The notes under the pieces are model-generated. The model had not been told where the DNA came from. It saw only the letters and a list, made by a program, of their open reading frames with translations, and searched no databases. Positions 1 through 64,000 of a stretch of 64,000 nucleotides of DNA are shown piece by piece (positions within the stretch are counted from its first letter, which is position 1; every line of letters begins with the position of its first letter). The translations under genes were made by a program, and so were the position numbers. Source of the DNA: Ferrimonas lipolytica (GTDB lineage: Bacteria; Pseudomonadota; Gammaproteobacteria; Enterobacterales; Shewanellaceae); NCBI RefSeq assembly GCF_012295575.1, contig NZ_CP051180.1:3100001-3164000 (forward strand), read 5' to 3'.

Positions 1-393
1 CTGCCGGAACGCATTGACCTTATCATCACTGGCAAGCTGCCAGCAGAGGCTGTTAATCGATACACTACGCAAGGTGTTAAAGGTCGGACTTCGTTGCACT
101 GCGACAAACGAGAACACCGCTGCAAATGCCGCCAGCAACCTTGGCTCTATATCTTTGTTTTTCTCTAAAAAAACCGGCATAAAATTGGAAGTGCAATTGC
201 GTAAAAACAGGCACACTAGAACATCTTCTTTAGACTTAAAGTGTTTATACAGCACGTGATTAGAGCAACTGGCCAGTTTTGCCATTTCAGCGAATCGAAA
301 TGACACCAACCCATTCTCGTCGACTAAATCTTCAGCCGCATTCAATAGTTGATCACAATGTAAACGTTCACTGTTGGTATTAGGACAGCGCAT
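1..393 (-). CDS. TetR-family transcriptional regulator, 3' end beyond window
   Basis: The minus strand is open from an ATG at 393 to the window edge, giving 131 residues with no stop, so the C-terminal ligand domain is cut off. Residues 15-60 form a TetR N-terminal helix-turn-helix: LLNAAEDLVDENG, then SFRFAEMAKLASCS, then the typical NHVLYKHFKSKEDVL recognition helix and linker. The protein should be a cytoplasmic dimeric repressor. It is transcribed divergently from the flavocytochrome pair across a 208-bp gap, so it may control that pair; this is inference from position only. The ligand cannot be predicted. Family assignment is firm. Confidence 0.85.
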   Translation of the reverse strand, partial: MRCPNTNSERLHCDQLLNAAEDLVDENGLVSFRFAEMAKLASCSNHVLYKHFKSKEDVLVCLFLRNCTSNFMPVFLEKNKDIEPRLLAAFAAVFSFVAVQRSPTFNTLRSVSINSLCWQLASDDKVNAFRQ

Positions 394-447
394 ATTGTTA
401 CCCCAATAAAACCTTAACTTTGTCAGTTTAATTTGTTGTTGTCTTGT

Positions 448-507
448 CACAAACATTATTTATGAGACATCACCAAATAATTATTTCAAACCGCTACCAC
501 AAACATT
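448..507. repeat. Pair of direct repeats in the tetR/flavocytochrome gap
   Basis: The 10-mer CACAAACATT occurs at 448-457 and again at 498-507, 50 bp apart, upstream of the CRP site. It may be a repeated half-site for the adjacent TetR-type regulator or a chance AT-rich repeat. No dyad symmetry was found in the repeats. Confidence 0.3.
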
Positions 508-526
508 TTTTCTAACCAAATATCAG

Positions 527-542
527 TGTGACACACTTCACA
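527..542 (+). promoter_or_regulatory. CRP/cAMP binding site
   Basis: TGTGACACACTTCACA matches the CRP consensus TGTGA-N6-TCACA at all ten defined bases. It ends 60 bp before the ATG of the flavocytochrome gene, a usual activator position. CRP drives anaerobic respiratory genes in Shewanella, so activation of the flavin reductase and cytochrome is the likely role. The overlapping 13-bp palindrome AGTGTGACACACT (525-537) could additionally bind another regulator. Confidence 0.75.
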
Positions 543-601
543 ATAGCACCGGGGGTGTTTACCCCAAGATGAATATGAATTAACTAATAGTGAGAATACT
601 C

Positions 602-2104
602 ATGACAGACAGACGTTCATTTCTAAAATTCGGCGCAGGTGCTGCCGCAGCAGGCGCACTGTTTCCAATCTCTAGCCAAGCCAGCAATGGCGACACCAAA
701 TGGGACCAAGAGTACGACATTATTATTGTCGGCTCTGGCTTCGCCGGCCTTGCCGCTGCAGTGGAAGCTAAGCGCCTTAATGCCAAGTCAGTAGTGGTAT
801 TTGAGAAGATGGGGGTTTACGGCGGCAACAGCACCCTCAATGCAGGCCAATCCTGCTTTGCTGGCACCGAGCTGCAAACTAAGTTAGGCATTACCGACAG
901 TGCTGAGCTGATGGTAAAGGATCAGCTTAAAGCCGGTCGAGGCATCGCCAGCGAATCGCTATTACGCCACAGTGCCGAACTTGGCCCTTACGTCTATCAA
1001 ATGACTCAAGATTGCGGCGTAAAATACCGTGATCACATCATCACCACCGGCGGCACCAGTGCCACCCGTAGTCACCAAACCATCGAGCGCTCTGGTGCTG
1101 GCTTTATCCAACCAATGCTTAAAACCGCACGAGAACTTGGGGTGGAAACCCACAACCGCCATAAGTTTGAACACCTAATCCGCAACGACAACGGCGATGT
1201 ACTTGGGGTTCAGATCCGTCGTGGTTACCACTTTGGCCATGAAGACAGTGGCGAGCTGATCAATGTTCGCTGTAACAAAGGGGTGTTAATCGCCACCGGT
1301 GGTTTTGGTTTCAACGTTAACTTCCGCATGGCTCAAGACCCAACCTTAACTGCCGAAGTAGGCTGTACCAATGCTAAAGGGGCTACCGGCGATGGGCTTA
1401 TTGAGATGTTGGCTGCTGGCGCGACCCCGGTGCACTTAGCCCATATCCAATCTGGTCCATGGGCCTCCCCTGATGAAGGTGGCTTTGGCTACGGTGCAGG
1501 TTTCTCGCTGTATAACTTCCCCCATTCAATCGCCATCGATCGTAATACCGGTCAGCGCTTTATGAATGAGATTGCTGACCGTAAAACCCGTGCTGATCTC
1601 GAACTGCAACGCCGCGACAAAGATGGCAATCCACAACCGGCACTATTGATTGCACCGAAGGCCGAAGCACAAAAAGATCCATCAATGAAGAAAGTACTGA
1701 AGTACAACGTCGCCTGGGAGTTCGACTCCGTAGAGGCGATTGCTGCTCACTTTAAGGTGCCGTTGAAACCGCTGCAGCAACAGATAAAGGATTGGAACGG
1801 CTACGTAGCGAATGGCACCGATCCACAGTTTGGTAAACGTATGGATGCCGGCCGAGGCATCAAACTTACCGCCCCATTTATCGTGCAACGATTATGGCCA
1901 AAGGTGCACTACTGTCAGGGCGGAATTCAAATCAATACCAAGGCTGAAGTAATGGCTGCAAAAACCGGTGTACCAATTAAAGGTCTTTATGCCGCAGGGG
2001 AAGTAACCGGTGGGATCCACGGTGTCAGCCGTTTAGGAGGCTGCTCTACACCAGAGTGTTTGGCTTTTGGCATCACTGCCGCTCGTTCAATGATGGAGGC
2101 ATAA
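602..2104 (+). CDS. Tat-exported flavocytochrome c flavin subunit (FAD-dependent reductase, fumarate-reductase-like)
   Basis: A 500-residue FAD protein of the fumarate reductase/succinate dehydrogenase flavoprotein superfamily. The ATG at 602 is preferred over an upstream GTG (590) because it directly precedes a twin-arginine signal, DRRSFLKF plus an Ala-rich stretch. The FAD fingerprint is DIIIVGSGFAGLAAA (39-53), and the C-terminal signature is GLYAAGEVTGGIHGVSRLGG. It should work in the periplasm, receiving electrons from the tetraheme cytochrome encoded 2 bp downstream. By eye, the His of the family motif IQAHPT is replaced (IQSGPW), and the catalytic Arg of the EAVRGNGA segment has no evident counterpart, so fumarate may not be the substrate. 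The second active-site His (KVHYCQGG) and the RLGG Arg remain. Substrate unknown. Confidence 0.85.
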   Translation: MTDRRSFLKFGAGAAAAGALFPISSQASNGDTKWDQEYDIIIVGSGFAGLAAAVEAKRLNAKSVVVFEKMGVYGGNSTLNAGQSCFAGTELQTKLGITDSAELMVKDQLKAGRGIASESLLRHSAELGPYVYQMTQDCGVKYRDHIITTGGTSATRSHQTIERSGAGFIQPMLKTARELGVETHNRHKFEHLIRNDNGDVLGVQIRRGYHFGHEDSGELINVRCNKGVLIATGGFGFNVNFRMAQDPTLTAEVGCTNAKGATGDGLIEMLAAGATPVHLAHIQSGPWASPDEGGFGYGAGFSLYNFPHSIAIDRNTGQRFMNEIADRKTRADLELQRRDKDGNPQPALLIAPKAEAQKDPSMKKVLKYNVAWEFDSVEAIAAHFKVPLKPLQQQIKDWNGYVANGTDPQFGKRMDAGRGIKLTAPFIVQRLWPKVHYCQGGIQINTKAEVMAAKTGVPIKGLYAAGEVTGGIHGVSRLGGCSTPECLAFGITAARSMMEA

Positions 2105-2106
2105 TC

Positions 2107-2454
2107 ATGAAATCATTAACTGCATTATTACTGGGCTTAGTGTTGTCTACTAGCGCATATGCCCAACAAAACCAACAACCTCATCATGAGATGGCTTACG
2201 AGTCTGGCTGTGAAAGCTGTCATGACCAAGGCATGGATCGTTTTCCAAGTGACCAAGCCTGCCTGCAGTGTCACGACGTAGATGACCTAGCGGAACAAAC
2301 CGCTCGGGAAGGCGAAGACGCGAAACAAAACCCTCACGACAGCATGCATTACGGTAAGGAAGCGCCGTGTCAGGATTGTCACGGTGAGCACTCGCCGAAA
2401 AAAGCATTGTGCCAAGAGTGTCATAACTTCAATTATCCTAAGTTCAACGATTAA
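2107..2454 (+). CDS. Periplasmic tetraheme c-type cytochrome, heme subunit of split flavocytochrome c
   Basis: A 115-residue precursor with a Sec signal peptide ending near AYAQ (residue 20). It has four CXXCH heme sites: CESCH (35), CLQCH (52), CQDCH (88) and CQECH (102). Spacing and size match the tetraheme N-terminal domain of Shewanella flavocytochrome c3, here as a separate polypeptide. It should shuttle electrons from a membrane quinol dehydrogenase of the CymA type (not in the window) to the flavin subunit encoded just upstream. The two genes are 2 bp apart and end at a strong terminator. The flavin subunit uses Tat and this one Sec, so they must meet in the periplasm after separate export. 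Confidence 0.9.
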   Translation: MKSLTALLLGLVLSTSAYAQQNQQPHHEMAYESGCESCHDQGMDRFPSDQACLQCHDVDDLAEQTAREGEDAKQNPHDSMHYGKEAPCQDCHGEHSPKKALCQECHNFNYPKFND

Positions 2455-2473
2455 GGTAAGCATTGAAAATACA

Positions 2474-2497
2474 ACGGCACCTTGAGGTGCCGTTTTT
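2474..2497 (+). terminator. Intrinsic terminator of the flavocytochrome pair
   Basis: ACGGCACC, loop TTGA, GGTGCCGT followed by five T: a perfect 8-bp stem 20 bp after the cytochrome stop. It also separates this operon from the convergent LysE-type gene. Confidence 0.9.
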
Positions 2498-2526
2498 GTC
2501 TCTGCATCAAAGATCCCTCCGCCGGC

Positions 2527-3132
2527 TTAGCCAACCATGCCGCCCAACATTGGCCACAGTGACAGCACCAGTAACAATGCCATGGTCCTATTAAATATCC
2601 GCAAGCGCCGTTCATTCGTTAACACCCGTTGCAGTTGCTGCCCCAATATTGTCCATAAGCTAATTGAAGGGAGGTTTACCACGCCATAAACCAAAGCGAT
2701 GATGCCGATGGAGCTGAGTTCCCGATTGGGGGCGTATAGGCTGATAGCACCAATTGCCATCGCCCACGCTTTGGGATTAACCCATTGAAACATTGCTGCT
2801 TGAATGAAGCTTATCGGCTTACTGGTGCTCACCTCATCCAGTTTGGGGGCACTGGCCGTCGCTATCTTATAAGCGAGGAATACCATATAACTGCCACTGC
2901 CGTACTTGAGTAAGGTGTTACTCAACGGGTAACGCTCAAACAACTGCATGATCCCAATACCAACCATCAACACCATCACGCTGAAGCCGATAGCAACCCC
3001 GAGCAAATGGGGAATACTGCGACGTACCCCCCAGTTAGCTCCAGAAGCCAATAACATCATGTTGTTCGGTCCCGGTGTGATGGTGGACACCAACGCAAAC
3101 ATCATCAGTGCCGCCAAGATATCCAATGACAT
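2527..3132 (-). CDS. LysE/RhtB family amino-acid exporter
   Basis: A 201-residue inner-membrane protein with about six hydrophobic helices and the family signature near the N terminus (STITPGPNNMMLLASGANWG, residues 16-35). LysE/RhtB proteins export amino acids such as lysine, homoserine, threonine or leucine using the proton gradient; the substrate here cannot be read from sequence. The ATG at 3132 is preceded by a GAGGCGG ribosome site. It stands alone, with no regulator or amino-acid enzyme next to it. Confidence 0.85.
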   Translation of the reverse strand: MSLDILAALMMFALVSTITPGPNNMMLLASGANWGVRRSIPHLLGVAIGFSVMVLMVGIGIMQLFERYPLSNTLLKYGSGSYMVFLAYKIATASAPKLDEVSTSKPISFIQAAMFQWVNPKAWAMAIGAISLYAPNRELSSIGIIALVYGVVNLPSISLWTILGQQLQRVLTNERRLRIFNRTMALLLVLSLWPMLGGMVG

Positions 3133-3260
3133 TGTGACCGCCTCTCCCCGTTACAATAGGCTGTGTACCAAGTAAGCGTTGTTCATTCCAATACTGTCAA
3201 AGCACAGGCTAGGCTGGCTCAGGCACAAAGAGTAAGGCGACATAGCCTTCAATAACGGCG

Positions 3261-4829
3261 CTAAAGTTGCTCCTCTATCGGCAGTAGTTCCACTAACTTC
3301 ATCATCAGCGCGTCACCCCAACCAACATTTGGCTCCGAACATTGTTGCTCAAAGTTATTGTTATCTATCCAAAACCAACAGGTTGCGGCCTGCTGATGAT
3401 GGAGCCGATATGCTGACTTTTGAGTCATTAACCCCAACAACTGCTTGGCTAATTGCTGCGCCAAAATAGGATCGTCAACCACCACCCCCATCTCGGTATT
3501 GAGCAACTGTGAACGCGGATCGAGATTGGCAGTGCCGATATAAACCCAACGGCGATCATACACCGCGACCTTGGCGTGCAAACCTAACTCAACTCCTCGT
3601 TTTGATTGAGGTTGGGTGAGGCTGCCCGGCGCGGAGTCGGTACGTAACTCATATACTTTGGTTCCGGTTGCTAATACCTGTTCGCGAATATTGGCATACC
3701 CATAATGTGCAGCAGCAACATCGTTGGTGCGAAGGCTATTGGTTAACACCTTCACTTCCACCCCGCGTTGGTTTAACTGGCTAAGTCCGTCAACCATGAT
3801 GGTTCCGGGAATAAAATAGGGCGAACTGATCAGTATTTCATGCTCTGCATTGGCACCCAGTTGAGTCAGCAGCTCAATCACTGCCAACGGCTCGAGTTGC
3901 TGCTCTAAATCTTTACGGGGCGGATCCGCCGTCACCGTGGCGTGGCTCCAGCGCAATAAACTCGGGATGGTCTCGACTTGAGCTAACAACTGCTGCCGAT
4001 CCATCTCAATAGTGTAAGGGGCGGTAGGATAACCTTGCATCCGTTGCTGCAGCACTTGCTCAATCTCCGCCGCCGAGAGGATCTCAAGCTCACCACTGAA
4101 AGGGTCAAAGCTGCGAATACTATCGATACTGACCGCCCAGTCAGAGTTCCAATAGCGATCGAAACTGTTGGAGAGATCGTGCACCACAGGGCCGACCGCA
4201 AACATATCAATATCGACGAAATTTTTACGGTCGCTAAGACCAAAATACTCATCGCCGATATTACGGCCGCCAGTTATCGCCAGTTGATTATCGGCCACCA
4301 TCAGCTTGTTATGCATGCGGTGATTTAAGCGGCCAAACTCACCAAAGAACGCCAAGGTTCGGGCAAAACTGCCTGAGCGACGTTTGCCGTAAGGGTTATA
4401 CAGTTTGATTTCAATGTTTGGGTGGTTGGCGATTCGAGCAAGATCCGCATCCGCCGTAAGCACGGTGTAATCATCCAGCAGTGTTCGGACCCGCACACCA
4501 CGCTCGGCCGCCCGATAAATGGCACTGAGCAGCGCCACCCCACTGAGATCGTCGTGCCAGATGTAATACTGCATATCGAGGCTGTGTTCAGCCACATTTG
4601 CCATCGCTAAACGGCTTTGTAATGCTTGTTGCGCCTCGCTGATTATAGCGAAACCGGATTGGCCGGAGTGTTGTTGCAGTGAGGCTGCCAACACATCTTT
4701 CAGATGGCTAGGCTGGTGTTGATTGCGAGCAAAACTAGGTTGAGCATGCTGCTCAATAGGTATGCTGCTACAGCCAACAGTAAGCAGCACTCCAGACAGC
4801 AGCATTAGTACATTTAAAATCCGTTTCAT
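3261..4829 (-). CDS. Phospholipase D family lipoprotein, ClsC/YmdC-like
   Basis: A 522-residue protein with a lipoprotein signal (lipobox VGCSS, Cys at about residue 20). It has two HKD motifs typical of the phospholipase D superfamily: MHNKLMVADNQLAITGGRN in the first half and LHAKVAVYDRRWVYIGTANLDPR in the second. Such proteins join phospholipids to make cardiolipin (E. coli ClsC) or act as phosphodiesterases. The lipid anchor places it at the membrane on the periplasmic side. E. coli ClsC pairs with a macrodomain protein YmdB; no such neighbour is seen. Cardiolipin synthase activity is likely but not certain. Confidence 0.8.
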   Translation of the reverse strand: MKRILNVLMLLSGVLLTVGCSSIPIEQHAQPSFARNQHQPSHLKDVLAASLQQHSGQSGFAIISEAQQALQSRLAMANVAEHSLDMQYYIWHDDLSGVALLSAIYRAAERGVRVRTLLDDYTVLTADADLARIANHPNIEIKLYNPYGKRRSGSFARTLAFFGEFGRLNHRMHNKLMVADNQLAITGGRNIGDEYFGLSDRKNFVDIDMFAVGPVVHDLSNSFDRYWNSDWAVSIDSIRSFDPFSGELEILSAAEIEQVLQQRMQGYPTAPYTIEMDRQQLLAQVETIPSLLRWSHATVTADPPRKDLEQQLEPLAVIELLTQLGANAEHEILISSPYFIPGTIMVDGLSQLNQRGVEVKVLTNSLRTNDVAAAHYGYANIREQVLATGTKVYELRTDSAPGSLTQPQSKRGVELGLHAKVAVYDRRWVYIGTANLDPRSQLLNTEMGVVVDDPILAQQLAKQLLGLMTQKSAYRLHHQQAATCWFWIDNNNFEQQCSEPNVGWGDALMMKLVELLPIEEQL

Positions 4830-4882
4830 GGCAGTAGCTTAACGAGATAGTTAACGCCATAGTAGCCAGAATTAGCCGTAAT

Positions 4883-5992
4883 TCACAGCGAACGCACGAG
4901 GGTAATCACCGCATCAACATCGTCATTATCGTTGTACCAATGAGGGGATAATCGCACCCCCAACGGCCGTTCATCGGCATGGATTTGAGCCGCTGGTAAC
5001 GCCGCAACCAAGTGCGAGTGCCCGCGGCCAAGATGCACCACTACGGTACCACTGCGTTGGCTCGGGACATGGGGCGACACGACCCTAGCGCCAAGTGCAT
5101 CAATCAGCTGCTGTTGCAGCTGAAGGTTATGCGCTCGGATCCGCGATATACCAATGGAGTTGAAGTATTCAATGCTGGCGGCAGCAATCACAAACGGCAG
5201 TACCGATGGCGTTCCTCCCCAAAACCGGAGCGCTTCATCGTGATAACGAAAGTTGTGGATATCAAACTCAAACGGGTTCTGATGAGAGAACCAGCCCACG
5301 TCCTTAGGTTGACACTGTGGCAACAACTGCGGCCTAATCCACATAAACCCAGCCCCTGTGCCAGCGCACAGCCATTTAAGGCAAGAGCCAAACATCAGAT
5401 CAACCCCTAAGGCGCTAACATCAATTGGAATCACCCCCGCGGTTTGCGCCACATCGATAGCGGTAAGGATCCCTTTGGCCTGAGCCATCGCCGTGACCTC
5501 AGCTAACGGTGCCTGCACTCCGGAATTGGAAAAACCGTGACTGATCCACACCAGCGCCAACTCATCGTCGAGATATTTACGCCACACCTGCGGATCGGCA
5601 ACATCCTCGCCCTTTGGGATAAAGCGGATCTGTGCAGTGCCCAATGGCAGCGCTTGCTGCAACGCAAAGCCAATGCTGGGGAAGTCACATTCGCTCAGCA
5701 ATACAGGCTTACCTGCTTGCAGTGCTGGTAACGCCATCGCCACCTTAACCAAGCCGCTGCTGACGTTACTTTGCGGGCAAAAGCCGGCAACATCAGCATT
5801 AAACAATGTCGCTAGCGCGCTCCGAAAGCGCTCAATCTGCCCCAACCATTCGCCCCAAGGGTCGCTATTATCACCACCCCATGGCTGCAAATAATGCTGT
5901 TGAATAGTCGCTGCCGTGCGCCGCAGCGGTCGCCCAGCAGAGTGGCTGCCAAAGTAGTAGCCGCAAGGTAATAGGAAGTCGTCTCGATTCAT
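4883..5992 (-). CDS. Kynureninase-like PLP enzyme (aminotransferase class V fold)
   Basis: 369 residues of the class-V aminotransferase/kynureninase fold. The region ISHGFSNSGVQAPL and the cofactor Asp in AIDVAQTAGVIPIDV precede the PLP-lysine motif FGSCLKWLCAGTGAGFMW, which resembles kynureninase (SYKYLNAGPG) more than cysteine desulfurase. The ATG overlaps the stop of the upstream PrnB-like heme protein by one base (TAATG), so the two are translationally coupled and probably act on the same tryptophan-derived molecule. No kynurenine formamidase or anthranilate gene is nearby. Class is confident, exact substrate inferred. Confidence 0.7.
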   Translation of the reverse strand: MNRDDFLLPCGYYFGSHSAGRPLRRTAATIQQHYLQPWGGDNSDPWGEWLGQIERFRSALATLFNADVAGFCPQSNVSSGLVKVAMALPALQAGKPVLLSECDFPSIGFALQQALPLGTAQIRFIPKGEDVADPQVWRKYLDDELALVWISHGFSNSGVQAPLAEVTAMAQAKGILTAIDVAQTAGVIPIDVSALGVDLMFGSCLKWLCAGTGAGFMWIRPQLLPQCQPKDVGWFSHQNPFEFDIHNFRYHDEALRFWGGTPSVLPFVIAAASIEYFNSIGISRIRAHNLQLQQQLIDALGARVVSPHVPSQRSGTVVVHLGRGHSHLVAALPAAQIHADERPLGVRLSPHWYNDNDDVDAVITLVRSL

Positions 5993-7170
5993 TAATCCTC
6001 CCCTAAAGTTCGACGAAGGAGTGACAATTCACGGTAACTGGTTACGATGTCATCGCGCTGATAGCCCGCCCGTCGGTCGCGTAGATCCGTTAGGGATTGC
6101 AACAGCCCAGCCAGCTGAGGTCCGCTGGCAGTCAGTTGCTGCAAATGCTGCTGCTCCATCTGTGCCGCTGGCTGCACTATGTAGCGCTGCACCAGCTGCT
6201 GGTGATGCTGATTGGCAATCTCGCCATGCAACTGACATAACTTTAAAAACGCCTGCAAGTGCTGTTGATACCACCGGCTGTGGTGCTGCTTAGGAGCAAC
6301 CTCTAAGAACTCGGTCATCAGGCTTTGCTGACGCATGCAGTCACGTAGAATGCGTTGCTCTTGCGGCATCATATAGAGGAATTTCTCTACCAGCATGCGG
6401 CCATAGGCTGGCTCATTGGCTTTGCACAGCCCTAACAGCATATCGATGACGTTGATACCGGCGAAGTCCCCAGCATTGGCACCGCGATAGACTTGGCTAC
6501 CTACATGGTGGGGCTTGTAATAGGGTCGAACCCCATAAAAAAAATCATCCGGGTCAAGCTGAGTAAACAGCGTGTCATTGCTGTGGTAAACCTCTTCTAA
6601 GGCATGCTTGGCGGCATCAAAGAGGTTAAGACTAATCGGGTGGGAGATCCCCAACGACAACACTTTCAACAAGGCTTCGGCAGCGCGCTTAAACGCTAAA
6701 ATACCCTTGCTGTTGTAATCAATAAAACACTGCTCGGCAGCAAGATTAGTGAAGCGTTTGTAGTGACCATTAACGGCGCGATTATGGGTACAAAGATGGG
6801 CTGTTGCGAAACGAGGCACCACCCCAATAGAGGCGGCGATATGCATTGCAAGTGCTGAGGCTTCCGCCTGTGGCGATGTACGATCGTTATCGGGGTCGGA
6901 AAGCCCGTGGCGTCGACACGCCGCCAAATAGAGGCCGACGTTGCCGAGCAGATCAAACGCTTGCTCAAAGCCTTCATCGGTATTACCTTGCGCCAACAGT
7001 AACTTGGTGTGCTCACAACCAACGGCTTCCAGCTGTGCTTTAACCTCATCCCCGACACCAACCACATTAGCGCGGTCCTGCTGCTGCCGGTAACGCCGTT
7101 CAAGCTCGCTGTTTAATTCAATAAAATCTGTGCGGATCCAATCATCAAACGCTGCAACTGTATCGTTCAT
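5992..7170 (-). CDS. PrnB/DUF1864-like heme protein (indoleamine/tryptophan dioxygenase superfamily)
   Basis: A 392-residue soluble, mostly helical protein. From memory it fits the DUF1864 family of PrnB, the heme enzyme that rearranges chlorotryptophan during pyrrolnitrin synthesis and that shares the indoleamine 2,3-dioxygenase fold. Recognisable stretches are VYRGANAGDFAGINVIDMLL and, in the C-terminal third, His-rich CQLHGEIANQHHQQLVQRYI, where the proximal heme His would be expected. A GGAG site precedes the ATG at 7170. It is coupled to a kynureninase-like gene, suggesting the pair opens and then cleaves tryptophan or an indole derivative. No halogenase or other pyrrolnitrin gene is present, so pyrrolnitrin synthesis is unlikely. 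Confidence 0.55.
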   Translation of the reverse strand: MNDTVAAFDDWIRTDFIELNSELERRYRQQQDRANVVGVGDEVKAQLEAVGCEHTKLLLAQGNTDEGFEQAFDLLGNVGLYLAACRRHGLSDPDNDRTSPQAEASALAMHIAASIGVVPRFATAHLCTHNRAVNGHYKRFTNLAAEQCFIDYNSKGILAFKRAAEALLKVLSLGISHPISLNLFDAAKHALEEVYHSNDTLFTQLDPDDFFYGVRPYYKPHHVGSQVYRGANAGDFAGINVIDMLLGLCKANEPAYGRMLVEKFLYMMPQEQRILRDCMRQQSLMTEFLEVAPKQHHSRWYQQHLQAFLKLCQLHGEIANQHHQQLVQRYIVQPAAQMEQQHLQQLTASGPQLAGLLQSLTDLRDRRAGYQRDDIVTSYRELSLLRRTLGED

Positions 7171-7302
7171 ACCACTACTCCGAGTGCTGCTGTTACCCCA
7201 GCATTGCAGTGTCCGCCTATTTTGGCTATCGACTCGATTGGCTTTGAACTGAACTCAGCGGCAAGAACTGATAACGGAACTGTTCACTATTGTTGCCAAC
7301 AA

Positions 7303-7794
7303 CTACAGTTGCGCGGGGATAATGACATAACGATCGCTGCCTGTAATAGCCGCATACCAAACCCCGGCAGCAACGGCGAACTCGACCCCATCGATAACCA
7401 CCTGTTGGTGTTGTGGCGGGAGCTCGGCAACGACCTTACCCAGTGCTGATGCGCTGTTCCCGGCACTGCTATTTTTGCCAAAGCCACCGGTGTTGATAAC
7501 GATTTTATTGTCTGGATGAGGCGGTGGCACAAACAGGTAGCTGTTGCCGGATTGCTGGTAGTAAAAGCCATCAATGATAGCGTAGCTGATCCCGCGCACC
7601 ACTTCATAGCGAACCAAGTCTGGTAGGTGGTGACGATCATAGCCAAAGTGCGGCGGCTTATGGCTTGGCGGACGGTGGGGTGACTTACTCAACCCAGCTT
7701 GCGCAGCTGTCGCCGCTACTGGTGCTAGCGCCAAAGTAAACGAGATAAGTAATGCCAGTGGCCGTAACAACAAGCCCAACGACGATATCGACAT
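7303..7794 (-). CDS. Secreted protein of unknown function, DUF6515-like
   Basis: 163 residues with a signal peptide (hydrophobic 8-27, cleavage near ATAAQA). A His/Pro-rich linker (KSPHRPPSHKPPHFGYDRHH) is followed by Tyr- and Val-rich segments (DGFYYQQSGNSYLFVPPP; DGVEFAVAAGVWYAAITG) that look like the short beta repeats of DUF6515-type envelope proteins. A strong GGAGG site precedes the ATG. It should be periplasmic or surface located. No enzyme motif is visible. A similarly sized secreted protein rich in His/Tyr/Arg lies at 57455, but the two are not obviously homologous. Confidence 0.6.
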   Translation of the reverse strand: MSISSLGLLLRPLALLISFTLALAPVAATAAQAGLSKSPHRPPSHKPPHFGYDRHHLPDLVRYEVVRGISYAIIDGFYYQQSGNSYLFVPPPHPDNKIVINTGGFGKNSSAGNSASALGKVVAELPPQHQQVVIDGVEFAVAAGVWYAAITGSDRYVIIPAQL

Positions 7795-7829
7795 AGGTGC
7801 CTCCTACTTCATTGAGCCTATTATAAAAC

Positions 7830-7853
7830 AACCGCCAAGGGGTCTTGGCGGTT
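7830..7853 (-). terminator. Terminator after the Aer-like chemoreceptor
   Basis: Perfect 10-bp stem (AACCGCCAAG / CTTGGCGGTT) with a 4-base loop, followed on the minus strand by TGTTTTATAA. It lies just after the receptor stop and before the secreted protein gene. Confidence 0.8.
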
Positions 7854-7870
7854 GCAGTTCGTGTGGTGGA

Positions 7871-9460
7871 TCAGTAGTTGCCGCGCTTGATCCCCATCTC
7901 CCAAAACTGATGCGATAACTCCGCTTGTTTTGCTGCTAAGCGTGCCATATTTCGGCCTTTTTGCACTGTGTCTTGCGCCTGTTGATGGCTGTCGTGAGCT
8001 AAATCGGTGACCGTCTGAATCGCCTCAGAAATATCTTTGGTTACCACTCGCTGTTGATGCATCGCAGTGGCAATTTGCTCGCTCATTTCATCAATTTTAC
8101 TAACCGCAGAGGTGAGTTCATTAAAGGCTCGATCTGCTTCTTTGGTCATATCAACTGACTTCGCCGCCGCCGCTTGACCATCGCTCATCGCCGCAGCTGC
8201 GGTATGGCTAGTTAACTGAAATTTACCGATGATTTTCTCAATCTCGACTGTTGATTCGGCAGTACGCTGCGCTAGGCTCCGCACTTCATCGGCAACCACC
8301 GCAAAGCCACGGCCAGACTCCCCTGCTCGTGCCGCTTCAATGGCCGCGTTAAGTGCCAATAGATTGGTTTGATCAGCAATACCACGGATCACATCCAACA
8401 CCTGGCCAATCGACTGGCTATCGCGCTCGATAGTCGCAACTGAGCCGGCAATTTCAGCCACTTCTTTACTTAACGCTTCAATCGATTCAGTTACTTGGTT
8501 AAGAACGGTGCTGCCCTGAGCCGCAATGGTTTTGCTGTCTTTCAGTGCTTCAGCAACCGCATGGGCGTTATCGGCTACTTCACTAAAGCTAACGGTCATC
8601 TCTTCCACCGCCGTTGCTGCTGTCGCAGTCTGAGCCGATTGCTGCTCGGTGCGGAGTTGGGTTTGATCAACGGTGTGGTTAAGTTGGTCACCAAGGCTTT
8701 GCAACGAGTTAGCGGAATCGGCCACGCGCCCCATCACCCCACCAAGCTCAGAGCTGAGGAAGGTCATGGCGAGTTCAAGTTGGCCAAGTTCATCCCTACG
8801 TCCGGTAAAGACCGCTTTGGCCAGTGGCTCGTCAATGATCTGCTTGGAACGGTTAACCATGTTGCGCAACGGTTGGAGCAGCCAAGCGACCAAAGCCAAG
8901 GTAAGCAACGCCCCAGCGACACTGCCCCAAACCGGCAGCAATGACGCAAGGTAGCCGGTAACAGCAGCACCAAAACCGGCAGCTAACATCACTCGACCGA
9001 TAAAGCCAACACGAGCCGGACGCAGTGCCGCTGGCTTTTTACCTTGATTAAGCTGTTGGTAAAGCGCTTCCGCGCGTTCAACGTGCTGACGCTGAGGCCG
9101 CCGGCGAACCGATTGATACTCATGGATCTGACCGTTTTCCAGCACCGGGTTAACGTAGGCATTAACCCAATAATGGTCGCCATTGGCACAACGATTTTTC
9201 ACTACCCCAAACCAAGGCTCACCGCCTTTGATAGTGGCCCACAGTGACTCAAATGCCTCTTTAGGCATATCCGGATGGCGCAACATGTTGTGCGCTTGCC
9301 CTCGCAGTTCTTGCTGCGAATAACCACTGACGTCGCTAAAGTCTTGGTTGGAGAACTTAATAACGCCATCAACATCCGTGGTCGAGATGATGATGCTGTC
9401 TTCTGGATACACCCGCTCTTTCTGCGTAACGGTTTGGTTTCGGTAGTTACTGCTTTCCAT
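7871..9460 (-). CDS. PAS-containing methyl-accepting chemotaxis protein, Aer-like
   Basis: 529 residues. Residues about 20-125 form a PAS domain of the Aer type ([20 protein letters not shown], then [13 protein letters not shown] and [21 protein letters not shown]), which in Aer binds FAD and senses redox state. A short hydrophobic hairpin (about 150-195) anchors the protein without a periplasmic domain. A HAMP-like segment and a long signalling coiled coil follow, with the conserved tip [20 protein letters not shown]. It should report energy or oxygen status to CheA/CheW. No chemotaxis operon is nearby. A second receptor with a periplasmic domain is at 26976. Confidence 0.88.
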
Positions 9461-9565
9461 TGTGCCAATTATCCCTGCATCTTAGAAACTGTAATCTACC
9501 CTAAAAACCCTTAAAGAAAAGTGGCGATAGTTACTTAATCATCCGAAAAAATAGCTTTTTTGATG

Positions 9566-10468
<903 letters not shown>

Positions 10469-12826
10469 TTAATGCAATAGACGACGGCATATCGCCACCA
10501 AATCCGACTGTACCGCCGCTGCGGTAACTTCCCTTCCAGCCCCAGGGCCTTGGATCACCAAGCCATTAGGGTAGTGCTCACTGCGTAACAAGAATTGGTT
10601 ATCCCCCGGTGGCAGGGTCGCTAATGAGTGATCCTGAGCCACAGCCGCGGTGCTAACCTTGGCTTTCACTTCGCCACCATGTTGCTCAAATGCGGCGATG
10701 TAACGCAGCGCCTGATTGTGCTGTTGTGCGCTGGCCAATGCTTGCGCCATCGGCTCATCAAGTTCATCAATACGGGCTAAGAACTGCTCCACTGTTAGGT
10801 TCTGCAGTTGTTCCGGTACCAATGACTCCAGCTCTACATCAACGAGCTCCAGCTCTAACCCTAATTCCCGTGCAACGATTAGTAACTTACGCTGCATATC
10901 CACGCCGGAGAGGTCGTCACGAGGGTCCGGCTCAGTAAAGCCCTTCGCTTTCGCCTCCAGCACCAGCTGTGAGAACGGTTTGCTGCCATCAAAATGGTGA
11001 AACAGCCAACTCAAGGTGCCCGAGAACACGCCATCAATTTGGCTGATGGTGTCGCCACTTCGGCGCAGATCGTCAATGGCATAAAACACCGGCAAGCCCG
11101 CGCCGACAGTAGCGTTATAACGCCAATAGAGGTGGCGCTTAGCAAGGCTCTTCTTTAAGTGCTGATAGAACCCTAATGGGCCACTGCCCGCTTGCTTATT
11201 GGCACTGATCAGGTGAATACCTTGCTCAAGCAACTGCGGATAGCCCAAGGCCAGATCGCCACTGGCGGTGATATCGAGCAGGATCAATTCATCGTATGGC
11301 AACGCCGCTGCCCGAGTGATGATCTCGCTCAATTGATAATCGCAACCGTGTTCGGCAAATCCTTGCTGCCACTGGGATACTTCAATCCCTTGCGGCTCTA
11401 GCCAAGCTCGGTTTTGGCCTAAAATGGCCACTAGGGTTAATTCCGCTTCAAGTTGGTCGCTGATCTGGCGCTGGTATTCAGCGAACTGTTGTAGCCAAGC
11501 ACCGCCAATATTGCCCTTGCCCGCCACGATCAAACCAAAGGTTTTCAATGGTCCGGCACAGCGGCGATGCACTCTGGCAGTGAGATCCGCCACCTGCTCC
11601 ATTGGCACTAGGGTTATCAACGCCAACTCGTCGGCTTGTAGAGGCCACGCACGACGACTGAGTAAACGAGCAAAAGCACCGCTCAGGCGTTGGGCATGGT
11701 TGCTGATTAAACCAACCAAGCCCAAACCACGCTCGACTCGGATCGGCTGCATAAACTGGCGCTCGAGTGCATCAGCGGCGGCACTGGCGTTCTCTTCAGT
11801 AACCACAATGGCGCGCTCTTGCAGATAGGACACTAATACCGCGATCCCCTGCTCTTCCAACGCTTCCGCGGCTTGGGCGGTAGCATCCGCATCACTTGGG
11901 CAATGCAGCACCACCACCGAATCAACACTGGTAATAACCGGCTCTGCCGTCGTTTCACCGGCTAGAATACGGGTATACGGCCGCTCTGGAGTAAAGCTCG
12001 AGCGCACCTGCAACGCCATCGCGTGTTGCTGCAACGGCTCTAAGGTCCGGCGGTGTAATACCGGTGAGCCTAACTGCGCTAAACGGTTCGCTTCCGCCAA
12101 CGACAGTTGTTGCTGCAGTCGAGCATCGACCAGCAGGTTTGGATCAGCGTTAAAGACCCCCTCGACATCAGTCCAGATGGTGCAGCAGTCGGCTTGCGCA
12201 ATGGCACCAATGGCGGTAGCAGAGTAATCGGAGCCGTTACGGCCCAGTAACTGCGCTTGTCCTTGCTCATTACAGGCGACATAACCGGTAATCACCAAGC
12301 GACTGCTGGGGTAACGGACACACAGCGCATTAAGTGCTTCGCGGCTACGGCGGTAATTCGGTTGTGATTGTTGATTAACCACCAAAAAATCACGTGCATC
12401 AATGGCATGGGCATTCACACCAAGCTGCCCCAACAGTGCCGCCAGCAAACGGCTAGACCACAGTTCACCTAACGCCTGAACTTGAGCACGATGATGGCTG
12501 GCATCCGCTAACCAAGCCGGTAGTTTATCGATATCTTTATTTAGCTTATCCGCCAGTTGCAAGGCCTCTGGCCCAAGCAAAAGACGTTCAATCAGCCCAA
12601 GTTGCAAACTCTGCAGGCGCGCCAGCTCGGCACTGTAGCTGCGGCCGTTGTGAGCCAAGCTAAGCAATTCAATCAGCTGATTAGTGGTTTTACCAGCGGC
12701 GGACACCACTACCAGATCGTCACTTTTTCCTTGGGTAAGCAGTATGTGCGCTACGCGCCGGTAACAATCCGCATCCGCTAAGCTCGAACCACCAAATTTA
12801 TGCACACACCGAGATTGTTCAGACAC
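10469..12826 (-). CDS. metL: Bifunctional aspartate kinase II / homoserine dehydrogenase II
   Basis: 785 residues. The N-terminal aspartokinase domain begins CVHKFGGSSLADADCYRR and contains GRNGSDYSATAIGAIAQ. Two ACT-like regulatory segments follow. The homoserine dehydrogenase half has the NAD(P) motif GLIVAGKGNIGGAW and SANKQAGSGP. I chose the GTG at 12826 over an in-frame upstream start because AAAGGAG lies 7 bp before it and the extra N-terminal residues overlap metB. The metB neighbour and MetJ operators favour MetL over ThrA. It makes homoserine for methionine. Confidence 0.93.
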   Translation of the reverse strand: MSEQSRCVHKFGGSSLADADCYRRVAHILLTQGKSDDLVVVSAAGKTTNQLIELLSLAHNGRSYSAELARLQSLQLGLIERLLLGPEALQLADKLNKDIDKLPAWLADASHHRAQVQALGELWSSRLLAALLGQLGVNAHAIDARDFLVVNQQSQPNYRRSREALNALCVRYPSSRLVITGYVACNEQGQAQLLGRNGSDYSATAIGAIAQADCCTIWTDVEGVFNADPNLLVDARLQQQLSLAEANRLAQLGSPVLHRRTLEPLQQHAMALQVRSSFTPERPYTRILAGETTAEPVITSVDSVVVLHCPSDADATAQAAEALEEQGIAVLVSYLQERAIVVTEENASAAADALERQFMQPIRVERGLGLVGLISNHAQRLSGAFARLLSRRAWPLQADELALITLVPMEQVADLTARVHRRCAGPLKTFGLIVAGKGNIGGAWLQQFAEYQRQISDQLEAELTLVAILGQNRAWLEPQGIEVSQWQQGFAEHGCDYQLSEIITRAAALPYDELILLDITASGDLALGYPQLLEQGIHLISANKQAGSGPLGFYQHLKKSLAKRHLYWRYNATVGAGLPVFYAIDDLRRSGDTISQIDGVFSGTLSWLFHHFDGSKPFSQLVLEAKAKGFTEPDPRDDLSGVDMQRKLLIVARELGLELELVDVELESLVPEQLQNLTVEQFLARIDELDEPMAQALASAQQHNQALRYIAAFEQHGGEVKAKVSTAAVAQDHSLATLPPGDNQFLLRSEHYPNGLVIQGPGAGREVTAAAVQSDLVAICRRLLH

Positions 12827-12839
12827 GGGTACTACTCCT

Positions 12840-13985
12840 TTAAACCAATGCTTGTTGTAAGTCAGCGATAAGATCTTCTGTGGCTTCAATCCCCACCGAA
12901 AGGCGGATCAGAGTATCGCTTATCCCTGCTGTCGCCCGCGCTTCTGGCGCCATCGCCGCGTGAGTCATGGTCGCAGGGTGAGCCACCAGTGATTCCACTC
13001 CGCCGAGGCTTTCTGCCAATGAGAACAGCTCGAGCTTAGCCAAGAACTGCCGTACTTCCGCCTCACCACCGTTGAGTTCAAAGCTGAGCATGGCGCCGAA
13101 GCCCAGTTGCTGCTGTTGAGCCAATTGATGTTGTGGGTGAGAAGGCAAACCGGGGTAATTCACTTTGGCAATGGCTGGATGCGAATTGAGCAGCTCTGCT
13201 ACGGCCTCAGCATTGCGCTGGTGTTGTTCAATCCGCAGCGGCAGGGTACGCAGGCCACGCAGAGTAAGAAATGAATCAAACGGTGCACCGGTGATCCCTA
13301 AACAATTGGCCCACCAAGCTAATTGCTCCGCCAGCTCAGTCGTGTTGGCGATTACAGCACCACCAACGACATCGGAATGGCCATTGATGTACTTAGTGGT
13401 CGAGTGAATAACAATGTCAGCCCCAAGACCGATAGGTTGCTGCAATACTGGCGATAAGAAGGTGTTATCTGCGACAACGAGAGCGCCGGCGTCGTGTGCT
13501 TGAGTTGCGATTTTAGCTACGTCCACCAAACGCAGTAATGGGTTAGACGGGGTTTCCAACCATACCAACTTGGGTTTCTGCGCTAATGCTTGTGCCAACG
13601 CTTGCTCATCGTTCTGATCGACCACCGCCAGTTTAAAGGCGCGCTTGGCTGCCAGTGAGGTAAACAAGCGATAGCTGCCACCGTAGCAATCGTGCGGAAC
13701 CACGAGCAGATCATCTGGCCCCAGTAATGCCGTGCATAGAGTAATGGCCGACATACCTGTTGAGGTCACCACCGCGCCAGCACCGCCCTCAAGCTTCGCC
13801 AATGCCTCGGCTAACGTGGTGCGAGTAGGGTTACCACTGCGCGCATAGTCGTATTGGCGTGGCTCGCCAAAATCAGCAAAGGTGTAATTGCTAGATAAGT
13901 AAATTGGCGCAACGACAGCCCCGTGCTGAGTGTCCGTATCAATCCCTTCTCGGGCGGCGATGGTAGCAAATTGATGTTTACTCAT
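12840..13985 (-). CDS. metB: Cystathionine gamma-synthase
   Basis: A 381-residue PLP enzyme of the Cys/Met metabolism family that joins activated homoserine and cysteine into cystathionine. Motifs: YDYARSGNPTRTTLAEALAKLEGG near residues 45-70 and the PLP lysine in DIVIHSTTKYINGHSDVVGG. An upstream in-frame start exists, but the ATG at 13985 follows a GGAGG site at the right distance and begins with the expected MSKHQFATIAAREG. It is the first gene of metB-metL-metF, read from a promoter overlapped by MET boxes. The fold cannot by itself exclude lyase activity, but context favours synthase. Confidence 0.93.
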   Translation of the reverse strand: MSKHQFATIAAREGIDTDTQHGAVVAPIYLSSNYTFADFGEPRQYDYARSGNPTRTTLAEALAKLEGGAGAVVTSTGMSAITLCTALLGPDDLLVVPHDCYGGSYRLFTSLAAKRAFKLAVVDQNDEQALAQALAQKPKLVWLETPSNPLLRLVDVAKIATQAHDAGALVVADNTFLSPVLQQPIGLGADIVIHSTTKYINGHSDVVGGAVIANTTELAEQLAWWANCLGITGAPFDSFLTLRGLRTLPLRIEQHQRNAEAVAELLNSHPAIAKVNYPGLPSHPQHQLAQQQQLGFGAMLSFELNGGEAEVRQFLAKLELFSLAESLGGVESLVAHPATMTHAAMAPEARATAGISDTLIRLSVGIEATEDLIADLQQALV

Positions 13986-14032
13986 CGGTGGCATCCTCCA
14001 ACTTGATGCAACAGGTGACAAAATGATTATTT

Positions 14033-14061
14033 ACATTATCTTCACACCAGTGGGGCGTCAA
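14033..14061 (-). promoter_or_regulatory. Sigma-70 promoter of metB-metL-metF
   Basis: On the minus strand TTGACG (14061-14056) and TAATGT (14038-14033) are separated by 17 bp. The -35 end lies inside the MET box array, so MetJ binding should block RNA polymerase. Confidence 0.55.
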
Positions 14062-14084
14062 GATGTTTAGACGTCTAAACGTAT
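14053..14084. promoter_or_regulatory. MetJ operator: tandem MET boxes
   Basis: Four consecutive 8-bp units in register: GGGCGTCA, AGATGTTT, AGACGTCT, AAACGTAT. The third is a perfect MET box and the flanking units keep its core, as in E. coli metB/metJ. MetJ dimers with S-adenosylmethionine bind such arrays cooperatively. The array lies between divergent metB and metJ and should repress both. Confidence 0.9.
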
Positions 14085-14105
14085 AAAAGTGGAGATGGCA
14101 ATTAT

Positions 14106-14133
14106 TTGACTATAACTTTTAGAGCGTTAGAAT
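14106..14133 (+). promoter_or_regulatory. Sigma-70 promoter of metJ
   Basis: TTGACT (14106-14111) and TAGAAT (14128-14133) with a 16-bp spacer, just downstream of the MET boxes and 33 bp before the metJ ATG. Confidence 0.6.
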
Positions 14134-14165
14134 TTGCACCGTAATCAAAATTTATAGGTGCATCG

Positions 14166-14486
14166 ATGAGTATCGAGTGGAACGGCGAATACATCAGCCC
14201 ATACGCCGAACACGGGAAGAAAAATGAACAGGTGAAGAAGATCACCGTTTCTATCCCATTAAAAGTATTGAAGATCCTTACCGACGAACGGACCCGCCGT
14301 CAGGTTAACAACTTGCGCCACGCCACCAACAGTGAGCTGCTGTGTGAAGCGTTTTTACACGCTTATACTGGCCAGCCGCTGCCAGTCGACGACGATCTTG
14401 GTAAAGATAAAACCGACAGCATTCCCGCTATCGCCCGCGAAATGATGGACGAAATGGGAATCGACTGGGAAAGCCTCGACGACTAA
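14166..14486 (+). CDS. metJ: Methionine repressor MetJ
   Basis: A 106-residue ribbon-helix-helix repressor nearly identical in length to E. coli MetJ (105). The DNA-contacting beta strand is [19 protein letters not shown] (24-42), and the SAM-binding helix region has [20 protein letters not shown]. It represses methionine biosynthesis genes when S-adenosylmethionine is abundant. It is transcribed divergently from metB with MET boxes in between, so autoregulation is likely. Confidence 0.97.
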
Positions 14487-14493
14487 GTAGATA

Positions 14494-14967
14494 TTAAGAA
14501 AAAAATCCGCTGCGGCGGATTTTTGTTTTGGGCACCCATAATTCACGTTGAAATAAACGCGGCAACGTCATACCCAAACACATTGGTACGATAAACCAAT
14601 ACAGTTCTGGTGCCGCCATTGATAATGATGCAATGGCCGGCCCAGGACAGATCCCAGCAATACCCCATCCAAGCCCGAACAACCCAGCACCACTAATCAA
14701 CTTAAGATCAATCGAGTCGTGCAGTGGCAAGGCAAATTCTTGACCAAGCACGCTGCGTTGACGTGGTTTAATAAGCCATAGGTAACCCAGTGTAAAAACG
14801 CTGACACCACTCCCCATAACGAACATCAAATCAATGTCCCACGCGTCGTGCATATCCAAAAAACCCAACACCTTTTCCGGCATCGTCATTTGCGATATCA
14901 CCATTGCCAACCCAAACAGTACACCGGCAATGAGGGTAATCAGCAGGTTCGCCAAATATTTATTCAC
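14494..14967 (-). CDS. YeeE/YedE-family half-transporter, second subunit (DUF6691-like)
   Basis: 157 residues with four predicted membrane helices and the family motif GWGIAGICPGPAIASLS, whose Cys is the conserved relay residue of the YeeE/TsuA fold. YeeE takes up thiosulfate; split two-gene versions occur widely and are often called sulfur or thiosulfate transporters. I start it at GTG 14967, one base after the stop of the upstream partner, because the longer frame would overlap that partner. The two halves probably form one channel. Substrate thiosulfate or another sulfur species is inferred from the family. Confidence 0.75.
   Translation of the reverse strand: MNKYLANLLITLIAGVLFGLAMVISQMTMPEKVLGFLDMHDAWDIDLMFVMGSGVSVFTLGYLWLIKPRQRSVLGQEFALPLHDSIDLKLISGAGLFGLGWGIAGICPGPAIASLSMAAPELYWFIVPMCLGMTLPRLFQRELWVPKTKIRRSGFFS
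14501..14524. terminator. Bidirectional terminator between metJ and the YeeE pair
   Basis: AAAAATCCGC, loop TGCG, GCGGATTTTT: a perfect 10-bp stem with A-tract and T-tract. It serves metJ on plus and the YeeE-like gene on minus, whose stop overlaps its edge. Confidence 0.88.
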
Positions 14968-14968
14968 C

Positions 14969-15388
14969 CTACACTCCCACCACATGGCGCAGAACAAATA
15001 CGGTAACGATGGCAACGGACATAAAGGTTAACGTTGCCATGATAGATCGTCCTGAAAATCGACCAATACCACAGATCCCATGGCCACTGGTGCAACCGTT
15101 GCCAATGGTACTGCCGATGCCTACGAAAAGCCCTGCTAGTCCAAGTTGCCAAGGACTATTGGCATATTCTGTCGCAATACTTCCGCCAAAATAGCTAGCC
15201 CCCAGCCAACCACCAAAAATAAGCCCACAAAGGAACAATATCCGCCAAATGACATCGACAGTAGGTTTATTGAATAGGCCCCCTACAATGCCGCTGACCC
15301 CTGCAATTTTACCAGTGAACAACAGCAATAAGACGGCTGAAATCCCTAATAATAATCCACCAGTCACCGCATTTATCGACACAACCAT
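14969..15388 (-). CDS. YeeE/YedE-family half-transporter, first subunit
   Basis: 139 residues with about four membrane helices and the diagnostic motif GNGCTSGHGICGIGRFS with two Cys plus RSIMAT. These are the substrate-relay cysteines of YeeE/TsuA. An upstream in-frame start exists, but ATG 15388 has GGAGG 7 bp before it and starts directly at the first helix (VVSINAVTGGLLLGI). It is co-transcribed with the second half and divergent from an arylsulfate sulfotransferase, which strengthens a sulfur theme. Not followed by a rhodanese or TusA gene. Confidence 0.78.
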   Translation of the reverse strand: MVVSINAVTGGLLLGISAVLLLLFTGKIAGVSGIVGGLFNKPTVDVIWRILFLCGLIFGGWLGASYFGGSIATEYANSPWQLGLAGLFVGIGSTIGNGCTSGHGICGIGRFSGRSIMATLTFMSVAIVTVFVLRHVVGV

Positions 15389-15680
15389 ATTTCCTCCAAG
15401 GTCAGTTATTGTCGTGCCAACAAAGTTAGCAAGCATTAATTTAGATTTATCTAATGCTATTGGGATTGATTGATTGTTGCAATGAAAAACAGCTCGGTAT
15501 TTTCCGCAACCTTTACCAACTCCATGTTTACGTTCAGATAAACCGCTTGTTGTGACAATCAATCGCCCAAACTCATAGCTGACTCACCTTTTTTATAACC
15601 ACGATTTGCCACACTGCGGCCATATGCTCTGAATTACCTATTCAGTGATGACTCCAAATTAACTTGCATTGGTATTGTTG

Positions 15681-17471
15681 ATGATTAAAAAAGGCTTGTT
15701 AGCGCTATCTCTCGTAGCTGCATCGATGACGGCATCGGCGTCATTGGAAGGGATGAAACCTATTGTTGGACCAGATCAACCGCTGGGTTACCTGATCCAC
15801 AACCCTTACGAAAATGCACCATTAACCGCACTGGTAACGTTGAACGGCCACAGCATTTCCGATGTCTCGGTTACCGTTCACGCGAAAGAGGGTGGCGTGC
15901 CAATCAGCTACCCGGTGGGCGATATTCGAATAATGGATGAAGGTGGGGTACCCATCTTTGGCCTCTACCCTAATCACATGAATACCTTCACCGTCACTTG
16001 GACCGAAGCTGGCGAACAGCGCAGCCACGACTACCAAATGCTCGCTCCAGCGGTAGATTTGGGCTACACCAATGATCAGTGGGCCCATACCCCACTAATC
16101 AAGCCAATAACGGTTGATCCCGACTTCAAGGATCGCCTGTACTTCATCAACTGGACCAAAGCCGACGGCAAGGTGGCGCAACTTAACCACAACAACATTG
16201 AAGGCCCAGGCACATTTAACTGGGATGGTGTTCCGGGCTTTATGATTGTCGATACCGCCGGCGATATCCGTTGGTACATGAATCCATACACTACCCATGA
16301 TTCCAAAAGCTACGAAAACGCTGGCTACGCCATGGGCATGAACCTCACCGACAAAGGCAACATGGTGTGGGTGCAGGGGCAAGGTTGGAAGCAGATGACC
16401 TTGATGGGTCGCATGGTCAGCGAACACAGCTTGCCCGGCGACTTTATCGATGCCTCCCACGAAGGCATTCAGGTTGAAAACGGTAATATGCTGATTCGCG
16501 CCGCCCGCAAAAACTACCGCCGCGCAGATGGTAAGCTGGTTAATACCGTCCGCGATCAGATCATCGAAGTAGACATGAATGGTCAGCTGGTCGACTTTTG
16601 GGATCTCAATGAAATCCTTGACCCAATGCGCGATGCGGCGTTGATTTCACTCGATGCTGGCGCCGTTTGCCTAAACATCAACATCAACAAAGCTGGCCAC
16701 CAAACCACCGCCGAAGAGGTTGCTAGTGCACCACTTGGGGATATCCACGGTATCGACGTTGGCCGTAACTGGGCCCACATCAACTCCATCGATTACGATC
16801 CTACCGATGACTCAATCATCATATCTTCACGCCACCAGTCTGCTGTAATTAAGATTGGTCGGGACAAAGAAGTTAAATGGATCCTATCCGCAGCCAAGGG
16901 CTGGAGTGAACAATACCAAGACAAACTGCTGCAACCGATTGGTGCCGATGGCAAAGCACTAAGCTGCACTATTCGCGGAGAGTGTAAGGACAGCGATTTC
17001 GAGTTTAGCTGGACCTCACACACCGCCTACAAGGTCGACGAGAAAGGCACCTGGACCGTATTTGATAACGGCGATGGCCGTAACTTGCGCCAACCCTTCT
17101 TTGCCAAAGAGAAATACTCCCGTGCAGTGGAGTACGACATCGACGAAACCAACATGACTGTGAAACAGTTGTGGGCTTACGGTAAAGATGAATTGAAATA
17201 CGCCGGCTATTCGCCAGTAACCTCTATCGTTAAGTATCAGCAAGATAAAGACTCAATGATGAGCTACTTCGCGTCGGCAGGCTTATTTGGTGTCGGTGGT
17301 GGTTATGGCAACACCAAAATGGATGACACTACCGGCAAAGTGAAGTCTATCTTGGTTGAACACCGTTACGGTGAACAAGAGCCTGCGGTTCGTATCGACA
17401 TCGACAGCCACCAGCTGTTTGCTACCGGATACCGCGCTCAGGTTATCCGTCCGGCAGATATGCTGAAGTAG
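15681..17471 (+). CDS. assT: Periplasmic arylsulfate sulfotransferase (AssT)
   Basis: 596 residues with a signal peptide (KKGLLALSLVAASMTASAS). It is a six-bladed-propeller enzyme that moves sulfate between phenolic compounds without PAPS. The key His is seen in SWTSHTAYKV (His447), and the pair Cys429/Cys435 (CTIRGEC) matches the essential disulfide of E. coli AssT. Other conserved pieces are GDIHGIDVGRNWAHINSIDY and SSRHQSAVIKI. In uropathogenic E. coli the gene is followed by dsbL-dsbI, which make the disulfide; here they are absent, so general Dsb proteins must serve. ATG 15681 was chosen over TTG 15669 because it starts the signal peptide; no clear ribosome site is visible. Confidence 0.9.
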   Translation: MIKKGLLALSLVAASMTASASLEGMKPIVGPDQPLGYLIHNPYENAPLTALVTLNGHSISDVSVTVHAKEGGVPISYPVGDIRIMDEGGVPIFGLYPNHMNTFTVTWTEAGEQRSHDYQMLAPAVDLGYTNDQWAHTPLIKPITVDPDFKDRLYFINWTKADGKVAQLNHNNIEGPGTFNWDGVPGFMIVDTAGDIRWYMNPYTTHDSKSYENAGYAMGMNLTDKGNMVWVQGQGWKQMTLMGRMVSEHSLPGDFIDASHEGIQVENGNMLIRAARKNYRRADGKLVNTVRDQIIEVDMNGQLVDFWDLNEILDPMRDAALISLDAGAVCLNININKAGHQTTAEEVASAPLGDIHGIDVGRNWAHINSIDYDPTDDSIIISSRHQSAVIKIGRDKEVKWILSAAKGWSEQYQDKLLQPIGADGKALSCTIRGECKDSDFEFSWTSHTAYKVDEKGTWTVFDNGDGRNLRQPFFAKEKYSRAVEYDIDETNMTVKQLWAYGKDELKYAGYSPVTSIVKYQQDKDSMMSYFASAGLFGVGGGYGNTKMDDTTGKVKSILVEHRYGEQEPAVRIDIDSHQLFATGYRAQVIRPADMLK

Positions 17472-17502
17472 GCTAGCTTCGCTTTCGATACATCATAAAA
17501 AA

Positions 17503-17720
17503 GGCTGGGTCGTAGTTAAGTGTTGAGGTTTATATCAAGCCTTCGGCTCTACCGATTTCGGTGCTGTTAGCGGACGATGTCGCGGTGGCGACGGCACATT
17601 CTGGTATGCATTAGGGGGGGGAGCTTCGCCCCCCCTTTGGAATCCCCCCCTTGTATCAACACTCGCCAAGTCGGTGCTTTAACAGCATTGGCAACAACAA
17701 TACTTAGTTGGTACACAACC
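17503..17720 (-). mobile_element. MITE-like element, copy 1 (internally deleted, 218 bp)
   Basis: Shortest copy of the seven-member repeat family. Ends: GGCTGGGTCGTAGTTAAG at left and GTACACAACC at right. The perfect 8-bp target duplication ATAAAAAA abuts both ends (17495-17502 and 17721-17728). About 75 bp of the interior is missing relative to full copies (the segment with GCATTGGAGCAGTTCAGCG). It keeps the hairpin GTCGCGGTGGCGAC and a G/C-run hairpin. It is inserted in the T-tract of the malic enzyme terminator. Confidence 0.88.
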
Positions 17721-17721
17721 A

Positions 17722-17754
17722 TAAAAAACGGCTGCAATTAATGCAGCCGTTTTT
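17722..17754. terminator. Terminator of the malic enzyme gene (bidirectional)
   Basis: ACGGCTGCA, 5-base loop, TGCAGCCGT (17728-17750) with an A-tract on the left and TTTTTAT on the right. On the minus strand it follows the malic enzyme stop at 17796. Its minus-strand T-tract is the insertion target of the neighbouring mobile element. Confidence 0.85.
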
Positions 17755-17795
17755 ATATCTGTCATCCCGCGCTGACCGTTTAAGCAAACACGCTG

Positions 17796-19043
17796 TTAAT
17801 CCTGCGAATAGCCACTTGGCAGCTCAGTCAATGAAGTCGCACCGGAATCGATGGCCGCTTGCGCTACCGCTGCGGCAATACGTGGTAGTAGCCGCGCATC
17901 GGTTGGCTTTGGCAGTACGTAATCAGCGCCAAACGCTAAAGACTCAAGACCGTAACTGTCCAATACACTCTGGGTAACCGGCTCTTTCGCCAAGCTGCGT
18001 AAGGCATGGACTGCAGCGACTTTCATCTCATCGTTGATGGCATTAGCACGCACATCTAAGGCACCGCGGAAGATGAATGGGAAACAGAGCACGTTGTTAA
18101 TCTGATTAGGAAAGTCTGAGCGCCCGGTCCCCATAATCACATCAGCTCGAGCCGCTTTTGCTAGCTCTGGGTGGATCTCGGGATCTGGGTTTGAGCAAGC
18201 GAAGATCACCGGCTTATCGGCCATCAGCTTCACGTCATCGGCACTCAATAGATCAGGGCCAGATACCCCCACAAATACGTCCGCGTCAACAATGACATCC
18301 TGCAGCGTCCGTTTATCGGTATTGTTGGCAAACAGCTTTTTGTATTGGTTCAGGTCTTCTCTACGGGTATGAATAACCCCCTGACGATCGAGCATGTAGA
18401 TTTTCTCGCGCATGGCGCCGCACTTAATCAGCAGCTCCATACAGGCGATAGCCGCCGCCCCTGCGCCCAAACAAACAATGGTGCTTTCATCGAGCTGTTT
18501 ACCTTGAATTTCCAATGCGTTAAGCATGCCCGCAGCAGTAACAATGGCGGTGCCATGTTGATCGTCGTGGAATACCGGGACCTTACAGCGTTCTTTTAAG
18601 CGGCGCTCGATTTCAAAACACTCTGGGGCCTTGATGTCTTCAAGATTGATGCCGCCAAAGGTATCTGCAATGTTGGCTACCGTATCGATAAACTCATCGG
18701 CCGTACGATGAGTTACCTCAATATCAATCGAGTCAATGTTTGCGAAACGCTTAAACAATAGGGCCTTGCCTTCCATTACCGGTTTAGATGCCAACGGACC
18801 AAGGTTACCTAAGCCTAAGATAGCGCTGCCATTGGTGATCACCGCCACCAAGTTACCCTTGTTGGTGTAGCGGTAAGCCTCTTCTGGATCAGCGGCGATC
18901 TCACGGACTGGCTCAGCCACCCCTGGGCTGTATGCCAACGCTAGATCGTGCTGCGTTTCAGCTGGCTTGGTTAAGGTAATGCTGATTTTTCCGGGAACCG
19001 GCTCAGAGTGGTAATCGAGGGCTTGCTGGCGCAGATCGGTCAT
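17796..19043 (-). CDS. maeB: Malic enzyme, short form (malate to pyruvate and CO2)
   Basis: 415 residues. The substrate-binding part includes [33 protein letters not shown] and [11 protein letters not shown]; the nucleotide fold has [18 protein letters not shown]. It lacks the phosphotransacetylase-like domain that makes E. coli MaeB about 759 residues, so it is the short bacterial type. It supplies pyruvate and NAD(P)H; cofactor preference is not decided by what I can see, and the gene symbol is used loosely. It is monocistronic, with a terminator at 17728-17750. Confidence 0.88.
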
Positions 19044-19376
19044 CGGGAGATCTCTTTGTTATCTTTTTATTAATATCGGGTCAGTAATAACATCGAAACA
19101 TACTCCGTTAAGAAGGGATTGCAACCACAGTAACGCAACCTATGCAATTTACTTATGGCAATCATATTTTTGCATTGAAATCACAGCCTTAGTTGGAAAA
19201 TGGTAAGACCATTCGATCCACTTTAAATAACTTACATCTATTCTTATGGGAGTTGCGTCCTGTTAACTGTTGCAAAAACGTTGTAATCGTTCGATCATGC
19301 GCGATGTTTGACCGCTACTGTTACCACACTCGCTGAAAAAGTAGTGATTTATCCATTTTGTACAAGGAGACGTACA
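19044..19376. other. Divergent intergenic region, malic enzyme / OmpA-like gene
   Basis: 333 bp carrying both promoters. It is AT-rich, with no gene and no repeat-family copy. A strong AAGGAGA ribosome site at 19364-19370 sets the ompA-like start. A half-matching CRP-like stretch (TTGCATTGAAATCACA near 19171) is too weak to call. Confidence 0.5.
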
Positions 19377-20384
19377 ATGATGAAACACGCAGTTGCTTCT
19401 GCTCTATTACTGTTAGCTGTGCCAGCGATGGCCACTAACGACATTAACCCTTGGTACGCTGGTGTCGGCTTAGGCCACGCGAACTGGCAAGGGGTTTGCC
19501 CTGATACCGGTGTTGGCTCAACCGATTGTGACGATACCGACTTCGCCTTTGACCTATTTGGTGGTTACCGCTTCAACCAAAATTTTGGCCTAGAGCTGGG
19601 TTACGTTGATTTAGGTGAATCCGATTGGAATGACGATATCAACCGTCGCCAAAGCAATGCCAATGGTGTTCGCTTAGGATTGATTGGTACCCTGCCGGTT
19701 AATGAGCAGTTCGCAGTAAACGCCGAATTAGGCGGTTTTTACTACGATGCTGAGATCGAAACTACCACCATCGATGCTGATGATAGTGGGGTACAACCCT
19801 ATGTGGGCGTGGGTCTAAACTATCTAATCGATAAGAATCTAGAGGTGGGGATTCGCTACCGCCACTTCCGCGAGATGAAGACAGATACCAAGCTGTTTAA
19901 CCGCCATAGCGTTAATTACTGGGGCATTCAGTTAAGCTATCACTTTGGCGCTAAAGCCAAAGCTGCAGCGACCCCAGCCCCGCAGCCGGTCGCCAAACCT
20001 GAACCAGCCCCAGCACCGCTAGTTGTACCGCCACCACCAAAGCCAAAAGCCGTTGAAGTTGCCCCATCGACTGCCCTTTACTTTGACTTTAACTCCTCTG
20101 AAGTTACTGGCGCTGAACTGAATAAGCTGACCGATATCGCTCGGTACATGGAAGCCAACCCTAAAGTACGCGCTGAGTTAATTGGCCATACCGACAAAAT
20201 GGGCGATCCAGACTATAACCGCGCTTTAGGCATGCGTCGTGCCCAAGCGGTTCAACAGCAGCTATTGCAGCTTGTTGATATCAGCGCTGACCGCGTTGTA
20301 GTGCAATCGAAAGGCGAGAGCACTGCTAGCGCACAAGAGAGCCGCAGCGAGCGCAAAGTTACAGTTAACCTTTTTGGTATGTAA
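19377..20384 (+). CDS. OmpA-family outer-membrane porin
   Basis: 335 residues. A signal peptide (MMKHAVASALLLLAVPAMA) is followed by an eight-stranded barrel with alternating aromatic residues (WYAGVGLGHANWQG; FGGYRFNQNFGLELGYVDLG; YHFGA). A Pro/Ala/Lys hinge (about 205-235) leads to an OmpA C-terminal domain: LYFDFNSSEVTGAELNKL, ELIGHTDKMGDPDYN and the NxxxGxxRAxxV region binding peptidoglycan. It tethers the outer membrane to the wall. ATG 19377 follows AAGGAGA; the longer frame from 19308 is unlikely. Confidence 0.9.
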   Translation: MMKHAVASALLLLAVPAMATNDINPWYAGVGLGHANWQGVCPDTGVGSTDCDDTDFAFDLFGGYRFNQNFGLELGYVDLGESDWNDDINRRQSNANGVRLGLIGTLPVNEQFAVNAELGGFYYDAEIETTTIDADDSGVQPYVGVGLNYLIDKNLEVGIRYRHFREMKTDTKLFNRHSVNYWGIQLSYHFGAKAKAAATPAPQPVAKPEPAPAPLVVPPPPKPKAVEVAPSTALYFDFNSSEVTGAELNKLTDIARYMEANPKVRAELIGHTDKMGDPDYNRALGMRRAQAVQQQLLQLVDISADRVVVQSKGESTASAQESRSERKVTVNLFGM

Positions 20385-20422
20385 ATAAACCAACCCTACC
20401 CGCTAGATTTGGTTAACAGCTT

Positions 20423-20455
20423 AAGCCAGTTCCCCAATGGGTAACTGGCTTTTTT
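20423..20455 (+). terminator. Terminator of the OmpA-like gene
   Basis: AAGCCAGTT with CCC, loop, GGG and TAACTGGCTT then a run of T. A strong stem 38 bp after the stop. Copy 2 of the repeat family begins immediately after the T-tract. Confidence 0.88.
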
Positions 20456-20456
20456 G

Positions 20457-20749
20457 GGATGTGTACCAATTAAGTGTTGTTGTTGCCAATGCTGTTAAAG
20501 CACCGGCTAGGCGAGTGTTGATACAAGGGTAAAGCGCTGCCGTCGTTGATCTTCTGCCGCATTGGAGCAGTTCAGCGAAGCGTTTTGGACGGCGACCTAA
20601 GGCAAGGAGGGGATTCCAAAGGGGGCGAAGCTCCCCCCTAATGCATACAAGTATGTGCCGTCGCCACCGCGACATAGCCTCCTAAAAGCACCGAAATCGG
20701 TAAAGCCGAAGGCTTAAGATAAACTTCAACAGCGAACTACGACACAGCA
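20457..20749 (+). mobile_element. MITE-like element, copy 2 (293 bp)
   Basis: Full-length copy starting GGATGTGTACCAATTAAG and ending AACTACGACACAGCA. It is wedged between the OmpA-like terminator and the rpmE terminator. It is the only copy for which I see no direct target duplication: left flank CTTTTTTG, right flank ACAAAAAA. Either the flank was rearranged by recombination with another copy or the duplication decayed. Confidence 0.8.
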
Positions 20750-20751
20750 AC

Positions 20752-20780
20752 AAAAAAGGCGCCCAATGGGCGCCTTTTTT
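20752..20780 (-). terminator. Terminator of rpmE
   Basis: AAAAAAGGCGCCC, short AAT loop, GGGCGCCTTTTTT: a perfect 13-bp stem 20 bp after the rpmE stop on the minus strand. It is symmetrical and may stop transcription from both sides. Confidence 0.92.
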
Positions 20781-20800
20781 CCGTTCGGTTCTGCAGCCAA

Positions 20801-21013
20801 TTACTTGGACTTCAGAGCACCAAAACGGTTCTTGAACTTTTCTACGCGACCGCCAGTGTCAGCAACTTTCTGCTTACCGGTGTAGAAAGGGTGACACTCA
20901 GAACATACGTCCAAGTGTAGGTCCTTACCTACGGTTGAGCGGGTTTTGATCACGTTACCGCAAGAGCAGTTAGCAGTGATTTCAGCGTAATTTGGGTGGA
21001 TACCGTCTTTCAT
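20801..21013 (-). CDS. rpmE: 50S ribosomal protein L31, zinc-binding type
   Basis: 70 residues starting [20 protein letters not shown]. Cys16, Cys18, Cys37 and Cys40 form the zinc site of the C+ form (RpmE rather than RpmE2). ATG 21013 gives the standard length; a longer frame runs upstream but has no homology. Monocistronic between its promoter region shared with priA and a strong terminator. Confidence 0.96.
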
Positions 21014-21269
21014 GGGAAAAACCTCAATTAAGGCCGTGTCGCTATCCGATTCTAAGCCGGACACCACACGTAGTTTACAGATAGGTTCAGGGCGCGAGAG
21101 TTTATAGTAAAGCCCCCATAAGGGCAATGATCATTGCGCATTTTCTGCACCAAGTGCCGAAAATGCCTGGCTAAGCCGTTAGCTATCACTAAGTTAACTC
21201 GGTATTACCACTGTGGAATTGGCTCTGCTTTGATAGGGTATAGCGTAGATCCCTAAGTTGTGAGCGCCA

Positions 21270-23456
21270 GTGTTTATTCAAGTTGCCCTTCCCGTGCCGT
21301 TACCGCGGTTGTTTAGCTACCTTCCTATTGAAAATGCGCCGCTGCCGCCGATTGGCGCGCGGGTGCTGGTGCCGTTTGGCCAAGGAAAGCAAGTTGGCGT
21401 AGTGGTTAAGCTAAGCGAAGAGTGCGATGTACCAGCAAACAAGCTAAAGCCACTTATCAGCGTACTTGATGAGCAATCGCTGTTAAGCAAACCGCTTTGG
21501 AAGCTGGCCAATACGGCTGCCCGTTACTACTTCACCCCACTCGGAATGGTATTGCCGCAACTGCTGCCGGTAAAGCTACGCAAAGGCGAGTCAGCCGCAC
21601 CGACACCACAGAAGTATTGGCAACTGACTGACCAAGGCAAACAAACCGACCCCAACAGCTTGAAAAGGGCCGCCCAGCAAGCCCGGGTGGTCGCCCAATT
21701 GCAGCGGACACCGCTGCTGGCTGACAGCGACGTCAATCTGTTGGAGCTAAGCCGGCCAGCACTCAAAGCATTAACCGAAAAGGAGCTTATCAGCGCCATC
21801 GATAAGCAACCTCAGCTTGGAACCGACTGGCCAACCCAATGGCAAAGTGACGATCACATCCCTACTCTCAATAAAGAGCAAGCGGTGGCGGTCAGTGCCA
21901 TCAACAACAGCGAAGGCTTCAACTGCTTCTTGCTTGATGGAGTAACCGGTTCAGGTAAAACCGAGGTCTATCTGACCATTATGGATAAGCTGCTGCGCCA
22001 AGGACAAAGCATCTTAGTGCTGGTGCCAGAGATTGGCCTAACCCCGCAAACCATTAGCCGCTTCCGTCAACGCTTCCCGTTACCGATGGAAGTGCTCCAC
22101 AGCGGCGTCAACGACAATCAACGCCTCGCCAGCTGGCAGCACGCCCGCGCCGGTGGTGCCGCCATTGTGCTGGGCACCCGCTCGGCGCTGTTTACCGATA
22201 TGCCGAAACTGGGCATGATCATCATCGATGAGGAGCACGACTCCAGCTTTAAGCAACAAGAGGGCTTTCGCTACCATGGCCGTGACTTAGCGGTAATGCG
22301 TGCCCAACTGCAATCGATCCCGATCATCCTTGGCAGTGCCACCCCAGCGCTGGAGACCCTCGCTAACGTTAAGCGGGGGCGCTATCGCCACCTGAAACTC
22401 AATAAACGTGCCGGTGCCGGCCGACCAGTGAAACAGCTGCTGCAGGATATCCGCACCTGTTACCTCGATGCTGGCATGTCGCCAGCGATGATCGAACGCA
22501 TGAAGACCCATCTTAAGGCGGGCAATCAGGTGATGCTGTTCCTCAACCGTCGCGGCTTTGCCCCAGCGTTGCTATGCCACGAATGTGGCCACCTGCACGA
22601 ATGCAACAACTGCGACGCCTTCTATACGGTTCATCAAGGGGCCAACATGGTGCAATGCCACCACTGTGGCAGCATGCGCGGCATACCGCGCCAATGCCCA
22701 GACTGCGGTTCAACTCAGCTTTTCACTCGTGGAGTTGGCACCGAGCAGCTAGAGCAAGCGCTGACTCGACTGTTCCCAGACTACCCCGCCGTGCGCATCG
22801 ATCGCGACAGCACCAGCCGTAAAGGCAGCCTCGACGCCAAACTAGAGCAGATCCGCAAGGGTGAGGTGAAGATATTGGTAGGCACACAGATGCTGGCCAA
22901 AGGCCACCACTTCCCCGATGTCACCTTTGTCGGCTTACTCGATGTCGACTCCGCCCTGTTCAGTGCCGATTTTCGCGCTGCTGAGCGCCTTGCCCAGCTT
23001 TATGTACAGGTGTCTGGCCGTGCTGGACGCGCCAGCAAACCTGGCGAGGTGATGCTCCAGACCCACCAACCAGAGCATCCGCTTTTACACCAACTGATGG
23101 CGTCCGGTTACGCCGGTTTTGCTGACGACGCCCTTACCGAGCGCAGCCAAGCGCAGTTGCCACCATTTTGGCAATTGGCTCTATTACGGGCGGAATCAAC
23201 CTATGCTGAACAAGCTAAGGGCTTTATCTTGCAGGCCAAGTCGCTGCTGCCGGACAACGAAGTACAGATGATTGGGCCAATGCCATCGCCGCTGGAGCGC
23301 AAAGCCGGTAAGTATCGTTTCCAAGCGCTGATATTGGCGCCAACACGCCCGATATTGCAAACAACGCTCGAACCTTGGCTACAACAGCTGCAACAACTTG
23401 AAAGCGGCCGAAAATGTCGCTGGAATTTAGAACGAGATCCACAAGATCTGCTGTAG
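21270..23456 (+). CDS. priA: Primosomal replication helicase PriA
   Basis: 728 residues, GTG start. The N-terminal 3'-DNA-binding domain begins VALPVPLPRLFSYLP. Helicase motifs: LLDGVTGSGKTEVYL (Walker A), MIIIDEEHD (DEEH box), LGSATPALETL, VSGRAGRASKPGE. Between helicase lobes lies a zinc module with eight Cys (CHECGHLHECNNC ... CHHCG ... CPDCG). PriA restarts stalled replication forks. Same position next to rpmE and argS as in Shewanella. Confidence 0.96.
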   Translation: MFIQVALPVPLPRLFSYLPIENAPLPPIGARVLVPFGQGKQVGVVVKLSEECDVPANKLKPLISVLDEQSLLSKPLWKLANTAARYYFTPLGMVLPQLLPVKLRKGESAAPTPQKYWQLTDQGKQTDPNSLKRAAQQARVVAQLQRTPLLADSDVNLLELSRPALKALTEKELISAIDKQPQLGTDWPTQWQSDDHIPTLNKEQAVAVSAINNSEGFNCFLLDGVTGSGKTEVYLTIMDKLLRQGQSILVLVPEIGLTPQTISRFRQRFPLPMEVLHSGVNDNQRLASWQHARAGGAAIVLGTRSALFTDMPKLGMIIIDEEHDSSFKQQEGFRYHGRDLAVMRAQLQSIPIILGSATPALETLANVKRGRYRHLKLNKRAGAGRPVKQLLQDIRTCYLDAGMSPAMIERMKTHLKAGNQVMLFLNRRGFAPALLCHECGHLHECNNCDAFYTVHQGANMVQCHHCGSMRGIPRQCPDCGSTQLFTRGVGTEQLEQALTRLFPDYPAVRIDRDSTSRKGSLDAKLEQIRKGEVKILVGTQMLAKGHHFPDVTFVGLLDVDSALFSADFRAAERLAQLYVQVSGRAGRASKPGEVMLQTHQPEHPLLHQLMASGYAGFADDALTERSQAQLPPFWQLALLRAESTYAEQAKGFILQAKSLLPDNEVQMIGPMPSPLERKAGKYRFQALILAPTRPILQTTLEPWLQQLQQLESGRKCRWNLERDPQDLL

Positions 23457-23543
23457 TTTTTGTTGGCTCGGAAGGTTAAAATACAAGGTTCGATAATCGA
23501 CCTGTTACGGTCAATACACTATCCCCCTATTTTTGGTGTCGCG

Positions 23544-25292
23544 ATGAAAGAGCATATTCAACAGTTACTAGAACAAACAGTAAGTCAGTTAAAAGCACAG
23601 GATGTGATCCCCGCTGAACTGGCCCCTCGAGTTCAGGTTGATCGTACTCGCGACAAGAGTCACGGTGATCTAGCCACCAACTTGGCGATGATGCTGGCTA
23701 AGCCTGCAAAAAAGAACCCACGTGAATTAGCGCAACTGCTAATCGACAACCTACCAGCCTCCGAGCTGGTGGCTAAGGCTGAGATCGCAGGCCCTGGTTT
23801 CATCAACTTCTTCCTCGATAGCAGCTGGTTAGGCAAGCAGATCGAAGCGGTTGCCGATAGCGAACGAGCCAACATTAAACCGGTTACCGCGCCACAAACC
23901 ATCGTTACCGATTATTCCGCGCCTAACGTAGCCAAAGAGATGGCAGTTCACCACATCCGTTCTACCGTGATTGGTGATTCCGTAACTCGTACCCTTGAGT
24001 TCCTTGGCCATAAGGTCGTTCGTGCCAACCACATCGGTGACTGGGGCACTCAGTTCGGCATGTTAATCGCTTACCTCGAAAAGATGGAAAACGACAGCGC
24101 TGCTGATATGGATCTGTCCGACTTAGAGGCTTTCTACCGTGAAGCTAAGAAGTGCTACGACGAAGATGAAGAGTTTGCCCTGCGTGCTCGTGGCTACGTA
24201 GTGAAGCTGCAAGGTGGCGACGAGTTCTGCCGCACCATGTGGAAGAAGCTGGTCGACATCACCATGGCGCAAAACCAAGCGATTTACGACCGTTTGAACG
24301 TATCGTTAACCGAAGAAAACGTAATGGGCGAGTCACTATACAACCCATTGCTTCCTGAGGTGGTTGCAGATCTGACCGAGCAAGGTCTGGCTGTAGAAGA
24401 CGACGGCGCTACCGTAGTATTCCTCGACGAATACAAAGGCAAAGATGGCAACCCGATGGGCGTTATTATCCGTAAACGCGACGGCGGTTTCCTCTACACC
24501 ACCACTGACATTGCTGCGGCCAAATACCGTAAAGACACCTTCAATGCCGAACGTATCCTTTACTTCATCGACTCGCGTCAAGCTCAGCACCTGCAGCAAG
24601 CATGGTTGATTGCACGTAAAGCCGGTTACATCGACGACAACACCACCACTGAGCACTGTGCCTTCGGCATGATGCTAGGTAAAGATGGTAAGCCATTCAA
24701 GACCCGCTCTGGCGGCACCGTGAAGTTGGCTGATCTGCTGGAAGAGGCACACCAGCGTGCCATTAAGCTGATTGGCGATAAGAACCCAGATCTGCAAGGT
24801 GCAGAGCTTGATAACATCGCGACCACCGTTGCGATGGCCTCGGTTAAATACTCGGATCTATCCAAGAACCGTACCACCGACTACGTCTTCGACTGGGACA
24901 ACATGTTGACCTTCGAAGGCAACACCGCACCTTACATGCTGTACGCCTACAGCCGTATCCAATCGATTTTCCGCAAAGCCGGCGTTACCGCTGCTGAACT
25001 CGATGGCAACATCGTACTCGAACACGACAAAGAGGAAGCGCTGGCGCAGAAACTGGCTCAGTTAAACGACGCGGTGCACGGCGTTGCCAACAAAGGTATG
25101 CCGCACCTTATGTGTACCTACCTATTTGAATTGGCCGGTGCCTTCATGAGCTTCTACGAAGCCTGCCCTATCAATAAAGATGGCGTCAGTGCCGAAGCAA
25201 AAGCCAGCCGTCTACGTCTGTGTTTAGCGACGGCTAACACCCTGAAAGTTGGTCTTAACCTGTTGGGTATCAACACTCTAGAGCGGATGTAA
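23544..25292 (+). CDS. argS: Arginyl-tRNA synthetase
   Basis: 582-residue class I synthetase. The HIGH-like signature is in [19 protein letters not shown], followed by [14 protein letters not shown]. The catalytic loop [18 protein letters not shown] replaces a canonical KMSKS, as usual for ArgRS, and the C-terminal anticodon domain ends [13 protein letters not shown] 23544 gives the normal length; the frame is open from 23460, but that extension has no family similarity. Followed by ftsN after 3 bp. Confidence 0.96.
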
Positions 25293-25295
25293 CCG

Positions 25296-25862
25296 ATGGC
25301 AAAAGATTACGCCGGCAATCGCAGTACCGGGCGTAGAGGCGCTAAACCTCGTCGGGGTAAACAACCGGCGAAGAAGCCATTCCCTTGGGTTATTGCCTTA
25401 ACCGCAGCGCTGTTAGTATCGCTGTTTGGTTACGGTTTATTGAGCATTCAAGGTGCCAGCGAACAAACTGCAGCGGAAGATGTGGTTGAGGCCGAGCCTA
25501 AAAAAGCCAAGCCAAAGCCACAAAAACCACTGCCAGAAGCCCCTGAAAAAAATCGCTGGGAATACGAAAAAGCATTGCCAGAGAAAACCGTTGAGATCGA
25601 CGTTGAACAACAGAAAAGCGCTGGCCCGTACCAGATGCAATGTGGCTCATTCCGAACTCAAGATCAGGCGGATCGGATGAAGGCGACCATCGCTCTATCG
25701 GCAGGACACGAATCTCAGGTTCGGCGTACTACCGGCAAAAATGGGGTGTGGTTCCGAGTGGTGTTAGGCCCAATCGACAGCAAGCGCACCGGTGAAGCGA
25801 TGCGACACGATATCCAACGCGCCGGCATCAACGGCTGTCAGATGTGGAAGTGGACTGACTAA
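25296..25862 (+). CDS. ftsN: Cell division protein FtsN (SPOR domain)
   Basis: 188 residues: a basic cytoplasmic tail (RRGAKPRRGKQPAKKP), one membrane helix (about 30-50), a Lys/Pro/Glu-rich periplasmic linker and a C-terminal SPOR domain (GPYQMQCGSFRTQDQADRMKA ... WFRVVLGPIDSKRTGEAM). FtsN activates septal wall synthesis and its SPOR domain binds denuded glycan. It is shorter than E. coli FtsN (319) because the linker is reduced. Next to argS, as in related genomes. Confidence 0.88.
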   Translation: MAKDYAGNRSTGRRGAKPRRGKQPAKKPFPWVIALTAALLVSLFGYGLLSIQGASEQTAAEDVVEAEPKKAKPKPQKPLPEAPEKNRWEYEKALPEKTVEIDVEQQKSAGPYQMQCGSFRTQDQADRMKATIALSAGHESQVRRTTGKNGVWFRVVLGPIDSKRTGEAMRHDIQRAGINGCQMWKWTD

Positions 25863-25870
25863 ACCAATAT

Positions 25871-25896
25871 AACAAGGCGCCTGAGGGCGCCTTGTT
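25871..25896 (+). terminator. Hairpin after ftsN
   Basis: AACAAGGCGCC, loop TGAG, GGCGCCTTGTT: a perfect 11-bp stem. The T-tract is short, so termination may be partial; the next gene begins 29 bp later. Confidence 0.7.
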
Positions 25897-25924
25897 ACTC
25901 TGTATCACTGCTATCAATAAGCCA

Positions 25925-26521
25925 ATGACCAAAAGACAACAATGCCGCAACTGCCAGCGCCCGACAAAGGTATGTTTGTGCAATCAGATCAGCGCAGTCT
26001 CCCATCGCACGCCGGTGCATGTGTTGATGCACCCGAGCGAACAGGGCAATGCTAAAGGCACCGCCGTCGTACTGTGTTTAGGGCTTGAACAGGGGAATTT
26101 ATGGGTAGGTGAACAACCCAGTGACTTTAGCGAGCTGCAACAGCAATTAGCGTTGGGGCCACAGCCAGCAATGCTGCTCTACCCAGACGACAACGCCACT
26201 GCAATCGAGCAATTGACTGAAGCGACCGCGATTGGTCAACTGGTGGTGCTAGACGGCACCTGGCGCAAAACCCATAAGATGCTGCAGCTCAATCCATGGT
26301 TACAACAGCTGCCGACCGTTAGTTTTAGTAACGCCCCGCAGGGGGATTACCAAATTCGTAAGGCCAATCGGGACGATAGCCTGTCAACCTTAGAGGCGGT
26401 TGCCTACGCATTGGAGCAGATAGAACAATGTGACACAGCTCCGCTGTACCGAAGTTTTGACGCCATTAAGCAGGCCCAACTGGCATACATGCCCGCCGAC
26501 GTTCGAGCTCGTTACCGATAA
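25925..26521 (+). CDS. DTW-domain tRNA-uridine aminocarboxypropyltransferase, TapT-like
   Basis: 198 residues. The N-terminal Cys cluster CRNCQRPTKVCLC and the DTW motif region VVLDGTWRKTHKML identify the family; SFSNAPQGDYQIRKA and the C-terminal YMPADVRARYR also fit. TapT uses SAM to attach the acp group to uridine 47 of several tRNAs. The ATG at 25925 starts just before the Cys cluster; an upstream frame start at 25892 overlaps the preceding hairpin and is unlikely. Which DTW subtype (TapT or TuaA) it belongs to is not certain. Confidence 0.85.
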   Translation: MTKRQQCRNCQRPTKVCLCNQISAVSHRTPVHVLMHPSEQGNAKGTAVVLCLGLEQGNLWVGEQPSDFSELQQQLALGPQPAMLLYPDDNATAIEQLTEATAIGQLVVLDGTWRKTHKMLQLNPWLQQLPTVSFSNAPQGDYQIRKANRDDSLSTLEAVAYALEQIEQCDTAPLYRSFDAIKQAQLAYMPADVRARYR

Positions 26522-26561
26522 ATTATTAATCAATACTGGCGTCCTTAATAAACCCACGATA

Positions 26562-26582
26562 GAATGATAACCATTATCATTT
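26562..26582 (+). promoter_or_regulatory. Fur box
   Basis: TGATAACCATTATCA (26565-26579) matches the 7-1-7 Fur consensus TGATAATnATTATCA at 13 of 14 fixed positions. It sits 23 bp upstream of the ATG of a 74-residue protein and should give iron-dependent repression. Confidence 0.75.
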
Positions 26583-26601
26583 GCATTTGTGGAGTTGGAC
26601 C

Positions 26602-26826
26602 ATGCCTGCCATTAACATCGCCTTAGACCAAAACCTTTTACAGCAACTTATTCGCGATGGGCACCTGTGCGTGGCGCAACTATCTGCCTTAGACCAGCAA
26701 AGTAAGTCGGCTCTATGGCAACTGTGCCTAGAGTGCAGCTGCGACAATCGTTTTGATAACACCGAGCAACAGGCACTGCACTTCAAGCCCTATGTTGAAA
26801 ACGAAAACCGTCGTACTGATACTTAA
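26602..26826 (+). CDS. Small Fur-box-controlled protein of unknown function
   Basis: 74 residues, GGAG 8 bp before the ATG. Sequence MPAINIALDQNLLQQLIRDG, then LCVAQLSALDQQSKSALWQL, then CLECSCDNR. It has four Cys (one in GHLC, three in LCLECSC), a helical N-terminal half, no signal peptide and no membrane helix, so a cytoplasmic Fe- or Fe/S-linked or regulatory role is possible but unproven. The nearly perfect Fur box upstream makes it a real, iron-repressed gene rather than a chance frame. No neighbour suggests a pathway. Confidence 0.65.
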   Translation: MPAINIALDQNLLQQLIRDGHLCVAQLSALDQQSKSALWQLCLECSCDNRFDNTEQQALHFKPYVENENRRTDT

Positions 26827-26975
26827 TAGCGGCGCAAAAATCTTATTTTAACTATTTTTTATCAATAATTTACATTGAATATGCCAAACCACAGTCGCCT
26901 CTGCATAAGGTAATCTAACTGTCACATAGCCAACGTATACCGACTACTAATATTTCTGTCGATACATGGTTTGTA

Positions 26976-29000
26976 ATGCTTGCTAATATTAACTTTATCC
27001 GCCGTTTCACCGTTATCCAACGGGTTGTTTACAGCACCATTTTGCAGGTCATTATCCTCTCTGCTCTGCTCTGTTCGGCGTTCTATGCCTTATTCCAACT
27101 TGAGCACCAAAATCGGCAACTGGGTCAGCAGGTACTGCCTTTAGCAACCGGTGCTAGCAACAGTGAACGCAGCATACTTCAGCTTGATCAGCGCTTACGC
27201 CACGCCATTAATAGCCACAATAGCAAGCAATTTAGCCAACGCTTAAACGCCTTCTTGCTGACTGAAAGTATCGCCAAGCAGTCGTTGCAACAGCTACAAA
27301 GCCTGAGTCAATCTGAGCCACAACTAGCCGCTGCGGTGGAACCGCTGCTTACTCAAACCCAGCACGCCAGTGAACAGATGCAATTATTGCTGCGGTTAGT
27401 CGAAACCAAACTCAAACTCAGCGCCAGCATCAACGACAGCTTAGGTTACCTACTGTACTCCATTGGCGCGGCGCGGGATGAAATGACTCGACTAGTACCG
27501 CTGTTGTTTGCCGACATCGTCGATGCTGATATGGCCTACAACAGCTTTATTGCCGATGCCGCCAGCGTAATGACGGCACAGATGTTCCTAATGAGTACCA
27601 ACAACGTCGACCAAGCACAACAGCAAATCAAGCAACTGACGCTGCTGGTCTCACGAATGGAGTTTCAATATCAGGCACTACTCCGAGCAAACCCTGAGCT
27701 GGCACAATTTCCATCGTTGTTGATGCCGCTTGAGACGTTGTCTACTGCTATCAAGGGCGATGGCAGTTTTCAACAACAACTGCAGCGGGTTGAGCTTGAT
27801 ACCACCATCGCCAGCCAACGGGATACCATGACCCCACTACTGGATCAGATCTCTACCGACATCGCCACCGTAGTGCAATTGGCGGAACAACAGATTAAGC
27901 AAACTGAACAACACACCGCCGCCAAGATCGATAGCAGTATGCAGCAATTACTGCTACTGGCGGGGCTTTGTATCCTATTGCTTGTGGCCATGTTAGTTAA
28001 TTTACTGGCTACCCTAAAACGTAGCTTAACCACCTTAACCTGCGGCATAAAAGCGATAGCACATGGTGACTTCTCGCAGCAAATCGATACCAATCTACCG
28101 GCTGAATTTGCTCGTTTAGCCACATGGCTCAATCAAGCGAGCACTAGCAACCGCAACTTGATGGCGTCGTTACGCCAAGGCGGGCGCGAACTCGACCAAG
28201 CGGCAACCGTTAGTTCGCAAATTACCGAGCTACAACGACAACAACTCAATAACCAGTCCACTAAGACCACTCAGATTGCCATTGCGGTACAACAGCTAAA
28301 TTGCAGCATGCAAAGCATCATCGACGACTGTGCTGCTACGGTGGCACAGAACCAGCTCAATGCCGACCTGATTGAGCAGGGTCAAAGCGCACTAAGCCAT
28401 ACCAGTACTCACTTTGAAAGCCTGTCCCACCATCTCAATGAAAACCAACTTTGTATGGATCAGTTAGAGCAACAGGTGATGGAGATTGGCGCAGTAGCCG
28501 AGGTGATTACCAGCATTGCTCAGCGCACTAACCTATTGGCACTCAATGCCGCCATTGAAGCCGCTCGAGCAGGCACACAAGGCCGCGGTTTTGCCGTTGT
28601 AGCCGCTGAAGTACGGGAGCTGGCTAAACAAACTGGGCTGCAGACCGATTCCATCGAAACCATGTTGGCAGGCTTGCATCAGGCCGCCAGCAAAGCAAGA
28701 AATAGCACCACCGTCTGCCGTCAGGAGATGGACAAAACCACCCAATTACGCCAACACCTTGCCGATGCTAACCAGCAGATCCACAACTCCATCGACGAGG
28801 TGAAAAACCGGACCGAAACCATCGCTACAGCAACCCAGATCCAAACTGAGCATTGTCACCAGATAAACCAGAACATCACTCACTTAGCTGAGCAATCAAG
28901 TCAACGTCAGCAGCAGCTGGATGAATTGTCAGTACAATCAAATCAGGTCGCTGCAATCGCCACCGAACAACGACAAAAATTGCGAAATTTCGTGGTGTGA
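26976..29000 (+). CDS. Methyl-accepting chemotaxis protein with periplasmic sensor
   Basis: 674 residues. A membrane helix at about 18-42, a large helical periplasmic sensor (about 43-325, Gln- and Leu-rich four-helix-bundle type), a second helix at about 328-348, a HAMP region ([20 protein letters not shown]), and a signalling domain with the tip [21 protein letters not shown]. The ligand cannot be read. ATG 26976 is without a strong ribosome site; no other start fits the first helix. It stands alone, ahead of the hslVU heat-shock promoter. Confidence 0.88.
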
Positions 29001-29023
29001 CCAGCCAAATTGCCATTTTGGGG

Positions 29024-29050
29024 TTGAACCCTGCCAAGTTAACCCCACAT
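29024..29050 (+). promoter_or_regulatory. Sigma-32 heat-shock promoter of hslVU
   Basis: GTTGAAC (TTGAA at 29024-29028) and CCCCACAT (29043-29050) with a 14-bp spacer fit the RpoH pattern CTTGAA-N13-15-CCCCATnT with one mismatch in each half. hslVU is heat-shock controlled in E. coli. The site is 56 bp upstream of the hslV ATG. Confidence 0.7.
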
Positions 29051-29105
29051 CTATCTCAATGAGATAAAGCGCCCGTCGGGCCGCTGTTTAGATGAAGGGT
29101 TCGAG

Positions 29106-29648
29106 ATGACCACCATTGTGTCTGTTCGCCGCGGCGACAAAGTAGTTGTTGCCGGAGATGGCCAAGTATCACTTGGTAACACCGTGATGAAGGGCAATGC
29201 CCGCAAAGTACGCCTACTGTCTGGTGGCAAAGTCATTGCTGGCTTCGCCGGTGCCACTGCTGATGCGTTCACCTTATTTGAACTGCTTGAGTCCAAATTA
29301 AATGCCCACCAAGGTCACCTATTGCGTGCTGCCGTGGAGTTGGCAAAAGCGTGGCGTACCGAACGCTCGCTGCAAAAATTAGAAGCGATGTTGATCGTTG
29401 CCGACGCAGAAACCAGCTTGGTGATCTCCGGTAACGGCGACGTGGTTGAACCAGAGCACGATCTGGTTGCCATCGGCTCTGGCGGAAACTACGCCCAAGC
29501 CGCAGCCATGGCACTACTGAAGAACACTGATATGGACGCTCGCACTATCTGTGCTGAAGCCCTGACCATCGCCGGCGATATCTGTGTATTCACCAACCAT
29601 TCCCACACCATTGAAGAACTGGCCACCAAAGCCAAGGAGACCAACTGA
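29106..29648 (+). CDS. hslV: ATP-dependent protease HslUV, peptidase subunit
   Basis: 180 residues, proteasome beta-type fold. After Met removal Thr2 is the catalytic N-terminal Thr ([21 protein letters not shown]). [28 protein letters not shown] and [15 protein letters not shown] are family hallmarks. Twelve subunits form the chamber capped by HslU. It overlaps hslU by one base (TGATG), so the two are coupled. Confidence 0.97.
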
Positions 29649-30976
29649 TGTCTGCTATGACTCCACGCGAAATTGTATCCGAGCTGGACAGCCACATCAT
29701 TGGTCAGTCTGGTGCTAAGAAAGCTGTTGCTATCGCCCTGCGTAACCGCTGGCGCCGGATGCAGCTAAACCCAGAGCTGCGCCAAGAGGTGACTCCAAAG
29801 AACATCCTGATGATCGGTCCAACCGGTGTTGGTAAAACCGAGATTGCGCGCCGCTTGGCTAAGCTAGCTCAGGCGCCCTTCATCAAGGTTGAAGCCACCA
29901 AGTTCACCGAAGTCGGTTACGTTGGTAAAGAGGTTGAGCAGATCATCCGCGATCTAACCGATTCTGCTATCAAGATGACTCGCGACCGCGAAGTAGAACG
30001 TAACAAGTTCCGCGCTGAGGAAGCGGCAGAAGAGCGTATCCTTGATGCATTGCTGCCTAAGCCTAAGGATCAGTGGGGTAACGACGAGAAAAGCAGTGGT
30101 GACTCCACCCGCCAGGTATTCCGCAAGAAACTGCGCGAAGGCAAGCTAGACGACAAAGAGATTGAGATCGAAGTTGCTCAAGCGCAAATGGGTGTTGAGA
30201 TCATGACCCCACCGGGCATGGAGGAGATGACCAACCAGTTGCAAAGCATGTTCCAGAACATGGGTGGCCAACAAAAGGATCGTCGCAAAATGAAGGTGAA
30301 AGATGCCTTTAAAGCACTGATCGAAGAGGAAGCCGCTAAGCTGGTAAACCCAGAAGAGCTGAAAGAGAAAGCGATCGAATCAGTTGAGCAGAACGGCATC
30401 GTCTTCTTAGACGAAATTGACAAAATCTGTAAACGTGGTGAGGCCTCCGGCCCAGATGTATCCCGCGAAGGAGTACAGCGTGACTTGTTACCATTAGTTG
30501 AAGGTTGCACCGTCAACACCAAGCACGGCATGGTTAAAACTGACCACATCCTATTTATTGCCTCTGGCGCATTCCAGCTGGCTAAACCATCAGATCTTAT
30601 CCCTGAACTGCAGGGGCGTTTGCCGATCCGAGTTGAACTAGACGCACTATCTGCACACGACTTCGTGCGGATCCTCACTGAACCTAACGCCAGCCTGACC
30701 GAGCAACAGATCGCACTGATGGGTACCGAAGGCGTTACTATTGAGTTCAAGCAAGATGGTATCGAACGTATTGCAGAAGCAGCTTGGCAGGTAAACGAGC
30801 GCACTGAGAACATCGGCGCCCGTCGTTTGCACACCGTAATGGAACGGCTAATGGAAGAGATCTCCTTTGAGGCCTCTGATAAGTCCGGCCAATCAATTGT
30901 TATCGATGCAGACTACGTTAACGACCACCTAGATGTACTGGTTGAAAACGAAGATTTGGCGCGCTTCATTCTGTAA
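29648..30976 (+). CDS. hslU: HslUV ATPase subunit HslU
   Basis: 442-residue AAA+ unfoldase. Walker [16 protein letters not shown], Walker [16 protein letters not shown], pore motif region [16 protein letters not shown], sensor-2 [14 protein letters not shown]. The central I domain (about 110-240) contains long charged helices. The C terminus EDLARFIL inserts into HslV. Length matches E. coli (443). Confidence 0.97.
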
Positions 30977-31011
30977 TTGAACCGCCATTACGTCACGAGC
31001 TAGGAGTACCT

Positions 31012-31404
31012 ATGGGCCCGAAAGTTACCGCGTTAAAGTTGAAGCGTCAGTCCCGCGTATTGGAAGTGACTTTTTCCAATAACAACCACTTCAACATCGC
31101 CTGCGAGTTACTGCGGGTCTACTCTCCATCGGCTGAGGTACATGGTCACGGCAATCCCAAGCTAATGACCAACAAGCGCATGGTCAACATCGATAAGATC
31201 ACCCCAGTGGGCAACTACGCGGTAAAGCTTCACTTCGATGATGGCCATGACAGCGGTATCTTCAGTTGGGATGTTCTGCACGAATTAGGCCGCAACCAAG
31301 CGACCCACTGGGAAGATTATCTCGCTCGCATTAAAGCCGCTAAGGCCAGTCGTGAGCCGCTAATTCCACTTAATGTGCAGTTTCACGATGCCAGTAAGGA
31401 CTAA
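31012..31404 (+). CDS. DUF971 protein (gamma-butyrobetaine hydroxylase N-terminal-like)
   Basis: 130 residues with the DUF971 pattern LLRVYSPSAEVHGHG, INIDKITPVGNYAVKLHFDDGHDSGIFSW-like core (here VNIDKITPVGNYAVKL) and YLARIKAAKASREPL. The fold resembles the N-terminal metal-binding domain of gamma-butyrobetaine hydroxylase and is implicated in iron-sulfur related roles in other bacteria, but function here is unknown. A TAGGAG site precedes the ATG. It follows hslU by 35 bp and is commonly found there in related genomes. Confidence 0.85.
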   Translation: MGPKVTALKLKRQSRVLEVTFSNNNHFNIACELLRVYSPSAEVHGHGNPKLMTNKRMVNIDKITPVGNYAVKLHFDDGHDSGIFSWDVLHELGRNQATHWEDYLARIKAAKASREPLIPLNVQFHDASKD

Positions 31405-31426
31405 CGGCTAACTGTTGTTGCCAACC

Positions 31427-31457
31427 AGCCACACTCAATCGAGTGTGGCTTTTTTAT
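31427..31457 (+). terminator. Terminator after the DUF971 gene
   Basis: AGCCACACTC, loop AATC, GAGTGTGGCT then TTTTTAT. A perfect 10-bp stem. Copy 3 of the repeat family is inserted at the end of this T-tract. Confidence 0.92.
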
Positions 31458-31737
31458 GGCGGTGTCACAGTTAAGTGTTGAGGTTTATATCAAGCCTTCA
31501 GCTCTACCGATTGCAGTACTCTCAAGGGATTATGTCGCGGTGGCGACAGCACATTCTTGTATGCATTAGCAGGGAGGTTCGCACCCTTTGGAATCCCCCT
31601 TGCCTTAGGTCGCCGTCCCAAACGCTTCGCTGGACAGCTCAAGATCAACGGCGGTAGTCCTTTCCCTTTATATCAAAACTCGTCTAGCCGGTGCTTTAAC
31701 TGCATTGGTAAGAGCAACACTTAGTTGGTACACGGCC
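31458..31737 (-). mobile_element. MITE-like element, copy 3 (280 bp)
   Basis: Reverse orientation: left end GGCGGTGTCACAGTTAAG, right end GTTGGTACACGGCC. The flanks share 7 bp, TTTTTAT (31451-31457 and 31738-31744). It inserted into the T-tract of the hslVU/DUF971 terminator and left the stem intact. It contains the conserved GTCGCGGTGGCGAC hairpin. Confidence 0.85.
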
Positions 31738-31767
31738 TTTTTATATACAACAAACAATCAAACAGCA

Positions 31768-32466
31768 TTACCGCAGATGTTCTCGTTGCGATTGTCGGTA
31801 TTGTTCTCTCGACTCCAGTTGTTCTGGCTCCTGTTGCCACAACCCTTCGGTGGGATCGTCATCCTCCTGCTCCCACTGATAGCGCTTACGGCGGGGCACC
31901 GGATCATCACGGCCAAACCATAAGGCCGCAAGTACCCCGCCAGCAGCGCCAAATAGATGGGATTCAAATGAGATGGAGGGATCCCGTGGCAGAATGCCGT
32001 AAACCATACTGCCAAACATAAAGAAGGCCAACATCATCAACCCAATTGAACGCAGGTCCAACCGAATCAAACTAACTACCAGTAGGTAAAAAAACAGACC
32101 ATAAGTAATACCACTGGCACCAAAGTGATAACTGCTGCGGCCAACCAACCACACCCCGCAACCAGCGATAAGATAGATCGTCAGCAACACCTTCCAACGT
32201 GACTTAGGGTAGCCATACAGTAACGCCGCGCCGAGGATCACTATGCCAGTACTATTGGCCGCTAAATGCGCTGCTGAACCATGAATAAACGGGGCAGCTA
32301 GGATCCCCCAGACGCCAAACCATTCACGGGGATAAATACCGTATTGGTGCAGGGAATATCCCGACAACACCTCAAACAACCAAATGGCCCACAGTAACCC
32401 AGCAAAGCCAAGGCTGAGCTTAATGCTTTGTTTTAATGGTGCGAGTGCATCGGATATCCGCTTCAT
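31768..32466 (-). CDS. Rhomboid-family intramembrane serine protease
   Basis: 232 residues with six or so membrane helices. The catalytic dyad is visible: Ser118 in HFGASGITYG and His170 in SFESHLFGAAGG; the HLAANS motif at 67-72 is also conserved. It cleaves membrane proteins within the bilayer; the substrate is unknown. The C-terminal 40 residues are a charged Arg/Glu/Gln-rich cytoplasmic tail not needed for catalysis. Copy 3 of the repeat family lies 30 bp beyond its stop. Confidence 0.88.
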   Translation of the reverse strand: MKRISDALAPLKQSIKLSLGFAGLLWAIWLFEVLSGYSLHQYGIYPREWFGVWGILAAPFIHGSAAHLAANSTGIVILGAALLYGYPKSRWKVLLTIYLIAGCGVWLVGRSSYHFGASGITYGLFFYLLVVSLIRLDLRSIGLMMLAFFMFGSMVYGILPRDPSISFESHLFGAAGGVLAALWFGRDDPVPRRKRYQWEQEDDDPTEGLWQQEPEQLESREQYRQSQREHLR

Positions 32467-32543
32467 TCATCTCCTCGGTTGCCTAAACAGTAGACCGGGG
32501 TTGGCCGTTAACTATTACCTTGGGTCGTTATACGGTTTTACAA

Positions 32544-34001
32544 TCACTTAACGATACTTGGATTGAAGGTTGGTTGGCTGCTCAGGCGACGTATGTTGTC
32601 GCCCATGCGTTGAAAGATCACTGCATGAGCTGGCAACATCGCCCACCAATACAACAAACCGGGCGCGCCAGAGGGATACCACCAACACTTAACCAACAGG
32701 GTGCAACCATGCCCTTCAGGCTCTAAGGCAAAGGTTAAACCACCCATGCCGGGGGCTTTCATGCCGAAGTGGAGGGTCAACTGTTGCGCTTCAAGGCATT
32801 CAGCCACCCGCCATGAATCGATTCTATCGCCGATCTGGAGGTGGTGGGGATCGCGCCGATAATAGCGCATCCCATCACCACCGATTAGCGCATCAATAAA
32901 TTCGCGAATACGCCACAGCGGGTCCATCGCGAAGTAACGATGGCGGCCACCGATCTGACAAATTTCCCGCCACACCCGTTGTGGCGATGCATCGATATAA
33001 ACCGTAGCTTGCTCCTGTTTGGGATAGAAGCTGTAGCTACTTTGCCAACGCCGCTTCAGCAGTGCCGCCATACTCGGATCTTGCGCCACAAGTTGCGTTT
33101 GCTCCTGCGCCAAGGTTTGCTTTACTGCAGCGTCAAAGTTCAACAGTTGGCGGGGGAAACGGGCTTGGATAGCACTGGCGTCACTAACCAAATCGTGCTT
33201 CAAGCCACCAATCAGCGCCTTGGCAATGCCTTCAGGCACTGAGGTAATAAAGCGTAGCCAATGCGAAGACAGGTCTGGGCTAAGTAACGGAACTGGGATG
33301 ATGTGAATACGTCGATTAAGGATACTCGCCAATCGATGCATCTGCTGTTCATAGGTGAGTATTTGCGGCCCAGCAATATCATAGATTTTCTGTTCGCAAT
33401 CATCAGCGTCCAATACCGATAGCAGATAAAATAACAAGTCATCCAGTGCAATCGGCGCCATCTTCGAACGCACCCAACGTGGCGTGATCATCACCGGCAG
33501 ATTCGCAACGAGATCTCGCATTACCTCAAACGCCGCCGAGCCCGGCCCGATAACCACCGGTGAGCGCAACTCCACTACAGCAACAGAGCCTTGGCGAAGA
33601 ATATTGCCAGTATCGATGCGGCTAGTGAGATGGGCAGACTGGGCACCGGGCGGGCAAACCGCGCCGAGGTAGATAATGCGTTTTACCCCGGCGGCAGCGG
33701 CGGCCTGAGCGAGATTGAAAGCCCCCTGTTGTTCACGCAGGTGGTAATTCGCCCCTTCAGTCATTGCATGCACTAAAAAGTAAACTACATCAATTTGTTC
33801 CAGTGCCAATTGCAACGCTTCGACATCCAATACATCCGCTTGCACGTGCTGGCACTGCTGCCATTGCGGCCTGGCCAGTCGAGCTAAATCACGACTGGCT
33901 AATCGCACCTGATGCCCAGCACGGAGTAAATGGCTTACCAAGTGGTTACCGACGAAGCCGCTGGCACCTAAAACTAAGATGTTACGCTTATTTTTTTCCA
34001 T
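32544..34001 (-). CDS. SDR-type NAD(P)-binding protein fused to a DUF2867 domain
   Basis: 485 residues. The N-terminal extended/atypical SDR fold starts NILVLGASGFVGNHLVSHLL (Rossmann glycine motif at about 10-16) and continues to about residue 290. The C-terminal half (about 315-480) is a DUF2867/START-like domain (YIDASPQRVWREICQIGG; LRFWWYPSGAPG-like end). Family members may act on lipids or quinone-like substrates, but no reaction is established. It is transcribed in the same direction as the glycosyltransferase and PAP2 genes upstream, so a membrane-lipid role is possible. Confidence 0.75.
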   Translation of the reverse strand: MEKNKRNILVLGASGFVGNHLVSHLLRAGHQVRLASRDLARLARPQWQQCQHVQADVLDVEALQLALEQIDVVYFLVHAMTEGANYHLREQQGAFNLAQAAAAAGVKRIIYLGAVCPPGAQSAHLTSRIDTGNILRQGSVAVVELRSPVVIGPGSAAFEVMRDLVANLPVMITPRWVRSKMAPIALDDLLFYLLSVLDADDCEQKIYDIAGPQILTYEQQMHRLASILNRRIHIIPVPLLSPDLSSHWLRFITSVPEGIAKALIGGLKHDLVSDASAIQARFPRQLLNFDAAVKQTLAQEQTQLVAQDPSMAALLKRRWQSSYSFYPKQEQATVYIDASPQRVWREICQIGGRHRYFAMDPLWRIREFIDALIGGDGMRYYRRDPHHLQIGDRIDSWRVAECLEAQQLTLHFGMKAPGMGGLTFALEPEGHGCTLLVKCWWYPSGAPGLLYWWAMLPAHAVIFQRMGDNIRRLSSQPTFNPSIVK

Positions 34002-34055
34002 CTAATCCCTACGGTTAAGCCGGTACGGTCGATCACCATACCGATTCAATAGCGA

Positions 34056-35114
34056 TCAGTATGCGGTGACCCATTTGTGCAACCATGCTTCCGGCAGTTG
34101 GCTTCGTTGCCATGACCGTTGGCACAGTGAGCTAACATCATCCCAGCGTCCCGCCAGCAACCACTCGACAATGGCATCACCCATTGGAGGGTAACCAACC
34201 GGCACGCCTTGGGGCTGTGGTAGCCAACGCTCAATGTCGGCTTTATCGAGCTGCTTCATTACGCTAGCGGCCCCAAGCAACTCCAATGCTAACGCATTGG
34301 ATAGTTGTTCAAATTGGCCATGTAATGGCTTTAATAATAGCTTCTTCCCCAGCACCAGTGCTTCTGAAACCAAACCAAAACCAGCAGAGCAAATGACGCC
34401 ACTGCAACCAGCTAACTCATGTTGAAAGGCATCACGGCTAAAGCTGTGCCAACTCACATTGGGTGGAATCGCCACTGGCGGTTGACCATGAAATACTGAG
34501 AAGTGTTGATGTGGCATACCTGCTAGCTGCTGAGCAATCTCATCCGCACTCTCAAACGGCAAATACACCAGCACGCGGTTGTGTTGCTCTGCGGTAGCAG
34601 TAATAGGCTCAATAATCGGCGGTAGTAGGTTGCAGTCGAAATGGTGCCAATGGCAACCAAGGCTGGTGGTTGATGGGGCGAAGTACTTCATCACCACTTG
34701 GTTGATAAAACCATCGCCAGCCACTGGCACCGGCTGCAGAAACGCTTTTTGGTGACTAACTCCAATGCACGCAACCCGCTGCTGTTTAGCTGCCCAAGCA
34801 CTAATGGGTTCAAAGTCATTAACAACTAAATCGTACGGCTGCAGATCCAGTTGTTTGATATCTCGCCAACAGCGCCACAGGTTGTTATGTCTCGCGGTTT
34901 TTCCGACCTGCACCTTGCCATTAGCAGTGCAAAAAGTGAGTCCTTGCCGCCACTGGTAGGCACCAAAGTCATCCATATCAAAGAACTGATCCGACGCACG
35001 CCCTGAAAACAGGTAATCAACCTGTACTCCAGCTCTTTTAAACGCCTTTGCCAGCACTCTGGCTCGAGTTAAATGGCCATTACCTGTGCCCTGTACACCG
35101 TAGAGGATCCGCAT
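34056..35114 (-). CDS. Glycosyltransferase-like protein, MJ1255/VC2487 family
   Basis: 352 residues with a GT-B-like layout: N-terminal MRILYGVQGTGNGHLTRARVLA (glycine loop with H) and C-terminal GCSGVICSAGFGLVSEALVLGKKLLLKPLHGQFEQ, a donor-binding motif like that of MurG/UDP-glycosyltransferases. The family is annotated as conserved glycosyltransferase, without known acceptor. It starts 24 bp after the PAP2 phosphatase gene, which suggests a shared lipid-linked sugar or phospholipid pathway; this is inferred. Confidence 0.75.
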   Translation of the reverse strand: MRILYGVQGTGNGHLTRARVLAKAFKRAGVQVDYLFSGRASDQFFDMDDFGAYQWRQGLTFCTANGKVQVGKTARHNNLWRCWRDIKQLDLQPYDLVVNDFEPISAWAAKQQRVACIGVSHQKAFLQPVPVAGDGFINQVVMKYFAPSTTSLGCHWHHFDCNLLPPIIEPITATAEQHNRVLVYLPFESADEIAQQLAGMPHQHFSVFHGQPPVAIPPNVSWHSFSRDAFQHELAGCSGVICSAGFGLVSEALVLGKKLLLKPLHGQFEQLSNALALELLGAASVMKQLDKADIERWLPQPQGVPVGYPPMGDAIVEWLLAGRWDDVSSLCQRSWQRSQLPEAWLHKWVTAY

Positions 35115-35138
35115 CGTTATCCTTAATCCTGGCTGGCA

Positions 35139-35657
35139 TCAATTGAGCCAATAAATACCTAACTTTGCAGCCCAATACCCCAATGCCGCGCCAGCAACGA
35201 CGTCACCAAGATAATGAACCCCAAGAATCACTCGTGAACACCCCACCAGCCCTGCCCACAGATAGACAATCGGTGCCAATGGTGGCCAATACCACGTCAA
35301 CAACGTCGCAAACACAAACGCTGCTGCACTATGGCCCGACGGCAAACTGAACTTATCGTGAGGCTGAACTATGGCTGCAATGCCTAATACCGCATGGCAA
35401 GGGCGATTACGCTTGAGGCCGTTCTTCAACAGCCAATAGAGCGGTAGCTCAATGGCAAAACTGGCTAAGCCAGACCACAAAAACTGCCGCCCAGAAACGC
35501 CGTCGAAACTCGCCATTAACAAGGCAAATACAAGATAGCCAGCACCATCGCCACTCAACGAAAATAGTCGCGCGCTCCGTTGCCAGTAGTGGGGGTTAGG
35601 AAGAGTTTGCAAGCGCATCATCAATGCACGGTCATGACTGTCGAGGAAATGCCACAT
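35139..35657 (-). CDS. PAP2-family membrane phosphatase
   Basis: 172 residues from ATG 35657; the frame remains open to a GTG at 35744, so 29 more residues are possible and the start is uncertain. The three PAP2 motifs are clear: KNGLKRNRP, SLPSGHSAAAF and SRVILGVHYLGD, containing the catalytic His residues. It has about five membrane helices. Such enzymes remove phosphate from phosphatidic acid, phosphatidylglycerol phosphate or undecaprenyl pyrophosphate. First gene of a likely PAP2-glycosyltransferase-SDR run. Confidence 0.83.
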   Translation of the reverse strand: MWHFLDSHDRALMMRLQTLPNPHYWQRSARLFSLSGDGAGYLVFALLMASFDGVSGRQFLWSGLASFAIELPLYWLLKNGLKRNRPCHAVLGIAAIVQPHDKFSLPSGHSAAAFVFATLLTWYWPPLAPIVYLWAGLVGCSRVILGVHYLGDVVAGAALGYWAAKLGIYWLN

Positions 35658-35825
35658 CAGCTTATGCTCACCAGAGTTAACTGGCTTAACAGTGACGAGA
35701 GGCAATGACAGCTCGGTTACAAAGGCAAGAAATAACAGTGACACCGGTCAGCGTAACGGCGCCTCTTGAACTGATAGTTTCACAATAGCGATAAGCGGAT
35801 GGATGGTGGCCTAGACAAAAAGAAA

Positions 35826-36111
35826 GGCTGTGTACCAATTAAGTGTTGTTGCCAATGCTGTTAAAGCACCGGCTAGGCGAGTTTTGATACCTGGGGAAAG
35901 TACTACCGCCGTTGAGTTTCTGCCGCATTGGAGCAGTTCAACGAAATGTATTGGACTGTGACCTAATGCAAGGGGAATTCCTAATGGGCGAAGCTCGCCC
36001 GAATGCATACAAGAATGTGCCGTCGCCACCGCGACATAACCCCTTAAGAGTACTGCAATCGGTACAGCCGAAGGCTTAAGATAAACTTCAACAGCTAACT
36101 ACGACACAGCC
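35826..36111 (+). mobile_element. MITE-like element, copy 4 (286 bp)
   Basis: Starts GGCTGTGTACCAATTAAG and ends CTACGACACAGCC. The perfect 8-bp target duplication AAAAGAAA lies at 35818-35825 and 36112-36119. The right-hand duplication is the minus-strand T-tract (TTTCTTTT) of the terminator of the small membrane protein gene. Confidence 0.9.
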
Positions 36112-36116
36112 AAAAG

Positions 36117-36149
36117 AAACCCCAACAACGCGCGGCACTGTTGGGGTTT
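36117..36149 (-). terminator. Terminator of the small membrane protein gene
   Basis: AAACCCCAACA, 11-base loop, TGTTGGGGTTT: a perfect 11-bp stem, followed on the minus strand by CTTTTGG. It begins 16 bp after the stop. Confidence 0.85.
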
Positions 36150-36164
36150 GTCTTTATTGGGGAG

Positions 36165-36404
36165 TTAAGCCGGTTGTTGGCTTTGCTCTCGACCCATTTT
36201 AATTAGGTAGAACACATTAATGCCGACACAGAAGCCATTCATTAACGCTACTGGCCACGCACCGATGCTGGCACCGTAGATAACAAACAAGATACAACCG
36301 GTCATGTTGATCCAGCGCAGCTTGACGATATTTTTCATCATCAACGAGATTGCGACAAACAATGACGCTGCGTAACCAACAAACTCAATTAAATTAAATT
36401 CCAC
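36165..36404 (-). CDS. Small three-helix inner-membrane protein
   Basis: 79 residues with three hydrophobic helices (about 5-22, 30-48, 50-68) and a short polar tail. It resembles YgjV-like/SemiSWEET-sized membrane proteins (FVGYAASLFVAISLMMKNI; NMTGCILFVIYGASIGAWPVA). No transport motif is decisive. Ends at its own terminator, monocistronic. Called a hypothetical membrane protein. Confidence 0.6.
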   Translation of the reverse strand: MEFNLIEFVGYAASLFVAISLMMKNIVKLRWINMTGCILFVIYGASIGAWPVALMNGFCVGINVFYLIKMGREQSQQPA

Positions 36405-36654
36405 CGGAATGCCTCATTAGTGCTGGGCGCGAATAGCATATCAATCAATCTATTCGTGCCCGAAAGTTAGGGGTGCATACTAACAATGGTTTCACTTGTG
36501 ACTCCATTGTTGCTTGTTCATTTTGTGACTTGCAGCCAAGTGTAAACAAAGAGTTCGCTATAGTGAACAATTAATGTCACGAATTTGCTGTTCAACATTG
36601 CATTGCCATGTAGGTTCGCTATTTTCGAGAAAGTACCCACAACTGGACTGACTA

Positions 36655-37140
36655 ATGGACTACAACACTTCTGCTCTGTGCGATCTCTATGGCGATCAAA
36701 TCGATGTACTGGAACCACTGTTTAGTAACTTCGGTGGATTACTTTCCTTTGGTGGTCAGATCCATACAGTCAAATGTTTCGAGGACAACAGCGCCATCGC
36801 TGCGTCACTCGATCAAGATGGCCGCGGCAAGGTGTTGGTTATCGATGGTGGCGGTTCGATGCGGCGGGCACTGTTCGACTCGCCCCTAGCGGAGCTGGCA
36901 TTACAGCAGCAGTGGGAAGGGGTGATAATCTTTGGTGCCGTGCGCGATGTAGATCAGCTCGAAGAGTTAGATCTTGGCATTATGGCGTTGGCTTCAATAC
37001 CCGTTGGGGCTTGTCAAAATAATGAAGGTCAAAGCGATGTCGCGGTGAACTTTGCCGGCGTTACCTTCTGGCCTGAAGATTATATCTATGCCGACAGTAC
37101 CGGCGTAGTGCTGTCACAGGAGCCGCTAGAAACCGAGTAG
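36655..37140 (+). CDS. rraA: Regulator of ribonuclease activity A
   Basis: 161 residues, same length as E. coli RraA. Motifs: [19 protein letters not shown] at the start, [42 protein letters not shown]. It binds RNase E and lowers its activity. The stop is one base from the convergent lapD stop, so the two genes share a transcription end with no room for a separate terminator. A near-palindrome GTTCGCTATAGTGAAC lies upstream at 36553-36568. Confidence 0.92.
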
Positions 37141-37141
37141 T

Positions 37142-39049
37142 TCACTCATTTAGTGGCACCGGCTTCGCTACGGCGAAGCCTTGTACCCCGTCAATTCCAA
37201 GTTGCCATAGGGCGTTGGCCAGCTCTGGTTCTTCAACTTGCTGAGCTACTACGCTGATGCCACGACTATGGGCAGCGGCGATCATCATCTCAATCAGATC
37301 ACTATGGCTGCCATCGGTCAGCAAGGCGCGGGTATAGCCCGGATCCAGCTTTATCCCCTCCAGTCCATGCTGGGACATCAATACCATCCCTGCCGGAGTG
37401 GTGTGATCCAACCATATTCGCGCCCCAAGCAAAGCCATCCGTTCAATAAAACGAACAGTCGCATCGGCATCAAGTAACAGTGCCCGCTCCGGGATCTCAA
37501 GCAACAACTGCTGCCAGTAACCGTCTAAGATACGTTGCAACATCGCTGGCAATTGCGGATCCAGTACCGACTCAGCGGTCAAGTTACAGCTCAAGCTGCC
37601 CTCAACGCCGTTACCCAGCTCTGACTTCAACGTATTCAGTACCAACAGATCCAATTGCCGATAGCTCTGTTGGCGGGCCGCCATCGCCATCACTGGGCCA
37701 GGATTATAGTGTTGCTCACCATCATTGAAGCGCGTGAGGATCTCACGATGCAATACATGGTTATTGGCGTTTTCAACCGACTGTACCAACAGAGACGGTG
37801 CGGTGTTCAAGAGCCGCTGTAACAACTGCTGTTGCTGTGCCAGTGGCACTTCCTCCGTCGCACTTGCTGAGCCCTTAAATACACTGGAGTCCGGCAATGC
37901 AATCGCTTCAGACAGCAACAACTCCAGTTGCTGCTCAACCTCATTAGGTTGATCATTAAGATGGTATTCACAGGCTGCCAGCAATACTCTATCAGCGCCG
38001 GCTTGATGCACCAACGACGACAACTCGCCTCGCAAAGCCATCTCTTCAGCTGACAGTTGTGATAGCTGCAACCCAGGAAACAACAGCGTAAACTCGGCAA
38101 AGCCGGTGCGATACAGTCGGCCTAAAGGTAACTGCAACGCAAATTTGGTGAGTGTTGCCGCTACCTGCTGCAGCAGCGTTTTACTGCTACCACTGCCATG
38201 CTGCAGTTCAATTCGATCAATCCCAGTCAGGTGCAATTTTAATAGCGTGCCACCTTGATGCTCACGATCTTTCAGTGCTTGCCCCACACGTTGTTGATAG
38301 CGGCTAAGATTACCAAGACCTGTATCGTCATCCACCAAAGTTTGGCGCCGCAACCGTTCCATCCTCACAACCTGCTGCTTAACCATCGCTTCCGAGTTAT
38401 CCACCATTAGGTTCATGGTCCGTACCAGTGACGCCATCTCGCGAATGGAGGGGATCTGCTCTTGTCGAATGTAGTGGTGACGCCGTAAACCATTGGCCTG
38501 TTGTTCCGCCAATGCCAACGGTTTGAGTACACGAGTTAACAGCCAACTGGCAACGACGATGGCAATAATGGCGATGAACAGCGTAACGAGTAACGCCTGC
38601 CGCCCGGTTTGCCACAACAACTGTTGCGATGATGCCGCACTGGCTTGTACCTCAACCGTGGCCACCAGTTGCCATTGACTATTGATCTGGCTGCTTACCA
38701 CTGGCGCCCGCAGCGGCAACAATCGCTCGAACCAACCGTCAGCAGCGACAGCCCCTGTAGTGCGTTGTCGCAGTAGCTCCTGCGCCCCATCAAGGCTGGT
38801 CAAGCGAATCAGTGCATAGTCGCCTTGATCAAAGATGCTATCTAGCATCGATTCCGCTAACACCCAGTCATGCTGGCGCAGTACCGGCGCTAAGCTCAAC
38901 CCCAGAGAAGTAGCCGTATCTTGGCTATAAACGGCCAACTGCTGCGATAAGAACTGCTGGCTACCACGCAGGTACAAACTGGCACTGGTAACGCTAATTG
39001 CACCAACCAATAGCAATAATCCCAACAACAACACCCGAAATAGACTCAT
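37142..39049 (-). CDS. lapD: LapD-type c-di-GMP receptor (degenerate GGDEF-EAL, inner membrane)
   Basis: 635 residues, close to Pseudomonas LapD (648). An N-terminal helix, a periplasmic LapD_MoxY_N-like output domain (about 25-150), a second helix (about 155-178), HAMP, then degenerate GGDEF (TGFAEF where GGDEF is expected) and degenerate EAL (REILTRF). Both are therefore probably inactive as enzymes and the EAL domain binds c-di-GMP. When bound, LapD holds LapG away from its adhesin. The ATG overlaps the lapG stop by 4 bp (ATGA), giving a lapG-lapD operon. No LapA-like adhesin or its type I secretion genes are in the window. Confidence 0.85.
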   Translation of the reverse strand: MSLFRVLLLGLLLLVGAISVTSASLYLRGSQQFLSQQLAVYSQDTATSLGLSLAPVLRQHDWVLAESMLDSIFDQGDYALIRLTSLDGAQELLRQRTTGAVAADGWFERLLPLRAPVVSSQINSQWQLVATVEVQASAASSQQLLWQTGRQALLVTLFIAIIAIVVASWLLTRVLKPLALAEQQANGLRRHHYIRQEQIPSIREMASLVRTMNLMVDNSEAMVKQQVVRMERLRRQTLVDDDTGLGNLSRYQQRVGQALKDREHQGGTLLKLHLTGIDRIELQHGSGSSKTLLQQVAATLTKFALQLPLGRLYRTGFAEFTLLFPGLQLSQLSAEEMALRGELSSLVHQAGADRVLLAACEYHLNDQPNEVEQQLELLLSEAIALPDSSVFKGSASATEEVPLAQQQQLLQRLLNTAPSLLVQSVENANNHVLHREILTRFNDGEQHYNPGPVMAMAARQQSYRQLDLLVLNTLKSELGNGVEGSLSCNLTAESVLDPQLPAMLQRILDGYWQQLLLEIPERALLLDADATVRFIERMALLGARIWLDHTTPAGMVLMSQHGLEGIKLDPGYTRALLTDGSHSDLIEMMIAAAHSRGISVVAQQVEEPELANALWQLGIDGVQGFAVAKPVPLNE

Positions 39050-39720
39050 CCCTGCTCCTCCCGATTCATCCGCTGCAGGAGATCGCCCCACAGATCGACG
39101 CCATTATCACCGGATTTAAGCAGCACCCCTTGATCGAATGCCCGCGCACGCCACAACCCTTCGGCATTAAAGCTATATACCGGCACCAAATCTGCCCGCT
39201 CTGCTCCGGTTTTTATCTCATTCTGGAGGTTATCCAATACCAGTGGCATCGCATCTGGCGAAGATAAATACAGCAGCACCATATGGGCCTGATTTAACTC
39301 AACCGCTTTCACATACATCAACCTAAGTTGCTCAGACGGCACTCCTAAGATCCGCAAAATGAAATATTTTGCGATAGTGAAATCTTCACAATCACCACCT
39401 CCAGTGGCCACCATCTCAACCGGTGTGGCCCAATAATCTGCTTGCTGCCAATGCTCGGAATCGGCCACAAACTGCAGTTGATTGAGATAGCGATTAACCC
39501 GGTCGAGTTGAACCGGTACCGAATGGGCTTGGGCGAGCTCTTGCTGCAGCCATTGGTATAGCTCGGATACGCGCACACGAGCCGGCTGCCCATACTGCTG
39601 CTCTACTGCAGATAAGGCAGGTTCACTAAAAAATCGATGCCAACGTGCTTTCTCAGTTGGCTCTGCGACAGCAGCGAATGAGCAAACCATTCCCAACAAC
39701 CATAAACATCGCAACGGCAA
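39046..39720 (-). CDS. lapG: LapG-type periplasmic cysteine protease
   Basis: 224 residues with a short signal peptide ([16 protein letters not shown]). It is a bacterial transglutaminase-like Cys protease; the triad is Cys111 ([14 protein letters not shown]), His146 (NQAHMVLL) and Asp163 (LDNLQ). LapG cuts the N-terminal region of a giant surface adhesin and so releases the biofilm, unless sequestered by LapD. The annotated TTG start at 39720 has GGAAG just before it; the in-frame TTG 6 bp later has better spacing. Confidence 0.87.
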
Positions 39721-39840
39721 CTCTTCCTTCTTTGGTTAACCTGTTCAATCTCAAAGGATTGGTACAGTGTCGTTTTTGTTGGTTGCATATTGAGTGTAGA
39801 CTGTGGCGAGTTTGTAGACGTCAACACAGGATTACGTAAC

Positions 39841-40596
39841 ATGGCCGACCATGGCGAAGATAAGACCCATTTTGGGTACAAAGATGTAGAAGCAACCCAA
39901 AAGGCTGACATGGTCGCCGAGGTGTTCCACTCTGTTGCTTCGAAGTACGACTTGATGAACGACGTTATGTCGTTCGGTGTTCATCGCTACTGGAAGCGCT
40001 TTACCATTGAATGCGCTGCAGTTCGCCCCGGCATGCGGATCTTAGATCTGGCCGGTGGTACTGGCGATCTAACCGCTAAGTTCTCTCACCTTGTGGGCGA
40101 AACTGGCGAAGTGGTTCTTGCTGATATCAACGAATCGATGCTTAAAGTCGGCCGCGCTAAACTGCAAGACCGTGGCATCGTTGGTAACGTTAACTACGTG
40201 CAAGCGAACGCCGAAGCTCTACCGTTCCCAGATAACCACTTCGATGTTATCACCATCGCATTTGGTTTGCGTAATGTCACTGATAAAGCTAAAGCTTTAC
40301 GTTCAATGCAGCGCATCCTTAAGCCTGGTGGCAAGCTGTTGGTATTGGAATTCTCTAAGCCGCAAAACGCCGCGATGCAGAAAGCCTACGACTTCTACAG
40401 CTTCCAAATTATCCCCCGCATGGGTTCGATGATCGCTGGCGATGCCGAGTCGTACCGTTACCTGTCTGAATCGATTCGCATGCACCCAGACCAAGAAACG
40501 CTCAAAGAGATGATGATAGAGTCTGGCTTCGACCAAGCCGATTACATCAACATGACCAATGGTGTGGTTGCACTGCACCGCGGCTACAAGTACTAA
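39841..40596 (+). CDS. ubiE: Ubiquinone/menaquinone C-methyltransferase
   Basis: 251-residue SAM methyltransferase, the same length as E. coli Ubi[32 protein letters not shown] is diagnostic; the SAM loop is [12 protein letters not shown]. It methylates both quinone precursors, so it supports aerobic and anaerobic respiration. ATG 39841 was chosen over 39790 by homology length. First gene of ubiE-ubiJ-ubiB-tatABC. Confidence 0.97.
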
Positions 40597-40621
40597 CTGG
40601 CGCTAAACCAAGTAGGAAGGT

Positions 40622-41224
40622 ATGCAACTATCGACTTTACTTGCAGGCGCACTCGAAACCGCACTCGAGCGCCTGTTAAAGCAGCACCCTAACCCAACTC
40701 CGTTAGCCCAATGGCAGGGGCAAGTGGTGCGGGTGCAGCTGAACCCATTACCGTTTCCGCTGTATCTGATCATGTCAGATCCGATCCAGGTCTACAGCCA
40801 TTACGATGATCAGTGTGATTGCAGCTTATCGCTGTCGATTACCACTCTGGCCAAGCTCAAGCAGAGCGCCAATTTGACCGAATTAAGTCAAGGCGGTGAA
40901 CTGGAGATTGAGGGCGATATTAAGTTAGCTGGCCAACTAGCTAACTTGCTGGCTGCGGTTGAACCGGATCTTGCAGAGCCTTTGAGTAAGGTTGTCGGTG
41001 GGGCCATGGCCTATCGCATAGACAACTTTGGCCGCAGCTTGCTCAATAAAGCCAGCAACGATCTCAGTCGTCTTAGTGGCCACAGTGCCGCCTTTATTCG
41101 CGATGAACTGCAATTGGGCCCAACCCAAGCAGAGATGACCCAGTTCAGTGATGCGCTCAGTGATCTAGAACACCGGGTTGCTGCAATCGCCGCCGCCCTT
41201 GATAACAACGGAACGGCGCAATGA
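40622..41224 (+). CDS. ubiJ: Ubiquinone biosynthesis accessory factor UbiJ (SCP2 domain)
   Basis: 200 residues with an N-terminal SCP2 sterol-carrier-like domain (VRVQLNPLPFPLYLIMSDPIQVYS; GELEIEGDIKLAGQLANLL) and a helical tail with a C-terminal coiled coil. UbiJ binds lipid intermediates in the Ubi metabolon with UbiK. It ends with a 4-bp overlap (ATGA) into ubiB, consistent with one operon. Confidence 0.9.
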   Translation: MQLSTLLAGALETALERLLKQHPNPTPLAQWQGQVVRVQLNPLPFPLYLIMSDPIQVYSHYDDQCDCSLSLSITTLAKLKQSANLTELSQGGELEIEGDIKLAGQLANLLAAVEPDLAEPLSKVVGGAMAYRIDNFGRSLLNKASNDLSRLSGHSAAFIRDELQLGPTQAEMTQFSDALSDLEHRVAAIAAALDNNGTAQ

Positions 41225-42855
41225 GTTTGGGAGCCATAGTTCGTGGCTATGTGATCACCAAAACCTTTCGAAAATACCGTTTAATCGATGCGTTGCCACA
41301 GCAGCAGGTGCCTAAGACATTACGTTGGTTTGATAAAGCACTGTTCTGGATGGGGCGCGACAACATCGAACGACCACTGCCAGAGCGAGTAAAACTGGCG
41401 TTCCAAGAGCTGGGACCGGTGTACATTAAGCTTGGGCAGATGCTCTCAACCCGCCGCGATCTGCTTCCGGACGATCTCGCTGACTCATTAGAACAACTGC
41501 AGGATCAGGTACCACCGTTCGACCCACTGCAAGCTAAAGCACGTATCGAAGCGGCGTTGGGTGGCCCAGTAGAGCAGTTTTTCGATGACTTCAGTATCGA
41601 GCCTTTGGCTTCCGCTTCCGTTGCTCAGGTGCACAGCGCCCGTTTAAAAGAGAGCGGCGATGAAGTGGTACTCAAGGTGATCAGGCCTGATATCGATGTA
41701 CAGATCCGATCTGATCTGCAGTTGATGGAGATGGGCGCTAAGTTGTTGGCTAGCACCAAGGTGGGACAACGATTACACCCAATAGAGGTTATCGAAGACT
41801 ACCGCCGCACCATCCTCGCCGAACTTGATCTCACCCGTGAAGCCAATAACGCTATTCGTGTTGGCACTGCGTTTGAGGGTTCTGACGCGCTCTATGTACC
41901 TAAGGTCTATGACCAATATAGCCACCGAAACCTGATGGTGATGGAGTTGGTACGCGGTATTCCTGTGTCCGATGTGGAATCATTAAGTGCTCACGGCACT
42001 AACATGAAATTGTTGGCCGAACGTGGCGTCGAGGTATTCTTTACCCAAGTATTTCGCGACAACTTCTTCCATGCCGACATGCATCCTGGCAACATTTTTA
42101 TTGATGTTACCAATCCAGACAACCCGCACTACATTGGCATCGATTACGGTATAGTCGGTGAGTTGTCGGAGCAAGATAAGCGCGATATGGCGGCCATCTT
42201 CTTGGCCTTTTTTCGCCACGATTATCATCGTTTAGCCGAGGTTTTTCTGGCAACCGGCTGGGTTGATGCCAGCGCCAACATGAACGATTTCGAATTTGCA
42301 TTACGGCAAGTATTCCAACCGCTACAGAACCAGCCTTTGGGTAAAATCAGTTTCGGTCACGTGCTGGTAAGCCTGTTTCGCACCGCCCATCAATTTGGCA
42401 TGGTGGTGAAACCGCAGCTGGTGCTGCTGGAAAAAACACTGCTTTATGTTGAAGGCTTAGGACGACAGCTCTATCCCGAATTGGATCTGTGGGAGACCGC
42501 AAAGCCCTATTTAGAAGAGTGGCATGCACAACGTCTCAGCCCTCAAAGTCAATGGCAACGATTCCTCGACTCTGCGCCTGACGCATTGGAAAAACTGCCG
42601 GAGATCCCAGAACTGGTTCACCAAAACCTGACTTTAACTCGTGAGTTCTTAAAAGAACCGAATCAAATTCTATCCAACTATATCGAACAACGGCAGCAAC
42701 ACCACAAAAGCAGTTTGTTCTTTAATAGCGGCAGTGTTTTAGTGATCTCAAGCACAATCTTATTGGATAAAACAGTTACAATCTGGCCCTCCGCCATTCT
42801 CGCAAGCCTAGGTTTTGTGGCATGGATTATCGGCTGGCAAATTAGAAAACCGTAG
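41221..42855 (+). CDS. ubiB: Ubiquinone biosynthesis atypical kinase UbiB
   Basis: 544 residues. The KxGQ motif region YIKLGQMLSTRRDLLPDDLADSLEQLQDQVPPF and the ADMHPGNIF catalytic loop followed by IDYGIVG mark the ABC1/UbiB family. Two C-terminal membrane helices (about 497-540) anchor it. ATPase activity of UbiB is thought to help extract quinone intermediates from the membrane. Length matches E. coli (546). Confidence 0.95.
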   Translation: MSLGAIVRGYVITKTFRKYRLIDALPQQQVPKTLRWFDKALFWMGRDNIERPLPERVKLAFQELGPVYIKLGQMLSTRRDLLPDDLADSLEQLQDQVPPFDPLQAKARIEAALGGPVEQFFDDFSIEPLASASVAQVHSARLKESGDEVVLKVIRPDIDVQIRSDLQLMEMGAKLLASTKVGQRLHPIEVIEDYRRTILAELDLTREANNAIRVGTAFEGSDALYVPKVYDQYSHRNLMVMELVRGIPVSDVESLSAHGTNMKLLAERGVEVFFTQVFRDNFFHADMHPGNIFIDVTNPDNPHYIGIDYGIVGELSEQDKRDMAAIFLAFFRHDYHRLAEVFLATGWVDASANMNDFEFALRQVFQPLQNQPLGKISFGHVLVSLFRTAHQFGMVVKPQLVLLEKTLLYVEGLGRQLYPELDLWETAKPYLEEWHAQRLSPQSQWQRFLDSAPDALEKLPEIPELVHQNLTLTREFLKEPNQILSNYIEQRQQHHKSSLFFNSGSVLVISSTILLDKTVTIWPSAILASLGFVAWIIGWQIRKP

Positions 42856-42930
42856 CATCGCGCGGTACACTTAAGTTATTTTCACTGGTGACTGTTTCAC
42901 CGGTACAACTATCTATAGATGGAGCCATCA

Positions 42931-43185
42931 ATGGGCAATTTTGGTATCTGGCAACTTCTGATTGTCGCGCTTATCGTCGTGTTACTGTTCGGAACTAAGA
43001 AACTGCGCGGTATTGGCGGCGACTTAGGCGGTGCGGTTAAGGGCTTTAAGAAAGCGATTTCTGACGAAGACGGCGATAAGAAAGCTGTTGAAGAGAAAGT
43101 CGCTGCAGAAAAGCCTGCAGCTGAGAGCACTACCGCTGCAAAAACCAGCGAAACTGCAGATCAAAAAACTAAAGAACAGGCCTAA
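42931..43185 (+). CDS. tatA: Twin-arginine translocase subunit TatA
   Basis: 84 residues: one N-terminal helix ([17 protein letters not shown]), the hinge, the amphipathic helix [18 protein letters not shown], and an Ala/Glu/Lys-rich tail. TatA oligomerises to open the Tat channel. ATG 42931 lies 7 bp after GGAG; the frame from 42919 is 4 residues longer. Followed directly by tatB and tatC. A Tat substrate, the flavin reductase at 602, is in this window. Confidence 0.95.
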
Positions 43186-43190
43186 GTCGT

Positions 43191-43598
43191 ATGTTCGATG
43201 GATTCGGCTTCTTTGAAATTATCATTGTTTGCGTAATTGGCCTGGTTGTTTTGGGGCCTGAACGTTTACCTGTGGCTGTTCGTTCAGTATCACGTTGGTT
43301 TACTACCGCTAAGCGTATGGCAACCTCCGTTCGTACCGAACTGGAACAAGAGCTGAAAATTGAACAACTTCAGACAGATCTCAAGACAGCGGAGTCTCGC
43401 GGTCTAAAGGATCTTGATCCTGACTTGCAAAAATCCATTGAACAATTGCGCGATGCGGCGTCCTCGGTAACCCGACCATACGCCGCGCCTAGTTCTGATG
43501 CAGACACCGCAGCTGCGCCTAAGGCCGAAGTTAGTGCCGAGCCAGCTGCAGCGTCTGACGCCAAACCGGCCTCCCCTAGTTCCGCAGCAAAAGATTAA
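43191..43598 (+). CDS. tatB: Sec-independent translocase subunit TatB
   Basis: 135 residues with the TatB signature [27 protein letters not shown], an amphipathic helix and an Ala/Pro/Asp-rich tail (about 95-135). With TatC it forms the receptor for twin-arginine signal peptides. It starts 5 bp after tatA. Confidence 0.94.
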
Positions 43599-43601
43599 TT
43601 T

Positions 43602-44342
43602 ATGTCTGAGCAACAACCGTTAATCAGCCACTTGATGGAGCTGAGAAATCGCCTGATGCACGCCGTTGGCGCGGTATTTGTGGTGTTTTTCTCAATTGCC
43701 TACTGGGCCAACGACATCTATCACTACTTATCGCAGCCTTTGCTATCGGTACTGCCAGATTCTGCATCGATGATTGCGACCGATGTCGCGTCACCGTTCT
43801 TTGCCCCGTTCAAGTTAACCTTGGTTTTGGCATTCTTTATTGCCATTCCTTATGTCCTCTTTCAGGCTTGGGCGTTTATCGCGCCGGGGCTGTATAAGCA
43901 CGAAAAACGCTTGGTTACGCCACTGCTGTTTTCGTCAACCATTCTGTTTTATGCTGGTATCGCGTTCGCCTACTACTTGGTGTTCCCGGTTGTGTTTGGC
44001 TTCTTCACCAGCGTTGCCCCAGACGGGGTGGAAATTGCTACCGATATCAATAGCTACCTTAATTTTGTGTTAAAGCTATTCTTTGCTTTCGGACTGGCAT
44101 TCGAGATACCAATCGCGGTAGTGTTGCTGTGCTGGACTGGTGCAACTGATGTTGCCAGCCTTAAGGAAAAACGCCCATATATTGTTGTCGGTGCTTTTAT
44201 CATCGGCATGGCTCTAACCCCGCCAGACGTGATCTCTCAGACCATGCTCGCGGTGCCGATGCTCCTGTTGTTCGAAGGCGGTTTGATATTTGCTCGTCTA
44301 TACAAACCTGCTGACGATGAAGAAGAGGTAAGCGACGCATAG
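43602..44342 (+). CDS. tatC: Sec-independent translocase subunit TatC
   Basis: 246 residues, six membrane helices. Begins MSEQQPLISHLMELRNRLMHA; conserved IPYVLFQAWAFIAPGLYKHEKR and GMALTPPDVISQTMLAVPML. TatC recognises the RR motif. Follows tatB by 3 bp and ends the classical tatABC cluster. Confidence 0.96.
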   Translation: MSEQQPLISHLMELRNRLMHAVGAVFVVFFSIAYWANDIYHYLSQPLLSVLPDSASMIATDVASPFFAPFKLTLVLAFFIAIPYVLFQAWAFIAPGLYKHEKRLVTPLLFSSTILFYAGIAFAYYLVFPVVFGFFTSVAPDGVEIATDINSYLNFVLKLFFAFGLAFEIPIAVVLLCWTGATDVASLKEKRPYIVVGAFIIGMALTPPDVISQTMLAVPMLLLFEGGLIFARLYKPADDEEEVSDA

Positions 44343-44376
44343 GTTAGGAGCACTTAACCGCCCAGGGAGGCAAACC

Positions 44377-44964
44377 ATGCGTCGAACTACAACTACTATT
44401 GCGGCGCTGCTTTTTAGCAGCGCCGCCTTTGCATCTACTGCTGGCTGCCAAGCTGACGCAGATCCAAGCTCTCGTTTAGCCTGCTACGACTCGATGGCCT
44501 CCACTATCGATGAGTGCCAAAGCAAAACCGACAAACTCGACCGTTTGGTTTGCTTCGATAATATCTCTGAAGCAATCAAGACCGTACTCGGCGCCAACAA
44601 GAGCAGCACAGTGACTCCGGCTGTACCGGCAGCTGCGGCGGCCACCACCGCAGCCGTCGTTGCCGCACCAACCCCGGTTGCAACCCCAGTTGATCCGGTT
44701 GGACTTTTCGGCCATGAGAATAAGAAGAAAGAAGAGCAAGCGGAAGCTATCGACTCTATCTCTGCTACCGTCACTAGCATCTCTACCGATCCTTACGGCA
44801 AGTTCACCCTAACCTTGGACAATAGCCAGCGCTGGCGCCAAACCGAAAGCGGTCGCTTCAAAGTAGGCAATGGCGATACCGTGATAATCAGCCGCGCCTC
44901 ATTCGGTTCATTCCTGTTAAAGCGCGCAGGCAGCAACAAGCAAATTCGCGTTAAACGTCAGTAA
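44377..44964 (+). CDS. Secreted protein of unknown function with paired Cys motif
   Basis: 195 residues with a signal peptide (about 1-20). Two near-repeats of a Cys motif follow: CQADADPSSRLACYDSMA and CQSKTDKLDRLVCFDNIS, a pattern that suggests two disulfides. An Ala/Thr/Pro/Val-rich linker (about 75-115) leads to a C-terminal beta domain ending FGSFLLKRAGSNKQIRVKRQ. It lies between tatC and tatD and overlaps tatD by one base (TAATG), so it is co-transcribed. Function is unknown; the C-terminal module occurs in many proteobacterial hypothetical proteins as far as I recall. Confidence 0.65.
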   Translation: MRRTTTTIAALLFSSAAFASTAGCQADADPSSRLACYDSMASTIDECQSKTDKLDRLVCFDNISEAIKTVLGANKSSTVTPAVPAAAAATTAAVVAAPTPVATPVDPVGLFGHENKKKEEQAEAIDSISATVTSISTDPYGKFTLTLDNSQRWRQTESGRFKVGNGDTVIISRASFGSFLLKRAGSNKQIRVKRQ

Positions 44965-45770
44965 TGCAGCCACTCACCGACATCGCCGTTAACCTCAGCT
45001 CGAGTCAGTTTAAAGGCGATATCGACGTGGTTGTCGCTCGTGCTGCCACTGCTGGGGTAACCTCGCTATTGAACCTCTCCAGTACCGTTGCCGAAGCCCA
45101 ACAAGGACTGGAGTTGAGTCAACGCTACCCACAGGTCTTTAGCACCGCCGGAGTGCACCCACATAACGCCAGTGAGTGGAATCAACATAGTGGCGCGACT
45201 TTACGATCACTGCTGAGCGCTCCCAAGATGGTAGCTGTGGGCGAATGTGGGCTCGACTACAATCGCGATTTTTCACCACGACCAGCGCAACGGGCCGCCT
45301 TTGCCGAGCAACTGCAATTGGCAGTCGAACTGAACCTGCCGGTGTTGATGCATTGTCGTGAAGCCTACCAAGACTTTGTGCCGCTGGTGGCGGCGGTTCG
45401 TCCGCAGCTGCCCGCGGCAATATTGCACTGTTTTACTGGTTCAGCCGAGGAGTTAGGCCAAGCACTCGAGCTTGATTGCTACATCGGCATCACCGGCTGG
45501 ATTTGCGACGAACGTCGCGGCACGTTGCTACGGCAATTGGTGAAAACCATCCCCGACAACCGCTTGCTGCTCGAAACGGATGCTCCCTATTTGCTGCCGC
45601 GAGATCTCAGACCTAAGCCGAAATCGCGCCGTAATGAACCGGCCTACTTACCGCACATTGCGCAAACGGTAGCTCAGCTCAGAGGCCAAAGCGTCGACAC
45701 GGTGAGCCAACTCTGCCAACAAAATGCAGCGGCAGCGCTGATCCCTGCCCATCTACTCATAAATACTTAG
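44964..45770 (+). CDS. tatD: TatD-family metal-dependent DNase
   Basis: 268 residues, TIM-barrel amidohydrolase fold. Metal ligands and motifs: FSTAGVHPHNASEW, VAVGECGLDYNRDF, VLMHCREAYQDF, AILHCFTGSAEEL, LLLETDAPYLLPRDL. TatD is a 3'-5' exonuclease linked to DNA repair and Tat quality control. The start overlaps the upstream secreted protein gene by one base. Confidence 0.92.
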   Translation: MQPLTDIAVNLSSSQFKGDIDVVVARAATAGVTSLLNLSSTVAEAQQGLELSQRYPQVFSTAGVHPHNASEWNQHSGATLRSLLSAPKMVAVGECGLDYNRDFSPRPAQRAAFAEQLQLAVELNLPVLMHCREAYQDFVPLVAAVRPQLPAAILHCFTGSAEELGQALELDCYIGITGWICDERRGTLLRQLVKTIPDNRLLLETDAPYLLPRDLRPKPKSRRNEPAYLPHIAQTVAQLRGQSVDTVSQLCQQNAAAALIPAHLLINT

Positions 45771-45831
45771 TTAGATTGGTATTAGTTTGTGAACGATCGC
45801 ATTTCAATACTAAGCCTGTTTGCTAACATAA

Positions 45832-46890
<1,059 letters not shown>

Positions 46891-46906
46891 CCGCGAGTCT
46901 GATAAC

Positions 46907-46936
46907 AACGGTAGGTTTATCCTGCCGTTTTTTTTG
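46907..46936 (+). terminator. Terminator of hemB
   Basis: AACGGTAGG, 5-base loop TTTAT, CCTGCCGTT then eight T. One G-T wobble in a 9-bp stem. Copy 5 of the repeat family begins at the end of its T-tract. Confidence 0.9.
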
Positions 46937-47202
46937 GGCTGTGAAGCAACTAAGTGTTGTTCTTTCCAATGCTGTTAAAGCACCGGCTAGGCAAGTTTTA
47001 ATACAAGGGGAAGCACTACCGCCGTTGCTCTTCTGCCGCATTGGAGCAGTCCAGCGAAGCGTTTTGGACTGCGACCTAAGGCAAGGGGGGCAAAGCTCCC
47101 CCTTTGGGTGCTGTCGCCACCGCGACATAACCCCTTAAGATTATTGCAATCGGTACAGCCGAAGACTTGATATAAACCTCAACACTTAACTGTGACACAG
47201 CC
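46937..47202 (+). mobile_element. MITE-like element, copy 5 (266 bp)
   Basis: Starts GGCTGTGAAGCAACTAAG and ends AACTGTGACACAGCC. The flanks share 7 bp, TTTTTTG (46930-46936 and 47203-47209). It lacks the ATGCATACAAGAATGTGC segment, a deletion shared with copy 6, so these two form a subgroup. Inserted at the hemB terminator T-tract. Confidence 0.85.
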
Positions 47203-47316
47203 TTTTTTGGCTACTACTGAATGCGTTCGATCACACTTCCGCTAAGACAACGGAATTTTTCGAGGGAATAACGTTCAGAATGATAACTTCGCGTTAACTC
47301 AAGCAAAGGTTCTAAC

Positions 47317-47856
47317 ATGCGAGCAATAGCATTAGTGGCGCTACTGGCGCCAATATGGTTTTCCCCAGCCCAAGCCAATAGTGGCTGTGGTTTCGACCAA
47401 GATAATTCCGGTGGCCTGTTCGCCACTTGTGATCAAGATGATGAGAAGAAAGAGGTTATTTTGACTGGCGCATTGGATCTGGCTGGCTTGGCTCAGCAAC
47501 CCCACTTCAGCGATAACGTCGCAGCTTACACCCCAGCCGCAGCTCCACTAGCGGCGCTACAACAGATCACCACGCCAACCGAGATTGTGGTCATTTTGGG
47601 AACCTGGTGCCCAGACTGTCACCGCGAAACACCACGTTTAGTAAAGGTGTTAGCCGAGGCGAACAACCCGAACATCAGCGTCAAATACATCGGCGTTGAC
47701 CGTAACAAAAGCGATGAACAAGGCCTATCTGCCAACTACGAATTCACTCGTATCCCGACCTTTATCATCAACCAAAATGGTGCTGAAGTTGGCCGAATTA
47801 TTGAGTCAACCAAGGTGAGTACCGAACAAGATCTGCTCGATATCATCACTAACTAA
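47317..47856 (+). CDS. Periplasmic thioredoxin-like protein
   Basis: 179 residues with a signal peptide (about 1-20, cleavage near QANS). The redox motif is WCPDCHRE (Cys98, Cys101), in the sequence VVILGTWCPDCHRETPRL, with the cis-Pro region TRIPTFIINQNG. It is a thioredoxin-fold protein, likely a reductase or reducing chaperone of the TlpA/ResA type in the periplasm. Two additional Cys (24, 38) lie in the N-terminal region before the fold. Substrate is unknown. Confidence 0.78.
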   Translation: MRAIALVALLAPIWFSPAQANSGCGFDQDNSGGLFATCDQDDEKKEVILTGALDLAGLAQQPHFSDNVAAYTPAAAPLAALQQITTPTEIVVILGTWCPDCHRETPRLVKVLAEANNPNISVKYIGVDRNKSDEQGLSANYEFTRIPTFIINQNGAEVGRIIESTKVSTEQDLLDIITN

Positions 47857-47876
47857 ATCGGTGTAATGGATATACC

Positions 47877-47903
47877 AACGACGGCCAAGGTGCCGTCGTT
47901 TTT
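47877..47903 (+). terminator. Terminator after the thioredoxin-like gene
   Basis: AACGACGGC, 6-base loop, GCCGTCGTT followed by T-rich sequence. Perfect 9-bp stem 20 bp after the stop and 15 bp before the next gene. Confidence 0.85.
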
Positions 47904-47917
47904 GTGTTGGAAATGGA

Positions 47918-48805
47918 ATGTCTCAAGCTGCAATAAATCCCCTGGGAGTGAGGTTGTCACTCTTATCCTCATTGATGTACGGCATCATCCCTTGGTACGT
48001 CACCGCCTTTGTGGTGCTGGATGGCACCGCACTTTTCTATTGCCGAGTGACATTAGTGTTTGCGTGCTTAGCCTCATTAATGGTCTTTCAGCGCGGCTTT
48101 AATGAGCTGGCTCGCGTGATTGCCAACCCCAAAGTGCTAGCATTGGTTCTGCTTGGAGGGGTACTCAACGCTTCGCAATGGTGGCTGTTCGTATGGGCAC
48201 CAGTTAATGGCTTGACCAAAGAGTTGTCATTGGGGTTCTTTTTATTGCCATTGACTATGGCTCTAGCGGGACGAATGTGGCTTAAGGAGTCGCTTTCCCA
48301 ACTGCAGCGCTACGCTATTGCAATTGCGATTCTCGGCGTTGCTGTTGAACTCTTCTGCCAGGGGGAACTGTCGTGGGTAACGTTATCACCGGCGCTGGTG
48401 TTTCCAGTCTATTTCTTATTACGTCGTAGTTTAGGGATCAGTGCCTGTACCGGGTTGTTTATTGAAGTCTCGTTGTTCACCCCCCTCGCGCTCTACGGCT
48501 TAGCTACAACCCCACAAATTGCCCTGAACCTTACCCAGCCCAGCTTTTTGTTATGGTTAGTGGGATTTGCCCTGTTAGCCTCTGGCTCGATGCTCAGTTA
48601 TCTGGCCGCCAGTCAGCGCCTGCCAATTTCTCTGTTTGGTTTGCTCAGTTACCTTGAGCCTACATTGTTGTTTCTGGTGGCGATTGTGGTGTTGCAAGAA
48701 CCGATGGCACTGGCGCAGATAGCCAGCTATGGTCTGATTGGAATTGCGACCGTTATAGTAATGTTGGATACCAGCACAACACTTCGGCGGCAATTACCAT
48801 GCTAA
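47918..48805 (+). CDS. RarD-like EamA-family permease
   Basis: 295 residues with ten membrane helices. NASQWWLFVWAPVNGLTKELSLGFFLLPL matches the RarD signature (NWLLFVWAVN / SLGYF). The EamA fold comprises drug/metabolite transporters; RarD members have been linked to chloramphenicol resistance, but the substrate is unknown. No adjacent partner gene in the same operon. Confidence 0.82.
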   Translation: MSQAAINPLGVRLSLLSSLMYGIIPWYVTAFVVLDGTALFYCRVTLVFACLASLMVFQRGFNELARVIANPKVLALVLLGGVLNASQWWLFVWAPVNGLTKELSLGFFLLPLTMALAGRMWLKESLSQLQRYAIAIAILGVAVELFCQGELSWVTLSPALVFPVYFLLRRSLGISACTGLFIEVSLFTPLALYGLATTPQIALNLTQPSFLLWLVGFALLASGSMLSYLAASQRLPISLFGLLSYLEPTLLFLVAIVVLQEPMALAQIASYGLIGIATVIVMLDTSTTLRRQLPC

Positions 48806-48856
48806 TGCACAAGGCCAGAGTTAACTCCGGCCTAATCCGCTAATTGTGTACTTCAG

Positions 48857-50191
48857 CTATTTCGCAACGTTGCCAGCAACATTCAGCGCGTCCCAGGTAC
48901 GGGCGAACGGTGGGGCATAACACAGATCAAGCATACCGAGATCTTCGGTGGTCATGCCGCTGTGGATTGCCGCCGCTAAGGTATCAACTCGCAATACCGC
49001 GCCTGCGCCACCAACCAGCTGGCCACCAACAATAACCTTGCTGTCAGCTTCGTAGATAAGTTTTACTGCAATATCTTGCTGCCATGGTACGTAGTTGGTG
49101 GTGTTCTTATCACGGATAAACACGGTCTTGGTGTGCAGCCCAAGTTGTTCCGCTTCCTTGGTACTAATGCCGGTTCGGCCCGCCTCAACATCCATCACCT
49201 TAACTGCGGCACTGCCTAAGGTGCCAGCAAAGGCACGCGAAGCCCCAGCGAGGTTCTCACCAATGATGCGGCCAATCTTATTAGCGGTGGTCGCCAACGG
49301 AATGTACACCGCTTGTTGGCTTATGCGATGCCATACGGTCGCGCAGTCGCCGGCAGCATAGACGTTAGGCAAACTGGTTCTGCCCTGAGCATCGATAACA
49401 ATGGCGCCATTGGCCAAGCGCTCGATGCCGGTATCGGCCACAAACTCTGTGGTTGGCCTAACCCCTGTGGCAACAATAACCAGATCAGCGTTGTATTGCC
49501 CTTGGTTGGTTACCACTGTCGCAACCTTGTCATCTCCTTGCAGCGCCTGCACCATTTCACCTAGATGCACATCGACATCGTGACGCAGCAATTCAGCTTG
49601 AATCGCCTCCGAGACTTCGGTGTCGAAGGATTCAGACAACACTCGCTCACCCAGTTCGACTAAGCGCACCCGCTTGCCCTGCTTGTGCAGCGCTTCAACC
49701 ATCTCTAAACCGATGTAACCGGCGCCGATCACAACAACGTCATTGATGTCACTTTGCTCCGCCAGCTGGCGTAGCTTAAGGCCATCGTCCATGGTTTTAA
49801 CAAAGTGAACGTTAGCGAGATCGAGCCCCTTGATTGGTGGCCGTACTACCGAGGCTCCGGTGGCTATCATCAATTTATCATAAGGCTGGCTAAACTCTTG
49901 TCCAGTCGCTAGCTCCTTTACCCGTACCTGCTGAGTCGAGGTATCAATCTTCAACACCTGATGTCCCGTGCGTAAGTCGATGCCACTGGCTTGAAATTGC
50001 TCAACTGAACGCTCGGCCATGTAGCTTGGCTGATCGAAAAAGCCACCAACAAAATAGGGCAAACCGCACGCGCCGAAACTTACCACTTGGCTTTGCTCAA
50101 ACACGGTAATGGTGGCGTCTTTGGCACTACGACGCGCCTTAGCTGCGGCGCTCATGCCTGCGGCTTCTGCACCAATAATTACGATATTCAT
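48857..50191 (-). CDS. CoA-disulfide reductase-like FAD/NAD(P) oxidoreductase
   Basis: 444 residues from ATG 50191. The FAD motif is NIVIIGAEAAGMSAAAKA, followed by the redox-active single Cys42 in VVSFGACGLPYFVGG. The NAD(P) motif is VVVIGAGYIGLEMVEAL, and the C-terminal dimer domain ends FARTWDALNVAGN. The family reduces CoA disulfides or polysulfide, or oxidises NADH. It lacks the C-terminal rhodanese domain of Shewanella NADH-polysulfide reductase, so CoADR-like activity is the best guess. The upstream TTG start at 50209 is possible. Confidence 0.82.
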   Translation of the reverse strand: MNIVIIGAEAAGMSAAAKARRSAKDATITVFEQSQVVSFGACGLPYFVGGFFDQPSYMAERSVEQFQASGIDLRTGHQVLKIDTSTQQVRVKELATGQEFSQPYDKLMIATGASVVRPPIKGLDLANVHFVKTMDDGLKLRQLAEQSDINDVVVIGAGYIGLEMVEALHKQGKRVRLVELGERVLSESFDTEVSEAIQAELLRHDVDVHLGEMVQALQGDDKVATVVTNQGQYNADLVIVATGVRPTTEFVADTGIERLANGAIVIDAQGRTSLPNVYAAGDCATVWHRISQQAVYIPLATTANKIGRIIGENLAGASRAFAGTLGSAAVKVMDVEAGRTGISTKEAEQLGLHTKTVFIRDKNTTNYVPWQQDIAVKLIYEADSKVIVGGQLVGGAGAVLRVDTLAAAIHSGMTTEDLGMLDLCYAPPFARTWDALNVAGNVAK

Positions 50192-50324
50192 AAGCTTGTT
50201 ACTCAACAATTAGTATTGCATGGATGCGTTTTATTACCGCCGATGGACCGGCGCTTACTGCTGTAATGCCATCACGCTTGATCAGCTGCAATATCTCAAA
50301 TCCATGCATTTATAGAAAACAAAA

Positions 50325-50601
50325 GGCTGTGTACCAACTAAGTGTTGTTCTTTCTAATACTGATAAAGCACCGACTTGGCGAGTGTTGATACAAGGGCAA
50401 AGCACTACCGCCGTTGATCTTCTGCCGCATTGGAGCAGTTCAGCGAAGCGCTTTGAATTGCGACCTAAGGCAAGGGGGATTCCAAAGGGGGCGGAGCTCC
50501 TCTTTGGGTTCTGTCGCCACCGCGACATCCTCCCCTTAAGCACCGAAATCGGTGAAGCCGAAGGCTTGATATAAACCTCAACACTTAACTGTGACACAGC
50601 C
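50325..50601 (+). mobile_element. MITE-like element, copy 6 (277 bp)
   Basis: Starts GGCTGTGTACCAACTAAG and ends AACTGTGACACAGCC. The perfect 8-bp duplication AAACAAAA lies at 50317-50324 and 50602-50609. The right copy is the minus-strand T-tract (TTTTGTTT) of the tcyP terminator. Shares the internal deletion of copy 5. Confidence 0.9.
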
Positions 50602-50607
50602 AAACAA

Positions 50608-50633
50608 AAGGGCCGCCTCAATGGCGGCCCTCC
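50608..50633 (-). terminator. Terminator of tcyP
   Basis: AGGGCCGCC, loop, GGCGGCCC on the minus strand followed by TTTTGTTT. It is 23 bp beyond the tcyP stop. The T-tract was duplicated by insertion of repeat copy 6. Confidence 0.85.
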
Positions 50634-50655
50634 AAATCTGATCGTCACGATTCGT

Positions 50656-52053
50656 TTAGGATACTGATTCCATATCCAGTTCCAACTCTTGTTTGCCGTT
50701 AAAGGTGTCCATATCAGTTTCACCAAGCAGACGGCTGGTAATAAAGCCTGATGTGATGGCACCGTTTACGTTCAACGCGGTACGACCCATATCAATTAAT
50801 GGCTCGATGGAGATCAACAAACCCACCAAGGCGACCGGCATATCCAGTGCAGACAACACAATAAGCGCTGCAAAGGTGGCACCGCCGCCAACGCCTGCCA
50901 CACCAAAGGAACCAACCACGATGGTTGCCAACATGGTGGCCATAAACATCGGATCCATCACATCAATGCCAATAGTCGGCGCAATCATCGCAACCATCAT
51001 TGCAGGGTAGATCCCAGCGCAACCGTTCTGACCAATGGTGGCACCAAAGGAGGCAGCAAAGTTAGCGACACCATCGGGAACCCCTAACTGGCGCGTCTGG
51101 GTCTGTACCGTTAGTGGGATAGTGGCGGCGCTAGAACGACTGGTAAAGGCAAAGGTCAGTACCGGCCATACCTTCTTAACGAACTGCAATGGGTTACCAC
51201 CAGCTAAGGTGATAAACAGCAGGTGCACACCGAACATCAATGCTAAGGCGGTATAGGAAGCCAAAACGAAGTTGAATAGGCTGAGGATGTCAGCAAAGTT
51301 GCTGGTAGCTAGAACCTTGGTCATCAATGCCAACACCCCAAATGGGGTAAGACGCAGTACCAAGGTAACAATGCGCATCACAATAGCGTAAGCAACCTGC
51401 ATAAAGCTGTCGAACTTATCACCGAGCTCCGGCTGCTTGCGATGTACGCCTAAGCCCGCAATACCGATGAAGGTAGAAAAGATAACCACGGAAATAATGG
51501 AAGTATCACGGGCTCCGGTCATATCTAGAAACGGGTTAGCGGGGATCAAATCCACCAAGGTACGAGCAATAGAAAGCTGCTCTGCCGTGCCCTGATTCGC
51601 CAGCAACGAGGCCGCTCGCTCTGCTTCACGAGTTCCCTCAACCAAACCTTCTGCGCTTAAGCCGAATAGCTGTGCCACCATCAGACCAATGATCGCCGAG
51701 ATTGCTACAGTAACCAGTAGGATACCGATGGTTAAGCCACTGATTTTGCCGAGTGATTCACCATCTTTGAGTTTGAGGATAGCGGAGATGATAGACACCA
51801 TGACCAACGGCACGATGATCATCTTCAACAGCTGCACATAGCCTTTACCGGCAATATTAAAGTACTCAACCGACTGGTTGATTACCTCTGATCCAGAGCC
51901 ATAGCCAAACTGCAACAAGGCACCAAAACCAACGCCTAACCCTAATGCTAGGAATACGCGGCGAGTAAACTTAACGTGTTGTTGCTGTAGACGATACAGC
52001 CAGAAGAACAGACCCAACATCACGGCGATGTTGATAATAACGTACAAATTCAT
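50656..52053 (-). CDS. tcyP: L-cystine transporter TcyP (dicarboxylate/amino-acid:cation symporter fold)
   Basis: 465 residues. Extensive similarity by recall to E. coli YdjN/TcyP: FNIAGKGYVQLLKMIIVPLV, PANPFLDMTGARDTSIISVVIF, VWPVLTFAFTSRSSAATIPL, FAASFGATIGQNGCAGIYPAMM. It takes up L-cystine with a cation, a sulfur source that the CoA-disulfide and met genes around could use. About eight membrane helices plus hairpin loops. Ends at its own terminator. Confidence 0.9.
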   Translation of the reverse strand: MNLYVIINIAVMLGLFFWLYRLQQQHVKFTRRVFLALGLGVGFGALLQFGYGSGSEVINQSVEYFNIAGKGYVQLLKMIIVPLVMVSIISAILKLKDGESLGKISGLTIGILLVTVAISAIIGLMVAQLFGLSAEGLVEGTREAERAASLLANQGTAEQLSIARTLVDLIPANPFLDMTGARDTSIISVVIFSTFIGIAGLGVHRKQPELGDKFDSFMQVAYAIVMRIVTLVLRLTPFGVLALMTKVLATSNFADILSLFNFVLASYTALALMFGVHLLFITLAGGNPLQFVKKVWPVLTFAFTSRSSAATIPLTVQTQTRQLGVPDGVANFAASFGATIGQNGCAGIYPAMMVAMIAPTIGIDVMDPMFMATMLATIVVGSFGVAGVGGGATFAALIVLSALDMPVALVGLLISIEPLIDMGRTALNVNGAITSGFITSRLLGETDMDTFNGKQELELDMESVS

Positions 52054-52225
52054 GGGTACTTACCTTGCGCTATTCGACACTAGTTAGTTTATCCAATGTC
52101 GACAGAAACTCGATCCACTTTGATCGATACTACTTCATAAGTTCGCAGCTTAACCCAGGCAGATGTTCTAAGCATATTCTCAAAAGGAATATGGAAGATC
52201 CCAATGTTCGAAAGGCATTTAATAT

Positions 52226-52516
52226 GGCTGTGTACCAACTAAGTGTTGTTGTTCCAATACTGTTAAAGCACCGGCTAGGCGAGTTTTGATACAAGGGAAA
52301 AGCACTACCGCCGCTGATCTTCTGCCGCATTGGAGCAGTCCAGCGAAGCGTTATAGACTGCGACCTAAGGCAAAGGGGGATTCCAAAGGGGGCGGAGCTG
52401 CCCCCTAATGCATACAAGAATGTGCCGTCGCCACCGCGACATAGCCCCGTTCAAACGCCACAATCGGTAGAGCCCAAGGCTTGATATAAGCCTCAACACT
52501 TAACTGTGACACCGCC
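52226..52516 (+). mobile_element. MITE-like element, copy 7 (291 bp)
   Basis: Starts GGCTGTGTACCAACTAAG and ends AACTGTGACACCGCC. The perfect 8-bp duplication TTTAATAT lies at 52218-52225 and 52517-52524. The right duplication contains the stop codon of the gppA-like gene (52518-52520), so the insertion occurred right at that gene's end without changing its protein. Confidence 0.92.
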
Positions 52517-52517
52517 T

Positions 52518-53417
52518 TTAATATTGGTTATGCGCTAACCGCTGTTGCAACGCCAGTTGCACCAGTACCCCTTCTCGAAGAGCACCACCAGCAGGATAAA
52601 TATCGCTAATATCGAGCAGGTTCATTAGCGCCAATAGAATAGCGACCCCGGCAGCAAAGGTTGGTACACGTTCTGTTTCAACACCAGCAAGCTCGGCACT
52701 ACCGTGTTGCAGCAGCTCCTCTCTAATCTGATTTAGCCAGGTTCGGCTGATCGATTCGAACCCCAAACCGCGGTTTTGAGCCAATTCAAACAAGCTCCGG
52801 AATGTTCCAGAGATCCCCATCGCATGTTGCCATTGCAATGACGACAGCTGTGGTAGCAAAGGCGTTAAAGCTTGTTCTACATCAGTGTGAGCGGCAGCAA
52901 AAGCAGCAGCACTAATGCCGGTGGCAAAATGACGTTGGTTAAAAAGCACTGCCCCCAGCGGTAGCGAATGCTTGAAATCAATGTGCTCATCGCCAATCAC
53001 CAGCTCAGTGCTAGCACCGCCGATATCCAGCATCATTACCTGGCCGTCGGTTGCGGTAGTAGCACGCATACCGTGAAAGATAAATTCCGCTTCCTGTTCG
53101 CCAGAAATAATTTCGATGCGCTGGCCAAGCAACGGCAAGGCTTGCTGACAGAACAACTCGGCATCCGCCGCTTGACGCAATGCAGCCGTGGCGTAGATTG
53201 CGGTTTGTTCAGGCTGGTATTGTTGAATTAACTCACCAAACCATTGCAGACAATCGAGCGCTTCGCGTTTTGCCGCTGGGGCAAGACAGCCACCAACAAC
53301 CAGACCGGTCGCAAGACGAACCTTACGCTTATGCTTTGCAATGACTAGTGGAAATGACTGGCCCGGTTTAGCAACCAGCATATTGAAGCTGTTAGAGCCT
53401 AAAGTAATGGCGACCAT
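52518..53417 (-). CDS. gppA: Ppx/GppA-family phosphatase, short form
   Basis: 299 residues from ATG 53417. The actin-like fold has ITLGSNSFNMLV at the start, ATAALRQA, EAEFIFHGMRA, MLDIGGASTELVIG and YPAGGALREGVL. It hydrolyses exopolyphosphate or pppGpp. E. coli GppA (494) and Ppx (513) carry a C-terminal helical HD-like domain that is missing here, so this is the minimal catalytic form. It begins 22 bp after the rhlB stop and should be co-transcribed with rhlB. The frame is open further upstream into rhlB, which is unlikely to be used. Confidence 0.85.
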   Translation of the reverse strand: MVAITLGSNSFNMLVAKPGQSFPLVIAKHKRKVRLATGLVVGGCLAPAAKREALDCLQWFGELIQQYQPEQTAIYATAALRQAADAELFCQQALPLLGQRIEIISGEQEAEFIFHGMRATTATDGQVMMLDIGGASTELVIGDEHIDFKHSLPLGAVLFNQRHFATGISAAAFAAAHTDVEQALTPLLPQLSSLQWQHAMGISGTFRSLFELAQNRGLGFESISRTWLNQIREELLQHGSAELAGVETERVPTFAAGVAILLALMNLLDISDIYPAGGALREGVLVQLALQQRLAHNQY

Positions 53418-53439
53418 AAGGCCGCCATTCTTTATCGCA

Positions 53440-54708
53440 TCAGTTGTGTCGACGTGGTGGGCGCCCGCCACGGGAGCCTCCCTGACGATCACCCGGACGG
53501 CGACGTGGTGCAGTGCGTTTGGGCGTGGTTAGATCGCTCAATAACGCAGAAGCATCGTAACTGGTCATCGGAATGCTGTGTTGAATGTACTCTTCAATCG
53601 CCGGCAGATTCATCGCATATTGCTCACAAGCAAAACTGATAGAACTGCCTTTGGCTCCAGCGCGACCGGTACGACCAATGCGGTGTACGTAGTCTTCACA
53701 GTCGTCCGGCAGATCGTAGTTGAACACGTGGGTCACATCGGGGATGTGCAAACCACGAGCGGCAACGTCAGTTGCAACTAGGAAATCAATTTCACCGCTC
53801 TTAAACTGCTCAAGGATCTTCAAGCGTTTTTTCTGATGAACATCGCCAGTCAACAAACCAACACGATGACCATCAGCGGCCATCCAGTTGTGGATCTCTT
53901 CACAGCGATGCTTGGTGTTGGAGAAAACGATACCCTTTTCTGGCCATTCCTCTTCAAGCAAAGTCAGCAACAGCTTCATCTTGTCTTGGTTAGAAGGGTA
54001 GAAAAGCTCTTCTTTAATGTGCTTCGCGGTTTTACGCTCTGGCTCAACTTGCACATGCTCAGGTTCATTCATGTGTTCGTAGGCCAACTCCTGCACCTTG
54101 AACGACAAAGTGGCGGAGAACAGCATATTACGGCGTTCTGCTGGCGCAGGCATGCGGCGGAACATGTAACGGATATCTCGAATAAAGCCCAGATCAAACA
54201 TACGATCCGCTTCATCCAAGACCATTACTTGAATCGCATCAAGTTTATACACGCCTTGCTTGTAATAATCGATCAGGCGACCGGTAGTACCAACCAGAAT
54301 ATCAACCCCAGCGGCGATGGCTTCGCGCTGTTGTTCATAATTCTCTCCGCCGTAGGCGAGGCCCATCTTCAAGCCAGTAGCTTGAGCGAGGGGTTCGGCG
54401 TCTTTCCAGATCTGAATAGCCAGTTCACGAGTTGGCGCCATAATGATGGCACGTGGGCTATGACCATCGTGGTGCGCAGGCACCTCGCGGCTTAACAGCT
54501 CATGAAAAGTGGCAACCAGAAAGGCCAGCGTTTTGCCGGTACCGGTTTGCGCTTGTCCTGCGATATCCTTGCCGCTAAGCAGGATTGGCAGGGTCAACGC
54601 CTGAATGTGAGTACAGTGAGTAAAACCGACGCCTTCAAGCGCGGTTACCACCGATGATGCCAATGGAAAATCGGCAAATTTTGAGTCTGTAAGATGGGTC
54701 TTTGTCAT
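53440..54708 (-). CDS. rhlB: ATP-dependent RNA helicase RhlB
   Basis: 422 residues, as E. coli RhlB (421). Q-motif [13 protein letters not shown], Walker [16 protein letters not shown] box [14 protein letters not shown] motif MLFSATLSF, and [11 protein letters not shown] basic Arg/Gly-rich tail (about 400-422) follows. RhlB is the degradosome helicase that works with RNase E and PNPase; rraA in this window regulates that complex too. ATG 54708 chosen from homology. Divergent from trxA. Confidence 0.95.
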
Positions 54709-54850
54709 AACTTCAGGAGCATATCGGAAGCGCTTGCCATTGGGAACCAATATGAGCCAAATTATCGCCACTTCTTTATATGAGCCTTATTCAGGCAAAT
54801 ATTTGCCTAATCTCGATTAAGCCAAGCGATAATTGTGATTGGCAGAGCGG

Positions 54851-54881
54851 CTTGAAAATAGGCAAGCTCGATCCCATATAA
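54851..54881 (+). promoter_or_regulatory. Candidate promoter of trxA, sigma-32-like
   Basis: CTTGAAA (54851-54857), 15-bp spacer, CCCATATAA (54873-54881) resembles the RpoH pattern. It also overlaps a possible sigma-70 arrangement, with TTGAAA and TATAAG (54877-54882) but a long 19-bp spacer. Heat-shock control of trxA is therefore possible, not shown. Confidence 0.5.
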
Positions 54882-54920
54882 GGACATAGCCCAAATGGGA
54901 CCTTTAATCTGGAGCAAATC

Positions 54921-55247
54921 ATGAGCGACAAAATTTTAACCCTGTCTGATGACAGCTTTGATACCGATGTAGTAAATGCAGCACAACCTGTTCTGGTTGA
55001 TTTTTGGGCTGAGTGGTGTGGTCCATGTAAGATGATCGCACCGGTTTTGAACGAATTGGCAGACGATTACGATGGTCAATTGACCATCGGTAAAATGAAC
55101 GTTGACCAGAATAATGGTACTCCAGCCAAATACGGTATTCGCGGCATCCCTACGCTGCTGCTGTTCAAAGGCGGTGAGCTGGTAGGCACTAAAGTAGGTG
55201 CCGCATCTAAGACTCAATTGAAAGAGTTTATCGACGGCCACTTATAA
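54921..55247 (+). CDS. trxA: Thioredoxin 1
   Basis: 108 residues with the classical redox motif [13 protein letters not shown] (Cys33 and Cys36) and [21 protein letters not shown]. It reduces cytoplasmic disulfides using thioredoxin reductase. Length matches E. coli (109). It precedes rho, as in many gammaproteobacteria. Confidence 0.97.
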
Positions 55248-55256
55248 GCTGTTAAG

Positions 55257-55285
55257 GCTAGGCCTTAGGATTCCTATGGCCTAGC
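55257..55285 (+). other. Hairpin between trxA and rho
   Basis: GCTAGGCC, 13-base loop, GGCCTAGC: a perfect 8-bp stem with no T-tract, 10 bp after the trxA stop. It may protect the trxA mRNA end or be part of the rho leader. Confidence 0.4.
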
Positions 55286-55451
55286 TCAATCCGGCTACAG
55301 AAAGCACTGGACGACCCCCTTTATTGGTGCTAACTTCTTAACCAATACGATATTTCAGTCGAAATATTCGACTGCATCCCCCTAAAATTAACTCAACTAC
55401 GACACGTCAGCGCCGCCTATTGCCGTGCATAACGATCAAAAAGACCCACCT

Positions 55452-56720
55452 ATGAATCTTACCGAATTAAAACAGAAACCGGTTTCCGAGCTGGTAGCTC
55501 TGGCCGAAGCCATGGGATTGGAAAATCTTGCCCGCGTCCGTAAGCAAGACATTCTGTTTGCCATCCTAAAAGCACACGCTAAGAGCGGCGAAGATATCTT
55601 CGGCGACGGCGTATTGGAAATTTTGCAGGATGGGTTTGGTTTCCTGCGCAGTGCAGACTCTTCATACTTGGCTGGCCCAGACGATATCTACGTCTCTCCA
55701 AGTCAAATCCGTCGATTCAACCTGCGTACCGGTGATTCAATTGCTGGCAAAATTCGTCCGCCAAAAGACGGCGAGCGTTACTTTGCGTTGTTGAAAGTTA
55801 ATCAAGTTAACTACGATCGCCCAGAGAACTCACGTAACAAGATCTTATTCGAGAACTTAACCCCACTGCATGCGAACGACCGTCTGCGGATGGAACGTGG
55901 TAACGGCTCAACCGAAGACATCACCGCTCGCGTACTAGATTTGGCTAGCCCAATCGGTAAAGGCCAACGTGGTTTGATCGTAGCCCCGCCAAAAGCGGGT
56001 AAAACCTTACTGTTGCAGAACATCGCCCAATCCATCGCTCACAACCACCCAGATTGTGAACTGATGGTACTGCTGATCGATGAACGCCCAGAAGAAGTAA
56101 CCGAAATGCAGCGCTTGGTTAAAGGTGAAGTGGTTGCTTCTACCTTTGATGAGCCTGCATCTCGCCACGTTCAAGTAGCCGAGATGGTTATCGAAAAGGC
56201 CAAGCGCCTGGTTGAGCACAAGAAAGACGTGGTAATCCTATTGGATTCTATTACTCGTCTGGCCCGTGCTTACAACACCGTGGTGCCAAGCTCAGGCAAG
56301 GTACTGACTGGTGGTGTTGATGCCAACGCCCTGCACCGTCCAAAGCGCTTCTTTGGTGCCGCCCGTAACGTCGAAGAGGGTGGCTCACTAACCATCATCG
56401 CGACCGCATTGGTTGATACTGGTTCGAAGATGGACGAAGTGATCTACGAAGAGTTTAAGGGCACCGGTAACATGGAACTGCACTTAAGCCGCAAGATCGC
56501 TGAGCGTCGCGTCTTCCCTGCGATTGATTTCAACCGCTCTGGTACCCGTCGTGAAGAGTTGCTGGCTAACGCTGATGAACTGCAAAAGATGTGGATCCTG
56601 CGTAAGATTTTGAACCCAATGCAAGAAGTTGAAGCGATGGAGTTCTTAATCGACAAGTTGGCAATGACCAAAACCAACAACGAATTCTTCGATGCAATGA
56701 AGCGCGCAAAATCAAAATAA
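55452..56720 (+). CDS. rho: Transcription termination factor Rho
   Basis: 422 residues (E. coli 419). N-terminal helix and RNA-binding S1-like domain ([30 protein letters not shown]), Walker A in [18 protein letters not shown], Walker [17 protein letters not shown], and the Q-loop/R-loop region [24 protein letters not shown] 55452 lies downstream of a 204-bp leader that could be used for autoregulation. Ends at a strong terminator. Confidence 0.97.
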
Positions 56721-56760
56721 GCGCCGCTGCAATAACGCGCAGCCATTGATAAAAACCGAA

Positions 56761-56787
56761 AGGACCTGAATATTCAGGTCCTTTTTT
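56761..56787 (+). terminator. Terminator of rho
   Basis: AGGACCTGAA/TATTCAGGTCCT, a 22-base perfect palindrome followed by TTTTT. Strong intrinsic terminator. Confidence 0.92.
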
Positions 56788-57011
56788 GTTGGCTAACCAG
56801 CGGTTCCGCGTTTCAACTTGGTAGCCAACCACATGTAACCGTCACGACCGATGTTATTAAAGGATCCCAGCTACCCGCACGTAATCGTTGTTAATCTTCA
56901 ATGATTATCAAAAACAATTGGAGAATAATTCAATTTTTAAGCCGTTTAAGTATTAGGCGATAACACCTACTATTGTTTCATCAAAACGACACACACAGAG
57001 AGAATTGAATA

Positions 57012-57302
57012 ATGTCTAAACTAACCATTGTGGCCAACATCATTGCCAAAGCCGATACCATTGATCTAGTAAAAGCTGAGCTGCTAAAACTGATTGAAGT
57101 GACTCGTGCTGAAGAGGGTTGCATCAACTATGATCTGCACCAAGATAATGAAAACCCTGCGCACTTTATGTTTTACGAAAACTGGACCTCCCGCGAGCTG
57201 TGGCAAGCACATATGGGCAATGAACACTTAGCACAATACATGGTGGCAACTGAAGGATGCGTAGAGCAGTTCACCCTTAATGAGATGACCCAAATCGCCT
57301 AA
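57012..57302 (+). CDS. Antibiotic biosynthesis monooxygenase (ABM/YgiN-like) protein
   Basis: 96 residues of the ABM dimeric ferredoxin-like fold: LTIVANIIAKADTIDLVKAELLKLIEVTRAEEGCINYDLHQD and FMFYENWTSRELWQAHMGNEHLAQYM. Members such as YgiN oxidise quinols or help with reactive compounds. It is monocistronic, with its own 225-bp upstream region. The exact substrate is unknown. Confidence 0.78.
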   Translation: MSKLTIVANIIAKADTIDLVKAELLKLIEVTRAEEGCINYDLHQDNENPAHFMFYENWTSRELWQAHMGNEHLAQYMVATEGCVEQFTLNEMTQIA

Positions 57303-57454
57303 CGCCTCCCACAACATTGAGGCAGCCCCAGCCTCTGTCTGCTTGTGCTAACGCCGGTTCCTGTTACTGCGATACCATCAACATGACCCAGTTTTGCTGT
57401 TCGCATTGGGTTCAATTAGCTAAACTTAACCCAGTCATTGGTGGAGGTTGTCTT

Positions 57455-57919
57455 ATGAAGCGGCTTAGCATTTTCCTATTGATGGTTGCAGTGCCCACTG
57501 CAATTCAAGCCTCGACAGCACTACAGTCTGTTGGCCTTTCGGTTGGCTGGGATAACTACCGTAGCCACCACAATAGCTGGCATGACGATTGGCGTTACCG
57601 CAATCGATTCCCCTACTACGGCTATCGCCGCGCTTGGTTGGGCCGTCACGATTACTGGCGTCATAACGACTATCGCTATAACACTCACGACCGCTATCTT
57701 CGCCCTACTCCACAAGCTCATAGCACAGTCGTGCAAGTGGCGCCGGTCAGCTCAATCACGGTGCGTTCTGAACAAGTTAAGCCAGCTTCCCTAGCGAGCC
57801 TACCGGCTAATGCTCGCCTTGAGAAAACCGCCAATGGAATTGTCTATCATTGGCAGCAACAGTGTTACCAGCTGGATCAGGACAGCTTTCGTTATCAGCA
57901 ACGTCCTTGCCCGCAGTAA
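57455..57919 (+). CDS. Secreted Arg/Tyr/His/Trp-rich protein of unknown function
   Basis: 154 residues from ATG 57455 with GGAGG 9 bp before it; the earlier in-frame start is unlikely. A signal peptide (about 1-19) is followed by a low-complexity Trp/Arg/Tyr/His-rich segment (WDNYRSHHNSWHDDWRYRNR to about residue 90) and a C-terminal region with a Cys pair (QQCYQLDQDSFRYQQRPC). The basic aromatic composition suggests an envelope protein binding metal or surface; function unknown. Confidence 0.6.
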   Translation: MKRLSIFLLMVAVPTAIQASTALQSVGLSVGWDNYRSHHNSWHDDWRYRNRFPYYGYRRAWLGRHDYWRHNDYRYNTHDRYLRPTPQAHSTVVQVAPVSSITVRSEQVKPASLASLPANARLEKTANGIVYHWQQQCYQLDQDSFRYQQRPCPQ

Positions 57920-58433
57920 CACCAAGGTGAGCCATCGGCAAGCTGTCTCAATGAGCGTTTTTGTACTCAAACTGCTTGATAATATCACCGCTCATAGCAA
58001 GTCGCATCAATACGAGCGCGTCACCCCAAACGACAATTGCCCAACCACTTTGTCGTCATCTGGAGCGATTAAATCCGCTCCAGATTGCCGGTAAAAATTT
58101 TGATTTCATCTAAACCGCTCAGCAGCGCCGTGGTTGCCGTAGTGAGGCTATAGCCGTCAGACGCAACACTAACGCGAGCTATACCTTAAGCGCAGACAAA
58201 AAAGTCAGCTTACTTGCCGCTGCCAGCAGCGGTAGCAGTAGAACTAACCTCAAATCCAAATTGTCTAAATTTCCCTCTTAGCCGACTGGCGCTGACGCTT
58301 CATAGCAGCTGCCGGTCGCGGTCGGATACAATCACAGTAAATTGTAATTCGCCTAGGTATAGGAGATCGCTGGCGACGCTGGCTATAATGGCTACCCACG
58401 CATTGAATGCGACCAAGGTAGAGAATAATAACA
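57920..58433. other. 514-bp gene-free region upstream of ubiD
   Basis: No convincing gene on either strand. It holds a hairpin TCTGGAGCG/CGCTCCAGA (58059-58084) without T-tract, a second near-hairpin around 58215-58235 (GCCGCTGCcaGCAGCGG), and a candidate -10 TATAAT (58384-58389) without a good -35, likely part of the ubiD promoter. It could be a decayed gene or house a small RNA; the sequence alone does not tell. Confidence 0.5.
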
Positions 58434-59906
58434 ATGAAGTTTAGGGACTTACGTTCATTCGTCGATCACCTTGAGGCCAAAGGTGAATTAAAGCGGATCA
58501 GCACCGAAGTTGATCCTCACCTTGAAATGACCGAGATTTGTGATCGAATTCTTCGCGCCGGCGGTCCAGCAATCCTGTTTGAAAATCCCAAAGGCAGCAC
58601 CATGCCGGTGTTGGCCAATCTATTCGGCACGCCGAAACGAGTGGCGATGGCGTTAGGTCATGAAGACCCTAAAGCGCTTCGACAAGTCGGCGAACTGCTG
58701 GCATTCCTTAAAGAGCCTGAGCCACCATCTGGCTTTAAAGATGCTATTGCCAAGGTGCCGATGTTTAAGCAGGCGCTCAACATGCCACCGAAAGAGGTTA
58801 AGCGTCCGCAGTGCCAACAAATTGTCTTTGAGGGCGATGATGTCGATCTCACCGCCCTACCAGTGCAACACTGCTGGCCTGGCGATGTGGCGCCACTGGT
58901 TACCTGGGGCTTAACCATCACTCAGGGACCAAACAAAAAACGACAAAACCTCGGTATCTACCGCCAGCAGCTACTCAACAAAAACCAGCTGATCATGCGT
59001 TGGTTGGCCCACCGTGGCGGCGCCTTAGATTATCAAGAATTTCAAAAACTTAACCCGGGTGAACGCTACCCAGTGGTTGTTGCTCTAGGGGCGGATCCAG
59101 TCACCATTCTTGGTGCAGTAACTCCAGTGCCCGACTCCATGAGTGAGTACGCCTTTGCCGGGTTGTTACGTGGCGAGCGTACCGAAGTAGCTAAGGCACT
59201 AAGTTGCGACCTGCAGGTGCCAGCGACCTCAGAAATCATCCTTGAAGGTTACCTAGAGCCAGGCCTAGAAGCGCCGGAAGGGCCATACGGTGACCACACT
59301 GGTTACTACAACGAAGTGGAAACCTTCCCAGTATTTACCGTGACCCACATGACCATGCGTAAGGATGCTATTTACCACAGCACCTATACCGGTCGTCCGC
59401 CAGATGAACCTGCAATGCTGGGAGTGGCATTAAACGAAGTGTTTGTGCCGATCCTGAAAAAACAGTACCCAGAGATCGAAGATTTCTATTTACCACCTGA
59501 GGGTTGCTCCTACCGGATGGCGGTAATAACCATTAAAAAACAGTATCCTGGGCACGCAAAGCGGGTAATGATGGGAGCCTGGAGTTTCCTCCGTCAGTTT
59601 ATGTATACCAAGTTTATTATCGTCTGCGATGATGATATAAACGCTCGCGACTGGAACGATGTAATTTGGGCGATGACCACTCGAATGGACCCCGCTCGCG
59701 ATACCTTGATGGTTGAGAATACTCCAATCGACTACCTCGACTTTGCCTCACCAGTGCCAAGTTTGGGTTCTAAGATCGGGATGGATGCCACCAACAAGTG
59801 GCCCGGAGAAACGACACGAGAATGGGGTGAACCCATTGTCATGGATGACGAAGTTAAAGCCAAAGTTGATGCCCGTTGGGCAGAATACGGCTTTGAGTCA
59901 GAATAA
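58434..59906 (+). CDS. ubiD: 3-octaprenyl-4-hydroxybenzoate decarboxylase UbiD
   Basis: 490 residues (E. coli 497). It begins [22 protein letters not shown], with the conserved GAIR/GYHRQ-type region here [19 protein letters not shown] and [15 protein letters not shown]. It decarboxylates the ubiquinone precursor using prenylated FMN from UbiX (not in the window). The next gene, fre, is 23 bp downstream; pairing of ubiD with the flavin reductase is common. Confidence 0.95.
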
Positions 59907-59929
59907 TAATAAAACGAAGAATGGATGCT

Positions 59930-60622
59930 ATGAGTCGTACTTTGTGCCAAGTGGAAAGCATAACTCCGCTAACTGAAACCGTATTTAAAGTGGTATTAAC
60001 GCCAGAGCACAGCTTTGATTTTGTGGCTGGCCAGTATCTAACGATTGTACTGAGCGAAGAGGATAAACGCCCCTTCTCTATCGCCTCAAAGCCAGGGGAG
60101 CGTCAGCTCGAACTGCACATCGGTGCCTTCGTCGCTGAAAGTTACGCAATGCAGGTGATGGAGCACCTCCGCACCCATAGCGCTATCGAAATCGAGGCTC
60201 CTTTAGGTAATGCCAGTTTGCGCCCTGATAACAAACGCTCACGGATTATGGTTGCTGGGGGCACCGGCTTTTCCTATATCCATTCCATGCTGCAACAACT
60301 GCTTGCCGAGAGCGATAAGCGCACTACGTTCCTGTACTGGGGTTGCCGTGATCTCAACGGCATGTACCTTAAATCGGTAGCAGATAAATTTTCACAACTG
60401 CACCCACACCTAAGCTTTATTCCGGTGTTTGATGAGATGGTTGAAGGCTACCGTCAAGGCTCGGTAATTGAAGCGGTATGCGATGATTTTAGTGACCTCA
60501 GTGGCTACGACATCTATGTTGCCGGTCGCTTTGAAATGGCTGCCGTCGCGCGGGATAAGTTTACCGCTAATGGCGCGCTTACCGAGCACCTCATTGGTGA
60601 TGCTTTTGCCTTTCTAAAGTAA
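59930..60622 (+). CDS. fre: NAD(P)H-flavin reductase Fre
   Basis: 230 residues, similar in length to E. coli Fre (233). Flavin/NAD domains: FVAGQYLTIVLSEEDKRPFSIASKPG, LELHIGAFVAES, IMVAGGTGFSYIHSML and the C-terminal YVAGRFEMAAVARDKF. It reduces free FMN/FAD/riboflavin. The ATG at 59930 is within frame of a possible start at 59921. Confidence 0.93.
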   Translation: MSRTLCQVESITPLTETVFKVVLTPEHSFDFVAGQYLTIVLSEEDKRPFSIASKPGERQLELHIGAFVAESYAMQVMEHLRTHSAIEIEAPLGNASLRPDNKRSRIMVAGGTGFSYIHSMLQQLLAESDKRTTFLYWGCRDLNGMYLKSVADKFSQLHPHLSFIPVFDEMVEGYRQGSVIEAVCDDFSDLSGYDIYVAGRFEMAAVARDKFTANGALTEHLIGDAFAFLK

Positions 60623-60750
60623 TCCACTCGCTCGCGATCACAAAGCGGTGCATCATGCTCCGCTTTGTTGGTTTAACGTCCACTAGATCACAGCAATTAT
60701 TTGAGTTGGCAGCGATAATCCGCCGAATTTTTTTCAGCGAGCTCACCGCC

Positions 60751-61335
60751 ATGCTTCAACAACTCCGCCAGCAACAGACCATTCCATTCAGTCAACAGCA
60801 TCAATTATCACTGCTTAACCGCACCGATATGGCCGCCATATGCACCATGCTCAATGATGAACGGGTAAACCAATACCTGTACTTTGCCCCAGCACCAGAG
60901 TCGACCTATCACAGCTACTTTGGGCCACAGTTTGATGCAATGGAACAGAATCTTGCCGCCGGAGAACTACCACAACCGCTAATGGTAGCGATCCGTACCG
61001 AGCAGGGAGAATTTGCCGGAATGGCAGCGTTGATGGCCACTGAGGGTAAGCCCGGTACCTATGATGTGGGATATCAACTACCCGCAAACAGCTGGGGTCA
61101 TGGCTTAGCAACCGCAGCTTGTCGCTTGTTAGTGGATTTTGCTTTCAAGCACTATCAGGCTGAGCGCGTTCAAGCAGATGCCTACGATAGCAACAATGGC
61201 AGTAAGCGGGTGCTGGAGAAAAGTGGCTTAGGCCGCACCCATAAGATCTACGGCCATTTTGAAGGGGGTATCGATCAAAGCTGGTTTGCTATCGATAAAG
61301 CGCAGTGGTTGCGCTCAAGACAAATAGCAGGCTAG
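60751..61335 (+). CDS. GNAT-family N-acetyltransferase
   Basis: 194 residues from ATG 60751; the open frame begins at 60655, but that extension lacks homology. RimJ/RimL-like layout: [50 protein letters not shown] (acetyl-CoA loop) and [18 protein letters not shown]. It likely acetylates a protein N terminus or small amine; substrate unknown. Convergent with ubiA, with the stops only 3 bases apart. Confidence 0.78.
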
Positions 61336-62204
61336 ACGATCAGCGCATAGTCCAACACTACCCCAAGGAACAAGGCGGCACCGGCCCAATTGTTGTTGAG
61401 AAACGCTTGGAAACAAGCTTCGCGATCGCGGCCAATAATGAGGCACTGTTGATAGCCAAACAGCAGTGCAACAATCGCGATGGCGGCATAGAAGATCCAC
61501 CCAAGGCCCATCACAATACCGATCGCAGCCAACAACCCCAAGGTAACAAGTTGCAGTAAGCCAATGATGTGACGATCCCAGCGGCCAAACCAAATGGCAC
61601 TAGAACGGATCCCAACCTTTAGATCGTCCTCACGATCGACCATGCCGTACATGGTGTCGTATGCCACAGTCCAGCACCAATTAGCCAGAAACAGTAGCCA
61701 CGCAAGTGGTGCGACCTCTCCAGTTTGCGCAGCAAACGCCATCGGAATCGACCAGCTCCAAACTATCCCTAAGAACATCTGCGGCGCGGGCAAGAAACGT
61801 TTAGTAAAGGGATATATCACCGTTAAAACAATGCCAGCATAGGCCATCTGCACAGTTAACGGGTTGAGTAACGATACCAAGGCAAAGCACACCGCCCCCA
61901 AGATCCCAAACAGCAATAGCGCTTCCCAGCTTTGGATTTCACCATTAGCCAGTGGCCGCATCTGGGTACGGGCGACGTGCTTATCTAGGTTTCGATCTGC
62001 GTAATCGTTGATGATGCAGCCTTCGGCGCGCATCAACCACACCCCGACAAAAAACACCCCCAAGACGAATGGGTCAGGTACACCATCAGCGGCGAACCAC
62101 AACGCCGCCATGGTTGGCCACAACAGCAATAAAGTGCCGATGGGGCGATCTAATCGGGCTAATCGGCGGTAGGCATCCGCTTTACCTTGCATCACAGCGA
62201 GCAT
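61332..62204 (-). CDS. ubiA: 4-hydroxybenzoate octaprenyltransferase UbiA
   Basis: 290 residues, nine membrane helices. The two Asp-rich substrate motifs are seen: [11 protein letters not shown] and DREDDLKVG, with [20 protein letters not shown] at the start. It attaches the prenyl chain to 4-hydroxybenzoate. The start at 62204 follows AAGGA. Unlike many genomes, ubiC is not adjacent. Confidence 0.95.
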
Positions 62205-62316
62205 CTTCCTTGCCCTACAACATCACATAAATTAAGGCCATTATGCGCCGCGCCTCGCTGCTGAGCAATGCCTAGCATTGTGCTCCATCGCCGGATCGCA
62301 GCATTCTACGTAGCTA

Positions 62317-62349
62317 AGCATGCTGATGGCTAAACGCCATCAGCATGCT
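62317..62349. repeat. Long hairpin in the ubiA/formate dehydrogenase gap
   Basis: AGCATGCTGATGGC, loop TAAAC, GCCATCAGCATGCT: a perfect 14-bp stem with no T-tract. A second, imperfect inverted repeat (GAGCAATGC / GCATTGTGCTC, 62263-62285) is just before it. They may stabilise RNA ends or be small palindromic repeats; neither is found elsewhere in the window. Confidence 0.6.
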
Positions 62350-62554
62350 AGCGTCACAGATAAATGAAAATATTTATCCTTATCAACAAGATGGTCAGTT
62401 TTAAGGGGGCAAGCGATTACCTTTAAGCAAAAGGTTATCGAAGATAAGTAAATAAGATGCAGTAACCGTAAGCAGTGAAGCTTTGCTTCAAGCCTGAGGT
62501 TTAGCTATTCGCAACCAGTAGCAATAGGTAGAGATGAGCTGGCAACATAGCCAA

Positions 62555-62584
62555 ACAAAAAAGCCCCACCAGCAGGTGAGGCTT
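62555..62584 (-). terminator. Terminator of the formate dehydrogenase operon
   Basis: On the minus strand AGCCTCACC, TGCT loop, GGTGGGGCT then TTTTTTG. It follows the gamma-subunit stop by 25 bp. Confidence 0.85.
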
Positions 62585-62606
62585 AATGAATTGTTAACAA
62601 GCGAGG

Positions 62607-63662
62607 CTAGGTTTTATATTCGATACTGCCATCGGCTTTAATATCGTCATACCACACGTTGTGGTGCTGCTTCGCCCAGTTCTCATCGCAATAACCGCTG
62701 ACCATATTGACCATGCCGCCTTCAGATAACACTGTTGCCATAAAGATATGAACCACAGTGAAACCAGTAATGATCACCGCTGACATGCCATGGATAAGCA
62801 ATGCCTGCAGCGCACCGGTTCTTGAGGTGGCCAACATCTCAGGGAAGAGCAAGAATGCGCCAGAAGCGATTATTGCCAAGCCAAAGATAGTGAAACACCA
62901 GAACCACAGTTTTTCACCGGCATTGGAGAAGCCCGCATCGGGGTGCTTGCCCTTAAATGGCCCAAAGTTGATATAACCACCCACAACCAAGAACCACTTT
63001 AGATCATAGCTAGCCAGCCAATTGTGCTTGAGCCACCTAAACATTACGATGATTGCCGAGATCGCAAACGGAATGGCCATGTAGTCATGCACCGGCTTAG
63101 CAAAGGCTGCCAGTGCTGCCACCCCTTCCGGGCCCAGCAAATCTCCGAACACAAAGCGCCCAGCCATCAATGCTAATCCAGTGAAGATAAGCAATAGGCA
63201 TGGGATTGCCATTATCCAATGCAACACCACATCGAGCTTGCTCCAGCGCAATACCTCTTTGCCAGAATAACCATGCTCGAGTTTGGCTGCGCCGTTAATC
63301 ATCACAAACAATGCGAAGATCACAATCATGCCAAACAGCGCCAATGCCAAAGTCATACTCAACCATGTGGCGCGGTGCTCAAACAGCGATAGATCATATT
63401 GGTTGATCAAGTTGTTATGAAACACATCTTGCGAAGATGTGCGGCCAACCTCACCATCACGAGCCTGTACCCATAAGGGCATTAACTCGAGATCGGCTGA
63501 GTCTTGGGTCTGCACCTTGCCTTCAACCTCGGCGGCTTGCGCCGCCATAATGAATGGAACTAAGGTTTCCGCTTCCTGCTGTTGAGTCGGGGCCGATGCG
63601 GCAAGCACCGCTCCTTGCCAACAGCAAAGAAGTAGTACAACCAGTCGAGTCCAAACCTTCAT
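62607..63662 (-). CDS. Formate dehydrogenase, cytochrome b556 gamma subunit
   Basis: 351 residues. A signal peptide (MKVWTRLVVLLLCCWQGAVLAAS) and a periplasmic N-terminal segment, then a helix at about 100-120 and the cytochrome b core with heme His residues in KLDVVLHWIMAIPC, KPVHDYMAIPFA and LLIHGMSAVIITGFTVVHIF. It is longer than E. coli FdnI (217), as the Shewanella FdhC type is. It passes formate electrons to quinone. The upstream gene is the Fe-S subunit, 8 bp away; the catalytic subunit lies beyond the window. Confidence 0.88.
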   Translation of the reverse strand: MKVWTRLVVLLLCCWQGAVLAASAPTQQQEAETLVPFIMAAQAAEVEGKVQTQDSADLELMPLWVQARDGEVGRTSSQDVFHNNLINQYDLSLFEHRATWLSMTLALALFGMIVIFALFVMINGAAKLEHGYSGKEVLRWSKLDVVLHWIMAIPCLLLIFTGLALMAGRFVFGDLLGPEGVAALAAFAKPVHDYMAIPFAISAIIVMFRWLKHNWLASYDLKWFLVVGGYINFGPFKGKHPDAGFSNAGEKLWFWCFTIFGLAIIASGAFLLFPEMLATSRTGALQALLIHGMSAVIITGFTVVHIFMATVLSEGGMVNMVSGYCDENWAKQHHNVWYDDIKADGSIEYKT

Positions 63663-63670
63663 GCTGCCTC

Positions 63671-64000
63671 CTATCCGGCCCAGCCAGCGTTAGTCGCACC
63701 ACGAACACCAACACGAGCACGGAACACCTTAGAGATCACCTCTGCATCACCGGCTAGCAGCGACTTAGTCGCGCAAACCTCAGCACAGAATGGCAGTTTG
63801 CCTTCGGCAATACGGTTAGCACCATACAGCTGCATCTCTTTATCAGAGCCAACCTCTGCATCTGGACCACCAGCACAATAGGTGCACTTATCCATCTTGC
63901 CTCGTGCACCGAATGCGGTCTGCTTAGGGAACTGAGGAGCGCCGAACGGGCAAGCGTAGAGACAGTAACCACAACCAATACACTTGTCCTTACTGTGACG
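63671..64000 (-). CDS. Formate dehydrogenase iron-sulfur beta subunit, 5' part beyond window
   Basis: The C-terminal 109 residues of an Fe-S subunit; reading is open to the window end. It contains CIGCGYCLYACPFGAPQF ([4Fe-4S] cluster, CxxCxxCxxxCP) and then CTYCAGG and FCAEVCATKSLLAGD of the next cluster set. It carries electrons from the catalytic subunit to cytochrome b. The rest of the operon, including the catalytic selenocysteine/molybdenum subunit, is outside the window. Confidence 0.87.
   Translation of the reverse strand, partial: RHSKDKCIGCGYCLYACPFGAPQFPKQTAFGARGKMDKCTYCAGGPDAEVGSDKEMQLYGANRIAEGKLPFCAEVCATKSLLAGDAEVISKVFRARVGVRGATNAGWAG

Follow-up and report, generated by a model that had tools for sequence, protein, structure and literature searches.

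The closest described relative of the oxygenase considered here is SO4414 of Shewanella oneidensis, a protein of solved structure (PDB 2NWB/1ZEE), of which 2NWB is the heme-bound chain of the SO4414 pair in the holo/apo table of PMC3184988. For Shewanella SO4414/SO4413 the literature, taken without subscription papers, gives no function but only a structure table; the same literature holds nothing that combines PrnB with kynureninase, or PrnB with IDO and Shewanella oneidensis, and among the literature searched we found no activity, substrate, or product for any member of the gene pair described below. Nor does the SO4414 structure carry information on a partner dependent on pyridoxal phosphate (PLP). 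PrnB of pyrrolnitrin biosynthesis belongs to the same Pfam family as our oxygenase, and IDO1 and TDO to the same superfamily. MarE, a 2-oxindole-forming heme enzyme of maremycin biosynthesis for which we know of no PLP partner, carries an SLGGR loop resembling the SLKGR of certain TDO-family proteins discussed below, where IDO1 and TDO themselves carry GTGGS. Passages in the sources state that MarE works on beta-methyl-Trp in the biosynthesis of an antibiotic (PMC11904535), that loop swaps shift the reaction outcome (PMC12312684, PMC11904535), and that IDO itself possesses mono-oxygenase activity (PMC12921851); and because MarE, with SLGGR, favors dioxygenation without ascorbate according to a passage in PMC12312684, loop type alone does not settle mono- versus dioxygenation. 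For the second enzyme of the pair, the closest described systems are the kynureninases of Pseudomonas fluorescens (1QZ9) and human (3E9K), and an evolved human variant (7S3V).

The window, by which we mean the whole stretch of 64,000 nucleotides of Ferrimonas lipolytica DNA that was analyzed, contains the pair on the minus strand (positions are those of the window):

7170-5992, minus strand: oxygenase gene, first of the pair; 392 aa ORF, a PF08933 heme-oxygenase relative (protein 1)
6003-5997, minus strand: GGGGAGG, candidate ribosome-binding site of the second gene, picked by eye within the end of the first gene
5994-5990, minus strand: TAATG junction, where the first gene's stop codon and the second gene's start codon overlap by one base
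5992-4883, minus strand: second gene; 369 aa ORF, a kynureninase-like class-V (fold type I) PLP enzyme (protein 2)

Both ORFs, with the one-base overlap described in the initial annotation, were confirmed at these coordinates, and to judge from the sequence the TAATG junction would couple translation of the oxygenase and PLP genes. That annotation had also reported neither a pyrrolnitrin gene nor a formamidase nearby, and within the scope of the scans this holds: none of the four flanking genes scanned (encoding an FAD_binding_2 protein, LysE, a PLD-like protein, and DUF6515) is a pyrrolnitrin gene, and PF04199, the formamidase family searched, is absent even from the whole of this genome. The neighboring PLD-like and LysE genes were considered as parts of the module, and were dropped because no wider operon is conserved across the 80 homologous loci introduced below.

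Protein 1 matches the Pfam PrnB/DUF1864 family (PF08933) at 576.2 bits (cut-off 27) over positions 3-387 of the 387-position profile; the next family, IDO (PF01231), scores 23.9 bits, slightly below its cut-off of 26. The proposed likeness to the tryptophan/indole heme dioxygenase superfamily thus stands, with protein 1 a DUF1864/PF08933 relative of PrnB and, weakly, of IDO. Its nearest solved relative, SO4414, belongs to the same subfamily (533 bits over residues 6-389, E 2.8e-159; the family profile also matches in full), and by analogy with the heme form of SO4414 in 2NWB protein 1 would bind heme; next come PrnB and then, weakly, human IDO1 (family profile, E 0.017). The scores against solved PrnB are just 36.7 and 34.5 bits despite the shared Pfam family, and we do not regard protein 1 as a PrnB enzyme proper. 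Among 97 distinct relatives, F210, F211, R215, and H322 are invariant (97/97) and H323 is present in 96, the exception (L083) having Gln at this position. The F210-F211-x3-R215 motif and the His322/323 segment align, in the same weak profile alignment (E 0.017), with the FF-x3-R motif of IDO1, whose Arg we take to bind the substrate carboxylate, and with its C-terminal His segment, whose His is presumably the heme ligand; protein 1 therefore has His and Arg at the IDO-like positions that mark the IDO branch of the heme-dependent aromatic oxygenase superfamily. About where IDO and TDO carry GTGGS, an equivalence that is approximate given the weak alignment, all 106 PrnB-like rows (97 distinct) read TASGP (residues 347-351) and none reads GTGG, and protein 1 was accordingly not classed as a GTGG[ST]-loop IDO/TDO. 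Neither is it a canonical TDO: it has no match to PF03301 up to E 1, and the genome has no PF03301 gene at E 0.001.

Protein 2 is a class-V, fold-type-I PLP enzyme (Aminotran_5, 127.2 bits), but its assignment within that class is less straightforward. As a single sequence it scores 21.3 bits against KYNU_C (cut-off 27), 64.5 against the NCBIfam kynureninase model TIGR01814 (cut-off 246.4), 97.7 against SufS (cut-off 475.1), and 34.0 against IscS (cut-off 643.2), so that the SufS model outscores the kynureninase model while both remain far under their cut-offs; on these scores protein 2 was rejected as a cysteine desulfurase. When the protein 2 family profile is compared with solved structures, four kynureninase chains come out on top (106, 86, and 91 bits for 1QZ9, 3E9K, and 7S3V), and kynureninases are also the nearest folds of the AlphaFold2 model (pLDDT 95.7), led by 1QZ9 (Z 41.2, rmsd 2.5, 361 residues aligned) with 7S3V at Z 40.8 and 3E9K at Z 40.2; cysteine desulfurases and cystine lyase follow about 1.5-2.5 Z units below. 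Alignment to 1QZ9 places K206 (the PLP lysine), D180, Q183, L205, and R347 of protein 2; K206 and D180 are present in all 102 distinct sequences, and protein 2 is predicted to load PLP. The family retains the equivalents of 1QZ9 Lys227, Asp201, and Arg375, the last presumably binding the substrate carboxylate, together with the GWF-H segment. It does not retain His204 and Tyr226 (P. fluorescens numbering), which we take to be kynureninase active-site residues: the His204 position is Gln in 102/102 distinct relatives, and the Tyr226 position is Val in 94, Leu in 4, and Ile in 4. Thus the description of the second protein as kynureninase-like is borne out by family profile and fold, but protein 2 was not classed as a kynureninase proper, failing the equivalog model and having both residues replaced throughout its family.

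The two genes travel together. A genome-contig scan detected relatives of protein 1 in 385 stretches, and in all of the best 80, which were fetched and examined, a protein 2 homolog lies directly downstream (80/80), although as sequenced two partners are imperfect, one being split into two ORFs (L093) and one starting late (L120). In six of the 80 (L090, L096, L104, L109, L117, L119) the oxygenase and PLP enzyme are fused in a single ORF of 766-779 residues with just a short linker at the junction; the ORF of L119 runs from the contig end. The hosts are metagenome-assembled genomes (MAGs) titled SUP05, Pseudothioglobus, PS1 clade, or gammaproteobacteria, and the six look like one fusion lineage. 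By longest-ORF coordinates, the gap between the genes is at most 25 bases in 72 of the 74 unfused loci, and the genes overlap in 24 of the 74. Across 295 evenly sampled genomes of the order, with protein 2 counted at E up to 1e-40, PF08933 occurs in 17 genomes and protein 2 in 22, and all 17 lie within the 22 (Fisher p 1.5e-23, relatedness ignored). Adding four PF08933 genomes from wider samples gives 21, excluding G385, in which the PF08933 match is under the cut-off and a 53-position fragment contains two stops; protein 2 is present in 21/21, adjacent in 19 and elsewhere in the genome in two (G090, G619). A PrnB-like locus of Novosphingobium KACC 22771 lacks a close partner nearby; 5.6 kb downstream it has just a distant class-V gene. 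Neither of the two outcomes that the initial annotation had set against itself, a missing DUF1864 match or a pairing by chance, was observed: the match is strong, and the pair recurs far beyond chance.

The five genomes of the order sample that have protein 2 but lack PF08933 (5/22: G262, G271, G272, G282, G292) all have a TDO-family gene instead, adjacent upstream of the PLP gene in four and unlinked in G282. This is non-orthologous replacement of the oxygenase beside a retained PLP enzyme. The replacing proteins are short (244-265 aa) and read SLKGR where TDO has GTGGS in all five aligned, as do those of Novosphingobium RL4, Rhizobium, and Alloyangia; they keep a QxVHQ segment and R111, which correspond by eye to the His that binds indole and the Arg that binds the carboxylate in TDO and MarE. 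By sequence an SLKGR protein is closer to TDO than to MarE (75 versus 25 bits), and a predicted model of it (pLDDT 76.8) suggests a tie by fold, the best match being MarE (Z 19.5, 208 residues aligned, rmsd 3.2) and XcTDO following at Z 18.6 (199 aligned, rmsd 2.7). The plasmid of Novosphingobium RL4 has the same arrangement of SLKGR-TDO and PLP genes; on two Rhizobium plasmids the SLKGR-TDO gene is accompanied by an Lrp gene, but no partner lies within 8 kb, and on an Alloyangia plasmid it has no close partner, just a more distant class-V enzyme 3.3 kb away.

In a protein 2 tree, partners of PrnB-like and SLKGR oxygenases are intermixed. G090 falls within the SLKGR group with strong support, and we conclude that at least one oxygenase switch has taken place; G271 falls outside that group, but at a poorly supported fork. 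G090 and G282 belong to one genus, and their PLP genes are 78% identical and occupy the same syntenic place with 70-80% identity in the neighboring DNA, yet G090 has a PrnB-like gene and no PF03301, whereas G282 has an SLKGR TDO and does not appear in the set of genomes with PF08933. Two oxygenases serving one PLP enzyme are the best evidence that both make the same, TDO-like product.

The identity of the two replaced residues follows the type of oxygenase. We fetched 12 loci with GTGG[ST]-loop TDOs, picked from TDO matches to cover types rather than at random; in seven the fetched stretch includes a kynureninase-type relative (L164-L167, L169, L170, L181), and in five (L173-L177) it includes none. 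All seven kynureninase-type genes (7/7) retain the His and the Tyr-Lys. Beside PrnB-like or SLKGR oxygenases the PLP enzyme carries Gln and Val/Leu/Ile-Lys, and beside two short TDOs with GTKGT (L168 and Micromonospora L184) the corresponding residues are Gln and Met/Ser-Lys.

The wider surroundings bear on regulation and on the missing hydrolase. An Lrp/AsnC-like gene is found in the fetched stretches of 61 of the 80 loci, divergent within 225 bp in 59, and also adjoins SLKGR-TDO genes (L147, L148, and L172, these three by eye, and L182, L183, and L186). None of the window's ORFs matched any of three Lrp queries, nor is an Lrp/AsnC-like gene adjacent in the Ferrimonas loci L041, L043, and L044. 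A search of the 80 loci for a wider conserved operon found none, the next family after Lrp/AsnC-like reaching only 26/80. A PF04199 formamidase gene is present in three of the 21 PF08933 genomes and absent from 18. However, ordinary GTGG[ST]-TDO loci with a kynureninase-type gene also lack a recognized formamidase in 6/7 cases (judged by eye on the initial 60 residues of every ORF, over the few kb that were fetched), L170 having a KynB-like gene in between; absence of a formamidase nearby is thus not diagnostic, and we give it little weight. PF03301 is absent from all 21 PF08933 genomes, and in the order sample it occurs in 0/17 PF08933 genomes versus 54/278 others (p 0.049), the 54 including the five SLKGR genomes; we take this as weak support.

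Our preferred reading, which we consider somewhat better than evenly placed, is that the pair catalyzes consecutive steps in which the PLP enzyme acts directly on the oxygenase product of a tryptophan-type amino acid with no formamidase between. Behind it stand the family membership of both proteins, their conserved adjacency, the fusions, the genome-wide co-occurrence, and the replacement of the oxygenase by a TDO-family gene beside a retained PLP enzyme; substrate type, order of steps, and products are all proposed from sequence comparison. Several observations weigh against it: the Rhizobium, Alloyangia, and Novosphingobium KACC 22771 loci that have no close partner nearby, the greater likeness of the SLKGR protein to TDO than to MarE by sequence, and the PF04199 gene in three of the PF08933 genomes. 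In the second step, the PLP enzyme would form an external aldimine with the alpha-amino group of the oxygenase product, and the side chain would then be split from the aromatic part with release of alanine, or of pyruvate and ammonia, with no formamidase step intervening; the reaction may be a cleavage of N-formylkynurenine or a beta-elimination from an oxindole. The short two-enzyme pathway on a tryptophan derivative proposed initially fares well in part: the families fit, and the case for a tryptophan-type substrate is strengthened because TDO-family genes replace the PrnB-like gene; it is not supported so far as it implies a kynureninase proper, since the second protein lacks the kynureninase His and Tyr and falls under the equivalog cut-off.

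The alternatives differ mainly in what passes between the two enzymes. An ordinary kynurenine pathway would have the oxygenase make N-formylkynurenine, a formamidase encoded elsewhere or spontaneous hydrolysis yield kynurenine, and a divergent kynureninase release anthranilate and alanine. Much about protein 2 agrees with this, including kynureninases as its nearest profile matches and fold and the retained Arg375 equivalent and GWF-H segment, as do the replaceability of the oxygenase by TDO-family genes, the PF04199 gene in 3/21 PF08933 genomes, and the adjacent Lrp/AsnC-type gene, a type of regulator that controls the kynurenine pathway of P. aeruginosa (according to a reference title in PMC4938989). 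Nonetheless we think this pathway unlikely: i) protein 2 scores 64.5 bits against an equivalog cut-off of 246.4; ii) the His204 and Tyr226 equivalents are replaced in 102/102 relatives, but kept in 7/7 enzymes beside GTGG[ST]-TDOs; iii) PF04199, the formamidase family searched, is absent from 18/21 genomes; and iv) fusion of the oxygenase to the PLP enzyme suggests that the two steps require no intervening enzyme. With the GTGGS loop missing from both types of oxygenase and the His/Tyr pair missing from the PLP enzyme, the intermediate is probably not kynurenine; the pair oxygenases may not go cleanly to N-formylkynurenine, and protein 2 would take their product directly. A more specific reading, which we offer as speculation and think less likely than not, is a bypass of kynurenine in which non-orthologous, GTGGS-less oxygenases give the same mono-oxygenated product (for example 2-oxindolyl-alanine) and the His/Tyr-free PLP enzyme beta-eliminates it to oxindole, pyruvate, and ammonia, in Shewanella, Ferrimonas, and Pseudoalteromonas, and in fused form in SUP05-type marine bacteria.

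It is also conceivable, though improbable, that the pair acts on an aromatic amino acid other than tryptophan, such as a tyrosine derivative or a modified amino acid: the pair has no measured substrate, and the superfamily includes tyrosine hydroxylases, of which TyrH and SfmD are named in a passage of PMC11791213, but after SO4414 the solved structures closest to the oxygenase are those of PrnB and, weakly, IDO1, each of them a tryptophan enzyme, and the replacing TDO relatives keep QxVHQ and R111 (a correspondence drawn by eye). A biosynthetic role, in which a PrnB-type reaction rearranges the ring to give an aminophenylpyrrole and the PLP enzyme then tailors the product, would accord with the Pfam name and the full-length PF08933 match; we nevertheless consider it very improbable, as real PrnB is matched only weakly (36.7 bits), the 80 loci share no larger cluster beyond the pair and, in many, an Lrp gene, and the pair is also found fused in SUP05-type MAGs.

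We wish to caution that naming such a pair tryptophan dioxygenase and kynureninase on similarity alone is unsafe. The fixed partner, the fusion, and the TDO-family swap now give the structurally solved SO4414 a concrete, testable hypothesis; and our preferred reading, if true, would supply a physiological role for an oxygenase superfamily that has mostly been encountered in the kynurenine pathway and in natural-product biosynthesis, as well as a natural set of enzymes to compare when asking what decides between mono- and dioxygenation. Two of the more distant plasmid matches to the PLP enzyme, in Sulfitobacter and Caballeronia (about 30% identity), sit in unrelated surroundings and were not considered further. 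Within the genome collection, protein 1 is most similar to four records (75-80% identical), of which three bear the title Ferrimonas and one Marinobacter nauticus.

Two of the fetched loci, L168 and L184, encode a short TDO-family protein of a third type, marked by a GTKGT loop, and at both of them a class-V PLP enzyme gene comes immediately after the TDO-family gene:

L168:2627-7392, GTKGT TDO-family gene, class-V PLP gene and downstream
L184:5956-9151 (Micromonospora zamorensis plasmid NZ_CP107937.1), GTKGT TDO-family gene, class-V PLP gene and downstream

Next after the PLP gene is an apparent FAD mono-oxygenase (judged by eye) in L168, and a hypothetical protein and an MFS transporter in L184; the two loci are possibly natural-product clusters. 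On two Rhizobium plasmids (L182 and L186), a TDO-family gene of the SLKGR loop type has an Lrp/AsnC gene divergent to it and an M23 peptidase gene after it, and the kynureninase-like PLP partner was not found within 8 kb of it.

At three loci of the window's family, an OvoA-like gene was recognized by eye within a few kb of the pair, and none was seen near the pair in the remaining loci of the order sample (295 genomes):

L020:8288-10549, OvoA-like gene
L021:8235-10367, OvoA-like gene
L023:1014-3131, OvoA-like gene

The PrnB-like protein of a record titled Marinobacter nauticus DP3N21-5 (L042) is 77% identical to the window's, a value within the Ferrimonas range; the title may be wrong. A coral domain-distribution table includes DUF1864 (PMC6214176), possibly a eukaryotic or symbiont-derived member.

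Elsewhere in the window lies:

590-2454, + strand, TAT-signal FAD_binding_2 protein, then a small protein whose sequence shows four CxxCH heme motifs
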